Shown here: positions 1 to 50,530 of the stretch, piece after piece
Layout of the letters: each line of letters starts with the position of its first letter
Numbering within the stretch: position 1 is the first letter of the stretch
IMG/VR virus record: IMGVR_UViG_3300044681_000650
Span: 1-50,530 of that record
Reading direction: 5' to 3' (one strand)
DNA: 50,530 nt
Source of the DNA: a virus
Program-made: the position numbers and the translations under genes
The notes under the pieces: model-generated
The model's database searches: none
Told to the model about the DNA's origin: nothing
What the model saw: the letters and a program-made list of their open reading frames with translations, nothing else

Positions 1-102
1 ACGGTTACAATCACTGGACCAACCTCAGCGACGACATACGCGACCGCAACTCAGGCCATCGTGCTGTCTGGAACCGCGAGCGATGGAGTAGGCGTAACGA
101 GC
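1..102. repeat. Terminal direct repeat, left copy (circular closure)
   Basis: Bases 1-102 are identical to 50429-50530. The reading frame of the adhesin gene continues exactly across the join. This is the usual sign of a circular assembly of a complete phage genome (circularly permuted or terminally redundant DNA). A genuine short terminal repeat of the packaged DNA is the alternative. The non-redundant unit is 50,428 bp. Confidence 0.95.
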
Positions 103-324
103 GTAGTAGTGGCTTTGACTGGAGCCACGACAAAAACACCAACCGTATCAGGAACGGCGAACTGGACAAGCTCCACAACGCTCAACGCTGGCGTAACACT
201 AGTTACTGTGACCGCGTATGACGCTGCATCCAACTCCAGCACAGATACTTTGACCGTAACCTATACCCCACCAGATAACTCAAGCGGGATCACTGCTGAA
301 ACTGTGAAAATAGGAGCGGATTGA
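1..324 (+). CDS. Adhesin/tailspike, C-terminal end (continues from 48083-50530)
   Basis: This is the 3' end of the gene that starts at 48083. Joined through the 102-bp overlap, the protein is about 889 residues. The part encoded here is a single Ig-like beta-sandwich of the bacterial adhesin type, starting TVTITGPTS and running through ASDGVGVTSV and TVTAYDAASN to TLTVTYTP, followed by a short tail to the TGA at 322-324. Such Ig modules usually sit between or after binding domains on phage fibres and bind weakly to cell-surface sugars. Being at the C-terminus, it may pack against another fibre protein or remain exposed. The holin gene follows at once. Confidence 0.85.
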   Translation, partial: TVTITGPTSATTYATATQAIVLSGTASDGVGVTSVVVALTGATTKTPTVSGTANWTSSTTLNAGVTLVTVTAYDAASNSSTDTLTVTYTPPDNSSGITAETVKIGAD

Positions 325-325
325 T

Positions 326-349
326 TATGAGCATACTCAGCAGCAAATC
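326..349 (+). repeat. 24-bp direct repeat at first holin start (copy 1)
   Basis: A 24-base stretch beginning TATGAGCATACTCAG is repeated perfectly at 413-436. Both copies hold an ATG followed by the codons for SILSSKS. The offset is 87 bp (29 codons), so the two starts share one open frame. Copy 1 has TAGGAG at 311-316, ten bases before its ATG at 327. Confidence 0.95.
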
Positions 350-412
350 CCTCCAGCATCGCCGACGTTCAACGTGGGGACGTTTATTGTTCGGTAAGAA
401 TGAAAGGACATG

Positions 413-436
413 TATGAGCATACTCAGCAGCAAATC
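413..436 (+). repeat. 24-bp direct repeat at second holin start (copy 2)
   Basis: Perfect copy of 326-349. Its ATG at 414 is preceded by AAAGGA at 403-408, five bases away, so this start also has its own ribosome site. Confidence 0.95.
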
Positions 437-632
437 AGACACAACCAGCAGCACCAGAGTTGCTATGCTGGCGGTGGTGGCAGCAGTCCTGTTCCAGTTG
501 GTTTATGTCACAGTCAAAACCGGAGCCGTTGCAGCGATCCCGATTGAGCAAGTGTATCTCGTCGCCAGCGTCTTGGGTCTCAAAGGATGGCAGAAGATCA
601 ATGAGTCAAAATCTACCACCCAGCAATCGTGA
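414..632 (+). CDS. Putative holin, 72 aa (in-frame longer form from ATG 327)
   Basis: Small membrane protein with two hydrophobic segments, about residues 16-34 (VAMLAVVAAVLFQLVYVTV) and 38-56, and a polar C-terminus. This is the size and layout of small phage holins, which open the inner membrane to end infection. The start at 414 has a good ribosome site. The same frame extends upstream to ATG 327 (or TTG 321), which adds 29 residues rich in Arg and Lys (HRRRSTWGR, then GKNER) and also has a ribosome site. The longer form could act as an antiholin, because extra positive charge before the first membrane segment is known to delay its insertion in lambda S107. It lies between the adhesin gene and a coiled-coil membrane protein, as in a lysis cassette. 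The holin call rests on topology and context only. Confidence 0.6.
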   Translation: MSILSSKSDTTSSTRVAMLAVVAAVLFQLVYVTVKTGAVAAIPIEQVYLVASVLGLKGWQKINESKSTTQQS

Positions 633-1054
633 TAAAAATGGATTCATATGATGCAAAATCTGACGATAGAAGGCAGATCTATGCCCAGCTGAATGAGCAT
701 TCTGTTTCAATAGCATCCCTCCAAAGCGGACTGGCAAGCCTTACAGACAGCACTGAGAGCGGCTTCAAAAACATAGCAAACAGGCTCAGCGATCTGTCTG
801 AGAACCTAAGGTCTTCCAAGCCGCAGCTTGGGGCCATTGCATCAATAATCTTTGCTACCTGCGGCATCATCGGTGCTCTTGCTGGATTTGCACTGAGGTC
901 ATCGACACTCCCTATTCAGACTGAGATCCGTAATCAAAAAGAACTTCATGGCTATATAACGGAAGAAACCAACAAAAGGCTTAACAAAATAGATGAGCGC
1001 ATAGAAAATATTGTGCGGTCATCCTCACGGGAAAACTCAAAACAGGCACAATAA
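629..1054 (+). CDS. Coiled-coil membrane protein, lysis cassette
   Basis: 141 residues from GTG 629, which overlaps the holin stop (GTGA); ATG 638 is an alternative start. The N-terminal 65 residues are polar and helical with heptad-like spacing, one membrane segment lies at about 67-89 (LGAIASIIFATCGIIGALAGFAL region), and a charged helix follows. One membrane segment with a periplasm-sized helix would suit an inner-membrane spanin or a holin accessory factor, and the next gene encodes a lipoprotein. No family is recognised, so the spanin reading is inference from order and topology. Confidence 0.6.
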   Translation: MIKMDSYDAKSDDRRQIYAQLNEHSVSIASLQSGLASLTDSTESGFKNIANRLSDLSENLRSSKPQLGAIASIIFATCGIIGALAGFALRSSTLPIQTEIRNQKELHGYITEETNKRLNKIDERIENIVRSSSRENSKQAQ

Positions 1055-1055
1055 T

Positions 1056-1538
1056 ATGAAAAAGCTGCTAATCGCTATCGCTATCGCATTTATCGCCACT
1101 GGATGTGGCCACTTAAAAACTGCACTGACAACCGAACAGGTAACACAAGAGTCTGTTCCGAAAGAGGTGGTTTCCGATGTTAACGGATCATTGTTCACCA
1201 ACATCGTTCAGACTATCGAATACAGGACAAACTACGTGGCGAAGCCTGTAATCGAAACCGCTGTCGAGGCGACCAATGCAATTCCTGCGTGGGGTGGTCT
1301 TATCAGCACAATCCTCAGCGGTGCCTTGGGTGCCTACGTTGCGTCTCTCAACAAGAAGCGCGGCAAGGCCATTGCCACCGCTTTGATTACGGCCACTGAG
1401 GCGGGCAGGGATGTGCTTCGCAGTATGCCTGATGGCGAGCGTATCGACAAAATGTTTATCGACGCTGTTATCGCACAGCAGCTTCAGAAGGGTCAGGCAG
1501 ATCCGATTACACAGTTGGTCAAAGACTTAACGAAATGA
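1056..1538 (+). CDS. Lipoprotein with second membrane segment, possible outer spanin role
   Basis: 160 residues from ATG 1056, one base after the upstream TAA. The N-terminus is a textbook lipoprotein signal: MKK, a hydrophobic core, then a lipobox IATGC with the lipidated Cys at 17. A second hydrophobic stretch follows around residues 75-95 (WGGLISTILSGALGAYVASL), then a basic segment KKRGKA and a helical tail. A phage-encoded lipoprotein right behind a holin-like gene and a one-span coiled-coil gene is the arrangement of two-component spanins, which fuse inner and outer membranes at lysis. It is longer than typical outer spanins and has the extra hydrophobic segment, so another envelope role is possible. 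No endolysin was found nearby. Confidence 0.65.
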   Translation: MKKLLIAIAIAFIATGCGHLKTALTTEQVTQESVPKEVVSDVNGSLFTNIVQTIEYRTNYVAKPVIETAVEATNAIPAWGGLISTILSGALGAYVASLNKKRGKAIATALITATEAGRDVLRSMPDGERIDKMFIDAVIAQQLQKGQADPITQLVKDLTK

Positions 1539-2191
1539 ACTTCATTCGATCCGTAGGCAGCTGCTGCACCCCGGCGTGCGATACCACATCGGTGATCAAC
1601 ACCCCCGGACCTCAGGGTCCGGCGGGTGCTGATGGCACAAATGGGGTCAATGGCTACTCCGCATACACGTCCATCACAGCCGATGGCCCGGTTCAGCCTG
1701 CCGTATTGTCCACTGTCACCCTTGATGTTGGGAACAACCAGTGGATGGTAGCATCCCTGTCATCTCCTCAGGGAATGCGGATCTGTATTGGCGACCCTCT
1801 TGCTACCTATATGGGATACTACCGGGTTGTGTCGCTCAGCGGAACAACTCAGGTGACACTGGAGAATCTCGGATATGACGGGAACGCAGCTCCGGGAACC
1901 CCGTTCGCGATTGGAATGACGGTAAGCCCTGCCGGTATCAAGGGACTGGATGCAGCTGGGGTTCACGATACGGTTGCATTGCCATCTGGTGTTTCTACTC
2001 AGGCAATAGCCGCACCGTCTGGGAACTTCGGCTTTGCCCCTTCGGCTGTCATTGCCACAATCTTAAAGCCAACTGGTGGTATCACCTTTTCTGTGAATGT
2101 GCATAGTCTTGCCACCACTGGATTTACGGCTGATTTCACAGCCATCATTCCTTCCTCTGGATACAGCATTCAATACGTAGCCTACTCATAA
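1535..2191 (+). CDS. Collagen-like fibre protein
   Basis: 218 residues; the ATG overlaps the upstream stop (ATGA). It starts with a Cys-rich head (CCTPACD), then a short collagen-type stretch GPQGPAGADGTNG at about residues 25-40, then beta-rich sequence to the end. Short Gly-X-Y runs in phage proteins fold into trimeric collagen helices that join an attachment part to a distal domain. It lies directly before the large fibre gene (one base apart), so the two may be parts of one fibre complex or one may be a fibre connector. No specific receptor can be read. Confidence 0.65.
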   Translation: MNFIRSVGSCCTPACDTTSVINTPGPQGPAGADGTNGVNGYSAYTSITADGPVQPAVLSTVTLDVGNNQWMVASLSSPQGMRICIGDPLATYMGYYRVVSLSGTTQVTLENLGYDGNAAPGTPFAIGMTVSPAGIKGLDAAGVHDTVALPSGVSTQAIAAPSGNFGFAPSAVIATILKPTGGITFSVNVHSLATTGFTADFTAIIPSSGYSIQYVAYS

Positions 2192-2192
2192 T

Positions 2193-4580
2193 ATGCCAAA
2201 CGAGACTGCTCTCAATAATGTCCTGCTGCAAAGCAATGCCAATGCTGGTGGTTACCAGATCACCAACTCAGGCGGCATTGCGCTGACGTCCGGGGACGTC
2301 CTTCTTGCGCAGAATCCTACGAATGCACTGCACGCCGTCACAAAGCAATATGCTGATGCAATTGCCGGTGGTGCTGCTGCTGATCGTGGAATCGTGGCTG
2401 GGGCTGGCGGCCTGAACTTCGCTCAGGACTCAGACTATACAGCCAACAGGATTCCCTTTGCTACTGGAACCACAACCATGGGGTTCAGTGCAGATATCAC
2501 GTGGGATGATGGACTCAAGTCCTTGGCGATCAGCGGGAAGATCGAGCAGAGCGGTGCAGCGAATTCGAATTACTTCGAGGGTCCAATAGCTGCCGGAACC
2601 AGTTCATCTGTTGCTGGCAATGCGATCTATACCGGAAGGCAAACACTGACCAATACGACAGGGACCAACTACGGGCATGTCGTTTCAACCTCTTTCTTCC
2701 CCACGTCTGCATCCACGGGAACGGCGTCTTCAGCATACGTCACCGGAAACACTACGTCCGCAACAGGAGACCTCTCGGGCGCGTCATTCAACGGGATGCA
2801 CATCAACGTCGGCCATTCCAACACCAGCCAACCCCTTGGAACCCTGAGGAATATCTACTCGTATGCGGTACATGGACCGGGAGCCGGGGCTATTACCAAT
2901 TTCCATGGTGCTGATTTCTACATTGATGCCAATGCCGGAGCTGGAAAGATCACCGATCTCTACGAGCTTAGGCTCAGATCGTATGTGCCAAGCTCAACGG
3001 TTACCGGAACCCAGTATGCAATCAGTCAGGAAAACGGTTCAGCCTTAAACTCCTTCGCTGGAAGCATTCTTGGCAAATCGACCTCGTATTTCACAACCGG
3101 TTCTGGGTCTGGAGATCCGTACACCTACAACCCAGTTCAGCTTGGCGTATACTCAAGCGGTTCATACACGTCCACTAAAGCGGGGCTCAGTGTCCATCAT
3201 GAAAACGCTACTGGATCGTCCTCTGCTGGAACTCACTTTGGAATATCCACCTACTCGAAATACACTGGAACTGGGGGTCTAACGAGCACAGGTGCGGTCG
3301 GTATACTGGGTATGGCTAGGAGTGCCGCAACCGGCACTGCCTCTGTTGCTGCCGTTATTGGCGTCTGGGCATCCTCTGGTATTGATTCATCCGCAGTCTC
3401 TGGTCACTCAATCAGCAACGTCTACGGTGTCAGGTCATTCGTCTACAACTTCAAGAGTGGTTCCACCGTAACCAATTCGTATGGTGTCTACATCGAGGGA
3501 TCGACTGCTACCGGAACGATCACAAACCGCTATGGCCTGTATCAGGCAGGCGCAAACGACAACAACTGGTTCTCTGGCGCATCCCACTTCAACTCTCTAT
3601 CCAGCTTTGGAGCTGACGCTTATGCCGCCGGAAGGCTAACCACGTCACCGGCACTGTATGCTTACAAAGCGACCGGAACGACAACGAACTGGGCAGCTGA
3701 AATACGCCATGAGGGAACCCTTGGATCACCCGGCACCGCAAGCCAGTACTATGGTGCATTGTTTTCAAAGTCTGAATGGGTAGGAACAGGTCAGCTTGCC
3801 GGAGGATATCATGCAGGCGCTCGCATTGTCGGAGAATTTAGCGGATCTATATTCCACAATGGGCAAACCAGAGGTCTGATCTCCCAGACATATCTTACGG
3901 CATCGGCCACTGCCGGTGCCGCATACATGATTGGATTGTATGTTGAGGGCGGCAATCAAAACGCAGGTCAAACTCTTGGAAACTATTACGGACTCTATAT
4001 CGCACCATCTACTGCAACTGGAACAATAACGAACAGGCGTGGTATTGTTCAGGAGGGTGTAGACGACACAAATGTCTTTAAAGGTCCAACGATATTCCAA
4101 AACACAGTCACTATCAGTGGCGATTTTGAGAACGATGTGGCGCGTGGGGAACTGTATCAGGATGACACCGGAACAACGGTCACTCTGACGGCTGCAAACA
4201 CGTGGTACCAAGTGGCTGGAACATGGACCAGCCCCGGACTGTCAAAGAATATAACGCTTACCACGGCTGGCGGCACGATGACGCCAACCCAAGCTGGTAT
4301 ATATCTGGTAGACTGGCATCTGTCTGGGACGAACAGTTCAAACAACCAGACCATCAACGCAGGAATTCGTAAGAATGGAACTACTGTTGTTGTAGCAAGT
4401 CAGGCAGAGACGACTTTCGCTGCCAGTGGTGACACATATGGAATGAGCGGCATGGCCCTTGTATCCCTCAACGGAACCACTGATTACATTCGCATGGCTG
4501 TAAACAACAACACATCTGCCGGAACCACGTTTACTGTGGACCACGCAAGAATGACAATCATCAGGGTCGGAAACATCTAA
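2193..4580 (+). CDS. Large tail fibre with C-terminal C1q/TNF-like domain
   Basis: 795 residues. The N-terminus has the common fibre-shaft pattern (GYQITN, then NALHAVTKQYADA at about 50-56), also seen in the tip proteins of many phages. The middle is a long beta-repeat region with recurring units such as YGVYIEGSTATGTITNRYGLY that return every 60-90 residues and probably stack as a trimeric beta-helical shaft. The last 130 residues (LTAANTWYQVAG to HARMTIIRVGNI) look like a C1q/TNF-type jelly roll, a trimerising and ligand-binding fold often found at fibre tips. The likely role is host binding at the end of the particle's tail. The repeat units are degenerate, so alleles may differ in copy number. 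Confidence 0.75.
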   Translation: MPNETALNNVLLQSNANAGGYQITNSGGIALTSGDVLLAQNPTNALHAVTKQYADAIAGGAAADRGIVAGAGGLNFAQDSDYTANRIPFATGTTTMGFSADITWDDGLKSLAISGKIEQSGAANSNYFEGPIAAGTSSSVAGNAIYTGRQTLTNTTGTNYGHVVSTSFFPTSASTGTASSAYVTGNTTSATGDLSGASFNGMHINVGHSNTSQPLGTLRNIYSYAVHGPGAGAITNFHGADFYIDANAGAGKITDLYELRLRSYVPSSTVTGTQYAISQENGSALNSFAGSILGKSTSYFTTGSGSGDPYTYNPVQLGVYSSGSYTSTKAGLSVHHENATGSSSAGTHFGISTYSKYTGTGGLTSTGAVGILGMARSAATGTASVAAVIGVWASSGIDSSAVSGHSISNVYGVRSFVYNFKSGSTVTNSYGVYIEGSTATGTITNRYGLYQAGANDNNWFSGASHFNSLSSFGADAYAAGRLTTSPALYAYKATGTTTNWAAEIRHEGTLGSPGTASQYYGALFSKSEWVGTGQLAGGYHAGARIVGEFSGSIFHNGQTRGLISQTYLTASATAGAAYMIGLYVEGGNQNAGQTLGNYYGLYIAPSTATGTITNRRGIVQEGVDDTNVFKGPTIFQNTVTISGDFENDVARGELYQDDTGTTVTLTAANTWYQVAGTWTSPGLSKNITLTTAGGTMTPTQAGIYLVDWHLSGTNSSNNQTINAGIRKNGTTVVVASQAETTFAASGDTYGMSGMALVSLNGTTDYIRMAVNNNTSAGTTFTVDHARMTIIRVGNI

Positions 4581-4604
4581 CCCAAGAATCAAAAGGAACA
4601 GAAA

Positions 4605-4898
4605 ATGGAAGTGAGGATATCTGTAGTCAACTTTGTCTCCAACACGGCTACGTATAATGCGTATGACGACTCTGGGGTCTACATTATGGGGCCACTTGAC
4701 GTGGCTCTGACTAATTCCGGTGACTCGATTACCATGGATGACATTAAATCTGACTGCCTCAGTCACGCTGCCGCCCAATCTGCTGAGGTTGTGAGGCAGA
4801 TGCAGGGTCGGTTGGCTGCGATCCAAAGTGGTGCCCAGACTGTTGTCAGGATCGAACCTCATCAGGCCGATCCACTTGACGCTGGGAGAGGTCGGTGA
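4605..4898 (+). CDS. Small hypothetical protein in the fibre region
   Basis: 97 residues from ATG 4605, preceded by AAAAGGAACAG, a good ribosome site. The first half is beta-rich (EVRISVVNFVSNTATYNAY), the second half helical. There are no membrane segments and no recognised domain. Its place between the fibre and the nozzle genes and its co-direction suggest a virion or fibre-assembly part; this is inference only. Confidence 0.65.
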   Translation: MEVRISVVNFVSNTATYNAYDDSGVYIMGPLDVALTNSGDSITMDDIKSDCLSHAAAQSAEVVRQMQGRLAAIQSGAQTVVRIEPHQADPLDAGRGR

Positions 4899-4913
4899 TT
4901 TGATCGTCGCGCT

Positions 4914-5300
4914 ATGCTACTTACCTACAAAAAATCCGCAGAGTTGTTGAATGCAATCACCTCGCTCGAGGTCGATTCGTCTGTTGATGGTGCTGGCTCT
5001 ACGAACATCAAGCTCGCATACAACATTGGCAGGCTTGAGGAGAGTGTTAAGCTGGCTATCGATACCCGGAAAAAGGTTTTCGGGGAGATGACCGGCGGAA
5101 GGGACACAATTAAGCCGGACGATCCTGTTGCCGAGCAGGTATCTAAGCGAATGCTGGAAATCGACGACACTGAAATTGAGATCAAATTGTGGAAGATCGA
5201 TTACACAACGCTGAATCCATCATCGGCAAAGCCCATGCTCGTTCACATTATGAAAGATATTCTGGTTAACGTGCCCGAGTTGGGGGAGCCTGATGCATAA
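4914..5300 (+). CDS. Hypothetical virion-module protein
   Basis: 128 residues, mostly helical and acidic, with a charged centre (EEQ/KRMLEIDDTEIEIKLWK) and no signal peptide or membrane segment. Its last base is the first base of the nozzle gene's ATG (TAATG), so the two are probably translationally coupled. Small helical proteins here often act as fibre or nozzle chaperones or minor tail parts, but no family is recognised. Confidence 0.65.
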   Translation: MLLTYKKSAELLNAITSLEVDSSVDGAGSTNIKLAYNIGRLEESVKLAIDTRKKVFGEMTGGRDTIKPDDPVAEQVSKRMLEIDDTEIEIKLWKIDYTTLNPSSAKPMLVHIMKDILVNVPELGEPDA

Positions 5301-7324
5301 TGTCATCCTCGCCGCGCAAACTCTTATACGATGGCTGGTTACAGCTAAAGTCATGTAACGGAATTGAGAGTCCTGTCAATCTGGACAGGAGTCAGGTTCA
5401 CAGGGCGGTAAACTGCTCCTTTAGAAATGGCGAAGTCGGACCCAGACCGGGGTTCCGATTTCGCCAGCTCAATTTCGATGACGACGTTGACAAGAATATA
5501 TTCGATTCAGGGAGATGGCATGGGGCAATGGCCTATCGTCCTGACAGGGGCAACTCATTTCACCTAGTCAGCAAGGGCGGGTATCTTTGGAAGGTCGAGC
5601 CGTACAACAATTACAGCGTCAAAAACGTCAGTGTTCGAACAGGCCACTCCAGCATCAATGCTTTCATCGCACCTGTTATTGGTGGATCTGTGACCATTGC
5701 TGCTGATTCGGTGGCGGACATGCGTGAAGGTGCGATCATCCAGTTTGAAAGTGGAAAGTATCAGGTAAACACCTACGATGTATCCCTAAACGAAATCACG
5801 TGCGTCAACCTTAGTGATCCTGAGGGGACTTCGCACCCTGCGAATCAGTCGTTTATCGCGTTCGATACCAACAATTCGAAGTCCTTTAAGCACTGGATGA
5901 TTCAGGCCGAGTCGTGGGCTTTGATTCAGGATGGGACGAACCGCTGCATCATCTTTGACGGCACGACATCCCGCCGCGCAACAAGCCTTGAAGTCCCGAT
6001 CGGCACCAGCATGGCGTATGGCCTTGGAAGGCTGTGGTTATCCAACCCGAATCAGGATGGCTTTGCTGCTGGTGACTTGATTTATGGTCCGTCCGGTTCA
6101 AGCAAGTATCGCTACCGGGATAGCGTTCTGAAGTTTACCGAGAACACCTTCCTCTCTGGAGGTGGTTGGTTCTCGGTCCCGTTGGATGCGGGGAAGATCC
6201 GGGGCATGAGGTTTATTGCAAACCTTGATGTTGTTCTTGGTCAGGGTCCGCTTCAGGTGTTTACGGAGAATGGCAGTTTTTCGGTCAAGGTTCCTGCAAA
6301 CCGGGCTCAGTGGGATCTGTTTGGGTATGACCAGAGTGGCACCCTTGCCGAGACTGCCATCGACCCCATCCAGACTGTCAGCTTGATTGAGCAGGGTGCA
6401 GCCAGCGATCTTGGCATCGTTGCCATCAACTCTGATTTCTTCTTCCGCAGCCGTGATGGTATCAGGACATTCCAGCTGAGCCGAAGGCAGTTCGGAACGT
6501 GGGCCAACACCCCGATTGGCCAGAATGTCGATTGGGTTCTGGATCTGGATCAGAAGAGTCTCCTCCAGTATTCAAGCGCCACCGTATTCGAGAAGAGATA
6601 CATGTGCCTGTGTGCTCCTCAGGTCGAGGATCGTGGCGTTGTTCACAAGGGTCTGGTCTCATTGGACTTCCAGCAAAACAGGTGGGAGGACAACAGCCCT
6701 CCGGATTGGGATGGGCTTTGGACTGTCTCCTATTTCTACCAGATCTTCTCCGACAACTACAGCGGGGAGGATCGTTGCTTTGCGTATTCCCGCAATTTGA
6801 ATGGTGAGGTGGAGTTGTTCGAGATGGACGTAAGCGCCCACTATGATCAGGCAAACGCGACACAGCCTACTCTTATCCGCTGGTCGTTTGAGACTGGGAC
6901 CGCGTTCTTTCCGACAGAGGGTAGCCGTGGGATCTTTGACCTGAAGAGGCTGTATGGTGCTGACATCCGCGTTGCTGAGCTTGAGCAGAACGTAGAGTTC
7001 AATCTTCGATGGAAGCCGGATCTGCATCCTTGCTGGTTCAAGTGGGCATTCTGGACTGAGTGTGCGCCCCTTGGGGCGGACTGTGGGTTCGTTGATGTCT
7101 CTGAATGCAGGGACTGGAGCATGGCCAAGCCGCAGATCAGGCCGCAGATGGGCATCCCCCAGCCTCCGGACATCTGCGATTCCGAGGCGGGGTTACAGGC
7201 AAGGAACTTTTATGGGGTGCAGGTTCGTCTGGATATTCGTGGCCACTGCAAAATCAATGGCATACGGCTGGCGGCACAGCCCATCGACCAGCCAATAATC
7301 GGAAGGAAGGTAAACTGTGTCTGA
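5300..7324 (+). CDS. Tail nozzle / stabilisation protein, beta-propeller type
   Basis: 674 residues. The start (RKLLYDGWLQLKSCNGIESP, then an asparagine-rich and GEVGPRPGF motif at about 45-52) is the typical opening of podovirus nozzle proteins of the P22 gp10 and T7 gp12 type, in which the chain enters a beta-propeller after a segment that fixes it to the adaptor. Later blades show the usual short W/F/G patterns (GRLWLSNP, FFFRSRDGIRTF, NRWEDNSPPDWDGLW). The product forms the distal tube of the short tail and the platform for fibres. Cys residues cluster near the C-terminus (WTECAPLGADCGFVDVSEC). It starts on the stop of the previous gene. The call rests on pattern and position, not on a search. 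Confidence 0.7.
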   Translation: MSSSPRKLLYDGWLQLKSCNGIESPVNLDRSQVHRAVNCSFRNGEVGPRPGFRFRQLNFDDDVDKNIFDSGRWHGAMAYRPDRGNSFHLVSKGGYLWKVEPYNNYSVKNVSVRTGHSSINAFIAPVIGGSVTIAADSVADMREGAIIQFESGKYQVNTYDVSLNEITCVNLSDPEGTSHPANQSFIAFDTNNSKSFKHWMIQAESWALIQDGTNRCIIFDGTTSRRATSLEVPIGTSMAYGLGRLWLSNPNQDGFAAGDLIYGPSGSSKYRYRDSVLKFTENTFLSGGGWFSVPLDAGKIRGMRFIANLDVVLGQGPLQVFTENGSFSVKVPANRAQWDLFGYDQSGTLAETAIDPIQTVSLIEQGAASDLGIVAINSDFFFRSRDGIRTFQLSRRQFGTWANTPIGQNVDWVLDLDQKSLLQYSSATVFEKRYMCLCAPQVEDRGVVHKGLVSLDFQQNRWEDNSPPDWDGLWTVSYFYQIFSDNYSGEDRCFAYSRNLNGEVELFEMDVSAHYDQANATQPTLIRWSFETGTAFFPTEGSRGIFDLKRLYGADIRVAELEQNVEFNLRWKPDLHPCWFKWAFWTECAPLGADCGFVDVSECRDWSMAKPQIRPQMGIPQPPDICDSEAGLQARNFYGVQVRLDIRGHCKINGIRLAAQPIDQPIIGRKVNCV

Positions 7325-8378
7325 CTGCAATAGCGTTAAGTGCGGTGAATGCATTCCACTGTTCAACTACTATGTGAACCAGCAAGAGGCGATCTTTAAC
7401 GAAGATGCAGTCATAACTCCGGAATGTCCGCAGGGATATATCTGCGATAACAATGACCCTGTAGTCATACCTGCTGGAACAAAAAAGATCATCCCGGATG
7501 TCCCGACGTATGATCCCAACCTAAACCCTGATTGCGATTATCTATGCGAGATGGATCTGATTCTCGACACGACAGTTCCACAGTTTGGGAGAGCGGAGAT
7601 CGGAAACTCTGCAATCACTGTGCGCTGCAAGGACATTGGTGAGAGTGAAGATGGAACTGCTGAGTATACGGTTCCGGGAAATCTGTTTGTTGTATCATAT
7701 AATCCTGCACTCAAAAGCCCTCAGCAAGCCCTCGCTGAGGCCAATCAATTGGCTTGGGATTATGGCAAGATAAAGTTGGCTGAGAAAATAGCTTCTGGAG
7801 AAATGAACTGCAATGGATGGGATATCTATCACGATCCCGGAGATGGTCCATGGCAGCCCGGGAATGTCCTGACCACCACATCGACAGGATATGAGGTCAG
7901 CCTGATTGATCCATACATCGAGGTTGTTACGGCGTGCTTGGGGCCGGGCGGAATTCCCCCGTGCTACAACATTCCTATCAGGACAGCACAAGCCAACATC
8001 GCTAGAGAATATGGCCCATACGCTACAGACAAGATCATCAGGCAGGTTGGAGAGCTTACCCTGTTCGGTCAGATGACCGATCCGTTTCTTAGTTCTTGGG
8101 TCATGAGGCAGCTGGTTGGATATTTCGATCCAGCTACTGCAATCGAGGATATCAATGCTCGTGATGATCAGGATGGCCTGATTCCCGGAGCGCCGTATGT
8201 TGATGCCAACAATAACTCCGGTGGTGGTTTCATAAACACCATCATCCCGTTTGACATCTCATACCTCCTTCCTGCTGGAAGTTCTGTAAAGGTAGTCAGC
8301 AGTCAAAACACATATTCTCAGAACAATGGATACTGCACCTGCGGATTCGTTGTGGAGGTCACAGAGGAAGATCCTTAA
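7317..8378 (+). CDS. Cys-rich virion protein of unknown function
   Basis: 353 residues from GTG 7317, overlapping the nozzle stop by 8 bp and preceded by GGAAGGAAGG. It holds 13 cysteines, many paired closely (CNSVKCGEC, CPQGYIC, CDYLC, CTC). This is unusual for a protein folded in the cytoplasm and suggests metal binding or disulphides that form after release. The middle is helical (ALAEANQLAWDYGKIKLAEKIA) and the ends are beta-rich. It lies between nozzle and adaptor, so a minor tail or fibre-anchor role is likely. No family is recognised. Confidence 0.65.
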   Translation: MSDCNSVKCGECIPLFNYYVNQQEAIFNEDAVITPECPQGYICDNNDPVVIPAGTKKIIPDVPTYDPNLNPDCDYLCEMDLILDTTVPQFGRAEIGNSAITVRCKDIGESEDGTAEYTVPGNLFVVSYNPALKSPQQALAEANQLAWDYGKIKLAEKIASGEMNCNGWDIYHDPGDGPWQPGNVLTTTSTGYEVSLIDPYIEVVTACLGPGGIPPCYNIPIRTAQANIAREYGPYATDKIIRQVGELTLFGQMTDPFLSSWVMRQLVGYFDPATAIEDINARDDQDGLIPGAPYVDANNNSGGGFINTIIPFDISYLLPAGSSVKVVSSQNTYSQNNGYCTCGFVVEVTEEDP

Positions 8379-8402
8379 TAAATAGAAAACAGCCGTTGCG
8401 CC

Positions 8403-8951
8403 ATGAGTGATATCATTATTGTACCAAACCTTGGAAATGTAGGGGTTAATCCCTGCTACCAAACCGAGCAGGCCAGATATCTGGACTTCATGACCAAGAC
8501 GGTCTGGAGTCTTCCGATGGAGCAGCTTACTGGAGTGTGGGTCTCTGATGTTGCTCCTACAGATCAAAGCCAAATCTGGGTGAAGATCAATCCGTCAACA
8601 GGTGCAGTGTCTTCACCGGGTGCAATCTTCAAATTTGTTGGGGGCCAATGGGTAAGCACGAACCCTGTCGAACCACTCACGTCATACCGTGCGCTATTTG
8701 TAGGACTTGAGGCGGATGTCTGGAGTTACGATGGGGGTGATGGAAGCGATCCATCTGTCAGCACACCAACTCCCAGCACGGGGGCAATGTGGGAGGTGGA
8801 TGCTGACTTTACCGACATAATATTGGGTGGTGCTGGATCAACAATTGCTCGGGCTGCGAACACTGCCCTCTATGCCACCGGATCTGATACTCCTTCTGTT
8901 CGAGGGTTGTATGTGATTAAGAGGACTGCGAGGCTGTATTACGTGCCGTAA
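8403..8951 (+). CDS. Hypothetical tail-region protein
   Basis: 182 residues from ATG 8403; no clear Shine-Dalgarno sequence precedes it. Beta-rich with several Trp residues (KTVWSLPMEQLTGVWVSD, QIWVKINP, GGQWVST). The motif with DQSQIWVKI and GAIFKFVGGQW resembles segments found in small fibre or fibre-connector proteins. Co-directional with nozzle and adaptor genes. Function not known. Confidence 0.6.
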   Translation: MSDIIIVPNLGNVGVNPCYQTEQARYLDFMTKTVWSLPMEQLTGVWVSDVAPTDQSQIWVKINPSTGAVSSPGAIFKFVGGQWVSTNPVEPLTSYRALFVGLEADVWSYDGGDGSDPSVSTPTPSTGAMWEVDADFTDIILGGAGSTIARAANTALYATGSDTPSVRGLYVIKRTARLYYVP

Positions 8952-8961
8952 AGGAACAACG

Positions 8962-9969
8962 ATGAGAGTAACACTTCAGATGGCCAGAGAAGAGTTGGCT
9001 GATTTGCCGAATGCCAACCTGTGTGTTGATGATCCTCGCATCGACACGCTGATCAACAGATGCCAGAGGCGAATCATTGAGAAGTCTCGGTCTGACCTGC
9101 TTCATCGCAGGATCAGGATCTGCGTCAGCAACAAGTGCATCGTCACTCCGCGTGGCATTGTGACTCTTACTGACGCGGCGATCGGAACAGTTCCCATTCC
9201 GGTTCGGAACGGATGGTATGAGTTCCTGCCCAACCAAAGTGGTGTAGATGACGGCAAGAGCAACTGTGTTCCGGTCGGCTTGCACTATCGTCAGGAGGTC
9301 TGCACGATCAGGAACATTCCCGTAACTGCATCTACCATCAAGATCTACACCGAGCAGGAGGAAGCGGCAGACTCCTACGTAACCATTTATGGATTTGATC
9401 AGTATGAGCGGAAGGTCAGGACAGACTGGGATCTGGATGGTGAACCTGAAGACGGGGAGCGCATCTCTATTGCAGGCCCGGCAACCGTGTTCACCGGCAC
9501 GGTGGCGTGGGGGGTCGGTGGAATTTCGAACCTCGTCAAGTCTAGCACACGGGGACGAGTTCTGGTTTATTCCGTGGACCCCACCACAACGGCGGAAACC
9601 CTGATCGGTGTGTATGATGACGATGAGACCAATCCGTCCTACAAGGAATACCTCCTGCGCGGAGAGCAGATTCCTGATGACGAGAATCCTCTCACGTTTA
9701 CCGCCATGGCCAAGATGGAGTTCATCCCGGCCAAGAACCCGGACGATGTCCTTATTGTTCCGTCACTTGAAGCAATTCGACTGATGGCCGAAGCGGTGCT
9801 CAAAATGGACAACAACCAGTTTGCCGAGGGGGTTGGCATCTCGCGTGAAGCGATGCGCCACTTCGGAGAGGTCAGGGATCACAATATGCCGATTGAGCAG
9901 ATTGCTGTCAGCATGAGATCTCAGGGAACCGCACGACTAAACAAACGCAGAATCGGAAGGATTATCTAA
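8962..9969 (+). CDS. Putative head-tail adaptor / tail tubular protein
   Basis: 335 residues from ATG 8962 with AAAGGA upstream. The start MRVTLQMAREELADLPNANLC, then DDPRIDTLINRCQRRIIE, is a helical beginning followed by a long beta-rich part and a C-terminal helix pair (LEAIRLMAEAVLKMDNNQF, REAMRHFGEV). This is the outline of podovirus adaptor proteins (T7 gp11-like), which join the portal to the nozzle. Its place next to the nozzle and before the internal proteins supports this. The assignment is structural inference and could instead be a larger tail-accessory protein. Confidence 0.5.
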   Translation: MRVTLQMAREELADLPNANLCVDDPRIDTLINRCQRRIIEKSRSDLLHRRIRICVSNKCIVTPRGIVTLTDAAIGTVPIPVRNGWYEFLPNQSGVDDGKSNCVPVGLHYRQEVCTIRNIPVTASTIKIYTEQEEAADSYVTIYGFDQYERKVRTDWDLDGEPEDGERISIAGPATVFTGTVAWGVGGISNLVKSSTRGRVLVYSVDPTTTAETLIGVYDDDETNPSYKEYLLRGEQIPDDENPLTFTAMAKMEFIPAKNPDDVLIVPSLEAIRLMAEAVLKMDNNQFAEGVGISREAMRHFGEVRDHNMPIEQIAVSMRSQGTARLNKRRIGRII

Positions 9970-10587
9970 ATGCCGACAGTTGCACAATTACAGGAGAGCG
10001 CCAGAAAGAGGCTGCTCTCAACCACGCCCGAAGAACTCACAGCGCAGCTGCCTGATATTCAGGAGATCGCGAAGCTGGTTCCGCAGGGTGCTGAGCTGAT
10101 TCCGGGGCTAACAGAGATGGCCTCTGGAATTGAGGAGTCAGCTCAGGCGCGGAGAGCTGGCATTGCTGAGACTGCACAGCCGGGCGTCACCCAACAGTTT
10201 GGCATGGCCAACCAGCAGATCTCTCAGATGCTTCAGGGGGCAATGCCGCAGGACGTCATTGACCAGATCCAGAGCAACGTGGCAGCCCGCGCCTTGTCTG
10301 GAGGCGTTGCTGGAAGCGGGTTTGCTGCGAACCAGTATGCCCGAAACCTTGGTCTCACCAGCTTGGATCTGATTGGCAGGGGGCTTGGCTCCCTGCTTCA
10401 GGTCACTCCGCAGCAGCAGGCACTGTTCGGAACTGAGGCTGTGGATATTGAGCAGAACATTCCCGGACTCACCGACATCTACAGCTCGCAGGCCAGTCAG
10501 GCCATGAGCCGGGCTCAGACCGCTCAAGAGCTTTACGGTCTGATGCTGACAAACCTGCTCGGTCAGGGTAATCAAATCGTATTCTAA
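9970..10587 (+). CDS. Small internal virion (ejection) protein
   Basis: 205 residues beginning one base after the adaptor stop. Ala/Gln/Gly-rich and helical throughout, with amphipathic stretches (EEFTAQL, ARRAGIAETAQPGVTQQFGMANQQISQML) and a Gly-rich hinge (ALSGGVAGSGFAANQYARN). The first of three consecutive helical genes that end in the giant ejection protein, a set seen in podoviruses as three internal core proteins (T7 gp14, gp15, gp16). The small one usually forms the outer-membrane part of the ejection channel. Role inferred from order, size and composition. Confidence 0.6.
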   Translation: MPTVAQLQESARKRLLSTTPEELTAQLPDIQEIAKLVPQGAELIPGLTEMASGIEESAQARRAGIAETAQPGVTQQFGMANQQISQMLQGAMPQDVIDQIQSNVAARALSGGVAGSGFAANQYARNLGLTSLDLIGRGLGSLLQVTPQQQALFGTEAVDIEQNIPGLTDIYSSQASQAMSRAQTAQELYGLMLTNLLGQGNQIVF

Positions 10588-10596
10588 GGACAAACA

Positions 10597-11949
10597 ATGG
10601 CCAGAAATCCAATAGGCATTCTCGCCCCTCAGTTTGCGCAGGGGGCACTTTCTGCTGCCGCAGCACGCGGACAGCAGACCGCAGCTGAAAACGCACGCAT
10701 CGCAGCCCAGAGAGCCGAGATCGCGGCACGTGAGCGCATTGCTTCCCAGCAGGCGTTCATTGACATGCAGCGTCTAAAGCTGGGGTATGCCGAAATGGAG
10801 GCAAGAAATCGTCTGGCCCAGCAGCAGAATGCACTCGAGGAGAAGCGCCTGAGCCAGCAGGAGCGACTCGCGCTGAACGCAGAGAAGAATACGACCGAGC
10901 GGTTCCTCGCCAATCTGGAAGAGCAGAAGGCATCGCGCATCTCGTCCGAGGCCATTGCCAAGGCTGAGCTTGGACTGAAGCGTGGCCAGTTCGACATCGC
11001 GGCTGCCAAGGAGCGAAGGCTCTACAAAGGACTTGAGGCGAGGAAGAACTTCATTGAGGCACTCAATCAGCATGGTCCTGACAGCGAAGAAGCTGGCAAA
11101 GCCATGGCGAATTACGCCATGTATGATCAAGGCACCTACGATTTGTTTGTTAACCAGAAACTTCTGTATCCGCAGAGCAAGCTGGGTGACTTCGATTACA
11201 CGGACTTGGGGTCACCGGAATTGTCTATGACCCTTGCACGAGGCGACGAGCAACTGGCGAACAAAATAGCCTATAGGGATTATCAGCTCTTGCAGGAGTA
11301 TGCCGCATCTCAGGCAGGCTATGAGAGCTTGTTGGAGATGCAGCAACGTGGCGAGATGGTGGGATTTCAGGAGCTACAAAAAGCTGAGCTTAAATTTGCA
11401 GAGAGTCTTGGAAAATTAAATCAGAGGCTAAAGTCGGCTAATCTCAAGCAGATCGATAAACTCGGACGCCCTATCAAGGCTGGCGCACAAGGGGGCGGCC
11501 AAGGGGCAGTTGGCACTAAGGTTGGGATGGGTAACGGTTATAGGCAAGGAGGTGCTGGGGAAGAGTGGATCGATCTGAATACGCTTGGCCGATATAAAGA
11601 CATTGGGAAGGTTACAAATCCGTATGCTACATATGGGTCTGGTATGACGCAGGAGTTCTGGGACATAGCGAACAAGGCAGGGCGAAGCGACTTCAGCGGT
11701 TTTGAACTCGGAGAGCGCGGTATGTTCAATCTGCTTGGCAGTGTTTTCCAAGGTGGAGATCTGCTTGGTGCGGGTTTTCTATCTGAAGGGGCTAATATGT
11801 CGTATGCACCTGCCGACTCCACGTCCCCAATGATCAATGTGCAAACAAATGCCGTGCAGAAGAGCGCTTTGAAGAATGACCTAACTGCCCCATCCAAGCC
11901 CAAAATGATTTACGATGTGCAAACCGGCCAAGCGAGAATTGTCGAATAA
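10597..11949 (+). CDS. Coiled-coil internal virion (ejection) protein
   Basis: 450 residues from ATG 10597, after AAGGACAAACA. Residues about 20-140 are a long Arg/Glu/Ala/Gln helix, very likely a coiled coil (NARIAAQRAEIAARERIASQ). The middle is helical, and a Gly/Gln-rich linker lies at about 290-310. It ends one base into the next gene (TAATG). In podoviruses the middle-sized internal protein helps to build the periplasmic ejection conduit, which fits here. The homology is not readable by eye. Confidence 0.6.
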   Translation: MARNPIGILAPQFAQGALSAAAARGQQTAAENARIAAQRAEIAARERIASQQAFIDMQRLKLGYAEMEARNRLAQQQNALEEKRLSQQERLALNAEKNTTERFLANLEEQKASRISSEAIAKAELGLKRGQFDIAAAKERRLYKGLEARKNFIEALNQHGPDSEEAGKAMANYAMYDQGTYDLFVNQKLLYPQSKLGDFDYTDLGSPELSMTLARGDEQLANKIAYRDYQLLQEYAASQAGYESLLEMQQRGEMVGFQELQKAELKFAESLGKLNQRLKSANLKQIDKLGRPIKAGAQGGGQGAVGTKVGMGNGYRQGGAGEEWIDLNTLGRYKDIGKVTNPYATYGSGMTQEFWDIANKAGRSDFSGFELGERGMFNLLGSVFQGGDLLGAGFLSEGANMSYAPADSTSPMINVQTNAVQKSALKNDLTAPSKPKMIYDVQTGQARIVE

Positions 11950-14900
11950 TGAAAAACGTAAAGGTCGGAGGTGTAGACGGTTTTGAGATGGGCTTTCCGG
12001 ATGAAATGCCGGATGAGGCCATCTCAAGTTGGTTGTCCGAGAACATGGGTCCGGACCAGTTTCGGAAAGCGAAAAAGGATATTGCCGCATCCGAGCTGAG
12101 GAGGGTCCAGCAGGATCGCCGGGAGTATAGGGATGGACTGCTGTGGGCAAACACTCTGGGAAACGTGGCCAACGGGTTCTACGGCGGCCTGCTGACGACT
12201 GGTGCCGGTATTGCGCGTGTGGGCTCAGTTGTCACGGCACTTCCAACTAAGTTCTATGGGTATGCCATGGACATAGAGGATGCCCAGAACCCGCTGAAAA
12301 CTCTGGCCGACAAGCTCGATGCCTACGGACACGATCTACAAAACGCCGTTGGAAACATCATCCCAGAGTCCGAGCAGGTCGATATGAACGCGGTTACAAG
12401 GTTCATGACCGGGGATGTTGCTACCGGGCTCGGCAGTGCGCTCACGTTCTTGACCGGCGGTGCTGCGTTGAAGGGCATCACTTCTGCCACAGCCGCCACA
12501 ATGACGCTGGGTGGGCTGCAAGGTTATGAGTCTGGCTATCAGCGGTCAATGGCTGCCGGAAACTCAGAGGTCAAATCCCACTTCCTTGCCCTCATGAACG
12601 CTGGTGTTGGTCTCACTGAGGCATTCCCTGTTGGTAGATGGGTTGACCGTGTCAGCAAGAAGGGTGGCTTCAGCCTTGGGAATCTGCTTGCTGAAGCCAG
12701 TGAGGAGGCTTTTCAAGAGGCATTCCAGTCCACTATGGGCGATGTCATTGCCACCACGTGGGGCAATGAGGATCTCTCAATGGCGACTATCGCGTCCAAT
12801 GCAGCCTACAACGCTCTGGTTGGAAGCGTGACTGGTGGCATTATGTCAGCAGGCACTGGTGTGGCATCTGGTGTTCGCTCGGTTGCAGCAGGGGAGGCGT
12901 CCGCAATGGACGTGATGCGGGAGACGTTTAGACAAATCACTCCGCAGTTTAGCTGGCAGGGTCGGACTCGCGACTCGCGTGAGACCACAGTTCTTCAGGC
13001 CGAAGCAAAGCGAAACATTGAGCAGCTGGATCGAGGGCAAATCACGCCTGAGCAGTTTAGAAAGAATCTGGCGGATCTAAACCGTCGAGGTGCAAATGTT
13101 TCTCGGGCGATACAAGACACATTGGTAGAGCAGGCCGAGCAGCGTGCTGCTCACGTCGAGGGCAAGGCCGCCGAGATAAACAAAAGCAAGGAGCGGAGGG
13201 CAGCCACAGAAGCTGAGTCGGCTAGAAAAGACGCCGAAGCCCCCAGCGTTGTTGAGAAAACGGAACAGGCCAATGACATCGTCGGTGTGAATCGAGAGGG
13301 GGTCAGCCTTGTTTTTAACAGCGACGAGAAAAGGCTTCTGGATGCTGCACTTGATCGCTACGGGAGGAACTCCGCCGAGTATCGCCAAATCTATAATAAC
13401 ATCGTTGCCGAGAAAAAACGGCCATCTCAGCCGATCCCCGGTCAGTCGGAAGCAGCCAGAACGGTCAGGGATCTCCTCGGCCATCTTGGCTTTCATACCA
13501 ATTCTCCCAAGGCAAGACGCGATGGGACGTGGGACAACATCCGCCGCATTGCAGAGGCAGCCATCGTGGCGATGCAGCCACAGACCGAAACCGACGAGAG
13601 AATCCTCGCAAACTACAAGGCAAAACTACGTAAGATTACAAACGCTGAAAAGGGTTCAGCATCCGTCACTCTTGGTGTTACCGACGAAGCGCCATACCAC
13701 AGGACTGAGGTTCGGCTTCACAACAACTACATGGCATCGGGAGCGCTCAGCGCTGCACTGGACTACCACGACAGTCTCGCACGGCTAGGCAGCACTGATG
13801 GTGCAACGTATTACAAAAACCAAGTTGCCGAATTCCTCGGATTGAAACTCAACGAGGGAGAAGGAGGTTGGCCATCTGCTTACCGCAGCGAATTAGTCGA
13901 TAAACTGATCGGTCCCGCAGAACAGGCTGCGTCAGAACTCGCCAAGCAGCTTCCCATTGGAACGCCGGTTGATGTTAGCGTTTCGGAAACAAAGTCTTAC
14001 AAAGGTGTTATTACAGGTTACAGCGATGCTGGCACTCGGATCAATGTCGCCACCTCTGCTGGCAATTTCACCTCGGTCGATCCAAGCATTATCACGGTGC
14101 AGTCAAAGGCACCATCCCGGTTCTCTCCGAAAGCAAAGCCAGAAACCAAGACCCGTGCCCCGTATGAGCCGACTTCTGACAGGGTTACTGGGACGTATGC
14201 GGTAACATGGGATCAGTATGGCGCGGAGAAAGCCCCGGTTATCCTGAATCTCGACCCGGCCATGCCTCTCAACAGTCAGGGGTTAGTCGAGCCGGACATG
14301 ACAAATGCTGACTATGACGCTGTCCTGTCTGCGCTTGGTCTTGCTGTAGGATCAAGCCGTAGCGACATGTCAGACAAGCTCCGCATGGTTCGCAACTCCT
14401 CTGTTGTGAATGACAACACGGTGGAGAACGTGGCCTACACCTACACCGAGGCAGAGATAGACCAGTGGATGGAGTTCTGGGGGCTTAACGCCGCACCTCC
14501 GCTCTCCGAAGCGGACATCAAGAAGAGTATCAGGAACAGGATCTCTTCTCTGACTGACGGCAAGAGAGGTGCTGAGCCGCAACTGGACAACTTGGCTGCC
14601 GAGCTGGGCATAGCTGGCTGGAATCCAAACCAAAGCAAGTCCAAGAAGATTGTTGCGCTGCGAGCTGCCCTGAACAAAGCCCCGATCGCCGTGGTCTCCA
14701 GAGCCGCTGCCAAAGCTGGGGTTACGCTTTCCAAAAAGAAAACCAAAACTCAAAAGGTTCAGGAGCTTCGCAGTCGCATCTCTGAGGCTCTGGGGAATTA
14801 CAAAACAAACGTGGCGCTCTATGGCCTGCGCTCTGCATACGTAAATGACATCATCGAGGCTGCCAACAATGGCCTCTCGATTGATCCTAAGGTTCTGGCT

Positions 14901-17900
14901 GACGTGCAGAGGGTTTCACCGCAGGATGTGGGCAGGGTGCAGGAAGCCATCAGGCAGGGTGCTGCGATTGCCGGGACTTATCCGACCCGTGCATCGGTGC
15001 ATAAAAAGTATGCGCCCGTCTCCACTCCCGGAGTGAGCAAGCGGTTGAAGCGTGGTGACACGATCCCGGTTACGTTGGTTGGGCACAGTGAGATCGAGCC
15101 CGGAGTCATTGGTGCGAACATCATGACAATTGGAAACTGGCAGCTGCCTGATGGCACGATCATCAGCACTGGCCAAGTCCTGCCGTATACTCAAGCGCTG
15201 CATGATCAGCTTGTTGCCAATGGCATCAGCATTGTGGCGGAGCAATCCGACCGGGCTGCGCTCGAAGAGGCTCACTACTCGATCGTCAAAGAGAAGTATC
15301 CTGATGCCAAAGACGGTCCTGAATTCGCAGGGAAAACGACCCCAAGCCCAGCCGCAGCGAAGGCTACCGAGACTGAGGCACCCGCAGCCCAGCCTGTTTC
15401 TGCACCGCCTGCGGTTCAGGCAAGCGAGCTTCCGCAAGAAGCGTATAGCGAAGAGGAGATCAAAGGTGAAACCTCCACTGCCGCTGATGTCCTTGGTGTT
15501 CCTCTTCCTGAGCGTGAATCTGTCGAGGAAGTTGTCGAGGAGGCTATCGAGCCTGCACCTGAGCCAGCCGCCGCAGTCGAGCAGGCACTGGAGCCTGCCC
15601 CTGAGCCTGCCAAGCCCAGCCCTGAGGCAGAGGCATACCGCAAAAAGGCCGAGAAAGCCTTGGATGAGCTGGAAGACCTTAGGATTAATTACCCAGACAT
15701 GCCTGCCTCCCGAGTTAGGAGCTTTGGCAAAAAACTGTTGAAGCAGGGTTTAATTACTCAGAGCGATTACGACAACATGGATGCCCAGCTCAAAGACAGG
15801 GGCATGGACAAAGATGATCGAATCCTCGGTGCTTTGGATGAGCTGTATATCGAGACGACTCCACCCGGAGAGACGGTTGAGTCGGTCGAGCCTGAGATCG
15901 TGGAGGCGGGGGCTGGGGAGTTTGACGTGCGCAACGACTATGCCGGTGAAACTGAATACGTCTATCTGCGATCCAGAATGGATGCCGGTATGTTTCAGAT
16001 AATCGGGGAGGATGGGGCAAATCTGATCATTCAAAACATTGATACGGGTGTTCAGCAGAAAGTTGACCCGGCAATGCTGGCTGATCCAGTGATGCTTACG
16101 CAGGCAGAGATGCGAGGTGGTCCTGAGGCGTGGAGTAAGGCTATTGAGATGGCTGGAATTCCCGCCATTGTGCGGTCATACGCTCGTGCGCTCGAAACAC
16201 CAGTTGATGAGTGGGCAGTGTTGGCCATCCTAAATCCAAAAACACCAGATCAAACCATAAGGGATCTAGCCGAGCGTCATGCATTTGGGAATCTGGATCT
16301 GCTCGGAGCGCGTTTGGCGGCAGGGGGTGGGTATGCGCCGAGGATGAAGGAGCAGCTTCAGGCCCTGAGTGGCACTGGACCAAGCGCGATTCGGGCTGTG
16401 CTGACGGCAGCAGACGCAGTCAAAACCGTAACCGGAGGATTTGTCGGCAACTCCAATGTTAGGGCTGCGCTATCACTCATAACTACCGCTGCCGACGACT
16501 CATTCAAGCCGCAGAAAAGCCCAGATACGTTGCAGCGGATTGATAGATCTATTGCTCGCATTGATCTGTCTCGCGAGGAAATCCCAGACATGACGCGGGC
16601 GAGAATCGATTCTCTGCTATCCTTGGATGTCGCCTCCACTATTGCATTCGCAGATGCATATGGGAGCAAGTCTGGCGCTTCGGGTGCCGGGGATATGTAT
16701 GCGGCGGCATACAGGATTGGAAGGAATCTGACAAGTGCCCTGCCATACAAAGCACTGGCAAAGGCAAACGAGGATCTTGCTCAGCCAGCCAAGATGAGTC
16801 TGCTCGCGAAGCAGATCGGCACGCGGAAGCATGAAATCCTTACCAGCACAGCCATGCTCAACGAGGAGATCGCCCGGTTCGGCGGAGAGGGTTTTCTTTC
16901 TGACAACGACATCGCTTGGATTCGGCTGAACGGGTTGGTTCGTCCTGCCCTTGAGGCGGCGACTGGCATGAGTCAGGATCTTGGAGCGACCAGTGAAGTC
17001 GAGTTGATGCAGGACGAAAGCTACGAGCCTCCGATCAAGTGCAACTCTCCATGCAAAAAGAGCGCTGGGTCTGATGACATTGGCTCAAGCAAGGAGAGGG
17101 ACGGGCGGCTTGGGGATAAGCAGGTAGATGTCCAAACAGAAGCTGCGGTAACAAAGGCCACGCCGATTAAGAGCACTAGCGCCAAGTCGATCATTGACGC
17201 ATTGGCTAAAAACTTTGGCCTTAAGCCGGTCCAAGGAACCTATCGGCCCACCACAGTCGAGGAGGCTGAAGCAGCAGCTGACGCCATTGTTGATTATTAC
17301 GACCCCGGCCATAACAATCTGGCTAACTTCGAGAACCTGATCAAGTTGGGGAATGTAGCCATCCGGAATTACGACCCGAGCAACATGTTCGAGGGCGTGT
17401 CGGATGACATCAAGGGTCTCGTTATTGCACGGCTATCGGTTCGGCTCGGCGAATACATGGATCAGGCAAATGATCCCAATCTCAAGGCGGTGATGCGGGA
17501 TGCGATTGCCACGTTCATCCCGCAGATTGGTAAAGCCGCAAGTCTTGCAGCACAGACTATGGCCATCCAACGGTGGGCGCTTAAGAACGTCAGTAATGAG
17601 TTCTGGGTCGATACCTTTGTGCGCAAGATGTATGAGCAGAAGGGATTGCTCGGCAAGTTCCTTGAGCGCAGGCCCGAGCTTGAGGCCATCAAGGCGAAAT
17701 ACAAAGATGCCCCTCGTGGAATTCCGAGCCAGATGCTGGAGACCGAGATCCGGAACATCATCTGGAAAGACATCAAGCCAGACACGGCGGACATGATGTG
17801 GGCATACTGGTATGCCAACATTCTCTCTGGATCGGCCACTCTGTTTGATAACTTCACGATGCTTGGGAATGCAGCAATTGAGGGTGTGCTTCAAGCGCTA

Positions 17901-19820
17901 AACAACCCGTCTCGCATCGGGCAAAGCATGAGTGCGCTCGTTCGTGGCGTGGTTGCGGGTGCAAAGGAGTGGAGGTCTACGGGGATTCGCGGCAGGAATC
18001 CCCGCATCGACTTCCACAGCTCGTCAATGAAGTTCAGCGATGACGTTGCTAGATCGACTGGCAAGGGTCTAGAAGCTGCACTGGCTGATGAGTTGAGAAC
18101 AGACCCTCTGGCTTACTGGGGGCAGCAGGACAGCCTGATCAAAAAGTTCTTCGCATCTCCGCGCATAATATCCTACTTCATGCAGTCCACCGACTTCATG
18201 GTTGGGCAGGGAGGCTTTCACCAGCGTGCTAAGAACGTGGCCATGATGCGGGCCAAGGAACAACTGATCAGTCAGGGCAAGGAGGCAAACCCGGAAGCTA
18301 CTGAGAAATCTCTTAACATCACCAACAAGCAGATCGCTGCTGTGGCTACCGACATCCTCAACATGACCCCGGCCAAAATCAAAACCTACCAAGCGCAGGC
18401 CAAGAAGGAGTTAGATCAGGGTTACATTACCAAAGACCAGCTCGGCAGTCGAGTTGACGAGTTGATTGAGCTGGGGATTCCAGATGACATTCGGGCGAAC
18501 GCGAAAGAATACATGAGTCGGATCACCGGCAACAGTGAGACTCCGTTCGGGGTGCTCGGTGCAATCCATCAGGCTATCAGCAATCTCAAACAGCAGGGCG
18601 GAGTGATCGGGACTGGCACGAGATTCTTCTTCCCGTTCACGCGATGGGCAGCGAACTGGGGCAACATCATCGGCGACTACATGCCCCCGATTGCCATGGC
18701 CAGATACTTCGCGTGGAGTCCAAACTGGGCATCTGGCAAGGCGTGGCCGGAAGATGGAAAGATCCGGGCGATGCGGGACTTCATGCGGAGGATCGGACCC
18801 AAGCCGAGCTGGGTGACGGAGGAACTCAACGGCGAAAGCGTAATGTCCAACGAGGATGCCAACGTCCTGAAGATGAAGATGGTCATGGGATTTGCCGGGT
18901 TTGTCGGGTTGCTCGCAGTCCTGTCCGACTACGATGACGACGACGAGCCGGAGATTCAGTTGACCGGCGGGATGTTCTCCCTGTCCGCAGCCAAGAGGAA
19001 GCAACTGTTACAGTCCGGCATCCGGCCTTACTCGCTCATCATTGGCGGCAGGTCTTGGAGTTACAAGAACCTGCCCTTTGCTTGGATGCTCGGAACTGTG
19101 GGCAACATTCAAGACGGCTCCCGCTATGGCCTGCGAGAGAAGGACATGGGCCTGATTACCAGTGCCATCACTCAGGGTGCCACGGTGGTAAGCGAGATGT
19201 CGGTCCTGTCGTCATTCGATTCTTTCCTCCAGATTCTTGGTGCGAAGAACATGACCAACGAGACGCGAGCCAAAACTATGGCGGACTGGTTTGGTCGCAA
19301 CGCATCCGGTCTGGTTCCATTCAGTAGCTTGGATCGCGATGTCGAGAACTGGTTCCTGTCACTGTCCAACCAACCAACCAGCTACGAGGCTCACGGCGTA
19401 GCCTCCCAGTTCCTGCGGCAAATGCCAGCAGTCACAGCATCCAAGTCGATGTTCGGAGGAGATCCGGTGCTCAACCTGCTTGGTGAACCGATTGAGTATT
19501 TCAAGCACCCCGCTCACCGTATGCTTGGACCCGAGACCGATGATGTCTGGAAGAGCATGGGAATTCTGGCGAGCAAGGGGGTTTACCTGACTGACATCCG
19601 AGCCTCATCCACCACTGATCGAAAGACCGGTCAGAAAAAGGCAATGACAGCTGAGCAGCTCTACAGCTACAAGGCACTGGTTTATAAAATTGTGGGCGGT
19701 TACATCAAGCGCAACCATCTACAGCTCCGCAACGCGAGGCCGGAATCTGCTCAGCAGTATATTGATAAGCTGACCAGATTCGCGCAGCAGCAGGCGCGGA
19801 GAGAGCTGAACCTGCCCTGA
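11949..19820 (+). CDS. Giant internal/ejection protein (polyvalent-type), 2,623 aa
   Basis: The largest gene of the phage, 16% of the genome. N-terminal 300 residues hold Gly/Ala-rich hydrophobic stretches and an ejection-protein pattern ASEEAFQEAFQST at about 250. A Lys-rich pair of SAP-like helices lies near 880-950. A Pro/Glu/Ala-rich linker spans about 1130-1230. The last 900 residues are helical and typical of the C-terminal end of phage internal or polyvalent proteins (FFFPFTRWAANW, a hydrophobic segment MVMGFAGFVGLLAVL near 2310, then an acidic run SDYDDDDEPE). Such proteins sit inside the head and enter the cell with the DNA, forming the inner-membrane part of the ejection channel and carrying early-acting domains. 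No lysozyme or transglycosylase motif was obvious, but one could be hidden. Its ATG overlaps the upstream stop. Confidence 0.75.
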   Translation: MKNVKVGGVDGFEMGFPDEMPDEAISSWLSENMGPDQFRKAKKDIAASELRRVQQDRREYRDGLLWANTLGNVANGFYGGLLTTGAGIARVGSVVTALPTKFYGYAMDIEDAQNPLKTLADKLDAYGHDLQNAVGNIIPESEQVDMNAVTRFMTGDVATGLGSALTFLTGGAALKGITSATAATMTLGGLQGYESGYQRSMAAGNSEVKSHFLALMNAGVGLTEAFPVGRWVDRVSKKGGFSLGNLLAEASEEAFQEAFQSTMGDVIATTWGNEDLSMATIASNAAYNALVGSVTGGIMSAGTGVASGVRSVAAGEASAMDVMRETFRQITPQFSWQGRTRDSRETTVLQAEAKRNIEQLDRGQITPEQFRKNLADLNRRGANVSRAIQDTLVEQAEQRAAHVEGKAAEINKSKERRAATEAESARKDAEAPSVVEKTEQANDIVGVNREGVSLVFNSDEKRLLDAALDRYGRNSAEYRQIYNNIVAEKKRPSQPIPGQSEAARTVRDLLGHLGFHTNSPKARRDGTWDNIRRIAEAAIVAMQPQTETDERILANYKAKLRKITNAEKGSASVTLGVTDEAPYHRTEVRLHNNYMASGALSAALDYHDSLARLGSTDGATYYKNQVAEFLGLKLNEGEGGWPSAYRSELVDKLIGPAEQAASELAKQLPIGTPVDVSVSETKSYKGVITGYSDAGTRINVATSAGNFTSVDPSIITVQSKAPSRFSPKAKPETKTRAPYEPTSDRVTGTYAVTWDQYGAEKAPVILNLDPAMPLNSQGLVEPDMTNADYDAVLSALGLAVGSSRSDMSDKLRMVRNSSVVNDNTVENVAYTYTEAEIDQWMEFWGLNAAPPLSEADIKKSIRNRISSLTDGKRGAEPQLDNLAAELGIAGWNPNQSKSKKIVALRAALNKAPIAVVSRAAAKAGVTLSKKKTKTQKVQELRSRISEALGNYKTNVALYGLRSAYVNDIIEAANNGLSIDPKVLADVQRVSPQDVGRVQEAIRQGAAIAGTYPTRASVHKKYAPVSTPGVSKRLKRGDTIPVTLVGHSEIEPGVIGANIMTIGNWQLPDGTIISTGQVLPYTQALHDQLVANGISIVAEQSDRAALEEAHYSIVKEKYPDAKDGPEFAGKTTPSPAAAKATETEAPAAQPVSAPPAVQASELPQEAYSEEEIKGETSTAADVLGVPLPERESVEEVVEEAIEPAPEPAAAVEQALEPAPEPAKPSPEAEAYRKKAEKALDELEDLRINYPDMPASRVRSFGKKLLKQGLITQSDYDNMDAQLKDRGMDKDDRILGALDELYIETTPPGETVESVEPEIVEAGAGEFDVRNDYAGETEYVYLRSRMDAGMFQIIGEDGANLIIQNIDTGVQQKVDPAMLADPVMLTQAEMRGGPEAWSKAIEMAGIPAIVRSYARALETPVDEWAVLAILNPKTPDQTIRDLAERHAFGNLDLLGARLAAGGGYAPRMKEQLQALSGTGPSAIRAVLTAADAVKTVTGGFVGNSNVRAALSLITTAADDSFKPQKSPDTLQRIDRSIARIDLSREEIPDMTRARIDSLLSLDVASTIAFADAYGSKSGASGAGDMYAAAYRIGRNLTSALPYKALAKANEDLAQPAKMSLLAKQIGTRKHEILTSTAMLNEEIARFGGEGFLSDNDIAWIRLNGLVRPALEAATGMSQDLGATSEVELMQDESYEPPIKCNSPCKKSAGSDDIGSSKERDGRLGDKQVDVQTEAAVTKATPIKSTSAKSIIDALAKNFGLKPVQGTYRPTTVEEAEAAADAIVDYYDPGHNNLANFENLIKLGNVAIRNYDPSNMFEGVSDDIKGLVIARLSVRLGEYMDQANDPNLKAVMRDAIATFIPQIGKAASLAAQTMAIQRWALKNVSNEFWVDTFVRKMYEQKGLLGKFLERRPELEAIKAKYKDAPRGIPSQMLETEIRNIIWKDIKPDTADMMWAYWYANILSGSATLFDNFTMLGNAAIEGVLQALNNPSRIGQSMSALVRGVVAGAKEWRSTGIRGRNPRIDFHSSSMKFSDDVARSTGKGLEAALADELRTDPLAYWGQQDSLIKKFFASPRIISYFMQSTDFMVGQGGFHQRAKNVAMMRAKEQLISQGKEANPEATEKSLNITNKQIAAVATDILNMTPAKIKTYQAQAKKELDQGYITKDQLGSRVDELIELGIPDDIRANAKEYMSRITGNSETPFGVLGAIHQAISNLKQQGGVIGTGTRFFFPFTRWAANWGNIIGDYMPPIAMARYFAWSPNWASGKAWPEDGKIRAMRDFMRRIGPKPSWVTEELNGESVMSNEDANVLKMKMVMGFAGFVGLLAVLSDYDDDDEPEIQLTGGMFSLSAAKRKQLLQSGIRPYSLIIGGRSWSYKNLPFAWMLGTVGNIQDGSRYGLREKDMGLITSAITQGATVVSEMSVLSSFDSFLQILGAKNMTNETRAKTMADWFGRNASGLVPFSSLDRDVENWFLSLSNQPTSYEAHGVASQFLRQMPAVTASKSMFGGDPVLNLLGEPIEYFKHPAHRMLGPETDDVWKSMGILASKGVYLTDIRASSTTDRKTGQKKAMTAEQLYSYKALVYKIVGGYIKRNHLQLRNARPESAQQYIDKLTRFAQQQARRELNLP

Positions 19821-19823
19821 TGA

Positions 19824-20009
19824 TCAGGCCCGGTCCTCGACGTGCCTCTTCCTGCACTTGGGGCACAGCTCGTCAATCAGCACGAGGACTCTGGTGGACA
19901 ACCAGTCTCGCTGGTAGTCAGTCTTGCACTGCTGGCACCAGCGCTGGTTCTTCGCCCTCTTGTTCTTCTTGCACTTGGTGCAGACCTTAAGGTCTTTTGA
20001 TTTCTTCAT
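19824..20009 (-). CDS. Zinc-ribbon-like small protein
   Basis: 61 residues, on the opposite strand from both neighbours. Two Cys-pair knuckles in the first half (VCTKC and WCQQC) and a further CPKC near the end give a clear zinc-ribbon pattern, with many Lys/Arg. Similar tiny ribbon proteins in phages bind nucleic acid or host factors. It ends 4 bp from the end of the ejection gene and its upstream space also carries the promoter of the next plus-strand gene. A single inverted gene between two modules is the usual position of a moron, a gene added by transfer. The function is unknown. Confidence 0.7.
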   Translation of the reverse strand: MKKSKDLKVCTKCKKNKRAKNQRWCQQCKTDYQRDWLSTRVLVLIDELCPKCRKRHVEDRA

Positions 20010-20031
20010 TTGAATTGCCGTCTAAGGGCTT

Positions 20032-20094
20032 GACGCCTGTCAGTCAATAGTGTTCTTTTGCAACACCAAACGGAATTAACCGTATAGAAAACAT
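20032..20094 (+). promoter_or_regulatory. Candidate promoter of the replication module, possibly leaderless
   Basis: TATAGA at 20083-20088 is a good -10 box, with a weak -35 TTGCAA at 20058-20063 (19-bp gap). A start of transcription about 7 bases after the -10 box would fall on the ATG at 20095, so the mRNA may have no leader; no Shine-Dalgarno sequence is present. Upstream lies TTGAC-N8-GTCAA, a small dyad that could bind a regulator. Confidence 0.4.
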
Positions 20095-20871
20095 ATGAAG
20101 ATCAAAACTGTTAGTGATTGCATCGGCCTCGACGCCGGAACTCCCATCCCCATGGTGACTGGATACATTGACCGGGTCTACGATCGCAAGGTGGGCCAGT
20201 CCCAGTATGGCAAATACTCCTTTGAGAATTTCATGCTGGAGGGGGACGGTGGCCAGAAGATCCGGGTCACCCTGAAGAACTTACCCCAGCTGCAATTCGG
20301 GCATGGGGATCAGATTACTATCATCGCCAAGGAAAGCGACAGGGGCTGGAGCGGGGTGGAGCGGAAGGACGACGAATACAAGGGCGAGGTTCGCCCTGCC
20401 ATCGTGGTCTCATCTGGCGCAAGGATCTGCCTTGCCAGCGAGCTGGAGGATGCCGAGGAACCATCCCCCAGACGCGCTGTCCCCGCTCCCAGTCGCCCCG
20501 CCCCTGCCCGCGCAGCTGTCAATACCAGCATCCGCGAGGATGCCCCGGAGGAATTCTCCAAGCGTCTGGTGCAGGCTGGCAACTGTTACCTGCGTGCCTA
20601 TGGCACCGCCCACATGATTGCGATCGCAGCAGAGGAGGCCGGGCTGCCGAGGATGGAGGCTACGCAGATCCAAGCGGCGACCTTCACCATCTTCAAGGAG
20701 GCCATGCGTCCCACCACCCTCGCATCCATGCCATCCGGCGAGGTGTCCATCGCTCCGCTGGAGGACGGGGAGGGTGACGGGGAGGACGACTATCGTCCCG
20801 CCCCTCAAAAACGCCGTGGCGGGGCCTCTGAGGCGCAGGAATATTCAACGCAGGACGGATGGCCCGCATAA
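20095..20871 (+). CDS. OB-fold-like DNA-binding protein, candidate SSB or recombination mediator
   Basis: 258 residues. The first 115 residues are a beta-barrel-like segment (VTGYIDRVYDRKVGQSQYGKYSFENFMLEGDGGQKIRVTLKN, positions about 20-62), which fits an OB-fold. A Pro/Ala-rich linker follows, then a helical part at about 150-215, and an acidic linker ending in a basic patch and a short GWPA tail. OB domain plus acidic tail is the plan of single-stranded-DNA-binding proteins, and it is the first gene of the replication module, directly before a RecB-type nuclease. The extra helical domain is unusual for a plain SSB, so a recombination or replication co-factor is also possible. Confidence 0.55.
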   Translation: MKIKTVSDCIGLDAGTPIPMVTGYIDRVYDRKVGQSQYGKYSFENFMLEGDGGQKIRVTLKNLPQLQFGHGDQITIIAKESDRGWSGVERKDDEYKGEVRPAIVVSSGARICLASELEDAEEPSPRRAVPAPSRPAPARAAVNTSIREDAPEEFSKRLVQAGNCYLRAYGTAHMIAIAAEEAGLPRMEATQIQAATFTIFKEAMRPTTLASMPSGEVSIAPLEDGEGDGEDDYRPAPQKRRGGASEAQEYSTQDGWPA

Positions 20872-20885
20872 TAGGAGGGATCAGC

Positions 20886-21668
20886 ATGTCGTTAGTTAAG
20901 GAAGATCTGAGTTCCCACTGGTATGCGCGTGACGGCAAGCCCCGCCACGATGCCAACCTGCGTCACGCACGCAAGGAGCTGCTGTTCCCATCTGTGACCA
21001 CCGTTCTCAAGGTGTGGCCCAAGCCGCAGCTGGACATGTGGAAGATCGAGCAGGCCATCGTGTCCGCACTCACGCTTCCCCGTCTACCCGACGAGCAGGA
21101 CGATGCGTTCGCACGCCGGATTGTGGAGGACATGGGGCAGGAAGTGAAGCAGGCTGCGAAGGAAGGCACCAACCTGCACGAGCTGCTCAACGTCAGGCTC
21201 GTAACCGGATTATGGCCTGAGGCCAGAGGCTACGCACCGTGGATGATGAGCTACGAGACATGGATCAAGGACAACATTGTCGAGGTGATTCAGTCCGAGC
21301 AGGTTACAACCAATGAGAAGTATGGCTACGCAGGCACCATTGATCTCATTGCCAAGACCAAGCGCTGGGGCTTGTGTGTGCTGGACTTCAAGAGCCAATC
21401 GGTAAAGGCCAAGCCGAACTTCTACAACACCTTCGCCATGCAGTTGGCTGCGTATGCGAAGAGCTTTGATGACAACCTGTTTAGCAGCCACACGGCTGTG
21501 GTTGACAGCCTCGTCAGCCTCGTGCTGGACAGGAAGAAACCGGATCAGCCACACGTTAAGGTGTGGACCGCCGAGGAGGCACATCACGCATGGCTCTGCT
21601 TCTTTGCAGCCATGCGACTCTGGACGCTTGATAAAGCGTATTACCCTGCTCCTGTCTGGGAGCTTTAA
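20886..21668 (+). CDS. PD-(D/E)XK exonuclease (RecB/Cas4-like)
   Basis: 260 residues from ATG 20886, chosen over upstream starts because GGAGGGA stands 6-12 bases before it. The motifs follow the PD-(D/E)XK order: GTNLHELLN (about 95), YGYAGTIDLIA (about 145, metal-binding Asp), VLDFKSQ (about 162, the D-x-K catalytic pair), then QLAAYA (about 185). This set is typical of phage single-strand or recombination exonucleases, which process DNA ends for replication and recombination, often with an SSB or annealing partner; the neighbour upstream could be that partner. The C-terminus has a Trp-rich helix. A terminator follows. Confidence 0.8.
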   Translation: MSLVKEDLSSHWYARDGKPRHDANLRHARKELLFPSVTTVLKVWPKPQLDMWKIEQAIVSALTLPRLPDEQDDAFARRIVEDMGQEVKQAAKEGTNLHELLNVRLVTGLWPEARGYAPWMMSYETWIKDNIVEVIQSEQVTTNEKYGYAGTIDLIAKTKRWGLCVLDFKSQSVKAKPNFYNTFAMQLAAYAKSFDDNLFSSHTAVVDSLVSLVLDRKKPDQPHVKVWTAEEAHHAWLCFFAAMRLWTLDKAYYPAPVWEL

Positions 21669-21683
21669 CCCTCAGCCCAACTG

Positions 21684-21720
21684 GGCGGGAGGCCGAGTGC
21701 TTCCCGCCCTTTCCCTTTTA
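21684..21720 (+). terminator. Intrinsic terminator after the exonuclease gene
   Basis: GGCGGGA (21684-21690) pairs with TCCCGCC (21702-21708), followed by a T/C-rich tract CTTTCCCTTTT. It separates the first two genes of the module from the rest, so the downstream genes may need read-through or their own promoter. Confidence 0.7.
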
Positions 21721-21725
21721 ATCAT

Positions 21726-22190
21726 ATGGTAAGATGGAGCGAAGACGAGCTGCGTGCTTTCAAGAAGAAGTATAAGCAGGATATGGATGCCAGCGCAGAG
21801 AAGATGAAGGCGATGGAGAACGTGAAGAAACCTGAGGGCGTGCCCCTCATCAGGCTGCTGGCGCAGGACAGGCCCGACGACATGAACAAGTTGGAGCGTG
21901 CCTTCTATGGGCACCTGATCCGCACCACCAACTACGTCATCTTGTGTCAGTCTGTGAAGTTAAGGATGGCTGACAAGACTTGGTATAGCCCGGACTTCTT
22001 CTGCCTCTGCGAGGATGGAATCGCAAGGGTGTTCGAGACCAAGGGCTTCATGCGGGACGATGCTGCCGTTAAGCTGAAGACTACCGCTGAGATGTATCCG
22101 TATTTCAGATTCTATTTGGTCACCAAAAAGAAGGGTGGGGTCTGGGATATAAGGCCAGTGCCTCCGCACAAAGAGATCCTTGAACTGTGA
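21726..22190 (+). CDS. Small PD-(D/E)XK nuclease, DUF1064-like
   Basis: 154 residues. A charged N-terminus of about 50 residues leads into the nuclease core: LERAFYGHLI (about 56-65), WYSPDFFCLCEDG (about 86-98, the PD motif), VFETKGFM (about 101-108, the E-x-K motif), and a YPYFRFYLVTKK strand. This matches the small phage endonucleases of the DUF1064 type, related in fold to Holliday-junction and restriction nucleases. It probably cuts branched DNA or takes part in replication and recombination. No Shine-Dalgarno sequence precedes its ATG. Confidence 0.7.
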   Translation: MVRWSEDELRAFKKKYKQDMDASAEKMKAMENVKKPEGVPLIRLLAQDRPDDMNKLERAFYGHLIRTTNYVILCQSVKLRMADKTWYSPDFFCLCEDGIARVFETKGFMRDDAAVKLKTTAEMYPYFRFYLVTKKKGGVWDIRPVPPHKEILEL

Positions 22191-22408
22191 GTCGAGATGC
22201 CCCGCTTGATGATGGATGCGTTAATGATATTCATGCCGCGTTTCTACATGCAGGCACAGCTACTGTCGCATTCGACTTTGACGGTGAAGACCCAGAGGAA
22301 TTTGAGCTTGGGTTCACCCTGCTTGAGATGCTGAAACGCGACATGCTGCGGGGCTTTATGTATGAGGATTATATTCTGGTCAGCTATCTGACCCCGGAGA
22401 CGAACTGA
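22187..22408 (+). CDS. Small acidic hypothetical protein
   Basis: 73 residues from GTG 22187, overlapping the nuclease stop (GTGA), and its stop overlaps the next ATG. Acidic (DFDGEDPEEFELG), no membrane segment, no known domain. The tight overlap on both sides argues that it is a real, co-translated gene. It may be an accessory factor of the primase-helicase; this is inference. Confidence 0.6.
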   Translation: MSRDAPLDDGCVNDIHAAFLHAGTATVAFDFDGEDPEEFELGFTLLEMLKRDMLRGFMYEDYILVSYLTPETN

Positions 22409-24180
22409 TGAAGAGGACAACAGCAAAGGAAGTGAGCGACAGGCTGGCATCCCAGATCGAAAGGGTATGCCAGTATCTCCTGCCGAACGGCAAGCAGGTG
22501 CAGAGTGAGTGGTGTGTCGGCAGCCCGGCTGGTGAGGTCGGTGATTCCATGAAGATCCACACCTCCGGTGACAAGGCCGGGGTGTGGGCTGACTTTGCGG
22601 GGGATCTGAGCGGTGACGCGCTGGATCTGTGGGCTGCGTGCAGGAACGTCAGCCTGCCAGAGGCTATGGCCGAGGCGAAGCGGTGGCTTGGGATCAGTGA
22701 GCCTGTTCCGCCCCGAAAGAAATACGACAAGCCGAAGCTGACAGGTGTCACTCGGCTGGATCTGAACGGGAAGGTGGCTTCCTACCTGAGGGAAGAGCGG
22801 CAGCTATCACCAGAAACACTGGCCAAGTTCAAGGTGAGCGAGGATGGGGCACAGAAGGGTTACTACATGCCCTCCTTCCATCCCAACGGAGAGCTTGCCC
22901 GATTCAAGTGGGTTGCCCTGAGGCGTGAGAATGGGAAGAAGGTGATGAATTCATCCATCAACTCTGCCCCCATTCTGTATGGATGGCAGGCAATACCAAG
23001 GAACACGAGGACGATCCTGATCTGTGAGGGTGAGATCGACGCCATGACATGGAGCCAGCTCGGTGTGCCTGCGCTGTCGGTCCCGAACGGAGCCAAGAAC
23101 CTCCAGTGGTTGGATGAGGATTGGGATGCGCTTGAGCCCTACGATGAGGTGTTCATCAGCTTCGACATGGACGATGTCGGGGAGTCCGTGGTCAAGGACG
23201 TGGCCAATCGCATCGGCCTGCATCGGGCCAAGATAGTCCGGCTCCCAAGGAAGGATGCCAACGAGTGGCATGTGAAGGATTCCCCAACCGAGGCTGAGGT
23301 CATGGCTGTGCTGGCTGGGGCTACGGTCATCAGCCCGATCCAGTTCCTTGAGCAAACCAAGCTGATCGAGGAGGCGTGGGAGGCAATGACCAACCCAAAC
23401 AGGGATGGCATGAGGACTCGCCTGTTCGGGGACAAGCTGGTGTTCAGGCCGGGCGAGACCACAGTGGTCACCGGATACCCCGGCCATGGCAAATCCACCC
23501 TGCTGTTCGGCATCATGGTCGAGGCAGCAACCAAGGGGCACAAGGTTGTGATTGCCAGCATGGAGATGCCTGTCACCCAGCAGCTCATCATCATGGCCAA
23601 GCAGTTCTATTCCAGATGCGACATCACCAAGGAGCAGCTGGCTGCATTCATCGAGTGGACAGTCGGGCGGATCTACTGCTTGGATGTATACGGGATGGTG
23701 TCGGTGGAGGATGTCATTGGCCTGATGGAATACGGGGCAAAGCGGTTCGGTTGCAGGTTCGCTGTCATCGACAGCATCATGAAACTGAACATCAACTCGG
23801 AAGACTTTGAGGGGCAGCGGCTTGTGACCAACAAGCTGACCTGCTTCGCAAAGGAGAACAAGATGCACCTGTTTCTCGTGGCCCACCCAAGGAAGGGCAT
23901 GACCGAGAACGAGAAGCTCGGGATGCTGGACGTGAAGGGAGCGCAGGACATCATTGCCCAGCCAGACAATGTGCTGGTGGTGCATCGCAACAAACGGAGG
24001 GAGAAGATGGCGAGCTTGGGAAGGATAGGAGAGGGATCTCAGGGTGCGATCATCTGTGACAAGCAGCGTGTCACTGGTCACATCTTTGAGATCGAGACTG
24101 AGTTCCATGCAGGCGCTGCGCAATTCACACAGGAAGGAGAAGATCCAGTTGATTATGCAAGCAGAACCGAAATGGAGTGA
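22408..24180 (+). CDS. Replicative primase-helicase (Toprim + DnaB-like)
   Basis: 590 residues. The N-terminus has an unusual zinc-free primase-like segment with WADFAGDLSGDALDLW at about 60-75. A Toprim domain follows: ICEGEIDAMT at 205-214, and the metal-binding SFDMDD at 251-256. The helicase domain has Walker A GYPGHGKST at 356-364, Walker B FAVIDS at 451-456, and a RecA-type VAHPRKG near 488. This is the T7 gp4 / Twinkle layout, which unwinds DNA at the fork and lays down primers. No CXXC zinc-ribbon of the T7 type is seen at the N-terminus, so primer making may be weak or use another template motif. It is the only replication-fork enzyme of the phage; the polymerase must come from the host. 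Confidence 0.92.
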   Translation: MKRTTAKEVSDRLASQIERVCQYLLPNGKQVQSEWCVGSPAGEVGDSMKIHTSGDKAGVWADFAGDLSGDALDLWAACRNVSLPEAMAEAKRWLGISEPVPPRKKYDKPKLTGVTRLDLNGKVASYLREERQLSPETLAKFKVSEDGAQKGYYMPSFHPNGELARFKWVALRRENGKKVMNSSINSAPILYGWQAIPRNTRTILICEGEIDAMTWSQLGVPALSVPNGAKNLQWLDEDWDALEPYDEVFISFDMDDVGESVVKDVANRIGLHRAKIVRLPRKDANEWHVKDSPTEAEVMAVLAGATVISPIQFLEQTKLIEEAWEAMTNPNRDGMRTRLFGDKLVFRPGETTVVTGYPGHGKSTLLFGIMVEAATKGHKVVIASMEMPVTQQLIIMAKQFYSRCDITKEQLAAFIEWTVGRIYCLDVYGMVSVEDVIGLMEYGAKRFGCRFAVIDSIMKLNINSEDFEGQRLVTNKLTCFAKENKMHLFLVAHPRKGMTENEKLGMLDVKGAQDIIAQPDNVLVVHRNKRREKMASLGRIGEGSQGAIICDKQRVTGHIFEIETEFHAGAAQFTQEGEDPVDYASRTEME

Positions 24181-24526
24181 CGTTCATGTGTGGGCAGACC
24201 CGTCAGGCTGGGACGTGAGCGTGGCTGACCCACGCGGGAATCATCGCCTGATCGAAAGGCGGCAGAAAAAGAAATCCGACATCGCCCCGGCCCATGCACT
24301 GACGATGCTGCACGTGGCTGATGCTCTCAGGTTTATTGCCAGAGAGATGAAGCGAGAGGGATTCGATACCAGCAATCATTGTGTCTGGGTGATCACTAAC
24401 AACGCCAAAGCAATCCAAGTCTTTCGCCGAGAGGTCACTGACTTCCTGTCAGCCCCGGCGCTCAAGACATTCGAGAAGAACTCAATGGCGTTTCGCAGTG
24501 TAGCTATAACGAAAGGAGCAAAGTGA
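24155..24526 (+). CDS. Hypothetical protein of the replication operon
   Basis: 123 residues from ATG 24155, inside the helicase 3' end (26-bp overlap). AGGAAGGAGAAG stands upstream. Contains DVHVWADPSGWDVSV, a small helix-rich middle (HALTMLHVADALRFIAREMKREGFD), and a beta/alpha end; Lys/Arg-rich between. No family is recognised. Its tight overlap with the helicase suggests a helper of replication. Confidence 0.6.
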   Translation: MQAEPKWSDVHVWADPSGWDVSVADPRGNHRLIERRQKKKSDIAPAHALTMLHVADALRFIAREMKREGFDTSNHCVWVITNNAKAIQVFRREVTDFLSAPALKTFEKNSMAFRSVAITKGAK

Positions 24527-24828
24527 GATCGCAAGCAGCAAGAGAACTGGCACATATCGCAAGGCAGAAGAACAAGCCCAAGCCCAAGGAGAAAACGCCA
24601 AGCGATTACAGGGGCATCCAGATCAAGGACATCAACGAGTATCTCAGGTTCATGGCTGTAAGCCGAAGCCGTGGGGAAGACATGCATCACCTTGTCGATC
24701 TGCTTGAGAACCAGTGCAGCTGTGAGGACAGCCAGCTCAGGAAGTCGGCTGAGTGTGACCACCTATCAGCTGGGTATTACAGGCTGGGTAAAGCGTTCGT
24801 TGCGCTAATCAAAAAGGAGATGCGATGA
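24523..24828 (+). CDS. Basic Cys-containing hypothetical protein
   Basis: 101 residues from GTG 24523, overlapping the upstream stop; AAAGGA lies 5-10 bases before it. A Lys/Pro-rich N-terminus (RQKNKPKPKEKTPSDYRG) is followed by helices and a small Cys group (NQCSCEDSQLRKSAECDH). The basic head could bind nucleic acid. Function unknown. Confidence 0.6.
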   Translation: MRSQAARELAHIARQKNKPKPKEKTPSDYRGIQIKDINEYLRFMAVSRSRGEDMHHLVDLLENQCSCEDSQLRKSAECDHLSAGYYRLGKAFVALIKKEMR

Positions 24829-24989
24829 GTGAAACATGTGAGAAATGCAGCGGACCCATGCGCAAGGCTGAGGATCTGTATCCATGCGAGTGGTGTGGCG
24901 AGTTGCAGTGCAAGCTGTGCGGCAAGCATGACGCTGACTGCACATGCGTGTGTGATCTGATGTGGTGCAAGAGCGAGGTGGAGCGATGA
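24825..24989 (+). CDS. 54-aa Cys-rich zinc-finger protein
   Basis: Short frame starting with ATG overlapping the previous TGA (ATGA) after AAAAAGGAGATGCG, a strong ribosome site. It encodes ten cysteines in close pairs: CEKC near the start, CEWC in the middle, CKLCG, then CTCVC and a last WC, with HD in between. This is the pattern of two or three zinc knuckles. Its TGA overlaps the ATG of the next gene. Tiny zinc proteins of phages often bind host RNA polymerase or nucleases, but no target can be named here. Confidence 0.75.
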   Translation: MSETCEKCSGPMRKAEDLYPCEWCGELQCKLCGKHDADCTCVCDLMWCKSEVER

Positions 24990-25240
24990 GCGTTCTCCAC
25001 TTTGCCACCTGTGAGCGGGGCCGAGCACTCCTGTTCCTGAAAAAGGTATACCCATCAAGGGATGTTAAAGACGCTCCGGAGTCTGCCGGGCCTCTTCTGG
25101 ACCTGATTGAACAGGACATTCTCCGGCTTCAAGATCCTGATGTTCACGGAAACCGGATTGAGCTGTTGCCCGGAAAAAACTTCCGGGAAGAGCTTTGTGA
25201 TATTGCAACCCGGATTGCGCGGATTTTTCACGAAGGATGA
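24986..25240 (+). CDS. Small hypothetical protein
   Basis: 84 residues from ATG 24986, chosen because it overlaps the upstream stop (ATGA) as its neighbours do. Helical with one Cys (HFATCERGRALLFLKKVYP); the rest alternates charged and hydrophobic residues. No family is recognised. Confidence 0.6.
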   Translation: MSVLHFATCERGRALLFLKKVYPSRDVKDAPESAGPLLDLIEQDILRLQDPDVHGNRIELLPGKNFREELCDIATRIARIFHEG

Positions 25241-25243
25241 ACG

Positions 25244-25270
25244 ATGAGCAAAACTGAGCTAGAGATATGA
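25244..25270 (+). CDS. Eight-residue leader frame
   Basis: ATG 25244 opens an 8-codon frame (MSKTELEI) after GAAGGATGAACG, and its TGA overlaps the ATG of the next gene (ATGA at 25267). Either a translational-coupling leader or what is left of a longer gene. The start context is good. Confidence 0.35.
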   Translation: MSKTELEI

Positions 25271-25518
25271 GAAAGAAAGTTAGCAGTGTAGATGTAGGGG
25301 TTGAGTGCTACTGCGGGCACGAGTTCGGTGTGACTGTCACCTTTGGCGAGGAAGCTCAGTGCTTCGGGCCTGTGGAAACGTGTCACGATGGCAGCGCCAC
25401 GGAGTTTGAACCCGGCGAATGTCCCGAGTGCGGGGCTGAGATCGACAAGGACGATGTTCATCTCACCGCCAGCGAGATCGCAGCTTACATGGATGAGGAT
25501 GAGGACGACGATGACTAG
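25267..25518 (+). CDS. Acidic zinc-ribbon protein
   Basis: 83 residues. Cys/His pairs VECYCGHEF (about 14-20), then CHDG (about 39) and CPECG (about 53-57), give a four-Cys zinc ribbon. The tail is strongly acidic (MDEDEDDDD). Acidic small phage ribbons often mimic DNA or bind basic host proteins. It overlaps the next gene by 8 bp. Confidence 0.65.
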   Translation: MRKKVSSVDVGVECYCGHEFGVTVTFGEEAQCFGPVETCHDGSATEFEPGECPECGAEIDKDDVHLTASEIAAYMDEDEDDDD

Positions 25519-25825
25519 AGCAGCATTCACCTCACCATGGAGGCCGCCCATCAGGGCTATCAGCAAGCGGATGCAAGAGAAGTTGAAAGAGTATGAGCGA
25601 ATCAAGCGACAGTGGAAGAAGGGAAAGGCATGCGCATTCCCCGGGTGCTGCAACAACAAGGTCGATGTCCATCACACGCGTGGCCGAGCCGGTGATCTAC
25701 TCTTGGACCCACGCTATTGGCTGCCGCTATGTCGGGCACACCACGACTGGGTCGGGAGATGGCCAGACGAGGCCCGCCGTATGGGCCTGCTTGCCAAGTT
25801 CGGACAGTGGGGAAAGGCAGACTGA
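25511..25825 (+). CDS. HNH-type small nuclease-like protein
   Basis: 104 residues from ATG 25511 (overlaps the previous gene). After a basic helical N-terminus comes CAFPGCCNNKVDVHHTRGRAGDLLLDPRYWLPLCRAHHDWV, residues about 39-80. The paired Cys-Cys and the VHHTRG and HH motifs match the beta-beta-alpha metal HNH core as found in phage HNH proteins that assist packaging or recombination. Its length, 104 residues, fits stand-alone HNH proteins. Here it lies in the replication operon, not beside terminase, which points to a recombination or restriction-type role. Confidence 0.75.
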   Translation: MTRAAFTSPWRPPIRAISKRMQEKLKEYERIKRQWKKGKACAFPGCCNNKVDVHHTRGRAGDLLLDPRYWLPLCRAHHDWVGRWPDEARRMGLLAKFGQWGKAD

Positions 25826-25975
25826 ATGAAGCTGCTGACCTTCATCAAGATCGACGAACCTGCGCCCTCAATCCAGAGGCTGTTAACAAGAAACAAAGAA
25901 TGGGCACATGGCCAAACTTTAAGAAGGCTGCGAGCAGTAGTCCGCCGCGCTATAAAGCGATCATCACGCAAATGA
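25826..25975 (+). CDS. Small basic peptide, 49 aa (tentative)
   Basis: ATG directly after the HNH stop. 49 residues, strongly basic at the C-terminus (TLRRLRAVVRRAIKRSSRK). It overlaps the next gene out of frame by 76 bp (or by ATGA if that gene starts at 25972). Possible nucleic-acid binder, or a chance frame. Confidence 0.35.
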   Translation: MKLLTFIKIDEPAPSIQRLLTRNKEWAHGQTLRRLRAVVRRAIKRSSRK

Positions 25976-26163
25976 GGCAGCGCCTGCTGCCCCATGACAA
26001 CCTGTCTGTCTGGGGTCTGGCGCAGGTGATGGTGGAGGAGGGACTGATACCCAAAGATCCCACGTCTGTAATCTGGGAACTGAGGCAGAGGAAGCTCGCG
26101 TGGGGGGAACCCTACACTGTAATTGAAATCTACGAACTGGAGGAGAGTGATGGATATTGGTAA
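25900..26163 (+). CDS. Small winged-helix-like hypothetical protein
   Basis: 87 residues from ATG 25900, or 63 residues from ATG 25972. The body (RLLPHDNLSVWGLAQVMVEEGLIPKDPTSVIWELRQRKLAW) alternates helices with a possible beta hairpin and could be a winged-helix fold that binds DNA or joins a helicase. The earlier start keeps PRYKAIITQM as part of the first helix; the later one gives the ATGA coupling seen elsewhere in the operon. It overlaps the helicase gene by 14 bp. Confidence 0.5.
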   Translation: MGTWPNFKKAASSSPPRYKAIITQMRQRLLPHDNLSVWGLAQVMVEEGLIPKDPTSVIWELRQRKLAWGEPYTVIEIYELEESDGYW

Positions 26164-27487
26164 CGGAAGGAAACTGTATGCCCATCAGGTCGAAGCTGTG
26201 CACCTGATGCTCAATCAGTCATGCGTGATAGCGCATGACATGGGGCTGGGCAAGACGCTGGCTGCGCTCGTGGCGGCCAAGCACGCATCGGATCAGGGGG
26301 CGCTGGTTGTGGTCGTGGCCCCGATCAACATGCACAGGGACTGGAGAGACGAGGCGGCAAGGGTCGGGGTGCCGATCCGGCTGATGTCGTGGGCCAAGAT
26401 TGAAATGGATCAGCTTGCCCCGTTCGTCCTGATTGCAGACGAGGCGCACTATGCACAGAGCATGAAGAGCCAGCGCACACGCAAGTTCCTTGCTCTCGCC
26501 AAGAAAGCTCAGAGGGTGTGGTGCCTGACCGGCACGCCCATGCGGGGAGGCAGGCCATCCAACCTGTATCCACTGCTCGTGGCAATCGGGCATCCTCTGG
26601 CCAATAACAGGAACCAATACGAGCTGCGGTATTGTGATGCGAAGGCGACCCACTTCACGAGGTGGGATATAACCGGGGCATCCAACCTTACCGAGCTGCA
26701 CATGCGGACGAACAAATCCATACTGCGCAGGCAGAAGGAGGACTGTGTGGATCTGCCGCCCAAGACGAGGGTCATGCATGACGTGCCCGTCACCAAGGAC
26801 GACAAGGCCAAGTTCATCAGGGCATGGGAGGAGAGCTACAAGAAGTTCCTCGATGGTATTAACGAGGACATCGAAGCCAATAGGCACAACCTGCCAGACG
26901 AGGCAGCAGTGGCAGCGTTCCGCAAGGAGAGGCTCAGGGCCAAGGCAGCAGTGCAGGTATCCGCAGCCCGGCAAGCCAGCAGTCTGGTCAAGGTAGCCGA
27001 GGCGGCGAGCATGGTCAGGGATCTGCGTGATGCAGGCAAGAGGGTTGTGGTGTTCGCATCCTTCAAGGCAAGCGTGCGCCTGCTTGAGGATTCCCTGTCT
27101 GACCAGAGGGTGGGTGTATACGTGGGGGATATGTCGAAGAAGGAGAGGGACGAAGTCTACTCTGCGTGGAAGGCGGGGGAGATTGATACCTTCATCGCCA
27201 CGCCAGAGTCGGGAGGGGTGGGGCTGAACTTGCAGGAGGCAGCCGATGTGATCCTGATCGACAGGCCATACACATGCGGGGATCTGGAGCAGGCAGAGGA
27301 CAGGTGCCATCGCATCGGAACCAACTGGCCCGTCACTGCATACTGGCTGCGGGCATTTGAGATCGACACAGTGGTGGATGAGATCCTGCTGGAGAAACTG
27401 GAGAATGCGGGTCAGGTAATTGACGGGGGAAGGGTAAGTGAATACGAAGTCTTGAGGAGAATGGTGAAGGGAAAGAAGGGGAAGTGA
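26150..27487 (+). CDS. SNF2-type helicase (DEAH, superfamily 2)
   Basis: 445 residues from ATG 26150, selected for GGAGGAGAG just before it. Motifs in order: HQVEAV (about 12), Walker A DMGLGKT (30-36), DEAH (97-100), LTGTP (126-130), then in the second lobe ATPESGGVGLNLQEA (about 352-366) and QAEDRCHRIG (about 380-389). This is the SNF2/Rad54 pattern found in many phages, where the enzyme moves along double-stranded DNA to strip proteins or help recombination. It closes the replication operon and is followed by a strong hairpin. No DNA-binding extra domain is seen. Confidence 0.9.
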   Translation: MDIGNGRKLYAHQVEAVHLMLNQSCVIAHDMGLGKTLAALVAAKHASDQGALVVVVAPINMHRDWRDEAARVGVPIRLMSWAKIEMDQLAPFVLIADEAHYAQSMKSQRTRKFLALAKKAQRVWCLTGTPMRGGRPSNLYPLLVAIGHPLANNRNQYELRYCDAKATHFTRWDITGASNLTELHMRTNKSILRRQKEDCVDLPPKTRVMHDVPVTKDDKAKFIRAWEESYKKFLDGINEDIEANRHNLPDEAAVAAFRKERLRAKAAVQVSAARQASSLVKVAEAASMVRDLRDAGKRVVVFASFKASVRLLEDSLSDQRVGVYVGDMSKKERDEVYSAWKAGEIDTFIATPESGGVGLNLQEAADVILIDRPYTCGDLEQAEDRCHRIGTNWPVTAYWLRAFEIDTVVDEILLEKLENAGQVIDGGRVSEYEVLRRMVKGKKGK

Positions 27488-27494
27488 GGAAGCT

Positions 27495-27539
27495 GGGAGG
27501 CGGGTGCGGTAACGCGGCAAAACCCGCACCCAACCTCCC
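27495..27539. terminator. Strong hairpin between convergent operons
   Basis: GGGAGG and GGGTGCGG pair with CCGCACCC and CCTCCC around a loop of about 14 bases: a long GC-rich stem between the plus-strand helicase and the minus-strand regulator gene. The T tract is short (GTTTGC), so it may act from both sides as a barrier. A second smaller hairpin (GTGGCGGC with GCCGCTAC) lies just beyond it, up to about 27594. Confidence 0.6.
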
Positions 27540-27611
27540 GTTTGCAGTGTGGCGGCCTGAAAGGCGGGGCATGACTCCCGTGCCGCTACCACCAGCTGCA
27601 CGCTGGGAAAC

Positions 27612-28055
27612 CTACTCGTTTTCTATCGTCCACACCAAACCTTTTGTCTCGGCTGGCGACTCGGGTTCACCCTCATCGTTGAACACAGGCGGGAGTGTGT
27701 GGACAACCTCCGCCGCAATCGGGCCAGTCGTGTAAGCCTCATGTCCCAGCCGATACTCGTTCTGCATCTTGCGTATGATGTCGATCATCAGCACACCGTA
27801 GCCGAGGCTGGGCTCGACCCGTTTGTCCGGGTCTTTGTTGATCCACCGGCAGATGTGCGGCGGGCGGATGTCCTTGTTAAGGATCTTGGACATGCGCCGA
27901 GCCAGCTCGGCAGCTGCGCCTCGGTGGTCGTTGATCCATGCGGCATACGGGCCGAGGGCGCAGTCGCTGAAGAACTTGGTGTTCTTGTCCACCTCCTTCA
28001 TGACCTGCTTGCGTTTGATCTTGATCAGCTTCTTGTCGTCGTCTTCGTAATACAT
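27612..28055 (-). CDS. Candidate helix-turn-helix regulator
   Basis: 147 residues. A Lys-rich N-terminus is followed by a compact helical region AWINDHRGAAAELARRMSKILNKDIRPPHICRWINKD at about 39-75, which has the spacing of a YdaS/Cro-like HTH (helix AAAELARRM, turn, recognition-like helix PPHICRWIN). The C-terminal half is helical, then a Pro/Glu-rich tail. It is the last gene of the minus-strand operon, where many phages keep regulators. It is a natural candidate to bind the repeated dyads found along this operon. DNA binding is inferred from pattern only. Confidence 0.55.
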   Translation of the reverse strand: MYYEDDDKKLIKIKRKQVMKEVDKNTKFFSDCALGPYAAWINDHRGAAAELARRMSKILNKDIRPPHICRWINKDPDKRVEPSLGYGVLMIDIIRKMQNEYRLGHEAYTTGPIAAEVVHTLPPVFNDEGEPESPAETKGLVWTIENE

Positions 28056-28057
28056 AT

Positions 28058-28255
28058 TCAGAGTCCTATCTTTTCAAACAGCGCAGCCAGCAAGGCGATG
28101 CCTCCCAGTATGGCTGTCATTGCGGTTATGCTGAACAGCAGAAACATCTGCTGTCCCTTTGGGTTTACTCGGGCTCCCTCTGCGTAGTCTCGTGCGGCAT
28201 AGTAGATCAGCAGCCCGACTGTTAGCCCGAACGATGCAGCGATTAGAATTACCAT
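28058..28255 (-). CDS. Small two-segment membrane protein
   Basis: 65 residues with hydrophobic segments at about 2-20 (VILIAASFGLTVGLLIYYA) and 36-60 (FLLFSITAMTAILGGIALLAALF), and a charged loop between (RDYAEGARVNPKG). The size fits small phage membrane toxins or superinfection-exclusion proteins; a holin role is less likely because another holin candidate lies in the late region. Its ATG is within the stop of the gene upstream (GGATCATGGTAA), so they are coupled. Confidence 0.6.
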   Translation of the reverse strand: MVILIAASFGLTVGLLIYYAARDYAEGARVNPKGQQMFLLFSITAMTAILGGIALLAALFEKIGL

Positions 28256-28680
28256 GATCCTTTATATCCGTTCTCCACCAGAGCCGAGCACAGGTTGGTG
28301 TGCGCCTCCTCGAGGTGGGCAATGGCATTGGCGATGCCTTTCACTGACTCAGGAGTGCGGTGCGCAGTGATCTCAACCAGCGCTTGGATTGCACCGGCTA
28401 GGTGCGACTCCGCATCGGCATAGGCAAACGCCTCATGAATCTCACTGCGAATCCGATCGGCAATCGTCTTCGAGTCGCTCTCCCACAGTTTGTTCGTATC
28501 GATATACGAGATCAGCGATGGCGTCTGGTTGTTCAGCGCCCTAACTACCGAGTCCATTTTGCTGTCAATGAGCCAAGAGGTCGGGCATTCGCTTATGCTC
28601 TTGAACTTATACCTCAACTCGATACCAACCATCTTCTTGTCCCAGTTCATGATGATGTCGTTGCACTCGTGCTTGTTCAT
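28249..28680 (-). CDS. Hypothetical helical protein
   Basis: 143 residues from ATG 28680 after AAAAAGGACAG. A mixed N-terminus (MVGIELRYKFKSISECPTSWLID) precedes a helical bundle (RIRSEIHEAFAYADAESHLAGAIQALVEITAHR). No family is recognised. Between it and the upstream gene lie a GC hairpin and one copy of the dyad repeat. Confidence 0.6.
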   Translation of the reverse strand: MNKHECNDIIMNWDKKMVGIELRYKFKSISECPTSWLIDSKMDSVVRALNNQTPSLISYIDTNKLWESDSKTIADRIRSEIHEAFAYADAESHLAGAIQALVEITAHRTPESVKGIANAIAHLEEAHTNLCSALVENGYKGSW

Positions 28681-28709
28681 GTTGTCTGTCCTTTTTGTTG
28701 TTGGTTGAA

Positions 28710-28734
28710 GGGGCAGGGGGTCGGACCCTGCCCC
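28710..28734. other. GC-rich hairpin between two genes
   Basis: GGGGCAGGG (28710-28718) pairs with CCCTGCCCC (28726-28734), a 9-bp perfect stem with a 7-base loop and no T tract. It lies between the dyad copy at 28735 and the ribosome site of the next gene and may attenuate transcription or stabilise processed mRNA ends. Confidence 0.6.
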
Positions 28735-28751
28735 AGTTTGGTTACTGAACT
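28735..28751 (-). promoter_or_regulatory. Dyad repeat copy 1 (operator-like)
   Basis: AGTTTGGTTACTGAACT on the plus strand: one change from the family consensus AGTTCRGTTAYYGAACT. It overlaps the stop codon of the DUF932 gene and precedes the gene at 28249-28680. Confidence 0.75.
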
Positions 28752-29865
28752 ACATCTTGACCTGATCCATCACCTTGCCAGCACGGGCCTGAAGATCAGC
28801 CCGGGCATCAGCCCACTCCAGCAGGCGGGCTGAGGCCGTGATGCCCTGCACCAGATCCCACACCGTCTCGCACTTGCCCTCCTCTGCTGTGGCGAAGCGG
28901 ACGGCATCCTTGATCTCCATCTTGGTGAAGCGGTGACCCCGCTTGGTCAGCCAGTTGTGGATCGTCCGCCAGTATTCCACGGGCGCACCGTCCTTGGTCT
29001 CGTGGGCGGGCAGCTGGCTGCTGGAAGCAGCCTGCACATGCTCGATCAGCGGCTGGTCACTGGCAGTGACGAACTGTTGCAGCCTGCCGATCGCCTCGGT
29101 GTCGAACCTGCTCGGCCCACCCGAGGTATGACGAATCATCAGCCGCTCCATGTCCTTCATCCCCATGATCAGCCCGTTGCTGCACACGCTGTTGAAGAGG
29201 AAGGTCGAGAGGCCGAAGGCTTTGCTGCCCACCTCCGAGTTGTAGACGATGAAGCCACGGTGCAACTGCGCCCTGCCATGGATGTCGATGCGCCTTGTCA
29301 TGTCCGCCATGAACATGAAGACGTTGCGGTCACTGGCGAAGAGGCCGCCGCTGCCCACAGGTGTGAACTGCCCACTCGTGTGGTCCATGATCCTGCGCAC
29401 AGCATCCACCACCTCGGCATCCCATATCCTGCCGTAGGTAGGGGAGGTCACAGCCTGCAACCTGCCATGCTCATCGCCAGTGTCCACTGTCATGAACTTG
29501 GCACCGAGGTCATCGCCTGCCAGCTTGGCAAGGCCATGGTTCAGGTTGTCCCTGACGAGTTGAGCGGGGAGATCCCGCAGGTAGTTGGCTGGTGCCCCGA
29601 CACGCTGCGCCATCTGGCCAAAGGCCCAGTGTGTTGGCCTGACAGGATCGATCGAGGAGTTGATGACGATGTCCTGATACGTGCCCTCGTCTCCCTCGAC
29701 ATCAATCACCTCGACACGGGTGCGGTTGATGTCGATGTCGATCGCACGGGAGGACATCCTGCGCTGATGCACCTCGGCATACATGCCGTCAAGGGACGAG
29801 AAGCTCTGGTCACGATGACGGTTGCGGAAGCCAGCACGGAAGTTGTTGATGTTGATAGCGGTCAT
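28750..29865 (-). CDS. DUF932 phage/plasmid-type protein
   Basis: 371 residues from ATG 29865 after AACAACAGAAAGG. Typical features of the DUF932 family are visible: a start-proximal polar segment, then HWAFGQMAQRVGAPANYLRDLP (about 80-101), AVTSPTYGRIWDAEVV (about 137-152), RGFIVYNSEVGSKAFGLSTFLFNSVCSNGLIMG (about 203-235). Members occur on many plasmids and phages, usually in early or accessory regions. The function is not settled. A dyad copy lies at 29889. A long open frame antisense to this gene is a base-composition shadow. Confidence 0.85.
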   Translation of the reverse strand: MTAININNFRAGFRNRHRDQSFSSLDGMYAEVHQRRMSSRAIDIDINRTRVEVIDVEGDEGTYQDIVINSSIDPVRPTHWAFGQMAQRVGAPANYLRDLPAQLVRDNLNHGLAKLAGDDLGAKFMTVDTGDEHGRLQAVTSPTYGRIWDAEVVDAVRRIMDHTSGQFTPVGSGGLFASDRNVFMFMADMTRRIDIHGRAQLHRGFIVYNSEVGSKAFGLSTFLFNSVCSNGLIMGMKDMERLMIRHTSGGPSRFDTEAIGRLQQFVTASDQPLIEHVQAASSSQLPAHETKDGAPVEYWRTIHNWLTKRGHRFTKMEIKDAVRFATAEEGKCETVWDLVQGITASARLLEWADARADLQARAGKVMDQVKM

Positions 29866-29888
29866 TGTTCTGCCTTTCTGTTGTTGTG

Positions 29889-29905
29889 AGTTCAGTTGTT
29901 GAACT
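29889..29905 (-). promoter_or_regulatory. Dyad repeat copy 2
   Basis: AGTTCAGTTGTTGAACT: arms AGTTC and GAACT intact. It stands 23 bp upstream of the DUF932 start, with the conserved AACAACAGAAAGG block between. Confidence 0.85.
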
Positions 29906-29937
29906 CGGTTTACTCTGGCGGGATTGCCAGACTTGGA

Positions 29938-29954
29938 GGCAGGCAGCGCCTGCC
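29938..29954. other. Intercistronic hairpin
   Basis: GGCAGGC-AGC-GCCTGCC, a compact 7-bp stem with a 3-base loop, in the gap after the gene at 29966-30172 and before the dyad. A further small stem (CTGGC with GCCAG) lies just beside it. Confidence 0.6.
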
Positions 29955-29965
29955 CCCAGTGTCTA

Positions 29966-30172
29966 TCAATCCTTCTTCAGTTGTCGCTTGAGCCCTGAGC
30001 CGATCAGGAATCCCTCAGTCCAAGCCTTGGCCTGACTGAGTGGCATCCAGATCGACATGCTCTTGCCCTTCCACATGAACCTGAGCTTGCTGGCCTGTTG
30101 TTCGATCTCGATCTTCATCCCGAGGATGTTGAACAGGCGGACAGTCTTCTTGATGTCTTGGAGGTCACCCAT
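29966..30172 (-). CDS. Small hypothetical protein
   Basis: 68 residues. The ATG overlaps the stop of the gene upstream (ATGA). Mixed alpha/beta with a helix-strand pattern (RLFNILGMKIEIEQQASKLRFMWKGKSMSIWMP) and a basic tail. No family is recognised. Co-translated with the 251-aa acidic protein before it, which it may bind. Confidence 0.65.
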   Translation of the reverse strand: MGDLQDIKKTVRLFNILGMKIEIEQQASKLRFMWKGKSMSIWMPLSQAKAWTEGFLIGSGLKRQLKKD

Positions 30173-30927
30173 CAGATCTGCTCCTTTCGGGCAATCTCAG
30201 CGAACTTGTTGGCCATGTTGCTGAGGAGGTCGCTGATCTCCTGAGCGCGGTAGGCGATGTCACGTGCCATGTCGTGGGTGTGGGACTCGATCTTGCTGAG
30301 CCTGTCTTGGACATCGACCAGCTTCCTGCCGAGTCCCTCGATCCCCTGCCACAGGGCATCCTCCTTCTCCAGCCTGACGTCCCGGCACACGTCCAGCACA
30401 TATTGCTTCAGCCCCGTGATGTCATCCGGCAGGATGGGCTTGTTGTCAGCCGGAGCATTCACTATCTGCTCGTCGATGATGTCGCGCAGCCACTTCTCAT
30501 TGTCGTGCTTGTCGAAGTAGTCGACGATGGCTTGGTCAACCATCGGGCTGATGACTTCATCGAGCATTGGCTCGAGCACCTCATGCCAGTTGGTGTTGCA
30601 GACCTCGTCCTTGATAGCCTCATCCAAACCGAGGATGTCACCGGCATTCACCTCGTGTGCTGAGAGGTGCTCTCGCACTGCCTCGTCGATGGCATCGGCC
30701 ATGCCCATGGCGTCCACATCCATCTCCGACATGGCATCTGAGATATGCTCCCTCAGGTCCATGCCATCGAGCGAGGCTTCGACCTGATCCTCGACCTGTG
30801 CTTTGAGATGGACATCGGTCAGAGCAGTGGTGATGCGCTTCTCGATGTCGGCCTTGATTGTGGCCATGAAGTCCTCATTGCCGAGGATTCCGGATACGAT
30901 CGCCGATGTGATGATGTTGTCGTTCAT
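30172..30927 (-). CDS. Large acidic helical protein
   Basis: 251 residues from ATG 30927, after AACAGAAAGGTAGATAGC (an upstream GTG-type start gives 20 more residues but lacks this site). Rich in Asp and Glu and almost fully helical, with repeated D-A/M-D motifs (HISDAMSEMDVDAMGMADAIDEAVREHL). A coiled-coil-like C-terminus (QDRLSKIESHTHDMARDIAYRAQEISDLL). The look is that of a DNA-mimic or a scaffold-like binder of a basic host protein, a common theme of anti-defence factors. This is speculative. Confidence 0.65.
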   Translation of the reverse strand: MNDNIITSAIVSGILGNEDFMATIKADIEKRITTALTDVHLKAQVEDQVEASLDGMDLREHISDAMSEMDVDAMGMADAIDEAVREHLSAHEVNAGDILGLDEAIKDEVCNTNWHEVLEPMLDEVISPMVDQAIVDYFDKHDNEKWLRDIIDEQIVNAPADNKPILPDDITGLKQYVLDVCRDVRLEKEDALWQGIEGLGRKLVDVQDRLSKIESHTHDMARDIAYRAQEISDLLSNMANKFAEIARKEQI

Positions 30928-30947
30928 GCTATCTACCTTTCTGTTGT

Positions 30948-30964
30948 AGTTCAGTTTCTGAACT
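30948..30964 (-). promoter_or_regulatory. Dyad repeat copy 3
   Basis: AGTTCAGTTTCTGAACT. It stands 20 bp upstream of the ATG at 30927 with AACAGAAAGG between. Confidence 0.85.
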
Positions 30965-30990
30965 GGTTGCCTTGGCGTTATTGCCAAGCC

Positions 30991-31026
30991 TCACCATACC
31001 TTATCAGATATGGTGACGCTTGTCAA
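30991..31026 (-). promoter_or_regulatory. Candidate sigma-70-type promoter overlapped by an inverted repeat
   Basis: On the minus strand TTGACA (31026-31021), 17 bp, then TAAGGT (31003-30998). The -35 is perfect and the -10 is weak. A hyphenated palindrome TCACCATA-N10-TATGGTGA (30991-31016) spans the spacer and -10 box, where a repressor could block polymerase. It lies between the GP88-like gene and the acidic protein gene, about 65 bp upstream of the latter. Confidence 0.5.
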
Positions 31027-31045
31027 CACTTAAGATTACACAGCA

Positions 31046-31708
31046 TTACAGCTGGATTACAAATCCTGACGTGTCCTGCTTGGCCTTGCCCTTCGGGGTC
31101 AGGCCGACGATGACTGGGGTAGGGTCTTGGAACCTGACGTCTGAGTCGTCGCCGTTGATAACCCTGTAACCCTTGTATTTCTTGGGCACTGTCGAGAACA
31201 CGGCGGCCACGTTCTTCCCCGCAGCCAGCACCTTCTCGCATGTTTCCCAGTTCGACTCTGACCTACTGAACGTGAGCCAGTAGTTGGGCAGGCGATTGGC
31301 GAGGACACGGGCTGCACTCTTGGTGTAGTCGTAGAACTGCAACTCCGGAAAGTGCTTGATGACTCTGCGCCAGCTGATGTCCGAGGTTCCGTTGAGCCTG
31401 ACCGCAGGCTTGAATCCCTTGCGCTCAGTAGAGATCCGGAACCTCGACAGCTCGACGTAGAGCTGATCCATGAATCCATCACGGTCATCGTGATAGAACT
31501 TGGTCCGATTGATACGTGCCTGCTGCACGTTGTTGAAGCTCCCGCGTCCTGCCGTATACAGGCAGGCTGTGCGGCATCCATCCGATGCCCACGGGCAGAC
31601 GTTCAATCCCGCAATATCTGCCGGTGCGAGATATAAGATGGCCGTCTTGACGCCCAGCTTCTCACCCTTCACCGTCTTAACGTCATTCTCTACACTAAGT
31701 AGTGTCAT
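31046..31708 (-). CDS. GP88-like phage protein
   Basis: 220 residues from ATG 31708, chosen for CAGAAAGGAG just before it. The pattern LAPADIAGLNVCPWASDGCRTACLYTAGRGSFNNVQQARI at about 27-66 is the signature stretch of the phage protein family first named from mycobacteriophage gp88: close Cys residues (CP.AS.GC...CLY), then AGRG. The C-terminal half has WRRVIKHFPELQFYDYTKS and further conserved-looking strands. The Cys group suggests a metal or Fe-S site. The function of the family is unknown to me. A dyad copy lies at 31722. Confidence 0.75.
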   Translation of the reverse strand: MTLLSVENDVKTVKGEKLGVKTAILYLAPADIAGLNVCPWASDGCRTACLYTAGRGSFNNVQQARINRTKFYHDDRDGFMDQLYVELSRFRISTERKGFKPAVRLNGTSDISWRRVIKHFPELQFYDYTKSAARVLANRLPNYWLTFSRSESNWETCEKVLAAGKNVAAVFSTVPKKYKGYRVINGDDSDVRFQDPTPVIVGLTPKGKAKQDTSGFVIQL

Positions 31709-31721
31709 GCTGCTCCTTTCT

Positions 31722-31738
31722 GGTTCGGTTACTGAACT
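31722..31738 (-). promoter_or_regulatory. Dyad repeat copy 4
   Basis: GGTTCGGTTACTGAACT; only the first base differs from consensus. It touches the stop codon of the upstream gene and stands 13 bp before the ATG at 31708. Confidence 0.8.
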
Positions 31739-32045
31739 ACACGCAATGGCATCCGCAGCCATGCGGACACATCCATAGATTGTATCCTCCATTGTCGCAG
31801 GTTCGGGCTTCACTTGCCCAATCCCAGATCATGTCTGCCACGACATCCTTGCCGTCACGCATGATCTGTCTGGCTTCTCGTCGAGCCATGACGTATCGGT
31901 TATGCGTCCAGCCCATGTCTTCCTCGTCTCGGAAGTGCATCAGCCATTCTGCGTAGATGTCTGCCAGTTTACGCACCCCCATCTTGTGGAGGTCGGCATA
32001 CGCCTTGTCGTATGCCTCCTGACTATGACTCCATTGCCATGCCAT
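31737..32045 (-). CDS. Small Trp- and Cys-rich protein
   Basis: 102 residues from ATG 32045 after AACAGAAAGGAAC. Helical and polar, with six Trp residues and a Cys/His tail (CDNGGYNLWMCPHGCGCHC), which looks metal-binding. No family is recognised. Confidence 0.65.
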   Translation of the reverse strand: MAWQWSHSQEAYDKAYADLHKMGVRKLADIYAEWLMHFRDEEDMGWTHNRYVMARREARQIMRDGKDVVADMIWDWASEARTCDNGGYNLWMCPHGCGCHCV

Positions 32046-32062
32046 ACTGTTCCTTTCTGTTG

Positions 32063-32079
32063 AGTTCGGTTACTGAACT
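32063..32079 (-). promoter_or_regulatory. Dyad repeat copy 5
   Basis: AGTTCGGTTACTGAACT, the closest copy to the consensus. It stands 17 bp upstream of the ATG at 32045 and partly covers the end of the upstream gene's stop region. Confidence 0.85.
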
Positions 32080-32282
32080 GTCACTTCGACGTAGTCGTCG
32101 CCAATAGTGACGGGCAGTTTGCCCGTCAAAGCCTTGATGATAGTGGGTCGTGTCCACTGTGGGTGAGGCCATGACTGCATGACCTTGACGATCTGCTCTT
32201 TCGAGCTGGGATACATGGCCACTGCCCACCGCCAAAGGCCGGGGGCGTGAATCATGGGGGCGGAGGTGAGTCTGATCTTCAT
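32070..32282 (-). CDS. Small hypothetical protein
   Basis: 70 residues; ATG overlaps the stop of the upstream gene (ATGA). Sequence MKIRLTSAPMIHAPGLWRWA then a helical middle and a beta end (LTGKLPVTIGDDYVEVTVQ). No recognised domain. Its coupling to the 59-residue gene upstream suggests a pair of partner proteins. Confidence 0.6.
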   Translation of the reverse strand: MKIRLTSAPMIHAPGLWRWAVAMYPSSKEQIVKVMQSWPHPQWTRPTIIKALTGKLPVTIGDDYVEVTVQ

Positions 32283-32458
32283 AGTTCCTCCTGCACTTTG
32301 GATGCTGCGTTGTCCGCAACGGACAAGGCGTTGCGAAGTTTCACTGCCCTGATCTCAAGGTCAGGGTCCATGTCGTGATCTGTATCCAGCATTAGCTGGA
32401 GCTTTGCCCACACCTCATACATGTGGTCCCTCAGGCTTCGGATCTCTTCTACTTTCAT
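32279..32458 (-). CDS. Small helical hypothetical protein
   Basis: 59 residues from ATG 32458 after AAACGAAAGGACAGC. Two helices with heptad-like spacing (EEIRSLRDHMYEVWAKLQLML and LEIRAVKLRNALSVADNAASKVQEEL). Probably a helical hairpin that dimerises or binds a partner. Function unknown. Confidence 0.6.
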   Translation of the reverse strand: MKVEEIRSLRDHMYEVWAKLQLMLDTDHDMDPDLEIRAVKLRNALSVADNAASKVQEEL

Positions 32459-32474
32459 GCTGTCCTTTCGTTTG

Positions 32475-32491
32475 AGTTCGGTAACCGAACT
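32475..32491 (-). promoter_or_regulatory. Dyad repeat copy 6 (perfect palindrome)
   Basis: AGTTCGGTAACCGAACT: eight-base arms around a single central base, the best dyad of the set. It stands 16 bp upstream of the ATG at 32458. Confidence 0.9.
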
Positions 32492-32512
32492 CTCTGACCT
32501 ATGGCCAGACTG

Positions 32513-32539
32513 CACACCTCACCTGTCACATGAGGTGTG
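32513..32539. other. Intercistronic hairpin
   Basis: CACACCTCA pairs perfectly with TGAGGTGTG across nine bases. It lies between two genes, upstream of dyad copy 6. Confidence 0.65.
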
Positions 32540-32547
32540 ATGTCTGA

Positions 32548-32913
32548 TCACTGCCGCTCCCGCAGGATCTCTCTTTCCGCCGCCGCAATGGCGGACAGGA
32601 CCGTGTCCCTCTCCCGCTGGGCGTGCTCACGCTCCGCCTGAGCATCCATTCGTGCGGCATCTGCTGCCGCGAGCTCGACCTTGGCGCGGCGCAAGATGCG
32701 CTCGGCCTCGGCCTCCGCCGCCGAGATTATCCACTTGGCCTGTTCTTCGGCCGCGCTGATGCTGTCTCGGATGGTCTGCATCGGGATGTGATCGGACTTC
32801 AGATCCCGCTCAACCTGCGGACAGATCTGGAGCAGCCACTCTCCTATGTAGCTGCCCGTCCCCAACTCGGACGCGAATTTATAGAGTGCGTCCAACTCTT
32901 CTGCTTTGGTCAT
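32548..32913 (-). CDS. Coiled-coil hypothetical protein
   Basis: 121 residues from ATG 32913 after AACAGAAAGGTCAGC. Residues 45-121 are a long Ala/Glu/Arg helix (SAAEEQAKWIISAAEAEAERILRRAKVELAAADAARMDA), almost certainly a coiled coil. It resembles the stalk-like helices of ATP-synthase b or phage assembly factors by composition only. Function unknown. Confidence 0.65.
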   Translation of the reverse strand: MTKAEELDALYKFASELGTGSYIGEWLLQICPQVERDLKSDHIPMQTIRDSISAAEEQAKWIISAAEAEAERILRRAKVELAAADAARMDAQAEREHAQRERDTVLSAIAAAEREILRERQ

Positions 32914-32932
32914 GCTGACCTTTCTGTTCTCC

Positions 32933-32949
32933 AGTTCAGTTATCGAACT
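32933..32949 (-). promoter_or_regulatory. Dyad repeat copy 7
   Basis: AGTTCAGTTATCGAACT, extended to CAGTTC-N7-GAACTG at 32932-32950. It stands 19 bp upstream of the ATG at 32913. Confidence 0.85.
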
Positions 32950-32973
32950 GGACCCTGCCGACAGGCAGACCAC

Positions 32974-33001
32974 ACCCCTCGACCTGATTGGGGAGGGGTG
33001 G
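32974..33001. other. Hairpin between two dyad copies
   Basis: CACCCCTC pairs with GAGGGGTG over a 12-base loop, in the 65-bp gap between dyad copies 7 and 8. Confidence 0.6.
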
Positions 33002-33015
33002 CGTCTAACGGTGGG

Positions 33016-33032
33016 AGTTCGGTTTCCGAACT
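33016..33032 (-). promoter_or_regulatory. Dyad repeat copy 8
   Basis: AGTTCGGTTTCCGAACT; seven-base arms. It overlaps the stop codon of the gene at 33031-33399 and lies 67 bp before copy 7, so this gap has two copies. Confidence 0.85.
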
Positions 33033-33399
33033 AGTCTTGCTTGCCGCTCAGCTTCCAAGCTGCCAAGAGAACACTACGGGCTTTTTCCCCATACTCCTCC
33101 ACCGCGAATTGGAGGAGCTCCTCCGCGAGACCAGCCAGCTCCGCATCGGGCTGGCGACCTCCTTTCTTGTCTTTGGCCTCCGTAGGCCAGACCTCGTTCA
33201 AGTAAGAGAACATAGCCGTGCGTCCAAAGACGCCAGACTCCATCCACCCTTTTAGGACGCCCAACGCGTCCTGCCGACTCACCCCGTTGTCTCGAAGCTC
33301 GATCAGAATCGAGCAAACCTTGACGCGTGCCTTTTCGGCAGACTTAACCGCCGATAGTGCCTTGGCCCACAACCCGTTCACCTTGTCGTTCGTTGTCAT
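33031..33399 (-). CDS. Hypothetical protein, first gene of the minus-strand accessory operon
   Basis: 122 residues from ATG 33399 after CAACGGAAAGGATAG. Helical and basic/acidic mixed (KALSAVKSAEKARVKVCSILIELRDNGVSRQDALGVLKGWMESGVFGRTAMFSYLNEVWP), a pattern like small DNA-binding or adaptor proteins; FGRTAMFSYLNEVWP could be a recognition-helix region. Being the first gene, it is the most strongly expressed candidate of this operon. No family is recognised. Confidence 0.6.
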   Translation of the reverse strand: MTTNDKVNGLWAKALSAVKSAEKARVKVCSILIELRDNGVSRQDALGVLKGWMESGVFGRTAMFSYLNEVWPTEAKDKKGGRQPDAELAGLAEELLQFAVEEYGEKARSVLLAAWKLSGKQD

Positions 33400-33422
33400 A
33401 CTATCCTTTCCGTTGTTTGAGC

Positions 33423-33439
33423 AGTTCGGTTATCGAACT
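33423..33439 (-). promoter_or_regulatory. Dyad repeat copy 9 (operon-proximal)
   Basis: AGTTCGGTTATCGAACT, extended to CAGTTC-N7-GAACTG at 33422-33440. It stands 23 bp before the ATG of the first operon gene. Confidence 0.85.
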
Positions 33440-33865
33440 GCCCCCAGTGTTGAACACTGATTGCCGCCCACTAGCCAAGCCAATGGGCGGGGTCAATGTT
33501 CACCCCGACACGATGTCTTCCAAATGTGTCCCTATAGAGCCATGCTTTACATCCTTCTGACGCCCACCAAGAGTTGCCAACCCCCCAGAGAGCCGTTCTA
33601 GACTGCATGTCTTAGCCGTCTAGCCGTTCGTTAGTCCGGACTAGGCCGTGCATCCATCCTTAGTCAGGCTCACTTCAGAGGTGAGTTGCTCCCAACCAAG
33701 CTTTCCGCATTCAGATTTCAAAGATCACCCAGCCCCGACCAGCTCCCGCTTCCCTCGTTGACCCGCTGTCAACTGTCAACACTTTACCACGGATGGGTAG
33801 ATTGTCTAGAGGTTATTTTCCACCGATGGTAACCAGCAGTAGCTAAGTGGTTGATACTGAATAGG

Positions 33866-33968
33866 TTAAGTGGGGCAAAAAAAGTTTGGAAAGGAGGGGG
33901 AAAAGGGCCGGAAAAGTGGGGTGGGAAGTGGGGCCAGACGGGATGGGTTCGAAGCGTTGGGTGGGGTG
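33866..33968 (+). other. Polypurine, G-run-rich tract
   Basis: About 100 bases made almost only of A and G on the plus strand with repeated runs of three to five G. It could form a G-quadruplex or a triplex and make strong strand asymmetry, as found at some origins. Confidence 0.65.
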
Positions 33969-33993
33969 TTACGTATGGATTGAATCGTAACAC
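33966..33993. repeat. Inverted repeat GTGTTACG-N12-CGTAACAC, copy 1
   Basis: Arms at 33966-33973 and 33986-33993, exactly 12 bases apart. The same 8-bp arms with the same spacing recur at 34448-34475 although the spacers differ, so the arms are conserved, as in a protein-binding site. Confidence 0.8.
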
Positions 33994-34130
33994 CGGCTCA
34001 CCCAACCCGTTGCCCACCAACTACTTACAGAACATGGCACCCACCGTATCCACCCCCAGATCTACCCCGCCCCATCCTTCATCCGGGTTCGGCCCAGATC
34101 TGGAGTCGAGGTTTGGCCAATTCGGGCCTT

Positions 34131-34147
34131 GGTTCAGTTACTGGACT
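34131..34147 (-). promoter_or_regulatory. Degenerate dyad repeat copy 10
   Basis: GGTTCAGTTACTGGACT, two changes from the consensus arms. No ribosome site or gene follows on the minus strand, so it may be a relic or an upstream binding site. Confidence 0.45.
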
Positions 34148-34250
34148 AGGTCGAGGAATGGGGGAGATCCGGGACATGGGACCCCTATTTAGTCAGAGGG
34201 TCACACCCCCCTACCCCCCTCTTCAAATCGCGCAACGCATATAGCGTTAT

Positions 34251-34440
34251 ACCCCTTTCCATAGACAGGTGGGTTTTTTCCGATGTGTCATGACACCCCT
34301 CTTCAGAGATGGATGAGTTTTTTGGGCATTCCCATTACACATCCCTCTTCACGGATAGGTGGGTTTTTGCCAGATATCCATGACACACCTCACCCCTTTC
34401 CACAGGCAGGTAGGTTTTCCCGATGTCCCGTGACGCATGC
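34251..34440 (+). repeat. Four degenerate tandem repeats with T tracts
   Basis: Four units of 44-50 bp. Each has a C-rich start (CCCCTTTCC or CCCTCTTC), then AGGTGGG-like bases and a T run (at 34274, 34318, 34364, 34414), then a region around GTGTCATGACAC, a 12-bp palindrome that is perfect only in the first unit (34285-34296). Each unit looks like a weak stem followed by T tract on the plus strand. Possible iterons or serial terminators. Confidence 0.7.
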
Positions 34441-34447
34441 TCATTGC

Positions 34448-34475
34448 GTGTTACGATCTTCTTTATTCGTAACAC
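34448..34475. repeat. Inverted repeat GTGTTACG-N12-CGTAACAC, copy 2
   Basis: Arms at 34448-34455 and 34468-34475, 12 bases apart, same as copy 1. It lies at the end of the tandem repeats and directly before a plus-strand terminator. Confidence 0.8.
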
Positions 34476-34487
34476 GATTCTCCGTGA

Positions 34488-34506
34488 GCCTCTCTGAGGC
34501 GTTTTT
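34488..34506 (+). terminator. Plus-strand intrinsic terminator in the control region
   Basis: GCCTC-TCT-GAGGC then GTTTTT. All neighbouring genes are on the minus strand, so a plus-strand transcript must exist here for it to serve: a regulatory or origin RNA, or antisense read-through. Confidence 0.6.
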
Positions 34507-34590
34507 ATGTGTTTGGGGTATGGAGACCCCCTAACGGGTGTGAAAATGGATTGTAGGGCTATTGTGGGAGCGGGGGAGGGTATTGTAGGT

Positions 34591-35241
34591 TTAGGGGAGT
34601 TTGATTGAGATTTGGGGTGTGGAGGGTTTTGCTGGGCACCACACCCCTTCTGAGAAAGGGGATTCGCCTATTTGGTTGGTGGCTGTGAGGGTGAAGAAGG
34701 TGGTTTGGGTGATGGTGATGGAGGTATTTGTTACTGGGCCGAGTCTTTGGGTTATCTTCCAGCCGTTGGTTGGGGTGGTGGTTAGCTTGAACCAGTTGGT
34801 TGGGATTTGTTTGGTGGAGTCTACGGATTGTTCTGTGGTGAGGTCTGTGCGGGTGTAGAGGATGTAGCCTGTGACGGTATCTCCTTCTTTGGGTGGGTTC
34901 CATGCGAGGGTGACTGTGGTGGGTTCTGAGGAGAGCAGGGAGGCTGGGAGTGCGAGCAAGGCTACTAGCCATTTCACGCGGTCTGCCCACCACGCTGCAC
35001 TCATCTTGCCCTTGGCTATGTTCTTGGAATGGCGGGCCTTAAAGGATTCACGGCGCTTGCGATACGAGGAGGATTCACCTGATTTCTTGGGACTGCCCGA
35101 TACACCCTGCTGGCCAAAGCGTATCAGCTTGGTCTTGTCTCCTACCTTAGCCATCACCATGTGACTCTTGGTCTTGTGGCTGGGGGTGCGTTTAGGTTTG
35201 TTATACCCACTCAATCCGTAGCGTTTAAGTTTAGAATCCAT
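34591..35241 (-). CDS. Basic phage-domain / fibronectin-III fusion protein
   Basis: 216 residues. Residues 1-90 match a small phage protein family by eye: YGLSGYNKPKRTP (8-20), LIRFGQQGV (39-47), KARHSKNIAKGKMSAAWWADRVKW (68-91); I believe it is called DUF5872, unchecked. This part is strongly basic. Then a hydrophobic segment LVALLALPASLLSS (about 92-105), and a fibronectin type III domain from TTVTLAWNPPKEGDTVTGYILY (about 108-129) to the end. The normal family member ends after the basic part, so the membrane segment and FN3 look like an added module. A DNA-binding or head-packed basic domain joined to an exposed FN3 could sit on the virion, or the protein may be anchored in a membrane. 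T-rich codon use at the 3' end differs from neighbours. Confidence 0.7.
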   Translation of the reverse strand: MDSKLKRYGLSGYNKPKRTPSHKTKSHMVMAKVGDKTKLIRFGQQGVSGSPKKSGESSSYRKRRESFKARHSKNIAKGKMSAAWWADRVKWLVALLALPASLLSSEPTTVTLAWNPPKEGDTVTGYILYTRTDLTTEQSVDSTKQIPTNWFKLTTTPTNGWKITQRLGPVTNTSITITQTTFFTLTATNQIGESPFSEGVWCPAKPSTPQISIKLP

Positions 35242-35381
35242 GTTGGCAGGGTGTTTTAAGGGTTATTCTGCACAAATACAACCCCCTGAATAGAGGTGTA
35301 TATAAGAAGCTCTTAATCATTCTTTGCCGGTATGCCCATAAAACCCGGCCTTTTAATAAGGCTGGCCTAATACAAACGAAG

Positions 35382-35407
35382 AACCCGGCCCTTTTCGGAG
35401 CCGGGTT
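35382..35407 (-). terminator. Terminator closing the packaging/head operon
   Basis: AACCCGGC and GCCGGGTT around ten bases; on the minus strand it follows the 13-aa peptide gene directly and runs into CTTCGTTTG. On the plus strand TTTTG follows, so it may act both ways. The next minus-strand gene then needs its own promoter. Confidence 0.7.
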
Positions 35408-35412
35408 TTGTC

Positions 35413-35454
35413 TTAGTAGCGCTTACCGCCACGCTTCTTACCTTTGCAGGCCAT
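35413..35454 (-). CDS. 13-residue basic peptide with perfect Shine-Dalgarno
   Basis: ATG at 35454 encodes MACKGKKRGGKRY and stops with TAA at 35413. AAGGAGGTGA, the full anti-Shine-Dalgarno complement, stands at 35469-35460 on the minus strand, five bases before the ATG, the best ribosome site in the window. The terminator follows at once. Strongly basic (7 of 13 residues Lys or Arg). It could bind nucleic acid or ribosome, or its translation could protect the mRNA end. Confidence 0.65.
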   Translation of the reverse strand: MACKGKKRGGKRY

Positions 35455-35459
35455 CTACC

Positions 35460-35801
35460 TCACCTCCTTCCCCCGTGGGCGACAGACCTTCGGTTCCTCG
35501 TATTCCTCGCCTCACGTTGTTGCCGGATGGATCGGGCAGGTCTGTCCGGTTCCATGGGGATGAACCGGATTGAATGCACTTCACCCGTGTCGGCATCCTT
35601 CCTTTTACAGATCCAGTCAGTTCCATGCCGTCCCGTGACCGTGTCATGATACCACCTGCCGTTCTCGTGGTGTGTGTCTACGACCGTATCAATCACGTCC
35701 ATCTCCGCATTGCAGTCAGGACACGTGGTCGTTTCGCTTGCCCATTTGGTGCCGTCTCCACCTTCCTTCCGGCAAGCCCAGCACTCGCATCGTATCCTCA
35801 T
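35460..35801 (-). CDS. Zinc-ribbon small protein of the head operon
   Basis: 113 residues from ATG 35801, just after the stop of the small terminase gene and after GGGAGGATAG. The N-terminus has CECWACRKEGGDGTKW then TTTCPDC, a four-Cys zinc ribbon with a CxC start, then a mixed part with HHENGRWYHDTVTGRHG, and an Arg-rich tail. No family recognised. Its stop codon is part of the next gene's ribosome site. Confidence 0.65.
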   Translation of the reverse strand: MRIRCECWACRKEGGDGTKWASETTTCPDCNAEMDVIDTVVDTHHENGRWYHDTVTGRHGTDWICKRKDADTGEVHSIRFIPMEPDRPARSIRQQREARNTRNRRSVAHGGRR

Positions 35802-36515
35802 CTATCCTCCCATCCCTTCTGCCGGGAAGTAGACTTCCGGCTTTGGCTTGGCTGGCTCACTGGGAGTTTGGACTGGCTCGTCTTTGTGGACTTCCTCGAC
35901 CTTGGCCACTTCGGGCTCCCCTTGTCGGGTCTGTTCGGACAACACATGGATATCTGTGGGTCTGGGTGACTGCCTGCGGTTGGGTTTGATCTGCTTGTCC
36001 TGCCGGATCGGACTGACATCCGGTATGCCAAGCAGCTTCCTCTGGAGTGCAATTAGCTCTCTGGTCTCACGGATCAGGGCTGTCCTCTGCTCAAGGGTGA
36101 CGCTCACCTTGGACTTGCCCTCACCCAAGATCATGTTCCAGTTGTCCGTCAGGCACTTGTAGATCTTGTCCAGATTCGCATGGTGCCTGTTGGCGTGGGT
36201 GACAAAGTAGTCGTGGGAGATCGGCTGAGGCACACCGATCTCAGCATGATCAGTAGGAGGACGCAGTGCAGCCGCAACCAATGGCCCGGCTTCCCTGAGC
36301 TTCTTCTCCTTGAACCACGTCTCCCTCTGCTCAGTCCAGCCTTCACGGTAAGCCCGCTGGAGGACAGTGGAGTAGTTGATGTTGTGCTGGTGACTGACCC
36401 AGCGCATCGAACCCTTGCCGGTCACGAAGTCAATCCGAGCCGCATCCCACTTCTCAAATGGAATCTTGGAGGATCGCCTGTGCTGTAATGGTTTGTTGGG
36501 ATCTGCCTTGGCCAT
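35802..36515 (-). CDS. Putative terminase small subunit
   Basis: 237 residues from ATG 36515, with AGGAGGTAAC before it inside the scaffold gene's end. The N-terminal region FEKWDAARIDFVTGKGSMRWVSHQHNINYSTVLQRAYREGW at about 20-60 has the spacing of the DNA-binding HTH of small terminase subunits. Then helices (ALIRETRELIALQRKLLGIP) that could form the oligomer core, and a Pro/Glu/Gln-rich tail. The small subunit finds the packaging site and guides the large subunit. Its place after scaffold and portal is not the most common (usually next to TerL), so another DNA-binding head-assembly protein remains possible. Confidence 0.6.
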   Translation of the reverse strand: MAKADPNKPLQHRRSSKIPFEKWDAARIDFVTGKGSMRWVSHQHNINYSTVLQRAYREGWTEQRETWFKEKKLREAGPLVAAALRPPTDHAEIGVPQPISHDYFVTHANRHHANLDKIYKCLTDNWNMILGEGKSKVSVTLEQRTALIRETRELIALQRKLLGIPDVSPIRQDKQIKPNRRQSPRPTDIHVLSEQTRQGEPEVAKVEEVHKDEPVQTPSEPAKPKPEVYFPAEGMGG

Positions 36516-36516
36516 G

Positions 36517-37743
36517 TTACCTCCTGTTCCACGGTGCATCAGGATCGTCAGCAAAGGATACCGACTTCTTGGCCGCAGCCTTCGTCGCACCCCTGCCCCC
36601 ACCATCAGGATCATTGGACCGGAGCTTCTTCAGCTCAGCTTCCAACTCCTCAACCTTGTCCTCATACAGCCTGAGCTTCCGCACTGTGGCTGGGAAGGCA
36701 GCCGCGTATCTGCGCATACCGGCCATGACCGTCAAGCGCCTGTCAGAGGTCATTGGGGAATCAGGGCTGATCGCTTCGTCAAAGTCCTTCAGTCCCTTCT
36801 CAAGCAGTCTGTTGTGGTCATCATCCCCGTCGATCCTCCCAAACAGGTCAGGGTAACGGGTGACGATCTTCTCGTCTGCCTTGGTCCAGACCTGCTGGTT
36901 GAGGCGTTGCTGCTCAGCCTGCTCAGCCAGACGCTTCTTGGAGACCTCAGCAGAGTTCTTCTCGGCGTCTGCCAGAGCCTTCTTGCGTTGCTCGTTGAGG
37001 GTCCGGATCTGGGTGCGCATCGCAAGAATCTGCGGTGCAGCATCCCCGAACAGCATGTTCGCATACCTGCTGGCTTCCTTCAGGGGCATCTCAATGAGGC
37101 TCAGGAAGTCCTGCTTCTTGGCCATACGGGTGCCCTCAGCAGTCTCGATCTCGACACCCTCGATCTCGGACGTGGCCATGTCGATCAGGCTCTTGATCGG
37201 CTGGATATACTTCTCCTGATATTCGTCAGACGTCTCGTAGTCAGAGACGATCTGCTTGGCCTGATACTCCTTGATGCGTGCCTTCAGGGATGCGTTCTCA
37301 TCTGCCAAGGCATTGGTTACCTCGCCTGACTCAGTCTTCTGCTTCAGCTCTTCGAGCTGCTTCTCAAGGCTGGAGTAGCTCTCGCGCAGCTTGTCATAGG
37401 CATCACGCAGGGGCTTGGACCTCTTGTAGGCAGAGGACTCAAGGAATGCTTCGTCAGATTCCTCTGCCGATTCAGCAGCCTCAGGAGCAGCTTCCTGCGC
37501 AAGCTCTTCCTTGGCCTCCTCCTTCGGCTTGTCCTTGGCTTCGAACTTGCCCTTCTCATCCCGCTTGCGGATGCCTGCAATCTCATCAAGCTCGGCAAAC
37601 GGATCAGGCGGGGCAGACTCAGCCTCAGCGCTGGGGGTTTCCTTGGGTTCCGCAGCCGGGGTCGCCTTTACCGGCGGCTCGGCCACTGCAACATTGGACT
37701 CGGAGTGCTCTGCACCACCGAGATCTGGCATTTCATTTGGCAT
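36517..37743 (-). CDS. Scaffolding protein
   Basis: 408 residues. N-terminal 130 residues are Ala/Glu/Pro-rich and disordered-looking; then long helices from about 115 (YDKLRESYSSLEKQLEELKQKTE) and more coiled-coil to about 280; then a C-terminal helical and basic part (RYAAAFPATVRKLRLYEDKVEELEAELKKL) and a basic end. Highly charged, helical, no Cys, directly after the portal and in the head operon: the features of podovirus scaffolds, which guide capsid assembly and leave before maturation. Its partner capsid gene lies 6.5 kb away on the other strand. Confidence 0.8.
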   Translation of the reverse strand: MPNEMPDLGGAEHSESNVAVAEPPVKATPAAEPKETPSAEAESAPPDPFAELDEIAGIRKRDEKGKFEAKDKPKEEAKEELAQEAAPEAAESAEESDEAFLESSAYKRSKPLRDAYDKLRESYSSLEKQLEELKQKTESGEVTNALADENASLKARIKEYQAKQIVSDYETSDEYQEKYIQPIKSLIDMATSEIEGVEIETAEGTRMAKKQDFLSLIEMPLKEASRYANMLFGDAAPQILAMRTQIRTLNEQRKKALADAEKNSAEVSKKRLAEQAEQQRLNQQVWTKADEKIVTRYPDLFGRIDGDDDHNRLLEKGLKDFDEAISPDSPMTSDRRLTVMAGMRRYAAAFPATVRKLRLYEDKVEELEAELKKLRSNDPDGGGRGATKAAAKKSVSFADDPDAPWNRR

Positions 37744-37747
37744 GGTT

Positions 37748-37999
37748 TTAGTACTTTAGTTTCTTCGGATCAGGTAGCTGCTGCTCCGTAGCTTCAGACA
37801 GGTTGGTCAGCATGACGGCAAACTCCTTGGCACCCTGCACCCGCAGGGAATATCCGGGATCTGCACCATTGGCTGACATGGACAACTGGGCAAGTGCGGC
37901 GTGAACCACACTCGTCCACATGTTCGAGGCAGTTATATCTGCCCATCGCTTGGCGTGCTCACCGTTGGCGAATACGTGTTTGGGGGTTGGTAGCTTCAT
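37748..37999 (-). CDS. Small head-region protein
   Basis: 83 residues; its ATG overlaps the portal stop (ATGA), so it is made together with the portal. Helical with a basic N-terminus (MKLPTPKHVFANGEHAKRWADIT) and a KK-Y tail. It may help portal or scaffold assembly. No family recognised. Confidence 0.65.
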   Translation of the reverse strand: MKLPTPKHVFANGEHAKRWADITASNMWTSVVHAALAQLSMSANGADPGYSLRVQGAKEFAVMLTNLSEATEQQLPDPKKLKY

Positions 38000-40254
38000 A
38001 CGAGACCGTCCAACGCTGCATTGATTCTGGCTTCAATGGCTGCATTGGAAATCGACTGATCATGTTCCTGTTGCTTGATGGCCATGTTCTGGGCGTGCTC
38101 CTGAGCCTTGCGCTGCTGTTCAGCCTCAAACGCCTGCTGCTTGAACTGGGCGCTCTGGTTCTGGGCGATGACCTTGCCCCGTGCCTTGACCTGCTCCTTG
38201 ACCATTGTGTTCTGAATCTCGGCCATGGCCTTGGGATCACCCTGCGCCTGCTCACTCTTCATCTTCTCAGCCAGACGCTGGCTGTATGCCCGGATGATGT
38301 TGTTGGCTTGGGCAAGCTGACTGTTGAAGCTCTTAACCAGACCGCCCTGCCCCTTGTCACCCTGCAAGATCTCCAAGTTCTGCGCGATGTGCGAGGACAG
38401 GTTGACCATGCCGCGCAGCTCGTCGGCGTCCTTCGGAACCGCTCCCTGCTGCTCAATCTGCTGGATCTTCACGTTCAATGTCTGGAGTTGGGCAGCAACA
38501 TACTCGTTGCGGTTGACCTCCTGCGGTATGCCGACAGGCAAACCAGAGAGCAGGACGCCTGCATTCTGCTGACCCTCGATGACCGAGTTGGACGGGAACT
38601 GCTCCTCTTCCATCGGAACCATGGAGTTGGCCAAGGAAGGATCGTCGGTGTTGGCCTCAACATACAGGTGCAGGGCTCTCCTCTGGCTGTTGGGATCGAG
38701 CAGGGGACGGATGGACATGAGCAATTCGGCCTGAGCCTGCTCAACCATCTTGTTACCGCCGCCCATAACCCGAACCGGATCTACTTCCCACCGCTCAAAA
38801 TCCAGCCACTTCTTGTCTACGCCCTGCTTGAGCACTCTCTCCCTGAATAGTTTGACCTCAGGACAGGTCGTAACCGGCTTACTGAACCTGCGGGCAATCT
38901 CTCGATACTGGAAGACCGAGTCGTCATAGGCAGATCCAAGGATGGCTGACACCATCATCTGGAGCTGGCTCATCTCAGAGGACACCTGACGGGCTGACTT
39001 GGCCCGCTCTTCTCCCGGCGAAGCCTGACCACGGTATGACGCAGCAGCCTCACCCATGAGCTGCCGGTTCTGGAGCAGGCCCATGTTGATGAAGTTCATG
39101 TCCGGCTGCCAGCGCTCATCCCGTCCCACCACAGAGACTCCTTCGGGAATAATCCCAAGGTGATGCAGGTCGATGCGTTGAATCCTGTCCCTGTCTGTCG
39201 GATCAGAGACACGGAAATACCACATGAGGTTTTCAAAGATGGAGTCGTTGAGCTTGCACCGCAGTCGGTTTTGAAGCTGCACAACGGAATACAAAAGGAA
39301 TCCGAGGGATCGAATTGAATGGAAACGGAACGGCGCTTGGTTGGCGACATTCCCCCAGAAGGTGTGGAAGATCTGTGAGTGGTCCTCGGCATATGGGGTC
39401 TTGGACTTGAAGATGAACTCATTCTCCATGGTCTCGACGTTGGAGTCGGGGACCATCAGGCGCAGCCAATGACACTTGTCTTCGGACTCAAGGTCTCGGG
39501 TATACAGCGTCCACGTGCGGATAACAGGGATTGCGTCCGACTCCCAATAGCCCGAGTTCTCCTTGATCTCCTCGGTCATGAGTTCCGGGTTCTGGTAATA
39601 GTTCTCCTCGCGGTCACGGGTATCACCGCTGGCAACAGATGCCATCAGTGTGCTGAGGATCTTGTTGACCATCTTCATGTTCCAGCCGTCACCGCTTCGG
39701 GTGATCCGCCAGAACTCATGGGGCGTGTATTCCCGATACACCGCAAAGTATCCGAGGTTTGACAGGTCAAGGTATGTCTTGTCAGGGATCAGGATGTCGT
39801 TGACCCCGTAAGGCACTGGCTTCCAACTATCAATATTCGGCCATACGGCAGGTCCGTATCCGTGTAATCCGACATTGGCGAACTGTGATTTGAGGGAGAA
39901 TCCATATTCACGGCTCGCCTTCATGATCTTGTTCATCTCCTTGGTGATGATCTTTCCGGCCTTCATCCGCTCCTGATGCTCGCTGAAGCCGTCAATCGCT
40001 ACCGTGCAGAAATTGCCGGGTTTCATGAACGCATTGCGGTATTGGTTCCGCGCATCGTGCATGATCATCGCACCTTCAAGGAAGTTGACGTTGGTCTCGA
40101 TGTTGTTCTCCTCTACCTCCTCATCTGAATAGGGAGGTTCCCCGTCAAAGATTTCAGTAACCAGAGAACGGTTTTGCCTGCGAAGGTCATCGGCATCCAG
40201 CATGTGCTGGATTACTTCCATTGCCTTGGAGGCGTCTGTGTAGATGTCGCTCAT
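37996..40254 (-). CDS. Portal protein
   Basis: 752 residues, the size of podovirus portals. Opens with an acidic helical segment (SKAMEVIQHMLDADDLRRQNRSLVTEIFDGEPPYSDEEVEENNIETNVNF), as in P22-type portals. A central alpha/beta part contains many Trp and Tyr; the C-terminal 150 residues are Gln/Ala-rich helix (EQAQGDPKAMAEIQNTMVKEQVKARGKV), matching the barrel helices of long portals. It starts on the stop of the upstream gene (TAATG). It forms the ring through which DNA is packed and leaves. Order TerL - small proteins - portal - scaffold supports the call. Confidence 0.85.
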   Translation of the reverse strand: MSDIYTDASKAMEVIQHMLDADDLRRQNRSLVTEIFDGEPPYSDEEVEENNIETNVNFLEGAMIMHDARNQYRNAFMKPGNFCTVAIDGFSEHQERMKAGKIITKEMNKIMKASREYGFSLKSQFANVGLHGYGPAVWPNIDSWKPVPYGVNDILIPDKTYLDLSNLGYFAVYREYTPHEFWRITRSGDGWNMKMVNKILSTLMASVASGDTRDREENYYQNPELMTEEIKENSGYWESDAIPVIRTWTLYTRDLESEDKCHWLRLMVPDSNVETMENEFIFKSKTPYAEDHSQIFHTFWGNVANQAPFRFHSIRSLGFLLYSVVQLQNRLRCKLNDSIFENLMWYFRVSDPTDRDRIQRIDLHHLGIIPEGVSVVGRDERWQPDMNFINMGLLQNRQLMGEAAASYRGQASPGEERAKSARQVSSEMSQLQMMVSAILGSAYDDSVFQYREIARRFSKPVTTCPEVKLFRERVLKQGVDKKWLDFERWEVDPVRVMGGGNKMVEQAQAELLMSIRPLLDPNSQRRALHLYVEANTDDPSLANSMVPMEEEQFPSNSVIEGQQNAGVLLSGLPVGIPQEVNRNEYVAAQLQTLNVKIQQIEQQGAVPKDADELRGMVNLSSHIAQNLEILQGDKGQGGLVKSFNSQLAQANNIIRAYSQRLAEKMKSEQAQGDPKAMAEIQNTMVKEQVKARGKVIAQNQSAQFKQQAFEAEQQRKAQEHAQNMAIKQQEHDQSISNAAIEARINAALDGLV

Positions 40255-40613
40255 TATTTTTCTTTCAATATCCAGCAGTTCGCAGGGAATTCGCCATACT
40301 CAGACTCTTCCATGTGATCTGTTATCGTTTTCAGTGGCGTATGCACTTTCAAAAGCAGAAAGCACCCGCATACGTGGCAGACCCCAAGATCTTTGTCGTT
40401 GGGCGTAACGAACTTGTGTTTACGCCTAAGTCTTTCATACGCAAGCAGAGTTGTCGCAAAGCTCTCCTTGAGAAGCTCCCTCCACTTTGCCGTCCTGTTC
40501 ATGGGGCATGTGGAGCATATCTTAGCCCGTTGTGCTGACACCTCAGGGGGGACTGGCTTGGCACCATCACCAAGCCAGTCTACCAGCGTGGCAATCCCAT
40601 TGGCTGTGCTCAT
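40254..40613 (-). CDS. Small Cys-rich packaging-region protein
   Basis: 119 residues. Motif RAKICSTCPMNR at about 29-40, then GVCHVCGCFLLLKVHTPL at about 77-94, then FPANCW near the end: a typical phage small protein with two CXXC pairs and a final Cys that may bind zinc. Such genes are common next to terminase and portal. The role is unknown. ATG overlaps the upstream stop. Confidence 0.7.
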   Translation of the reverse strand: MSTANGIATLVDWLGDGAKPVPPEVSAQRAKICSTCPMNRTAKWRELLKESFATTLLAYERLRRKHKFVTPNDKDLGVCHVCGCFLLLKVHTPLKTITDHMEESEYGEFPANCWILKEK

Positions 40614-41032
40614 TCAGACTTCTTTCGTTTCAGCCCGCATGTCGGGCATGACTTCTTTGGCTTTGCCTCTGGGGCCTCCACAGCCTGAACGGTAGGGGTG
40701 GCTGATACTTTTACCGGGATAGCTTCCTGAGTCTTGGGCAACCTGCCTATCATTTGGATCGGGGCGGTGCTTCCTTGGGTAAATGGAAACGGCATCTTGG
40801 TGTTGCAGTATACCCACAGGGCTCTCTTGCCGCGCAGCAGACCACAGATGTGCGCTTGGATGTCAGCCCATACCTGAGCCGGGTTTGCCCGATCAAGGTT
40901 GTTGCCCACACGGTGGCTCAGCACATCATTGATCAGGTTCTGGCGCGTGTTTGCGTTTGCTGAATACCCGGTCTCGGGCTGAACATAAACCCATCCAGTG
41001 GGTGGTCTTACCGTGTGAGTCTTGAGCGTCAT
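40610..41032 (-). CDS. Hypothetical protein between terminase and portal
   Basis: 140 residues. A polar N-terminus with PPTGWVYVQPETGYSA, a helical middle (NLINDVLSHRVGNNLDRA), and a Pro/Ala-rich linker leading to a terminal CPTCGLKRKK, a lone CXXC followed by basic residues. The end may bind DNA or zinc with a partner. No family recognised. Confidence 0.6.
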   Translation of the reverse strand: MTLKTHTVRPPTGWVYVQPETGYSANANTRQNLINDVLSHRVGNNLDRANPAQVWADIQAHICGLLRGKRALWVYCNTKMPFPFTQGSTAPIQMIGRLPKTQEAIPVKVSATPTVQAVEAPEAKPKKSCPTCGLKRKKSE

Positions 41033-41036
41033 GACT

Positions 41037-42833
41037 TTAGCTATATATCAGTCTCTTGTTTTTGTGAAGTCCCTGCTTTTTCTCCATGAGTTGGAGGTAG
41101 AAAAGGTCTGCCTCTTCCCGGTCCAGATCGCTGTAAGTGGCTGTCTTGGTGATCTCAAAGCCGTGCCTGCGTGCTCCTTCGGCGGCCAAGACCAGTGCGT
41201 CAAACAAGTCAGGGCTCTTGCCTGCACGCTTCTTCATCTCCGCCTTGGCCTCGACGTCGATCTTCCCGCCCTTGTTCATGAACCACTCTCGCAGTGATCC
41301 TTCTTCTACCAGCTCATCTGTGATCTGCCTAAACTGTTTGGCTTCAATGACATGGCGTATGAAGAACCACAGCTCAGACACAAACTTGCCGTAATGCTTG
41401 TGGCTTTCGACTGGAATGACATCGCTCACAGGTCTGTCTGAGGGCTTCCCTCCGAACTCAACAGGCACCACATTGGCCGACCATTCCCGAGCAAAGGCAG
41501 ACATCAGGGCACCATGACCGGTGGAGTCAACGTAGAGCCTGTCTGCGGATATACCGCGTGCCATGCACATGTTCTTGACGGCTCTGGCTACCTGTTCCTG
41601 CGGGGGGATTGGTGCCTTTGCTGAGATCGGGACGATGATCGGCTTCTCATCCAGCGCCATGATCCACACCCCGTTCAGGTCTCTGCCGATGCGAAGGATT
41701 ACAAGTGCGGTGCGATCACCAAACGAGCTGTAGGACGCATCAAGCCCGGCAATCAAGGTCGTCTCCCTCCCCCTCCAGACAGCCTTGTCTCTGGCCATGT
41801 TGTTATCACAAAGCATAGCGTCGATAACCCGGCGGCTTGCGCCTGTTGCTGGCATGATTCCCAAGTCCATCATGCCAAACTGGAGGGAATCCCTGCCGTA
41901 ATACTCAAGGTCAGTGCGAATCTCTTCCCGTCCGATCAGGAACGGATAGGGCTCCTTCTCTCCGTCAGCCACGTCAAAGTTCGGACTGTCTGTGCCGGGC
42001 AGCTGGATGGCGCATCCATTCCTCCACCGGGTCTTCCACACCTTGGTCTTCTCTCCCTGATCAATCCCCGGCCATCCACCAAGATCCGGATGAGGTTCGC
42101 ATACCAGCCCGAGCGCATCAGTCGGGTCTTTTGGGTTACCTAGCCCTATGAGCCTGAAGCCTTTATTCTTGTTGAGGTTCGAGATTGCATCGACAAGAGC
42201 CTTGCCCATGAAGCTCAGCTCATCGGCAACAAGGAGCATGTGCTTGTTCTTGATGCCCACAAACTTGCCAAGTCCGACATACTGACCACCGACCACAGTT
42301 GGAACGCCAATGATCCCGTCACGGTTATCCCTGCCAGCACCATCGTCTGAGGTGACAATCTGCTGCTTGGATTCGACGAGGTGACCGGGGCAGTCTTCCC
42401 AGACCTCTTTTGCCATCTGCCAATACTTCTTGATCTCACCCCAGACACGAAGCTCTAGGGAACGACTATCAGTAGATGAGACCAGCCCTGTGAACCCGGT
42501 AGGGAATGCAAAGTAGAAGCATAACGTAAGTAATGCTGCCTCATGGGTCTTTCCGGTAGAGGCTGCACCAAGAATGCCCGTGAACCTGTGGGAGCATACG
42601 TTCTCGACCACAAGCCTGTTCCAGCGATGCCACTGTTTGTCAGGCCACAAGAGCTTCTGCATTTCCATGACATGGTATGCAAGCCCACGCCCGTAGGTGT
42701 TTTTGCCGATAGTGATGGTTCCGCCGTGTCGAATGAACTGGCGTTCAATCCAGACATGGTCATCAGAGGGGAATACGAGCCCATACTTTTTCGTCTCCTT
42801 GCGTGAGCTGGTTTCTTCTGTTAGGCCATACAT
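41037..42833 (-). CDS. Terminase large subunit (TerL)
   Basis: 598 residues from ATG 42833. ATPase: Walker A GAASTGKT at 89-96, Walker B MLLVADEL at 199-206. Nuclease of RNase H fold: LIAGLDASYSSFGDRTAL, then RLYVDSTGHGALM, then SPDLFDALVLAAEGARR, giving the three acidic residues. It cuts and pumps DNA into the head. The start chosen leaves only 4 bp to the divergent gene at 42838; a longer upstream frame exists but would overlap that gene by over 100 bp. No clear Shine-Dalgarno sequence precedes this start. Confidence 0.92.
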   Translation of the reverse strand: MYGLTEETSSRKETKKYGLVFPSDDHVWIERQFIRHGGTITIGKNTYGRGLAYHVMEMQKLLWPDKQWHRWNRLVVENVCSHRFTGILGAASTGKTHEAALLTLCFYFAFPTGFTGLVSSTDSRSLELRVWGEIKKYWQMAKEVWEDCPGHLVESKQQIVTSDDGAGRDNRDGIIGVPTVVGGQYVGLGKFVGIKNKHMLLVADELSFMGKALVDAISNLNKNKGFRLIGLGNPKDPTDALGLVCEPHPDLGGWPGIDQGEKTKVWKTRWRNGCAIQLPGTDSPNFDVADGEKEPYPFLIGREEIRTDLEYYGRDSLQFGMMDLGIMPATGASRRVIDAMLCDNNMARDKAVWRGRETTLIAGLDASYSSFGDRTALVILRIGRDLNGVWIMALDEKPIIVPISAKAPIPPQEQVARAVKNMCMARGISADRLYVDSTGHGALMSAFAREWSANVVPVEFGGKPSDRPVSDVIPVESHKHYGKFVSELWFFIRHVIEAKQFRQITDELVEEGSLREWFMNKGGKIDVEAKAEMKKRAGKSPDLFDALVLAAEGARRHGFEITKTATYSDLDREEADLFYLQLMEKKQGLHKNKRLIYS

Positions 42834-42837
42834 CGCT

Positions 42838-43305
42838 ATGGCTACCAATAATGACTTAAGTTTAGTTGTGCCAGTGTATTCTACTGAGATGGCTGGCAGT
42901 GTGCGTGTCTGGTTGAACCAGATTATCAAGCGGGCAAAATCAATAAATGCCACCTCGATCACGTGGGAGTTTTACGAGGGAACGCAGTCTGCCTGCCGTG
43001 AGATCTTGGGGCCGATGATGGTTCCGGGTCTTAAGTTCTACGAGGTCATCCGCACGTCCGAGGCCGGAACTGCCTTCTTTGTGCCCCCGTATCCTCCTGA
43101 TCGCGTTCCTGAGAAGAGGGAGGTCAAGGTCTACCCGACAACCCCTAAGGCTTCTGAGAGGGTTGAATACACCCCTGAGCCAGCCCAAGCCCCAATTCCG
43201 GCACCCAAGAAAGGCAAGGGTGTTCAGGTCGATCCCCAGCAGCCAGTGCCTACCGAGGAGAACAATCTGTTCGCTGAGGGCAAGGTAACCAAGATTAAGG
43301 GTTGA
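42838..43305 (+). CDS. Hypothetical protein divergent from TerL
   Basis: 155 residues from ATG 42838. First 85 residues mixed alpha/beta (SVRVWLNQIIKRAKSINATSITWEFYEGTQSACREIL), then a Pro/Lys/Glu-rich linker (PPYPPDRVPEKREVKVYPTTPKASERVEYTPEPAQAP) and a polar tail. The start lies 4 bp from the TerL start on the opposite strand, so its ribosome site is in TerL coding sequence and is weak (TTAGG). It is followed by a terminator. Function unknown. Confidence 0.65.
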   Translation: MATNNDLSLVVPVYSTEMAGSVRVWLNQIIKRAKSINATSITWEFYEGTQSACREILGPMMVPGLKFYEVIRTSEAGTAFFVPPYPPDRVPEKREVKVYPTTPKASERVEYTPEPAQAPIPAPKKGKGVQVDPQQPVPTEENNLFAEGKVTKIKG

Positions 43306-43378
43306 CCTGTTGATGGTCCGGGAATAGGTTCTGGCCAGTCAGTTCTGACGTTTACTGGCTACCTTTCTGTTGTTAACC

Positions 43379-43408
43379 CCCGCTCGGGTAAAACCGGGCG
43401 GGATTTTT
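43379..43408 (+). terminator. Intrinsic terminator after 42838-43305
   Basis: CCCGCTCGG pairs with CCGGGCGGG (one G-U pair) around a 6-base loop, then ATTTTTATTT. A further 6-bp stem GCCAGT/ACTGGC stands at 43334-43359. The bases before it, CTACCTTTCTGTTGTT, match (as reverse complement) the start-proximal block of the minus-strand accessory operon, here without a gene. Confidence 0.85.
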
Positions 43409-43427
43409 ATTTGTCAGCAAAAGATCT

Positions 43428-43529
43428 ATGTGGAACTATATCCACGGCCATCCGGACTACTGGACCCGGTTCGCCCTGAACACAACACTCGGGCCTGCGT
43501 GTGCAGTGTCCCGAGAACAAAAGAGCTAA
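43428..43529 (+). CDS. 33-residue peptide frame between two terminators
   Basis: ATG 43428 opens a frame MWNYIHGHPDYWTRFALN to a TAA at 43527-43529; the next terminator hairpin begins on the last two bases of that stop. Rich in Trp, Tyr and His, with AAAAGAT as a weak ribosome site. Its fit between terminators suggests a small transcript with its own promoter. It may also be chance. Confidence 0.4.
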   Translation: MWNYIHGHPDYWTRFALNTTLGPACAVSREQKS

Positions 43530-43557
43530 CCTCCCCCTTGATCGGGGGAGGTTTTTT
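43528..43557 (+). terminator. Strong intrinsic terminator
   Basis: AACCTCCCCC-TTGAT-CGGGGGAGGTT then TTTTTG: a perfect 10-bp stem with T tract. It separates the 33-residue frame from the capsid leader. Confidence 0.9.
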
Positions 43558-43659
43558 GTTGCACGCAGACAAAGTTTCGGTAGCCTCTCCTCGTTGCCGG
43601 GAGTAATCCGGTGAACGGCTGGAGTCAACCCCAGCGACAAAGACCTGCGTTGCCTTTAC

Positions 43660-43742
43660 CCGTATTTGATGTTGCACCGCAGGTTTTTCCTTTACAGGGG
43701 GTTCACGCCTGCGTTACCTCTCGAAAAGAACATCAAATACGG
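43660..43742 (+). repeat. 14-bp perfect inverted repeat with 55-bp spacer
   Basis: CCGTATTTGATGTT (43660-43673) and AACATCAAATACGG (43729-43742). The left arm lies inside the loop of another stem (43643-43649 with 43678-43684, followed by TTTTT), so the two pairings compete: a terminator/antiterminator-like switch is possible. Confidence 0.85.
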
Positions 43743-44068
43743 CTGTGATCAAGGTTGACTCGGAAGGTCACAGATGCCGAGAGAGGCCCAAACCTGAAAG
43801 ATGGAGGGCTAAAGGCAGTAAAGAATCTCACAGGAACGCTCAGTCTCACCGGACTGTAACCCGCTGCCGAATCTTCGGATTCAGGATCTTGATGGCATAG
43901 CTGACAGGGCAACCCCAGCTGACTGGAAGTCACCAGTAACCATCTTGTTCGACACTTCACACGACTAACCTATACGGATCGTGGTATGTGTTATCCTCCC
44001 TTGCCTTGTGCAGGGGGGGGTAATTCTCTCCTTCTCCGATCTTCCTACCGGATTGAGGTATGAACAGG

Positions 44069-44112
44069 TCTATGCATATTTCTATAGACATTTGTGTATA
44101 GGAGTGCATAGA
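44069..44112. repeat. Nested palindrome upstream of the capsid gene
   Basis: TCTATGCA (44069-44076) mirrors TGCATAGA (44105-44112), and inside it CTATA (44082-44086) mirrors TATAG (44097-44101). AT-rich, about 180 bp before the capsid start. Operator or RNA hairpin; TAGACA with CATAGA 16 bp on could be a promoter inside it. Confidence 0.75.
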
Positions 44113-44289
44113 TTGTTCACAGGTGACCCACTTAGCCAGACTCACCTACTGGCAGCAGAGCACTAATCGGCGTGCCCTCTGAACGCCACTGCGACCAAGG
44201 TCGGTCTCGCACCCGACGAACGAGAAGCTACGTGACGCAATGTCATGTGAGTTGGTCGCGTGGCACAAACAATCAGAGAAAGAAAATAT

Positions 44290-45825
44290 ATGGCATCCAT
44301 TAGTTGTAAGCAGTTTTCGGACTATTTGATCCGCCGTGCGGAGCACTTCGATTCGGACATCATCAAGGACATTACCCCTACCCAAGGCTGGATTGGTCAC
44401 GTTTCTACGGGGCCTTTTCCTGCTGGTGAGGGTGTTACCCGTCAATTTGACAAGTTTCATCGGGTTCAGCCCGACATGTCTGCTGCGTGGTCTGATGTGA
44501 CTTCTACGGGTTGTGTTGGCACTCCCTGTGACAAGACCGAGACTGAGATTGGTTTCGGTTACACTCAGGAAGAGTACAGCCTTCAGGAGAAGAGCTACAA
44601 GACGCAGATGTTCTGCTTTGACCTGATCATGTCTGCTGATCGGGCGAAGGAGCAGTTCGGTCACCTGATCGAGATCCTCCGTGATGCTTCCTCTACGATC
44701 ATCTCTGATCGTATGAAGACCGAGGCGTTTCGCATTGCTGGCAACAAGGTTCTCACGGGCCTGACTGGCATCGGTGTGAACATCCCGTTCACCTATACCA
44801 GCACTGGCAACCTGATCACGGTCACCCCGAATGCCTTGCCGGACTCGATCCTGACGATCGACATCCTGCAACGCTGGGTGCAGCCGTTGATCTTCGAGGG
44901 TTACACCGGGGCTGCTGGCTTGCCGAACTCGATGTTCGAGCTGGTCACTGACTTTGAAACCGCGTGGAACCTGCGTGAAGGCAACAGTTCCCTGACCAAC
45001 TCCTACCGTTTCGCCGACTTCGCCTCCGGTGGCGATCTCTACAAGTATGGGATTACCGATGCGATCGGCAACTTCGGTATCCGTATCGACGCTGCCCCGA
45101 TGCGTTTCTTGGAGACTGGTGGTGTTCTGCACCGCGTGTTCCCCTACAAGAACCAAGCTGCCTCTGGCGGCTACGGTGGTGCCGGTATCCAAGGCGTGGT
45201 CAATCAGGACTACATTGATGCCCCCTACCAGATCGACTTCATCCATCACCGCATGGCCATGAAGTCGATGACGCGCTCGACTGAGGTCATCAACTCGATG
45301 ATGCCCTTCGCTCAGCGTGACTTTGGCGGCAAATGGCAGTTCGTCATGGACAACCTTGGTGCTGATGCCAATGGCTGCGTCATCGAGAACAAGCGCCGTA
45401 ACAAGGGCATGTTCATCGCTGACTACAGCATGGCGACCAAGCCCGAGCGTCCTGAGTGGGAAGTTGCGATCCTCAGCAAGCGCCAGCGCAGCTGCGCTGC
45501 CGTGACCAGTGTCTGCACGGAGTTCACTCCTGCGACCTACACTGCTCAGGATTACAGCTCCTCGAACGAGGCTTGCGAAAACATTGTGATCGTGACCAAG
45601 GGTGCCGGTGCTTACCCGATCACGATTGATGCCTCCTCGATCACCTGCAACGGATACAACGTGGCCCACGCCGCCTCTGGTTCCCTTGCGAATCGCGCTG
45701 CTGTGCTGAGCTTCCTCAACACTGAGCTTTCTGAGCTTGGTACTTGGGTGACTGCTGATGCTTCTGATGTCGCCCTTGAAGGCGCTGTCTGCACTGCGGT
45801 TACGATTCCCGCGTTCGAGGCGTAA
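44290..45825 (+). CDS. Major capsid protein
   Basis: 511 residues from ATG 44290, after AGAGAAAGAAAAT; a GTG frame start at 44260 is less likely. Soluble, no long disordered or repeat region, with a helical N-terminus (ISCKQFSDYLIRRAEHFDSDIIKDI), a central alpha/beta body, and a Cys-containing C-terminal part (residues about 410-511) that looks like an added surface domain. Codon use is strongly biased to a few preferred codons, as for highly expressed genes, unlike neighbouring fibre genes. Strong terminator after it. Identified as capsid from size, expression signs, isolated transcription unit and lack of any other candidate; homology to a named capsid family could not be checked by eye. 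A 507-codon antisense frame is a shadow of this codon bias. Confidence 0.75.
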   Translation: MASISCKQFSDYLIRRAEHFDSDIIKDITPTQGWIGHVSTGPFPAGEGVTRQFDKFHRVQPDMSAAWSDVTSTGCVGTPCDKTETEIGFGYTQEEYSLQEKSYKTQMFCFDLIMSADRAKEQFGHLIEILRDASSTIISDRMKTEAFRIAGNKVLTGLTGIGVNIPFTYTSTGNLITVTPNALPDSILTIDILQRWVQPLIFEGYTGAAGLPNSMFELVTDFETAWNLREGNSSLTNSYRFADFASGGDLYKYGITDAIGNFGIRIDAAPMRFLETGGVLHRVFPYKNQAASGGYGGAGIQGVVNQDYIDAPYQIDFIHHRMAMKSMTRSTEVINSMMPFAQRDFGGKWQFVMDNLGADANGCVIENKRRNKGMFIADYSMATKPERPEWEVAILSKRQRSCAAVTSVCTEFTPATYTAQDYSSSNEACENIVIVTKGAGAYPITIDASSITCNGYNVAHAASGSLANRAAVLSFLNTELSELGTWVTADASDVALEGAVCTAVTIPAFEA

Positions 45826-45832
45826 TCAAGAT

Positions 45833-45868
45833 CTGCACCCAGATCAATGCTGGCAATTGTGGGTGCAG
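45833..45868 (+). other. Hairpin after the capsid gene
   Basis: CTGCACCC (45833-45840) pairs with GGGTGCAG (45861-45868). No T tract follows. It could protect the 3' end of the capsid mRNA together with the terminator downstream. Confidence 0.65.
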
Positions 45869-45886
45869 TGGTAAGGTAGTAGCCGA

Positions 45887-45917
45887 GTTGGGCCGGGCAA
45901 ACGCCCGGTCCAACTTT
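45887..45917 (+). terminator. Terminator of the capsid transcript
   Basis: GTTGGGCCGGGC and GCCCGGTCCAAC, a 12-bp stem with one G-U pair and a 4-base loop AAAC, then TTT. It should limit read-through to the fibre genes, so capsid is expressed more strongly. Confidence 0.85.
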
Positions 45918-45936
45918 GGACAAAAGAAAAAAGATC

Positions 45937-46548
45937 ATGATACCAAGAAGTGAATCGCTGGGGAATCTGCAAACAGCACTGTTGCAGGCACTTATTGATA
46001 TCAACAAAACCTACAGCCCAGCATTCCCGTCCTCTATTCAGGCGGTCCTCAACTCTGGTGGATACGAATACAACTCGATAACGGACAAGAAATTCAACCG
46101 TCTGCTCTCGGGTTATTTGTATCAGGCGAGAAAAGCCCTTCAACCCTCCTACGTATTATCCATATCGGGATATCAGTCTGGTGATTCGGTAAAATGTGCC
46201 CTCACCATCGAAGGGATTCTCAACTCAATTTTGTCATACAATCCGGGATACGCAGCAAACCTCTCCTATCTTCTGTCAACCGGCGTATCTGCATCCAACA
46301 AAATACTTCAGGCGTGTATTGTATACTGCGCCAAGAAGTTCGCAGAAGCAGCCAAGGGAGCCGCTATTACTGACTCAGTAGCGTATCAAAGCGTGTCGGG
46401 CAGCGGATCGAAGCAGTATCTGGCTGCTGCGATTATCTCCCATGAAGATGGTGGAATGCCTTCGCCTTCAGGGTCAATTCCACTCACGGTAGACAGAACA
46501 GATATTACTGTAGATTCGACGTTGATTACAGCAGACCAAACGATATGA
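45937..46548 (+). CDS. Hypothetical virion protein
   Basis: 203 residues from ATG 45937; no good ribosome site is seen (purine-rich AAAAGAAAAAAG). Helical and polar (LQTALLQALIDINKTYSPAFPSSIQAVLNSGG, KKFNRLLSGYLYQARKALQPS), with a low-complexity C-terminal end (PLTVDRTDITVDSTLITADQT). Its stop overlaps the next ATG. Between capsid and fibres, it may be a minor head, decoration or fibre-linking protein; not recognised. Confidence 0.6.
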   Translation: MIPRSESLGNLQTALLQALIDINKTYSPAFPSSIQAVLNSGGYEYNSITDKKFNRLLSGYLYQARKALQPSYVLSISGYQSGDSVKCALTIEGILNSILSYNPGYAANLSYLLSTGVSASNKILQACIVYCAKKFAEAAKGAAITDSVAYQSVSGSGSKQYLAAAIISHEDGGMPSPSGSIPLTVDRTDITVDSTLITADQTI

Positions 46549-48083
46549 AAAAGTTTTCAGCATTACTGGCTATCGGCCTGTTCGCGGCGGCAGGCTATGC
46601 GGCACAACAAACCATCAACGTGGGCAGTAGTGCAAACGATGGAGCCGGAGACACGCTTCGCGGTGCGTTCATCAAAGTGAACGACAACTTCACTGAGCTG
46701 TATAACGAACACACCGGAGTGTTGGATGGCAACAGCACTGGCTCAATCACGGGCATGGTTGGCATTGCGTCGTCTGGATATTGGATTGGGTCTTCCAACC
46801 TAGTCAACGTGATTGCTGATGCGTCGGCTGGAGGCGGCGGCTCAGGTGACTTCATGGCGGACGGCTCGGTTCCGATGACTGGTAATTTAGACATGGGCGG
46901 AAACACGCTCACTGACGTTGGAAACTTCAACGTGAGCTTGCTGACAGCAACCAACATCGCGCTAGCTACGCCTGCATCTGGCTCCATCCTAGTCGATAAC
47001 GGAACCACACTTGAGCCGTTGTCGGCTGGCAGTGAAGGGCAGGTTTTGAAAATATCCAGCGGAGTCCCAGCATGGGGAACTGACTCAAGCGGAAGCTTCA
47101 GCTACGACATCGACCAGACTGGGATTGACACCACCGACGCGACGGCAACTCCGTTGTGGACGAACGCGATTACGTCAGACTCCACGTTCTACGCTGACTC
47201 CGTTCGCATTATTGGGGCTGGCCCAACGAACAGTCTAGCATTCACGCTATCTGTGGCGGGCCGCGACACTGGTGGAACGCCTACGCTGATTACTGACACG
47301 TTGGCGCTTCAGCAGGTACGAACGAACTACACAGACGCAGACCTATCAACGAACGCATGGGCAGAACTGACCGCTGATGGTTTGGTGTGGATGGCTCAAG
47401 GGCTAGCGAACGAAAGTATGCACTGGATCGCTCGTGGCGTGTTCAACGAGACAACGAACGGTCCAGCTTTAGACGGCGGAGGCGCATCATACCTATGGTC
47501 GGCTGACATGGACGACAACACTGGTTGGGGAACCGAGAGCGGGACAGTTACGTTTGGTTCAACGGCTGTTGACCTTGGAGACGGAGACGTGCTTGCAATC
47601 GACGGAACCGCCTCTGACTCCTACGCATATACTGGATCTTGGTCTCCAGTGGCAGGCACCGGAACCACATACGGCTATGTTGTGTTTCAGACGACCGAAA
47701 CAACGCCTACCACTTCTGCTAGGGTTATTCGCTTGTTCGACGACGTGACGCTGATTGGTCGCATAGAGGTCTTCGGGAGCGGGTCAATCGCAACATATCA
47801 CGGATCAGTTAATGGGAACTTATCTTCAGTGTTGAGCGACAACACCACGGTGCATATGTGGTTTGAGTTTACGCCGGGGACTGGATCTGACGGGTCGTTC
47901 AAAATCGGCGTAAGCTCAGACGGAACCAAGCCAACGCTTACCGAGACAGTAACCGCAGGGACGGCAACGGTTAGCCCGACACGCCTCCAGCTTTACGGTG
48001 ACTATACCACGGCTGAGGGTCGAGTAAGCTACTTCGACCACCTGCGCGTTGACGATGAAGCCATCGGAAGTAATCCCGAATAA
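46545..48083 (+). CDS. Fibre protein with Sec-type signal peptide
   Basis: 512 residues; the ATG overlaps the upstream stop. The first 19 residues are a clear signal peptide (MKKFSALLAIGLFAAAGYA, cleavage after AYA-like site). Then a fibre-type head QTINVGSSANDGAGDTLRGAFIKVNDNFTELYN (about 21-54), the common start of phage fibre modules. Gly-rich shaft (GTGGNTLTDVGNFN), and a C-terminal jelly-roll-like domain of about 180 residues resembling a LamG/concanavalin fold (GYVVFQTTE, RLFDDVTLIGRIEVF, HMWFEFTPG, RLQLYGDY, SYFDHLRVDD). Sec export of a virion fibre is unusual. It starts a run of adhesins with the next gene (TAATG). Confidence 0.75.
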   Translation: MKKFSALLAIGLFAAAGYAAQQTINVGSSANDGAGDTLRGAFIKVNDNFTELYNEHTGVLDGNSTGSITGMVGIASSGYWIGSSNLVNVIADASAGGGGSGDFMADGSVPMTGNLDMGGNTLTDVGNFNVSLLTATNIALATPASGSILVDNGTTLEPLSAGSEGQVLKISSGVPAWGTDSSGSFSYDIDQTGIDTTDATATPLWTNAITSDSTFYADSVRIIGAGPTNSLAFTLSVAGRDTGGTPTLITDTLALQQVRTNYTDADLSTNAWAELTADGLVWMAQGLANESMHWIARGVFNETTNGPALDGGGASYLWSADMDDNTGWGTESGTVTFGSTAVDLGDGDVLAIDGTASDSYAYTGSWSPVAGTGTTYGYVVFQTTETTPTTSARVIRLFDDVTLIGRIEVFGSGSIATYHGSVNGNLSSVLSDNTTVHMWFEFTPGTGSDGSFKIGVSSDGTKPTLTETVTAGTATVSPTRLQLYGDYTTAEGRVSYFDHLRVDDEAIGSNPE

Positions 48084-50530
48084 TGAAACTTTTCATCACA
48101 CTACTGGCTAGTGCGGTGGCTCTCAACGGGGCCACCTACTACGTCGCTAAAACCGGAAGCGATTCAAATGATGGATCGTCAGGGTCTCCATTCCTGACGG
48201 TCCAGAAAGGAGTCAACACGGCTGTTGCCGGAGATACTGTTCTGGTCGGTGTCGGGACGTATTCGGAGACAGTGACGACATTGAACAGCGGCACTGTCGG
48301 AAACTACATCGTGATTGACGGGCAGAACGTGGCGACGATCAGCAAGCTGAACGTAAGTGACGACTACGTGTTTGTGTGCAACCTGCGCGTGAAGGGGTAC
48401 GCGACCGCATACGGAAGCATGGTATCGGTAAACAACGGCACGGACCACTGCATACTGTCAAATAACGTTGTTGACGCAAACGACGCTTTGCGGGTTTACG
48501 GCATCAACATGTCATCTGGAACCACGAAGCCGTTTGCTTCAGACGCACCGAGTTACCACCTGCTTATCTCAAACACGGTCCAGAATGTTAGGGCAACCAC
48601 CATGCTCAACGTGTCTGGTAATCACAACACCATCCAAGGAAACACTATCAAGGACGGTGGAACTGTGGACTTCATGCGCCTATTTGGAGGAACCAACCTC
48701 ATCGTCGGGAACACGTTCTCGAACAACTACTATGTGGCAGGCTTGGGCAATCATCCGGATTTTGTTCAGACGTTCGGAAACAACGGGAACGGGAGCTATG
48801 GCCATATCATCACTGGGAATCGGATCTCTGGAATTGAAGGCGGGCAGATTACCCAGCTTGAGGCCAACCTGATGCCTGAAATCGGCAACTGGACGTTCAT
48901 GAACAACGTGTTTGAAGACATCCACCTTCAAGCCAGTTGCTCGGTTGCGGACATTCGCTACTACAACAATACATTCATTCGGTGTAACACAGTCAACGGC
49001 GGGCATCCGTTGAATTTCGGGTCTAGGTATTATGACGGGACCACGGTTTACGACGACTCCAGTGGAACTAACCACGCGCACGGGGCGCAGGTCAAAAACA
49101 ACGTGTTTATCAACTGCGGTGACGAGACTACGAACAAAGGGTGGTATTACGTCAGCACTGCGCTAACAAACGTCGCCGCCGACTACAACTACGTATCCAA
49201 AAACTCATGGGGCGCAGTTGACGAGGACGGCTTAGAGACTTCGGTTGGTGACGCTGGAGGCTGGAGCTATTGGGACTGGTGGGAAGATAACGGTATCAAC
49301 GGCGGCGACCCGCTCATGACATCGTTTGCCACGGGTGATTACAGCCCAACAGCCAGCAGCTTCCTCTATTTGGCTGGGGCTGACTTAACCAGCGTGGTAG
49401 GCGGCGGTACAGTTGACATACTTGGGAACGCAAGACCTTCTGGATCAGGTTGGAGTATTGGAGCCTATCAGCTTCCGTCTGGCGCTGAACCTGAAGTGCC
49501 GTTGACATTCGCTTCAGTGGACATGGCGAGTATTACGGGCGGCAGTTTCACAATGGGCGATACGTTCGCAGAGGGGGACGCATGGGAGCTTCCAACGCGC
49601 ACGGTATCTGTCGGCGATTTTCAGCTGAGCAAATACGAACTGTCGAACGAGGACTTAACCACGCTGCTCAACTGGGCATACGACAACGGGCGCGTGGATA
49701 TAACCAGTTCAAACATCTATCTGGCTGGAACCTCAACTATCCTTCAGCGGGTTGACTCTCCCGTCGGTGAAATTGAGTTTATCGACACGGAGTTTTCCAC
49801 GCGATCGGGCAGGGGCACGTTTCCTGCCGCCTTCATGAGCTGGTATGGCGCTGTTGCGGCCTGCAACTGGCTGTCAGAGATCCAAGGGCTGACTCCATGC
49901 TACGACCTGAGTAGTTGGACGTGGACAGGAACCAACGGCTACAGACTGCCGACTGAGGCGGAATGGGAATACGCAGCTAGGTCTGGAGCTGCGGGTCAAC
50001 GCTTTCCGTTTGGAAACACCGTGGATCACACGCTGGCGATCTATCAGGCTGATACCAATAGCTACGCATACGACCTTGCAGCTGAAGACGGCTATCACCC
50101 GGACTGGGATACGGACCTTCAAAAGTCCGCTCCAGTTGGGACATTCCCAGTAAGCGGCGGTCTTTACGATATGGCTGGAAACGTCTATGAGTGGGTTTGG
50201 GATTGGTACGGATCTTATTCTGGCGCTGAAACTACCAACCCAACAGGTCCCGCTTCAGGATCTACCAAGATCATTCGCGGCGGCTCATGGAAAACTGGAC
50301 CTAACAAGCTGAGGGTTTCCAACCGCTACATTGGGAGCGTCCCATCCTCGACTATTTACGACGCTGGATTCAGGGTGGCCATTGGCGCTTTGGCTGACCC
50401 ACCAGAGGCGCCCGACACCGACGCGCCAACGGTTACAATCACTGGACCAACCTCAGCGACGACATACGCGACCGCAACTCAGGCCATCGTGCTGTCTGGA
50501 ACCGCGAGCGATGGAGTAGGCGTAACGAGC
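48083..50530 (+). CDS. Beta-helix / FGE-sulfatase-like (C-type-lectin-fold) adhesin, N-terminal part
   Basis: Begins MKLFITLLASAVALNGA, a Sec-type signal peptide, and continues past the window end into 1-324 (about 889 residues in all). Residues about 18-400 are a right-handed beta-helix of the pectate-lyase/DUF1565 type (YYVAKTGSDSNDGSSGSPF, then PGTYSETV-like GVGTYSETV, stacked N-rich turns such as NNVFEDI, NNTFIRC). Residues about 473-767 are an FGE-sulfatase domain: ASITGGSFTMGD, YRLPTEAEWEYAARSG, GLYDMAGNVYEWVWDWY, IIRGGSW, GFRVA. The Cys needed for formylglycine formation is absent (KTGPN follows RGGSW), so it is a binding, not an enzymatic, domain of C-type-lectin fold. An Ig-like domain ends the protein. 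This is a likely main host-recognition protein. Confidence 0.85.
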   Translation, partial: MKLFITLLASAVALNGATYYVAKTGSDSNDGSSGSPFLTVQKGVNTAVAGDTVLVGVGTYSETVTTLNSGTVGNYIVIDGQNVATISKLNVSDDYVFVCNLRVKGYATAYGSMVSVNNGTDHCILSNNVVDANDALRVYGINMSSGTTKPFASDAPSYHLLISNTVQNVRATTMLNVSGNHNTIQGNTIKDGGTVDFMRLFGGTNLIVGNTFSNNYYVAGLGNHPDFVQTFGNNGNGSYGHIITGNRISGIEGGQITQLEANLMPEIGNWTFMNNVFEDIHLQASCSVADIRYYNNTFIRCNTVNGGHPLNFGSRYYDGTTVYDDSSGTNHAHGAQVKNNVFINCGDETTNKGWYYVSTALTNVAADYNYVSKNSWGAVDEDGLETSVGDAGGWSYWDWWEDNGINGGDPLMTSFATGDYSPTASSFLYLAGADLTSVVGGGTVDILGNARPSGSGWSIGAYQLPSGAEPEVPLTFASVDMASITGGSFTMGDTFAEGDAWELPTRTVSVGDFQLSKYELSNEDLTTLLNWAYDNGRVDITSSNIYLAGTSTILQRVDSPVGEIEFIDTEFSTRSGRGTFPAAFMSWYGAVAACNWLSEIQGLTPCYDLSSWTWTGTNGYRLPTEAEWEYAARSGAAGQRFPFGNTVDHTLAIYQADTNSYAYDLAAEDGYHPDWDTDLQKSAPVGTFPVSGGLYDMAGNVYEWVWDWYGSYSGAETTNPTGPASGSTKIIRGGSWKTGPNKLRVSNRYIGSVPSSTIYDAGFRVAIGALADPPEAPDTDAPTVTITGPTSATTYATATQAIVLSGTASDGVGVTS
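50429..50530. repeat. Terminal direct repeat, right copy
   Basis: Identical to 1-102; see the left copy. Confidence 0.95.

Follow-up and report, generated by a model that had tools for sequence, protein, structure and literature searches.

Predicted competing RNA pairings in the probable leader of a capsid gene from an uncultivated phage

Leader RNAs of phages and the capsid locus

The classic leader pseudoknot of a phage is that of T4 gene 32, leaders of the phage T7 type work as processing or stability devices, and the GOLLD and ROOL RNAs are often found near tRNA islands. For DNA phages, leader RNAs that control capsid synthesis are, to our knowledge, poorly documented. The T4 pseudoknot lies 67 nt upstream of the gene 32 start codon (PMC3014915), and GOLLD and ROOL are long structured phage RNAs with pseudoknots, of unknown function (PMC12286853). 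The window analysed here is a viral contig of 50.5 kb, taken at its full length. Its capsid leader may resemble the gene 32 leaders of T4, T2 and RB69 in having a pseudoknot: pseudoknot-type (ABAB) pairing potential is above chance, and 72 nt separate the end of the last such module from the start codon downstream. The T4 element is an autogenous translational operator of a gene for a single-stranded-DNA-binding protein, whereas the window gene is structural; the window has several modules and an RNA helix over the ribosome-binding site (RBS) that competes with them; and the RBS region, unstructured (A+U-rich) and covered by gp32 in T4, lies in a predicted 18-bp helix. Like translational riboswitches and leaders of the r-protein type, the window could adopt either of two incompatible folds, one of them hiding the RBS, as far as pairing potential alone can tell. 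Unlike in those systems, the relatives' leaders have no conserved sequence core, so that no ligand pocket is visible; the conserved aptamer sequence of a riboswitch proper was not found, and the leaders share no alignable sequence. By analogy, the window leader would work most like a T4 gene 32 leader pseudoknot to which a translational switch that hides the RBS has been added.

GOLLD and ROOL are comparable as long, structured, pseudoknotted RNAs in phage genomes. They differ in that transcription of the window region runs straight on into the capsid gene and the contig is without tRNAs. Neither gave a covariance-model match, and no tRNA or tmRNA gene was found in the contig. A search of the whole window with the Rfam 15 covariance models gave 0 matches at the gathering threshold and only chance-level, below-threshold matches at E up to 10, and 12 relatives' loci also gave 0 matches; the sequence-only reading of this DNA had likewise recognised no RNA family. 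Group I and II introns, considered by eye, were unsupported by Rfam.

The gene downstream had been called a capsid gene, and the protein model agrees. The protein has no sequence match in Pfam, PHROG or PDB, but an AlphaFold model built from 40 relatives (mean pLDDT 66, moderately confident) has the phage N4 capsid as its top Foldseek match (E 3e-9, probability 1.00), with many other HK97-type capsids besides, so that the predicted assignment is consistent. Capsid homology led to 73 uncultivated viral loci in IMG/VR, the best 54% identical, and to none among named phages. One relative, a 7.4-kb contig, sits in a Pedosphaera (Verrucomicrobiota) MAG, which is a weak hint of the host. Three minus-strand stretches of the window (36517-37743, 37996-40254 and 41037-42962) hold homologues of genes from the relatives' capsid loci. 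The first two lie in relatives on the capsid strand, upstream of the capsid gene, and the head-gene module is thus rearranged in the window.

The unusual non-coding space remarked on earlier is real, and larger than the 730 bp first given: codon scoring found no coding frame in 43306-44289, between the end of a 202-aa ORF (43305) and the capsid ATG (44290), a true gap of 984 nt. Two intrinsic terminators (Table 1), the first closing the upstream gene's transcript, make the earlier choice of 43558 as the region's start reasonable. Between them lies a 125-nt non-coding piece (43403-43527; z -2.1, both strands), possibly a small RNA or the relic of an ancestral leader. At the end of the first terminator, 18 nt (43397-43414) are identical to L073:4731-4748, although the phages are distant. 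In L073 the terminator directly abuts the capsid promoter TTGAC, while the window has TCAGC at the -35 position; L008 has the same layout as L073, terminator then promoter.

The gap far exceeds the relatives' leaders (their -35 to ATG: -134 to -329), and its upstream ~400-500 nt (43554 to ~43950-44050) have no homologue in any collection searched. DNA similarity searches of phages, plasmids, 50 related contigs and 388 genomes of the phylum of the Pedosphaera MAG returned short chance matches only. In four scans, viral contigs were searched for exact 16-19-mer patterns of the region; these found nothing, or unrelated contigs sharing that word only, and a terminase-based search found no closer relatives.

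Table 1. Features of the gap and the capsid gene in the window (strand in the third column)
Feature	Position	Strand	Details
Intrinsic terminator	43379-43402	+	9-bp stem, U-run; closes the upstream gene's transcript
Second intrinsic terminator	43528-43553	+	10-bp stem, U-run on +; scored on - too
Upstream structured, unconserved part	43554-43948	+	predicted stems; without homologue in searches
Perfect inverted repeat, 14 bp	43660-43673/43729-43742		within upstream part
UUCG hairpin	43869-43882	+	within upstream part
Three-way junction	43891-43944	+	within upstream part
Best capsid promoter candidate	43949-43976	+	TCGACA-16-TATACG; profile built from 49 relatives
Long imperfect hairpin	44061-44119	+	~23 pairs (59 nt); dG -27.5, z -6.7, 0/200 shuffles
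ABAB module a	44121-44153	+	AGGUGA 44121-44126 : UCACCU 44142-44147; GCCAG 44135-44139 : CUGGC 44149-44153
ABAB module b	44156-44187	+	CAGAG 44156-44160 : CUCUG 44177-44181; GGCGU 44169-44173 : ACGCC 44183-44187
ABAB module c	44190-44217	+	UGCGA 44190-44194 : UCGCA 44207-44211; GUCGG 44200-44204 : CCGAC 44213-44217
RBS-covering helix, 5' strand	44177-44197	+	CUCUGA-AC-GCCAC-U-GCGACCA; pair probabilities 0.92-0.99
RBS-covering helix, 3' strand	44253-44278	+	UGGUCGC-GUGGC-...-UCAGAG; 18 pairs: 44177-44182 x 44273-44278, 44185-44189 x 44260-44264, 44191-44197 x 44253-44259
Multi-helix element	44185-44264	+	predicted fold
Hairpin in closed domain	44230-44248	+	ACGUGAC/GUCAUGU; pair probability 0.96-0.99; fits both folds
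Shine-Dalgarno-like AGAGAAAG	44275-44282	+	sequence; partly inside helix, its start covered
Major capsid protein gene	44290-45825	+	HK97-type fold; AlphaFold model, Foldseek

Competing pairings before the capsid start codon

Folding of 43554-44289 (736 nt) on the + strand is stronger than in shuffles (z -4.5 with 60 shuffles to -5.5 with 20), but a capsid-coding segment of the same length nearly equals it (z -4.0), so that total folding energy is a weak discriminator and was rejected as proof. Most of this excess lies in the final ~235 nt (44055-44289, z -4.9), and this folding, the RBS-covering helix and the tandem ABAB modules are the strong signals. Within the upstream portion, 43554-44060 reaches z -3.0 on the + strand and -1.1 on the - strand, and 43761-44060 is modestly structured (z -2.9), the + strand being clearly stronger. 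The UUCG hairpin, multi-helix element and competing pairings described from the sequence alone are all present in the predictions.

The three modules stand in tandem and share one form: a first strand S1, a loop, a second strand S2, a short loop, the complement of S1, one base, and the complement of S2. Their chain score is 33.2, against 5.7 (sd 5.6) in shuffles, and 0 of 1000 shuffles reach it; 7 of 2014 genome windows match it, a count that includes overlapping windows at the leader itself. For tandem ABAB pairing, several 200-nt windows within 28801-33130, on both strands, have scores equal to that of the leader. Classical H-type pseudoknots do not usually have connecting loops this short (L3 of 0-1 nt). 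The modules are safely described as ABAB pairing potential, each being either a pseudoknot or two alternative hairpins.

The RBS-covering helix has a duplex energy of -28.9 kcal/mol; the corresponding value for shuffles is -16.6 (sd 2.8), and not one of 300 shuffles equals the real helix. The Shine-Dalgarno-like sequence that it partly covers has a duplex of -5.7 kcal/mol with the 16S 3' end. Since, as far as pairing potential goes, modules b and c need the 5' strand of this helix too, the two folds are mutually exclusive.

Leaders of the relatives and a coevolving start-codon helix

A TTGACA-type site (exact in 41) lies in 49 relatives at a median of 225 nt before the ATG; it is followed by a TA-rich -10, and the spacer is 17-18 nt in 46 of the 49. 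The best candidate in the region before the window's capsid gene scores 8.2 against this profile, where the median of the relatives is 17.2, and ranks 26 of 50490 + strand positions, a weak sequence match. In four relatives (L021, L026, L063 and L072) a short membrane-type frame seems to lie between promoter and capsid gene, replacing the usual leader.

The relatives' leaders have no alignable sequence with the window and mostly none with each other, which precludes column-wise covariation and a usable covariance model; MAFFT and RNAalifold applied to leader subgroups misaligned the 3' arms and gave no consensus fold. A swap test was therefore used for 50 non-redundant leaders, in which each upstream arm is paired with its own start region and with that of every other phage. 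For -95..-55 against -30..+3, arms pair better with their own start region than with swapped ones (z -4.4, p 5e-5; leaving the window out, z -4.3). On a map of 30-nt blocks only -104..-74 against -32..+3 departs from zero (z -4.6), a near-identical block giving z -5.1 (0/20000), and with a wider block the window has the strongest own-pair excess among the 50. Capsid-coding segments and the next two genes were null; the third downstream gene gave z -3.4, from only 9 loci with uncertain starts. The test is conservative, because swapped relatives pair too, through kinship among the leaders.

The arms that pair adjoin or include the AUG, as in UGGCUUCAAAAAC/GUUUUUGAAGUUA (L036), CGCUUCUA..CUGCA/UGCAG..UAGAAGCG (L054), UCAUAAAAUCG/CGAUUUUAUG (L083) and GGCGUUAGAG/CUCUAACGCU (L017). 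At the level of sequence this amounts to compensatory change without an alignment: the sequences differ and the complementarity stays. Testing the start region for one ungapped helix gave no overall significance (median p 0.45). The A-U richness and the bulges of the helices make that test insensitive, and the duplex-energy and swap tests are its sensitive versions. In the swap tests (z between -4.3 and -5.1, controls null) a conserved RBS-hiding helix with compensatory changes was found, and the compensatory changes that had been asked of relatives appear in this alignment-free form rather than in alignment columns.

ABAB pairings are also enriched in the leaders of the 49 relatives (KS 3.6e-10), an enrichment absent from three coding blocks and one upstream block used as controls. 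A pseudoknot of the form GAAG:CUUC with a covarying second stem (CCGGC/GCCGG, CCCGAC/GTCGGG, CGGCG/CGCCG or CCGAG/CTCGG) adjoins the closing helix in 13 of 50 leaders, a descriptive count, both this form and the ABAB descriptor having been picked after viewing the sequences; shuffles gave 0.8 (maximum 3) and coding controls 0-2. The CUUC strand lies mostly 79-93 nt before the ATG and, since the pseudoknot abuts the closing helix, is common to both folds in the relatives, as the shared strand is in the window.

A possible translational switch and its alternatives

The 3' part of the region, from ~43980 or 44055 to 44289, must be read into the capsid mRNA, because no terminator lies between the region and the capsid gene. 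That it is the 5' leader of that mRNA and a translational switch we consider moderately probable. From the pairings we infer a pseudoknot geometry, a folding order, a sign of regulation and a trigger, as follows. In an open fold the three tandem modules (44121-44217) would be formed and the RBS free. In a closed fold the pairing of 44177-44197 with 44253-44278 would remove the strands of modules b and c and bury AGAGAAAG beside the capsid AUG. Transcription makes the module strands ahead of the closing helix's 3' strand, so the open fold would likely come first and the closed fold later. The closing helix, predicted to be the more stable, would then shut the RBS unless ribosomes or a head protein held the fold open, and the balance might be set by ribosome loading, by the capsid or another head protein, or by the age of the mRNA. 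By prediction the nested fold is clearly more stable than the pseudoknots, so that the open state may be a minor one.

The main rival to a switch is a device for mRNA processing or stability, in which the hairpin at 44061-44119 and the closing helix would be RNase III-like sites or 5' barriers giving a long-lived capsid mRNA without any regulated switch. The 59-nt hairpin (z -6.7) and the long closing helix do precede a gene expected to be highly expressed, and tandem pseudoknots could block 5'-3' decay. Such a device leaves unexplained why the start-codon region is the specific conserved partner of the helix on the block map, and why one strand enters two exclusive pairings, and we regard it as unlikely. 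A control leader, one of the two roles proposed from the sequence alone, is supported by the capsid fold of the downstream gene product and by the promoter, the structured leader and the coevolving helix in relatives; the other, an abundant phage noncoding RNA, found no support, there being no Rfam match, no sequence relative in the collections searched and no terminator before the capsid gene.

The 5' ~400-500 nt could nevertheless be a separate RNA; alternatively, the stretch from 43554 to ~43950-44050 may extend the leader or be left over from an insertion. A separate noncoding RNA resembling the large ornate RNAs, lying before the capsid leader by chance, would fit a gap much longer than the relatives' leaders, a + strand with a greater folding excess than the - strand has (z -3.0 against -1.1), and the long-range pairs with the 14-bp inverted repeat. 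It would, however, be an RNA that Rfam does not match even at E 10, without a relative anywhere searched, without a terminator at its 3' end and with only a moderate folding excess, and we find it quite doubtful. The additional DNA might otherwise be a decayed insertion, of a homing endonuclease or another mobile element, its structures accidental. Directly upstream of its capsid leader, at the position of the window's extra 400-500 nt, the nearest relative (L002) has a 194-aa ORF resembling an HNH endonuclease (L002:4233-4817, +); leader length varies across relatives, and the window's gene order is rearranged. Yet no coding remnant and no flanking target-site repeat was recognised, and an insertion would not explain the conserved 3' domain; it too is improbable.

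With the 3' part read as a leader that switches translation, RNA folding probably sets when the phage produces its capsid. Promoter, pseudoknot-type modules and start-covering helix persist in ~50 leaders that no longer align, and for that reason the architecture is invisible to covariance-model libraries; swap tests that set a phage's own arm against the arms of other phages could reveal more such leaders. Tentatively, and with less confidence than for the window itself, a whole clade of uncultivated tailed phages may place capsid synthesis under a contest between tandem pseudoknots and a helix that hides the start codon, in a fast-evolving leader that would probably sense head assembly or the timing of transcription, its function being kept by architecture, so that searches for RNA families would miss it.
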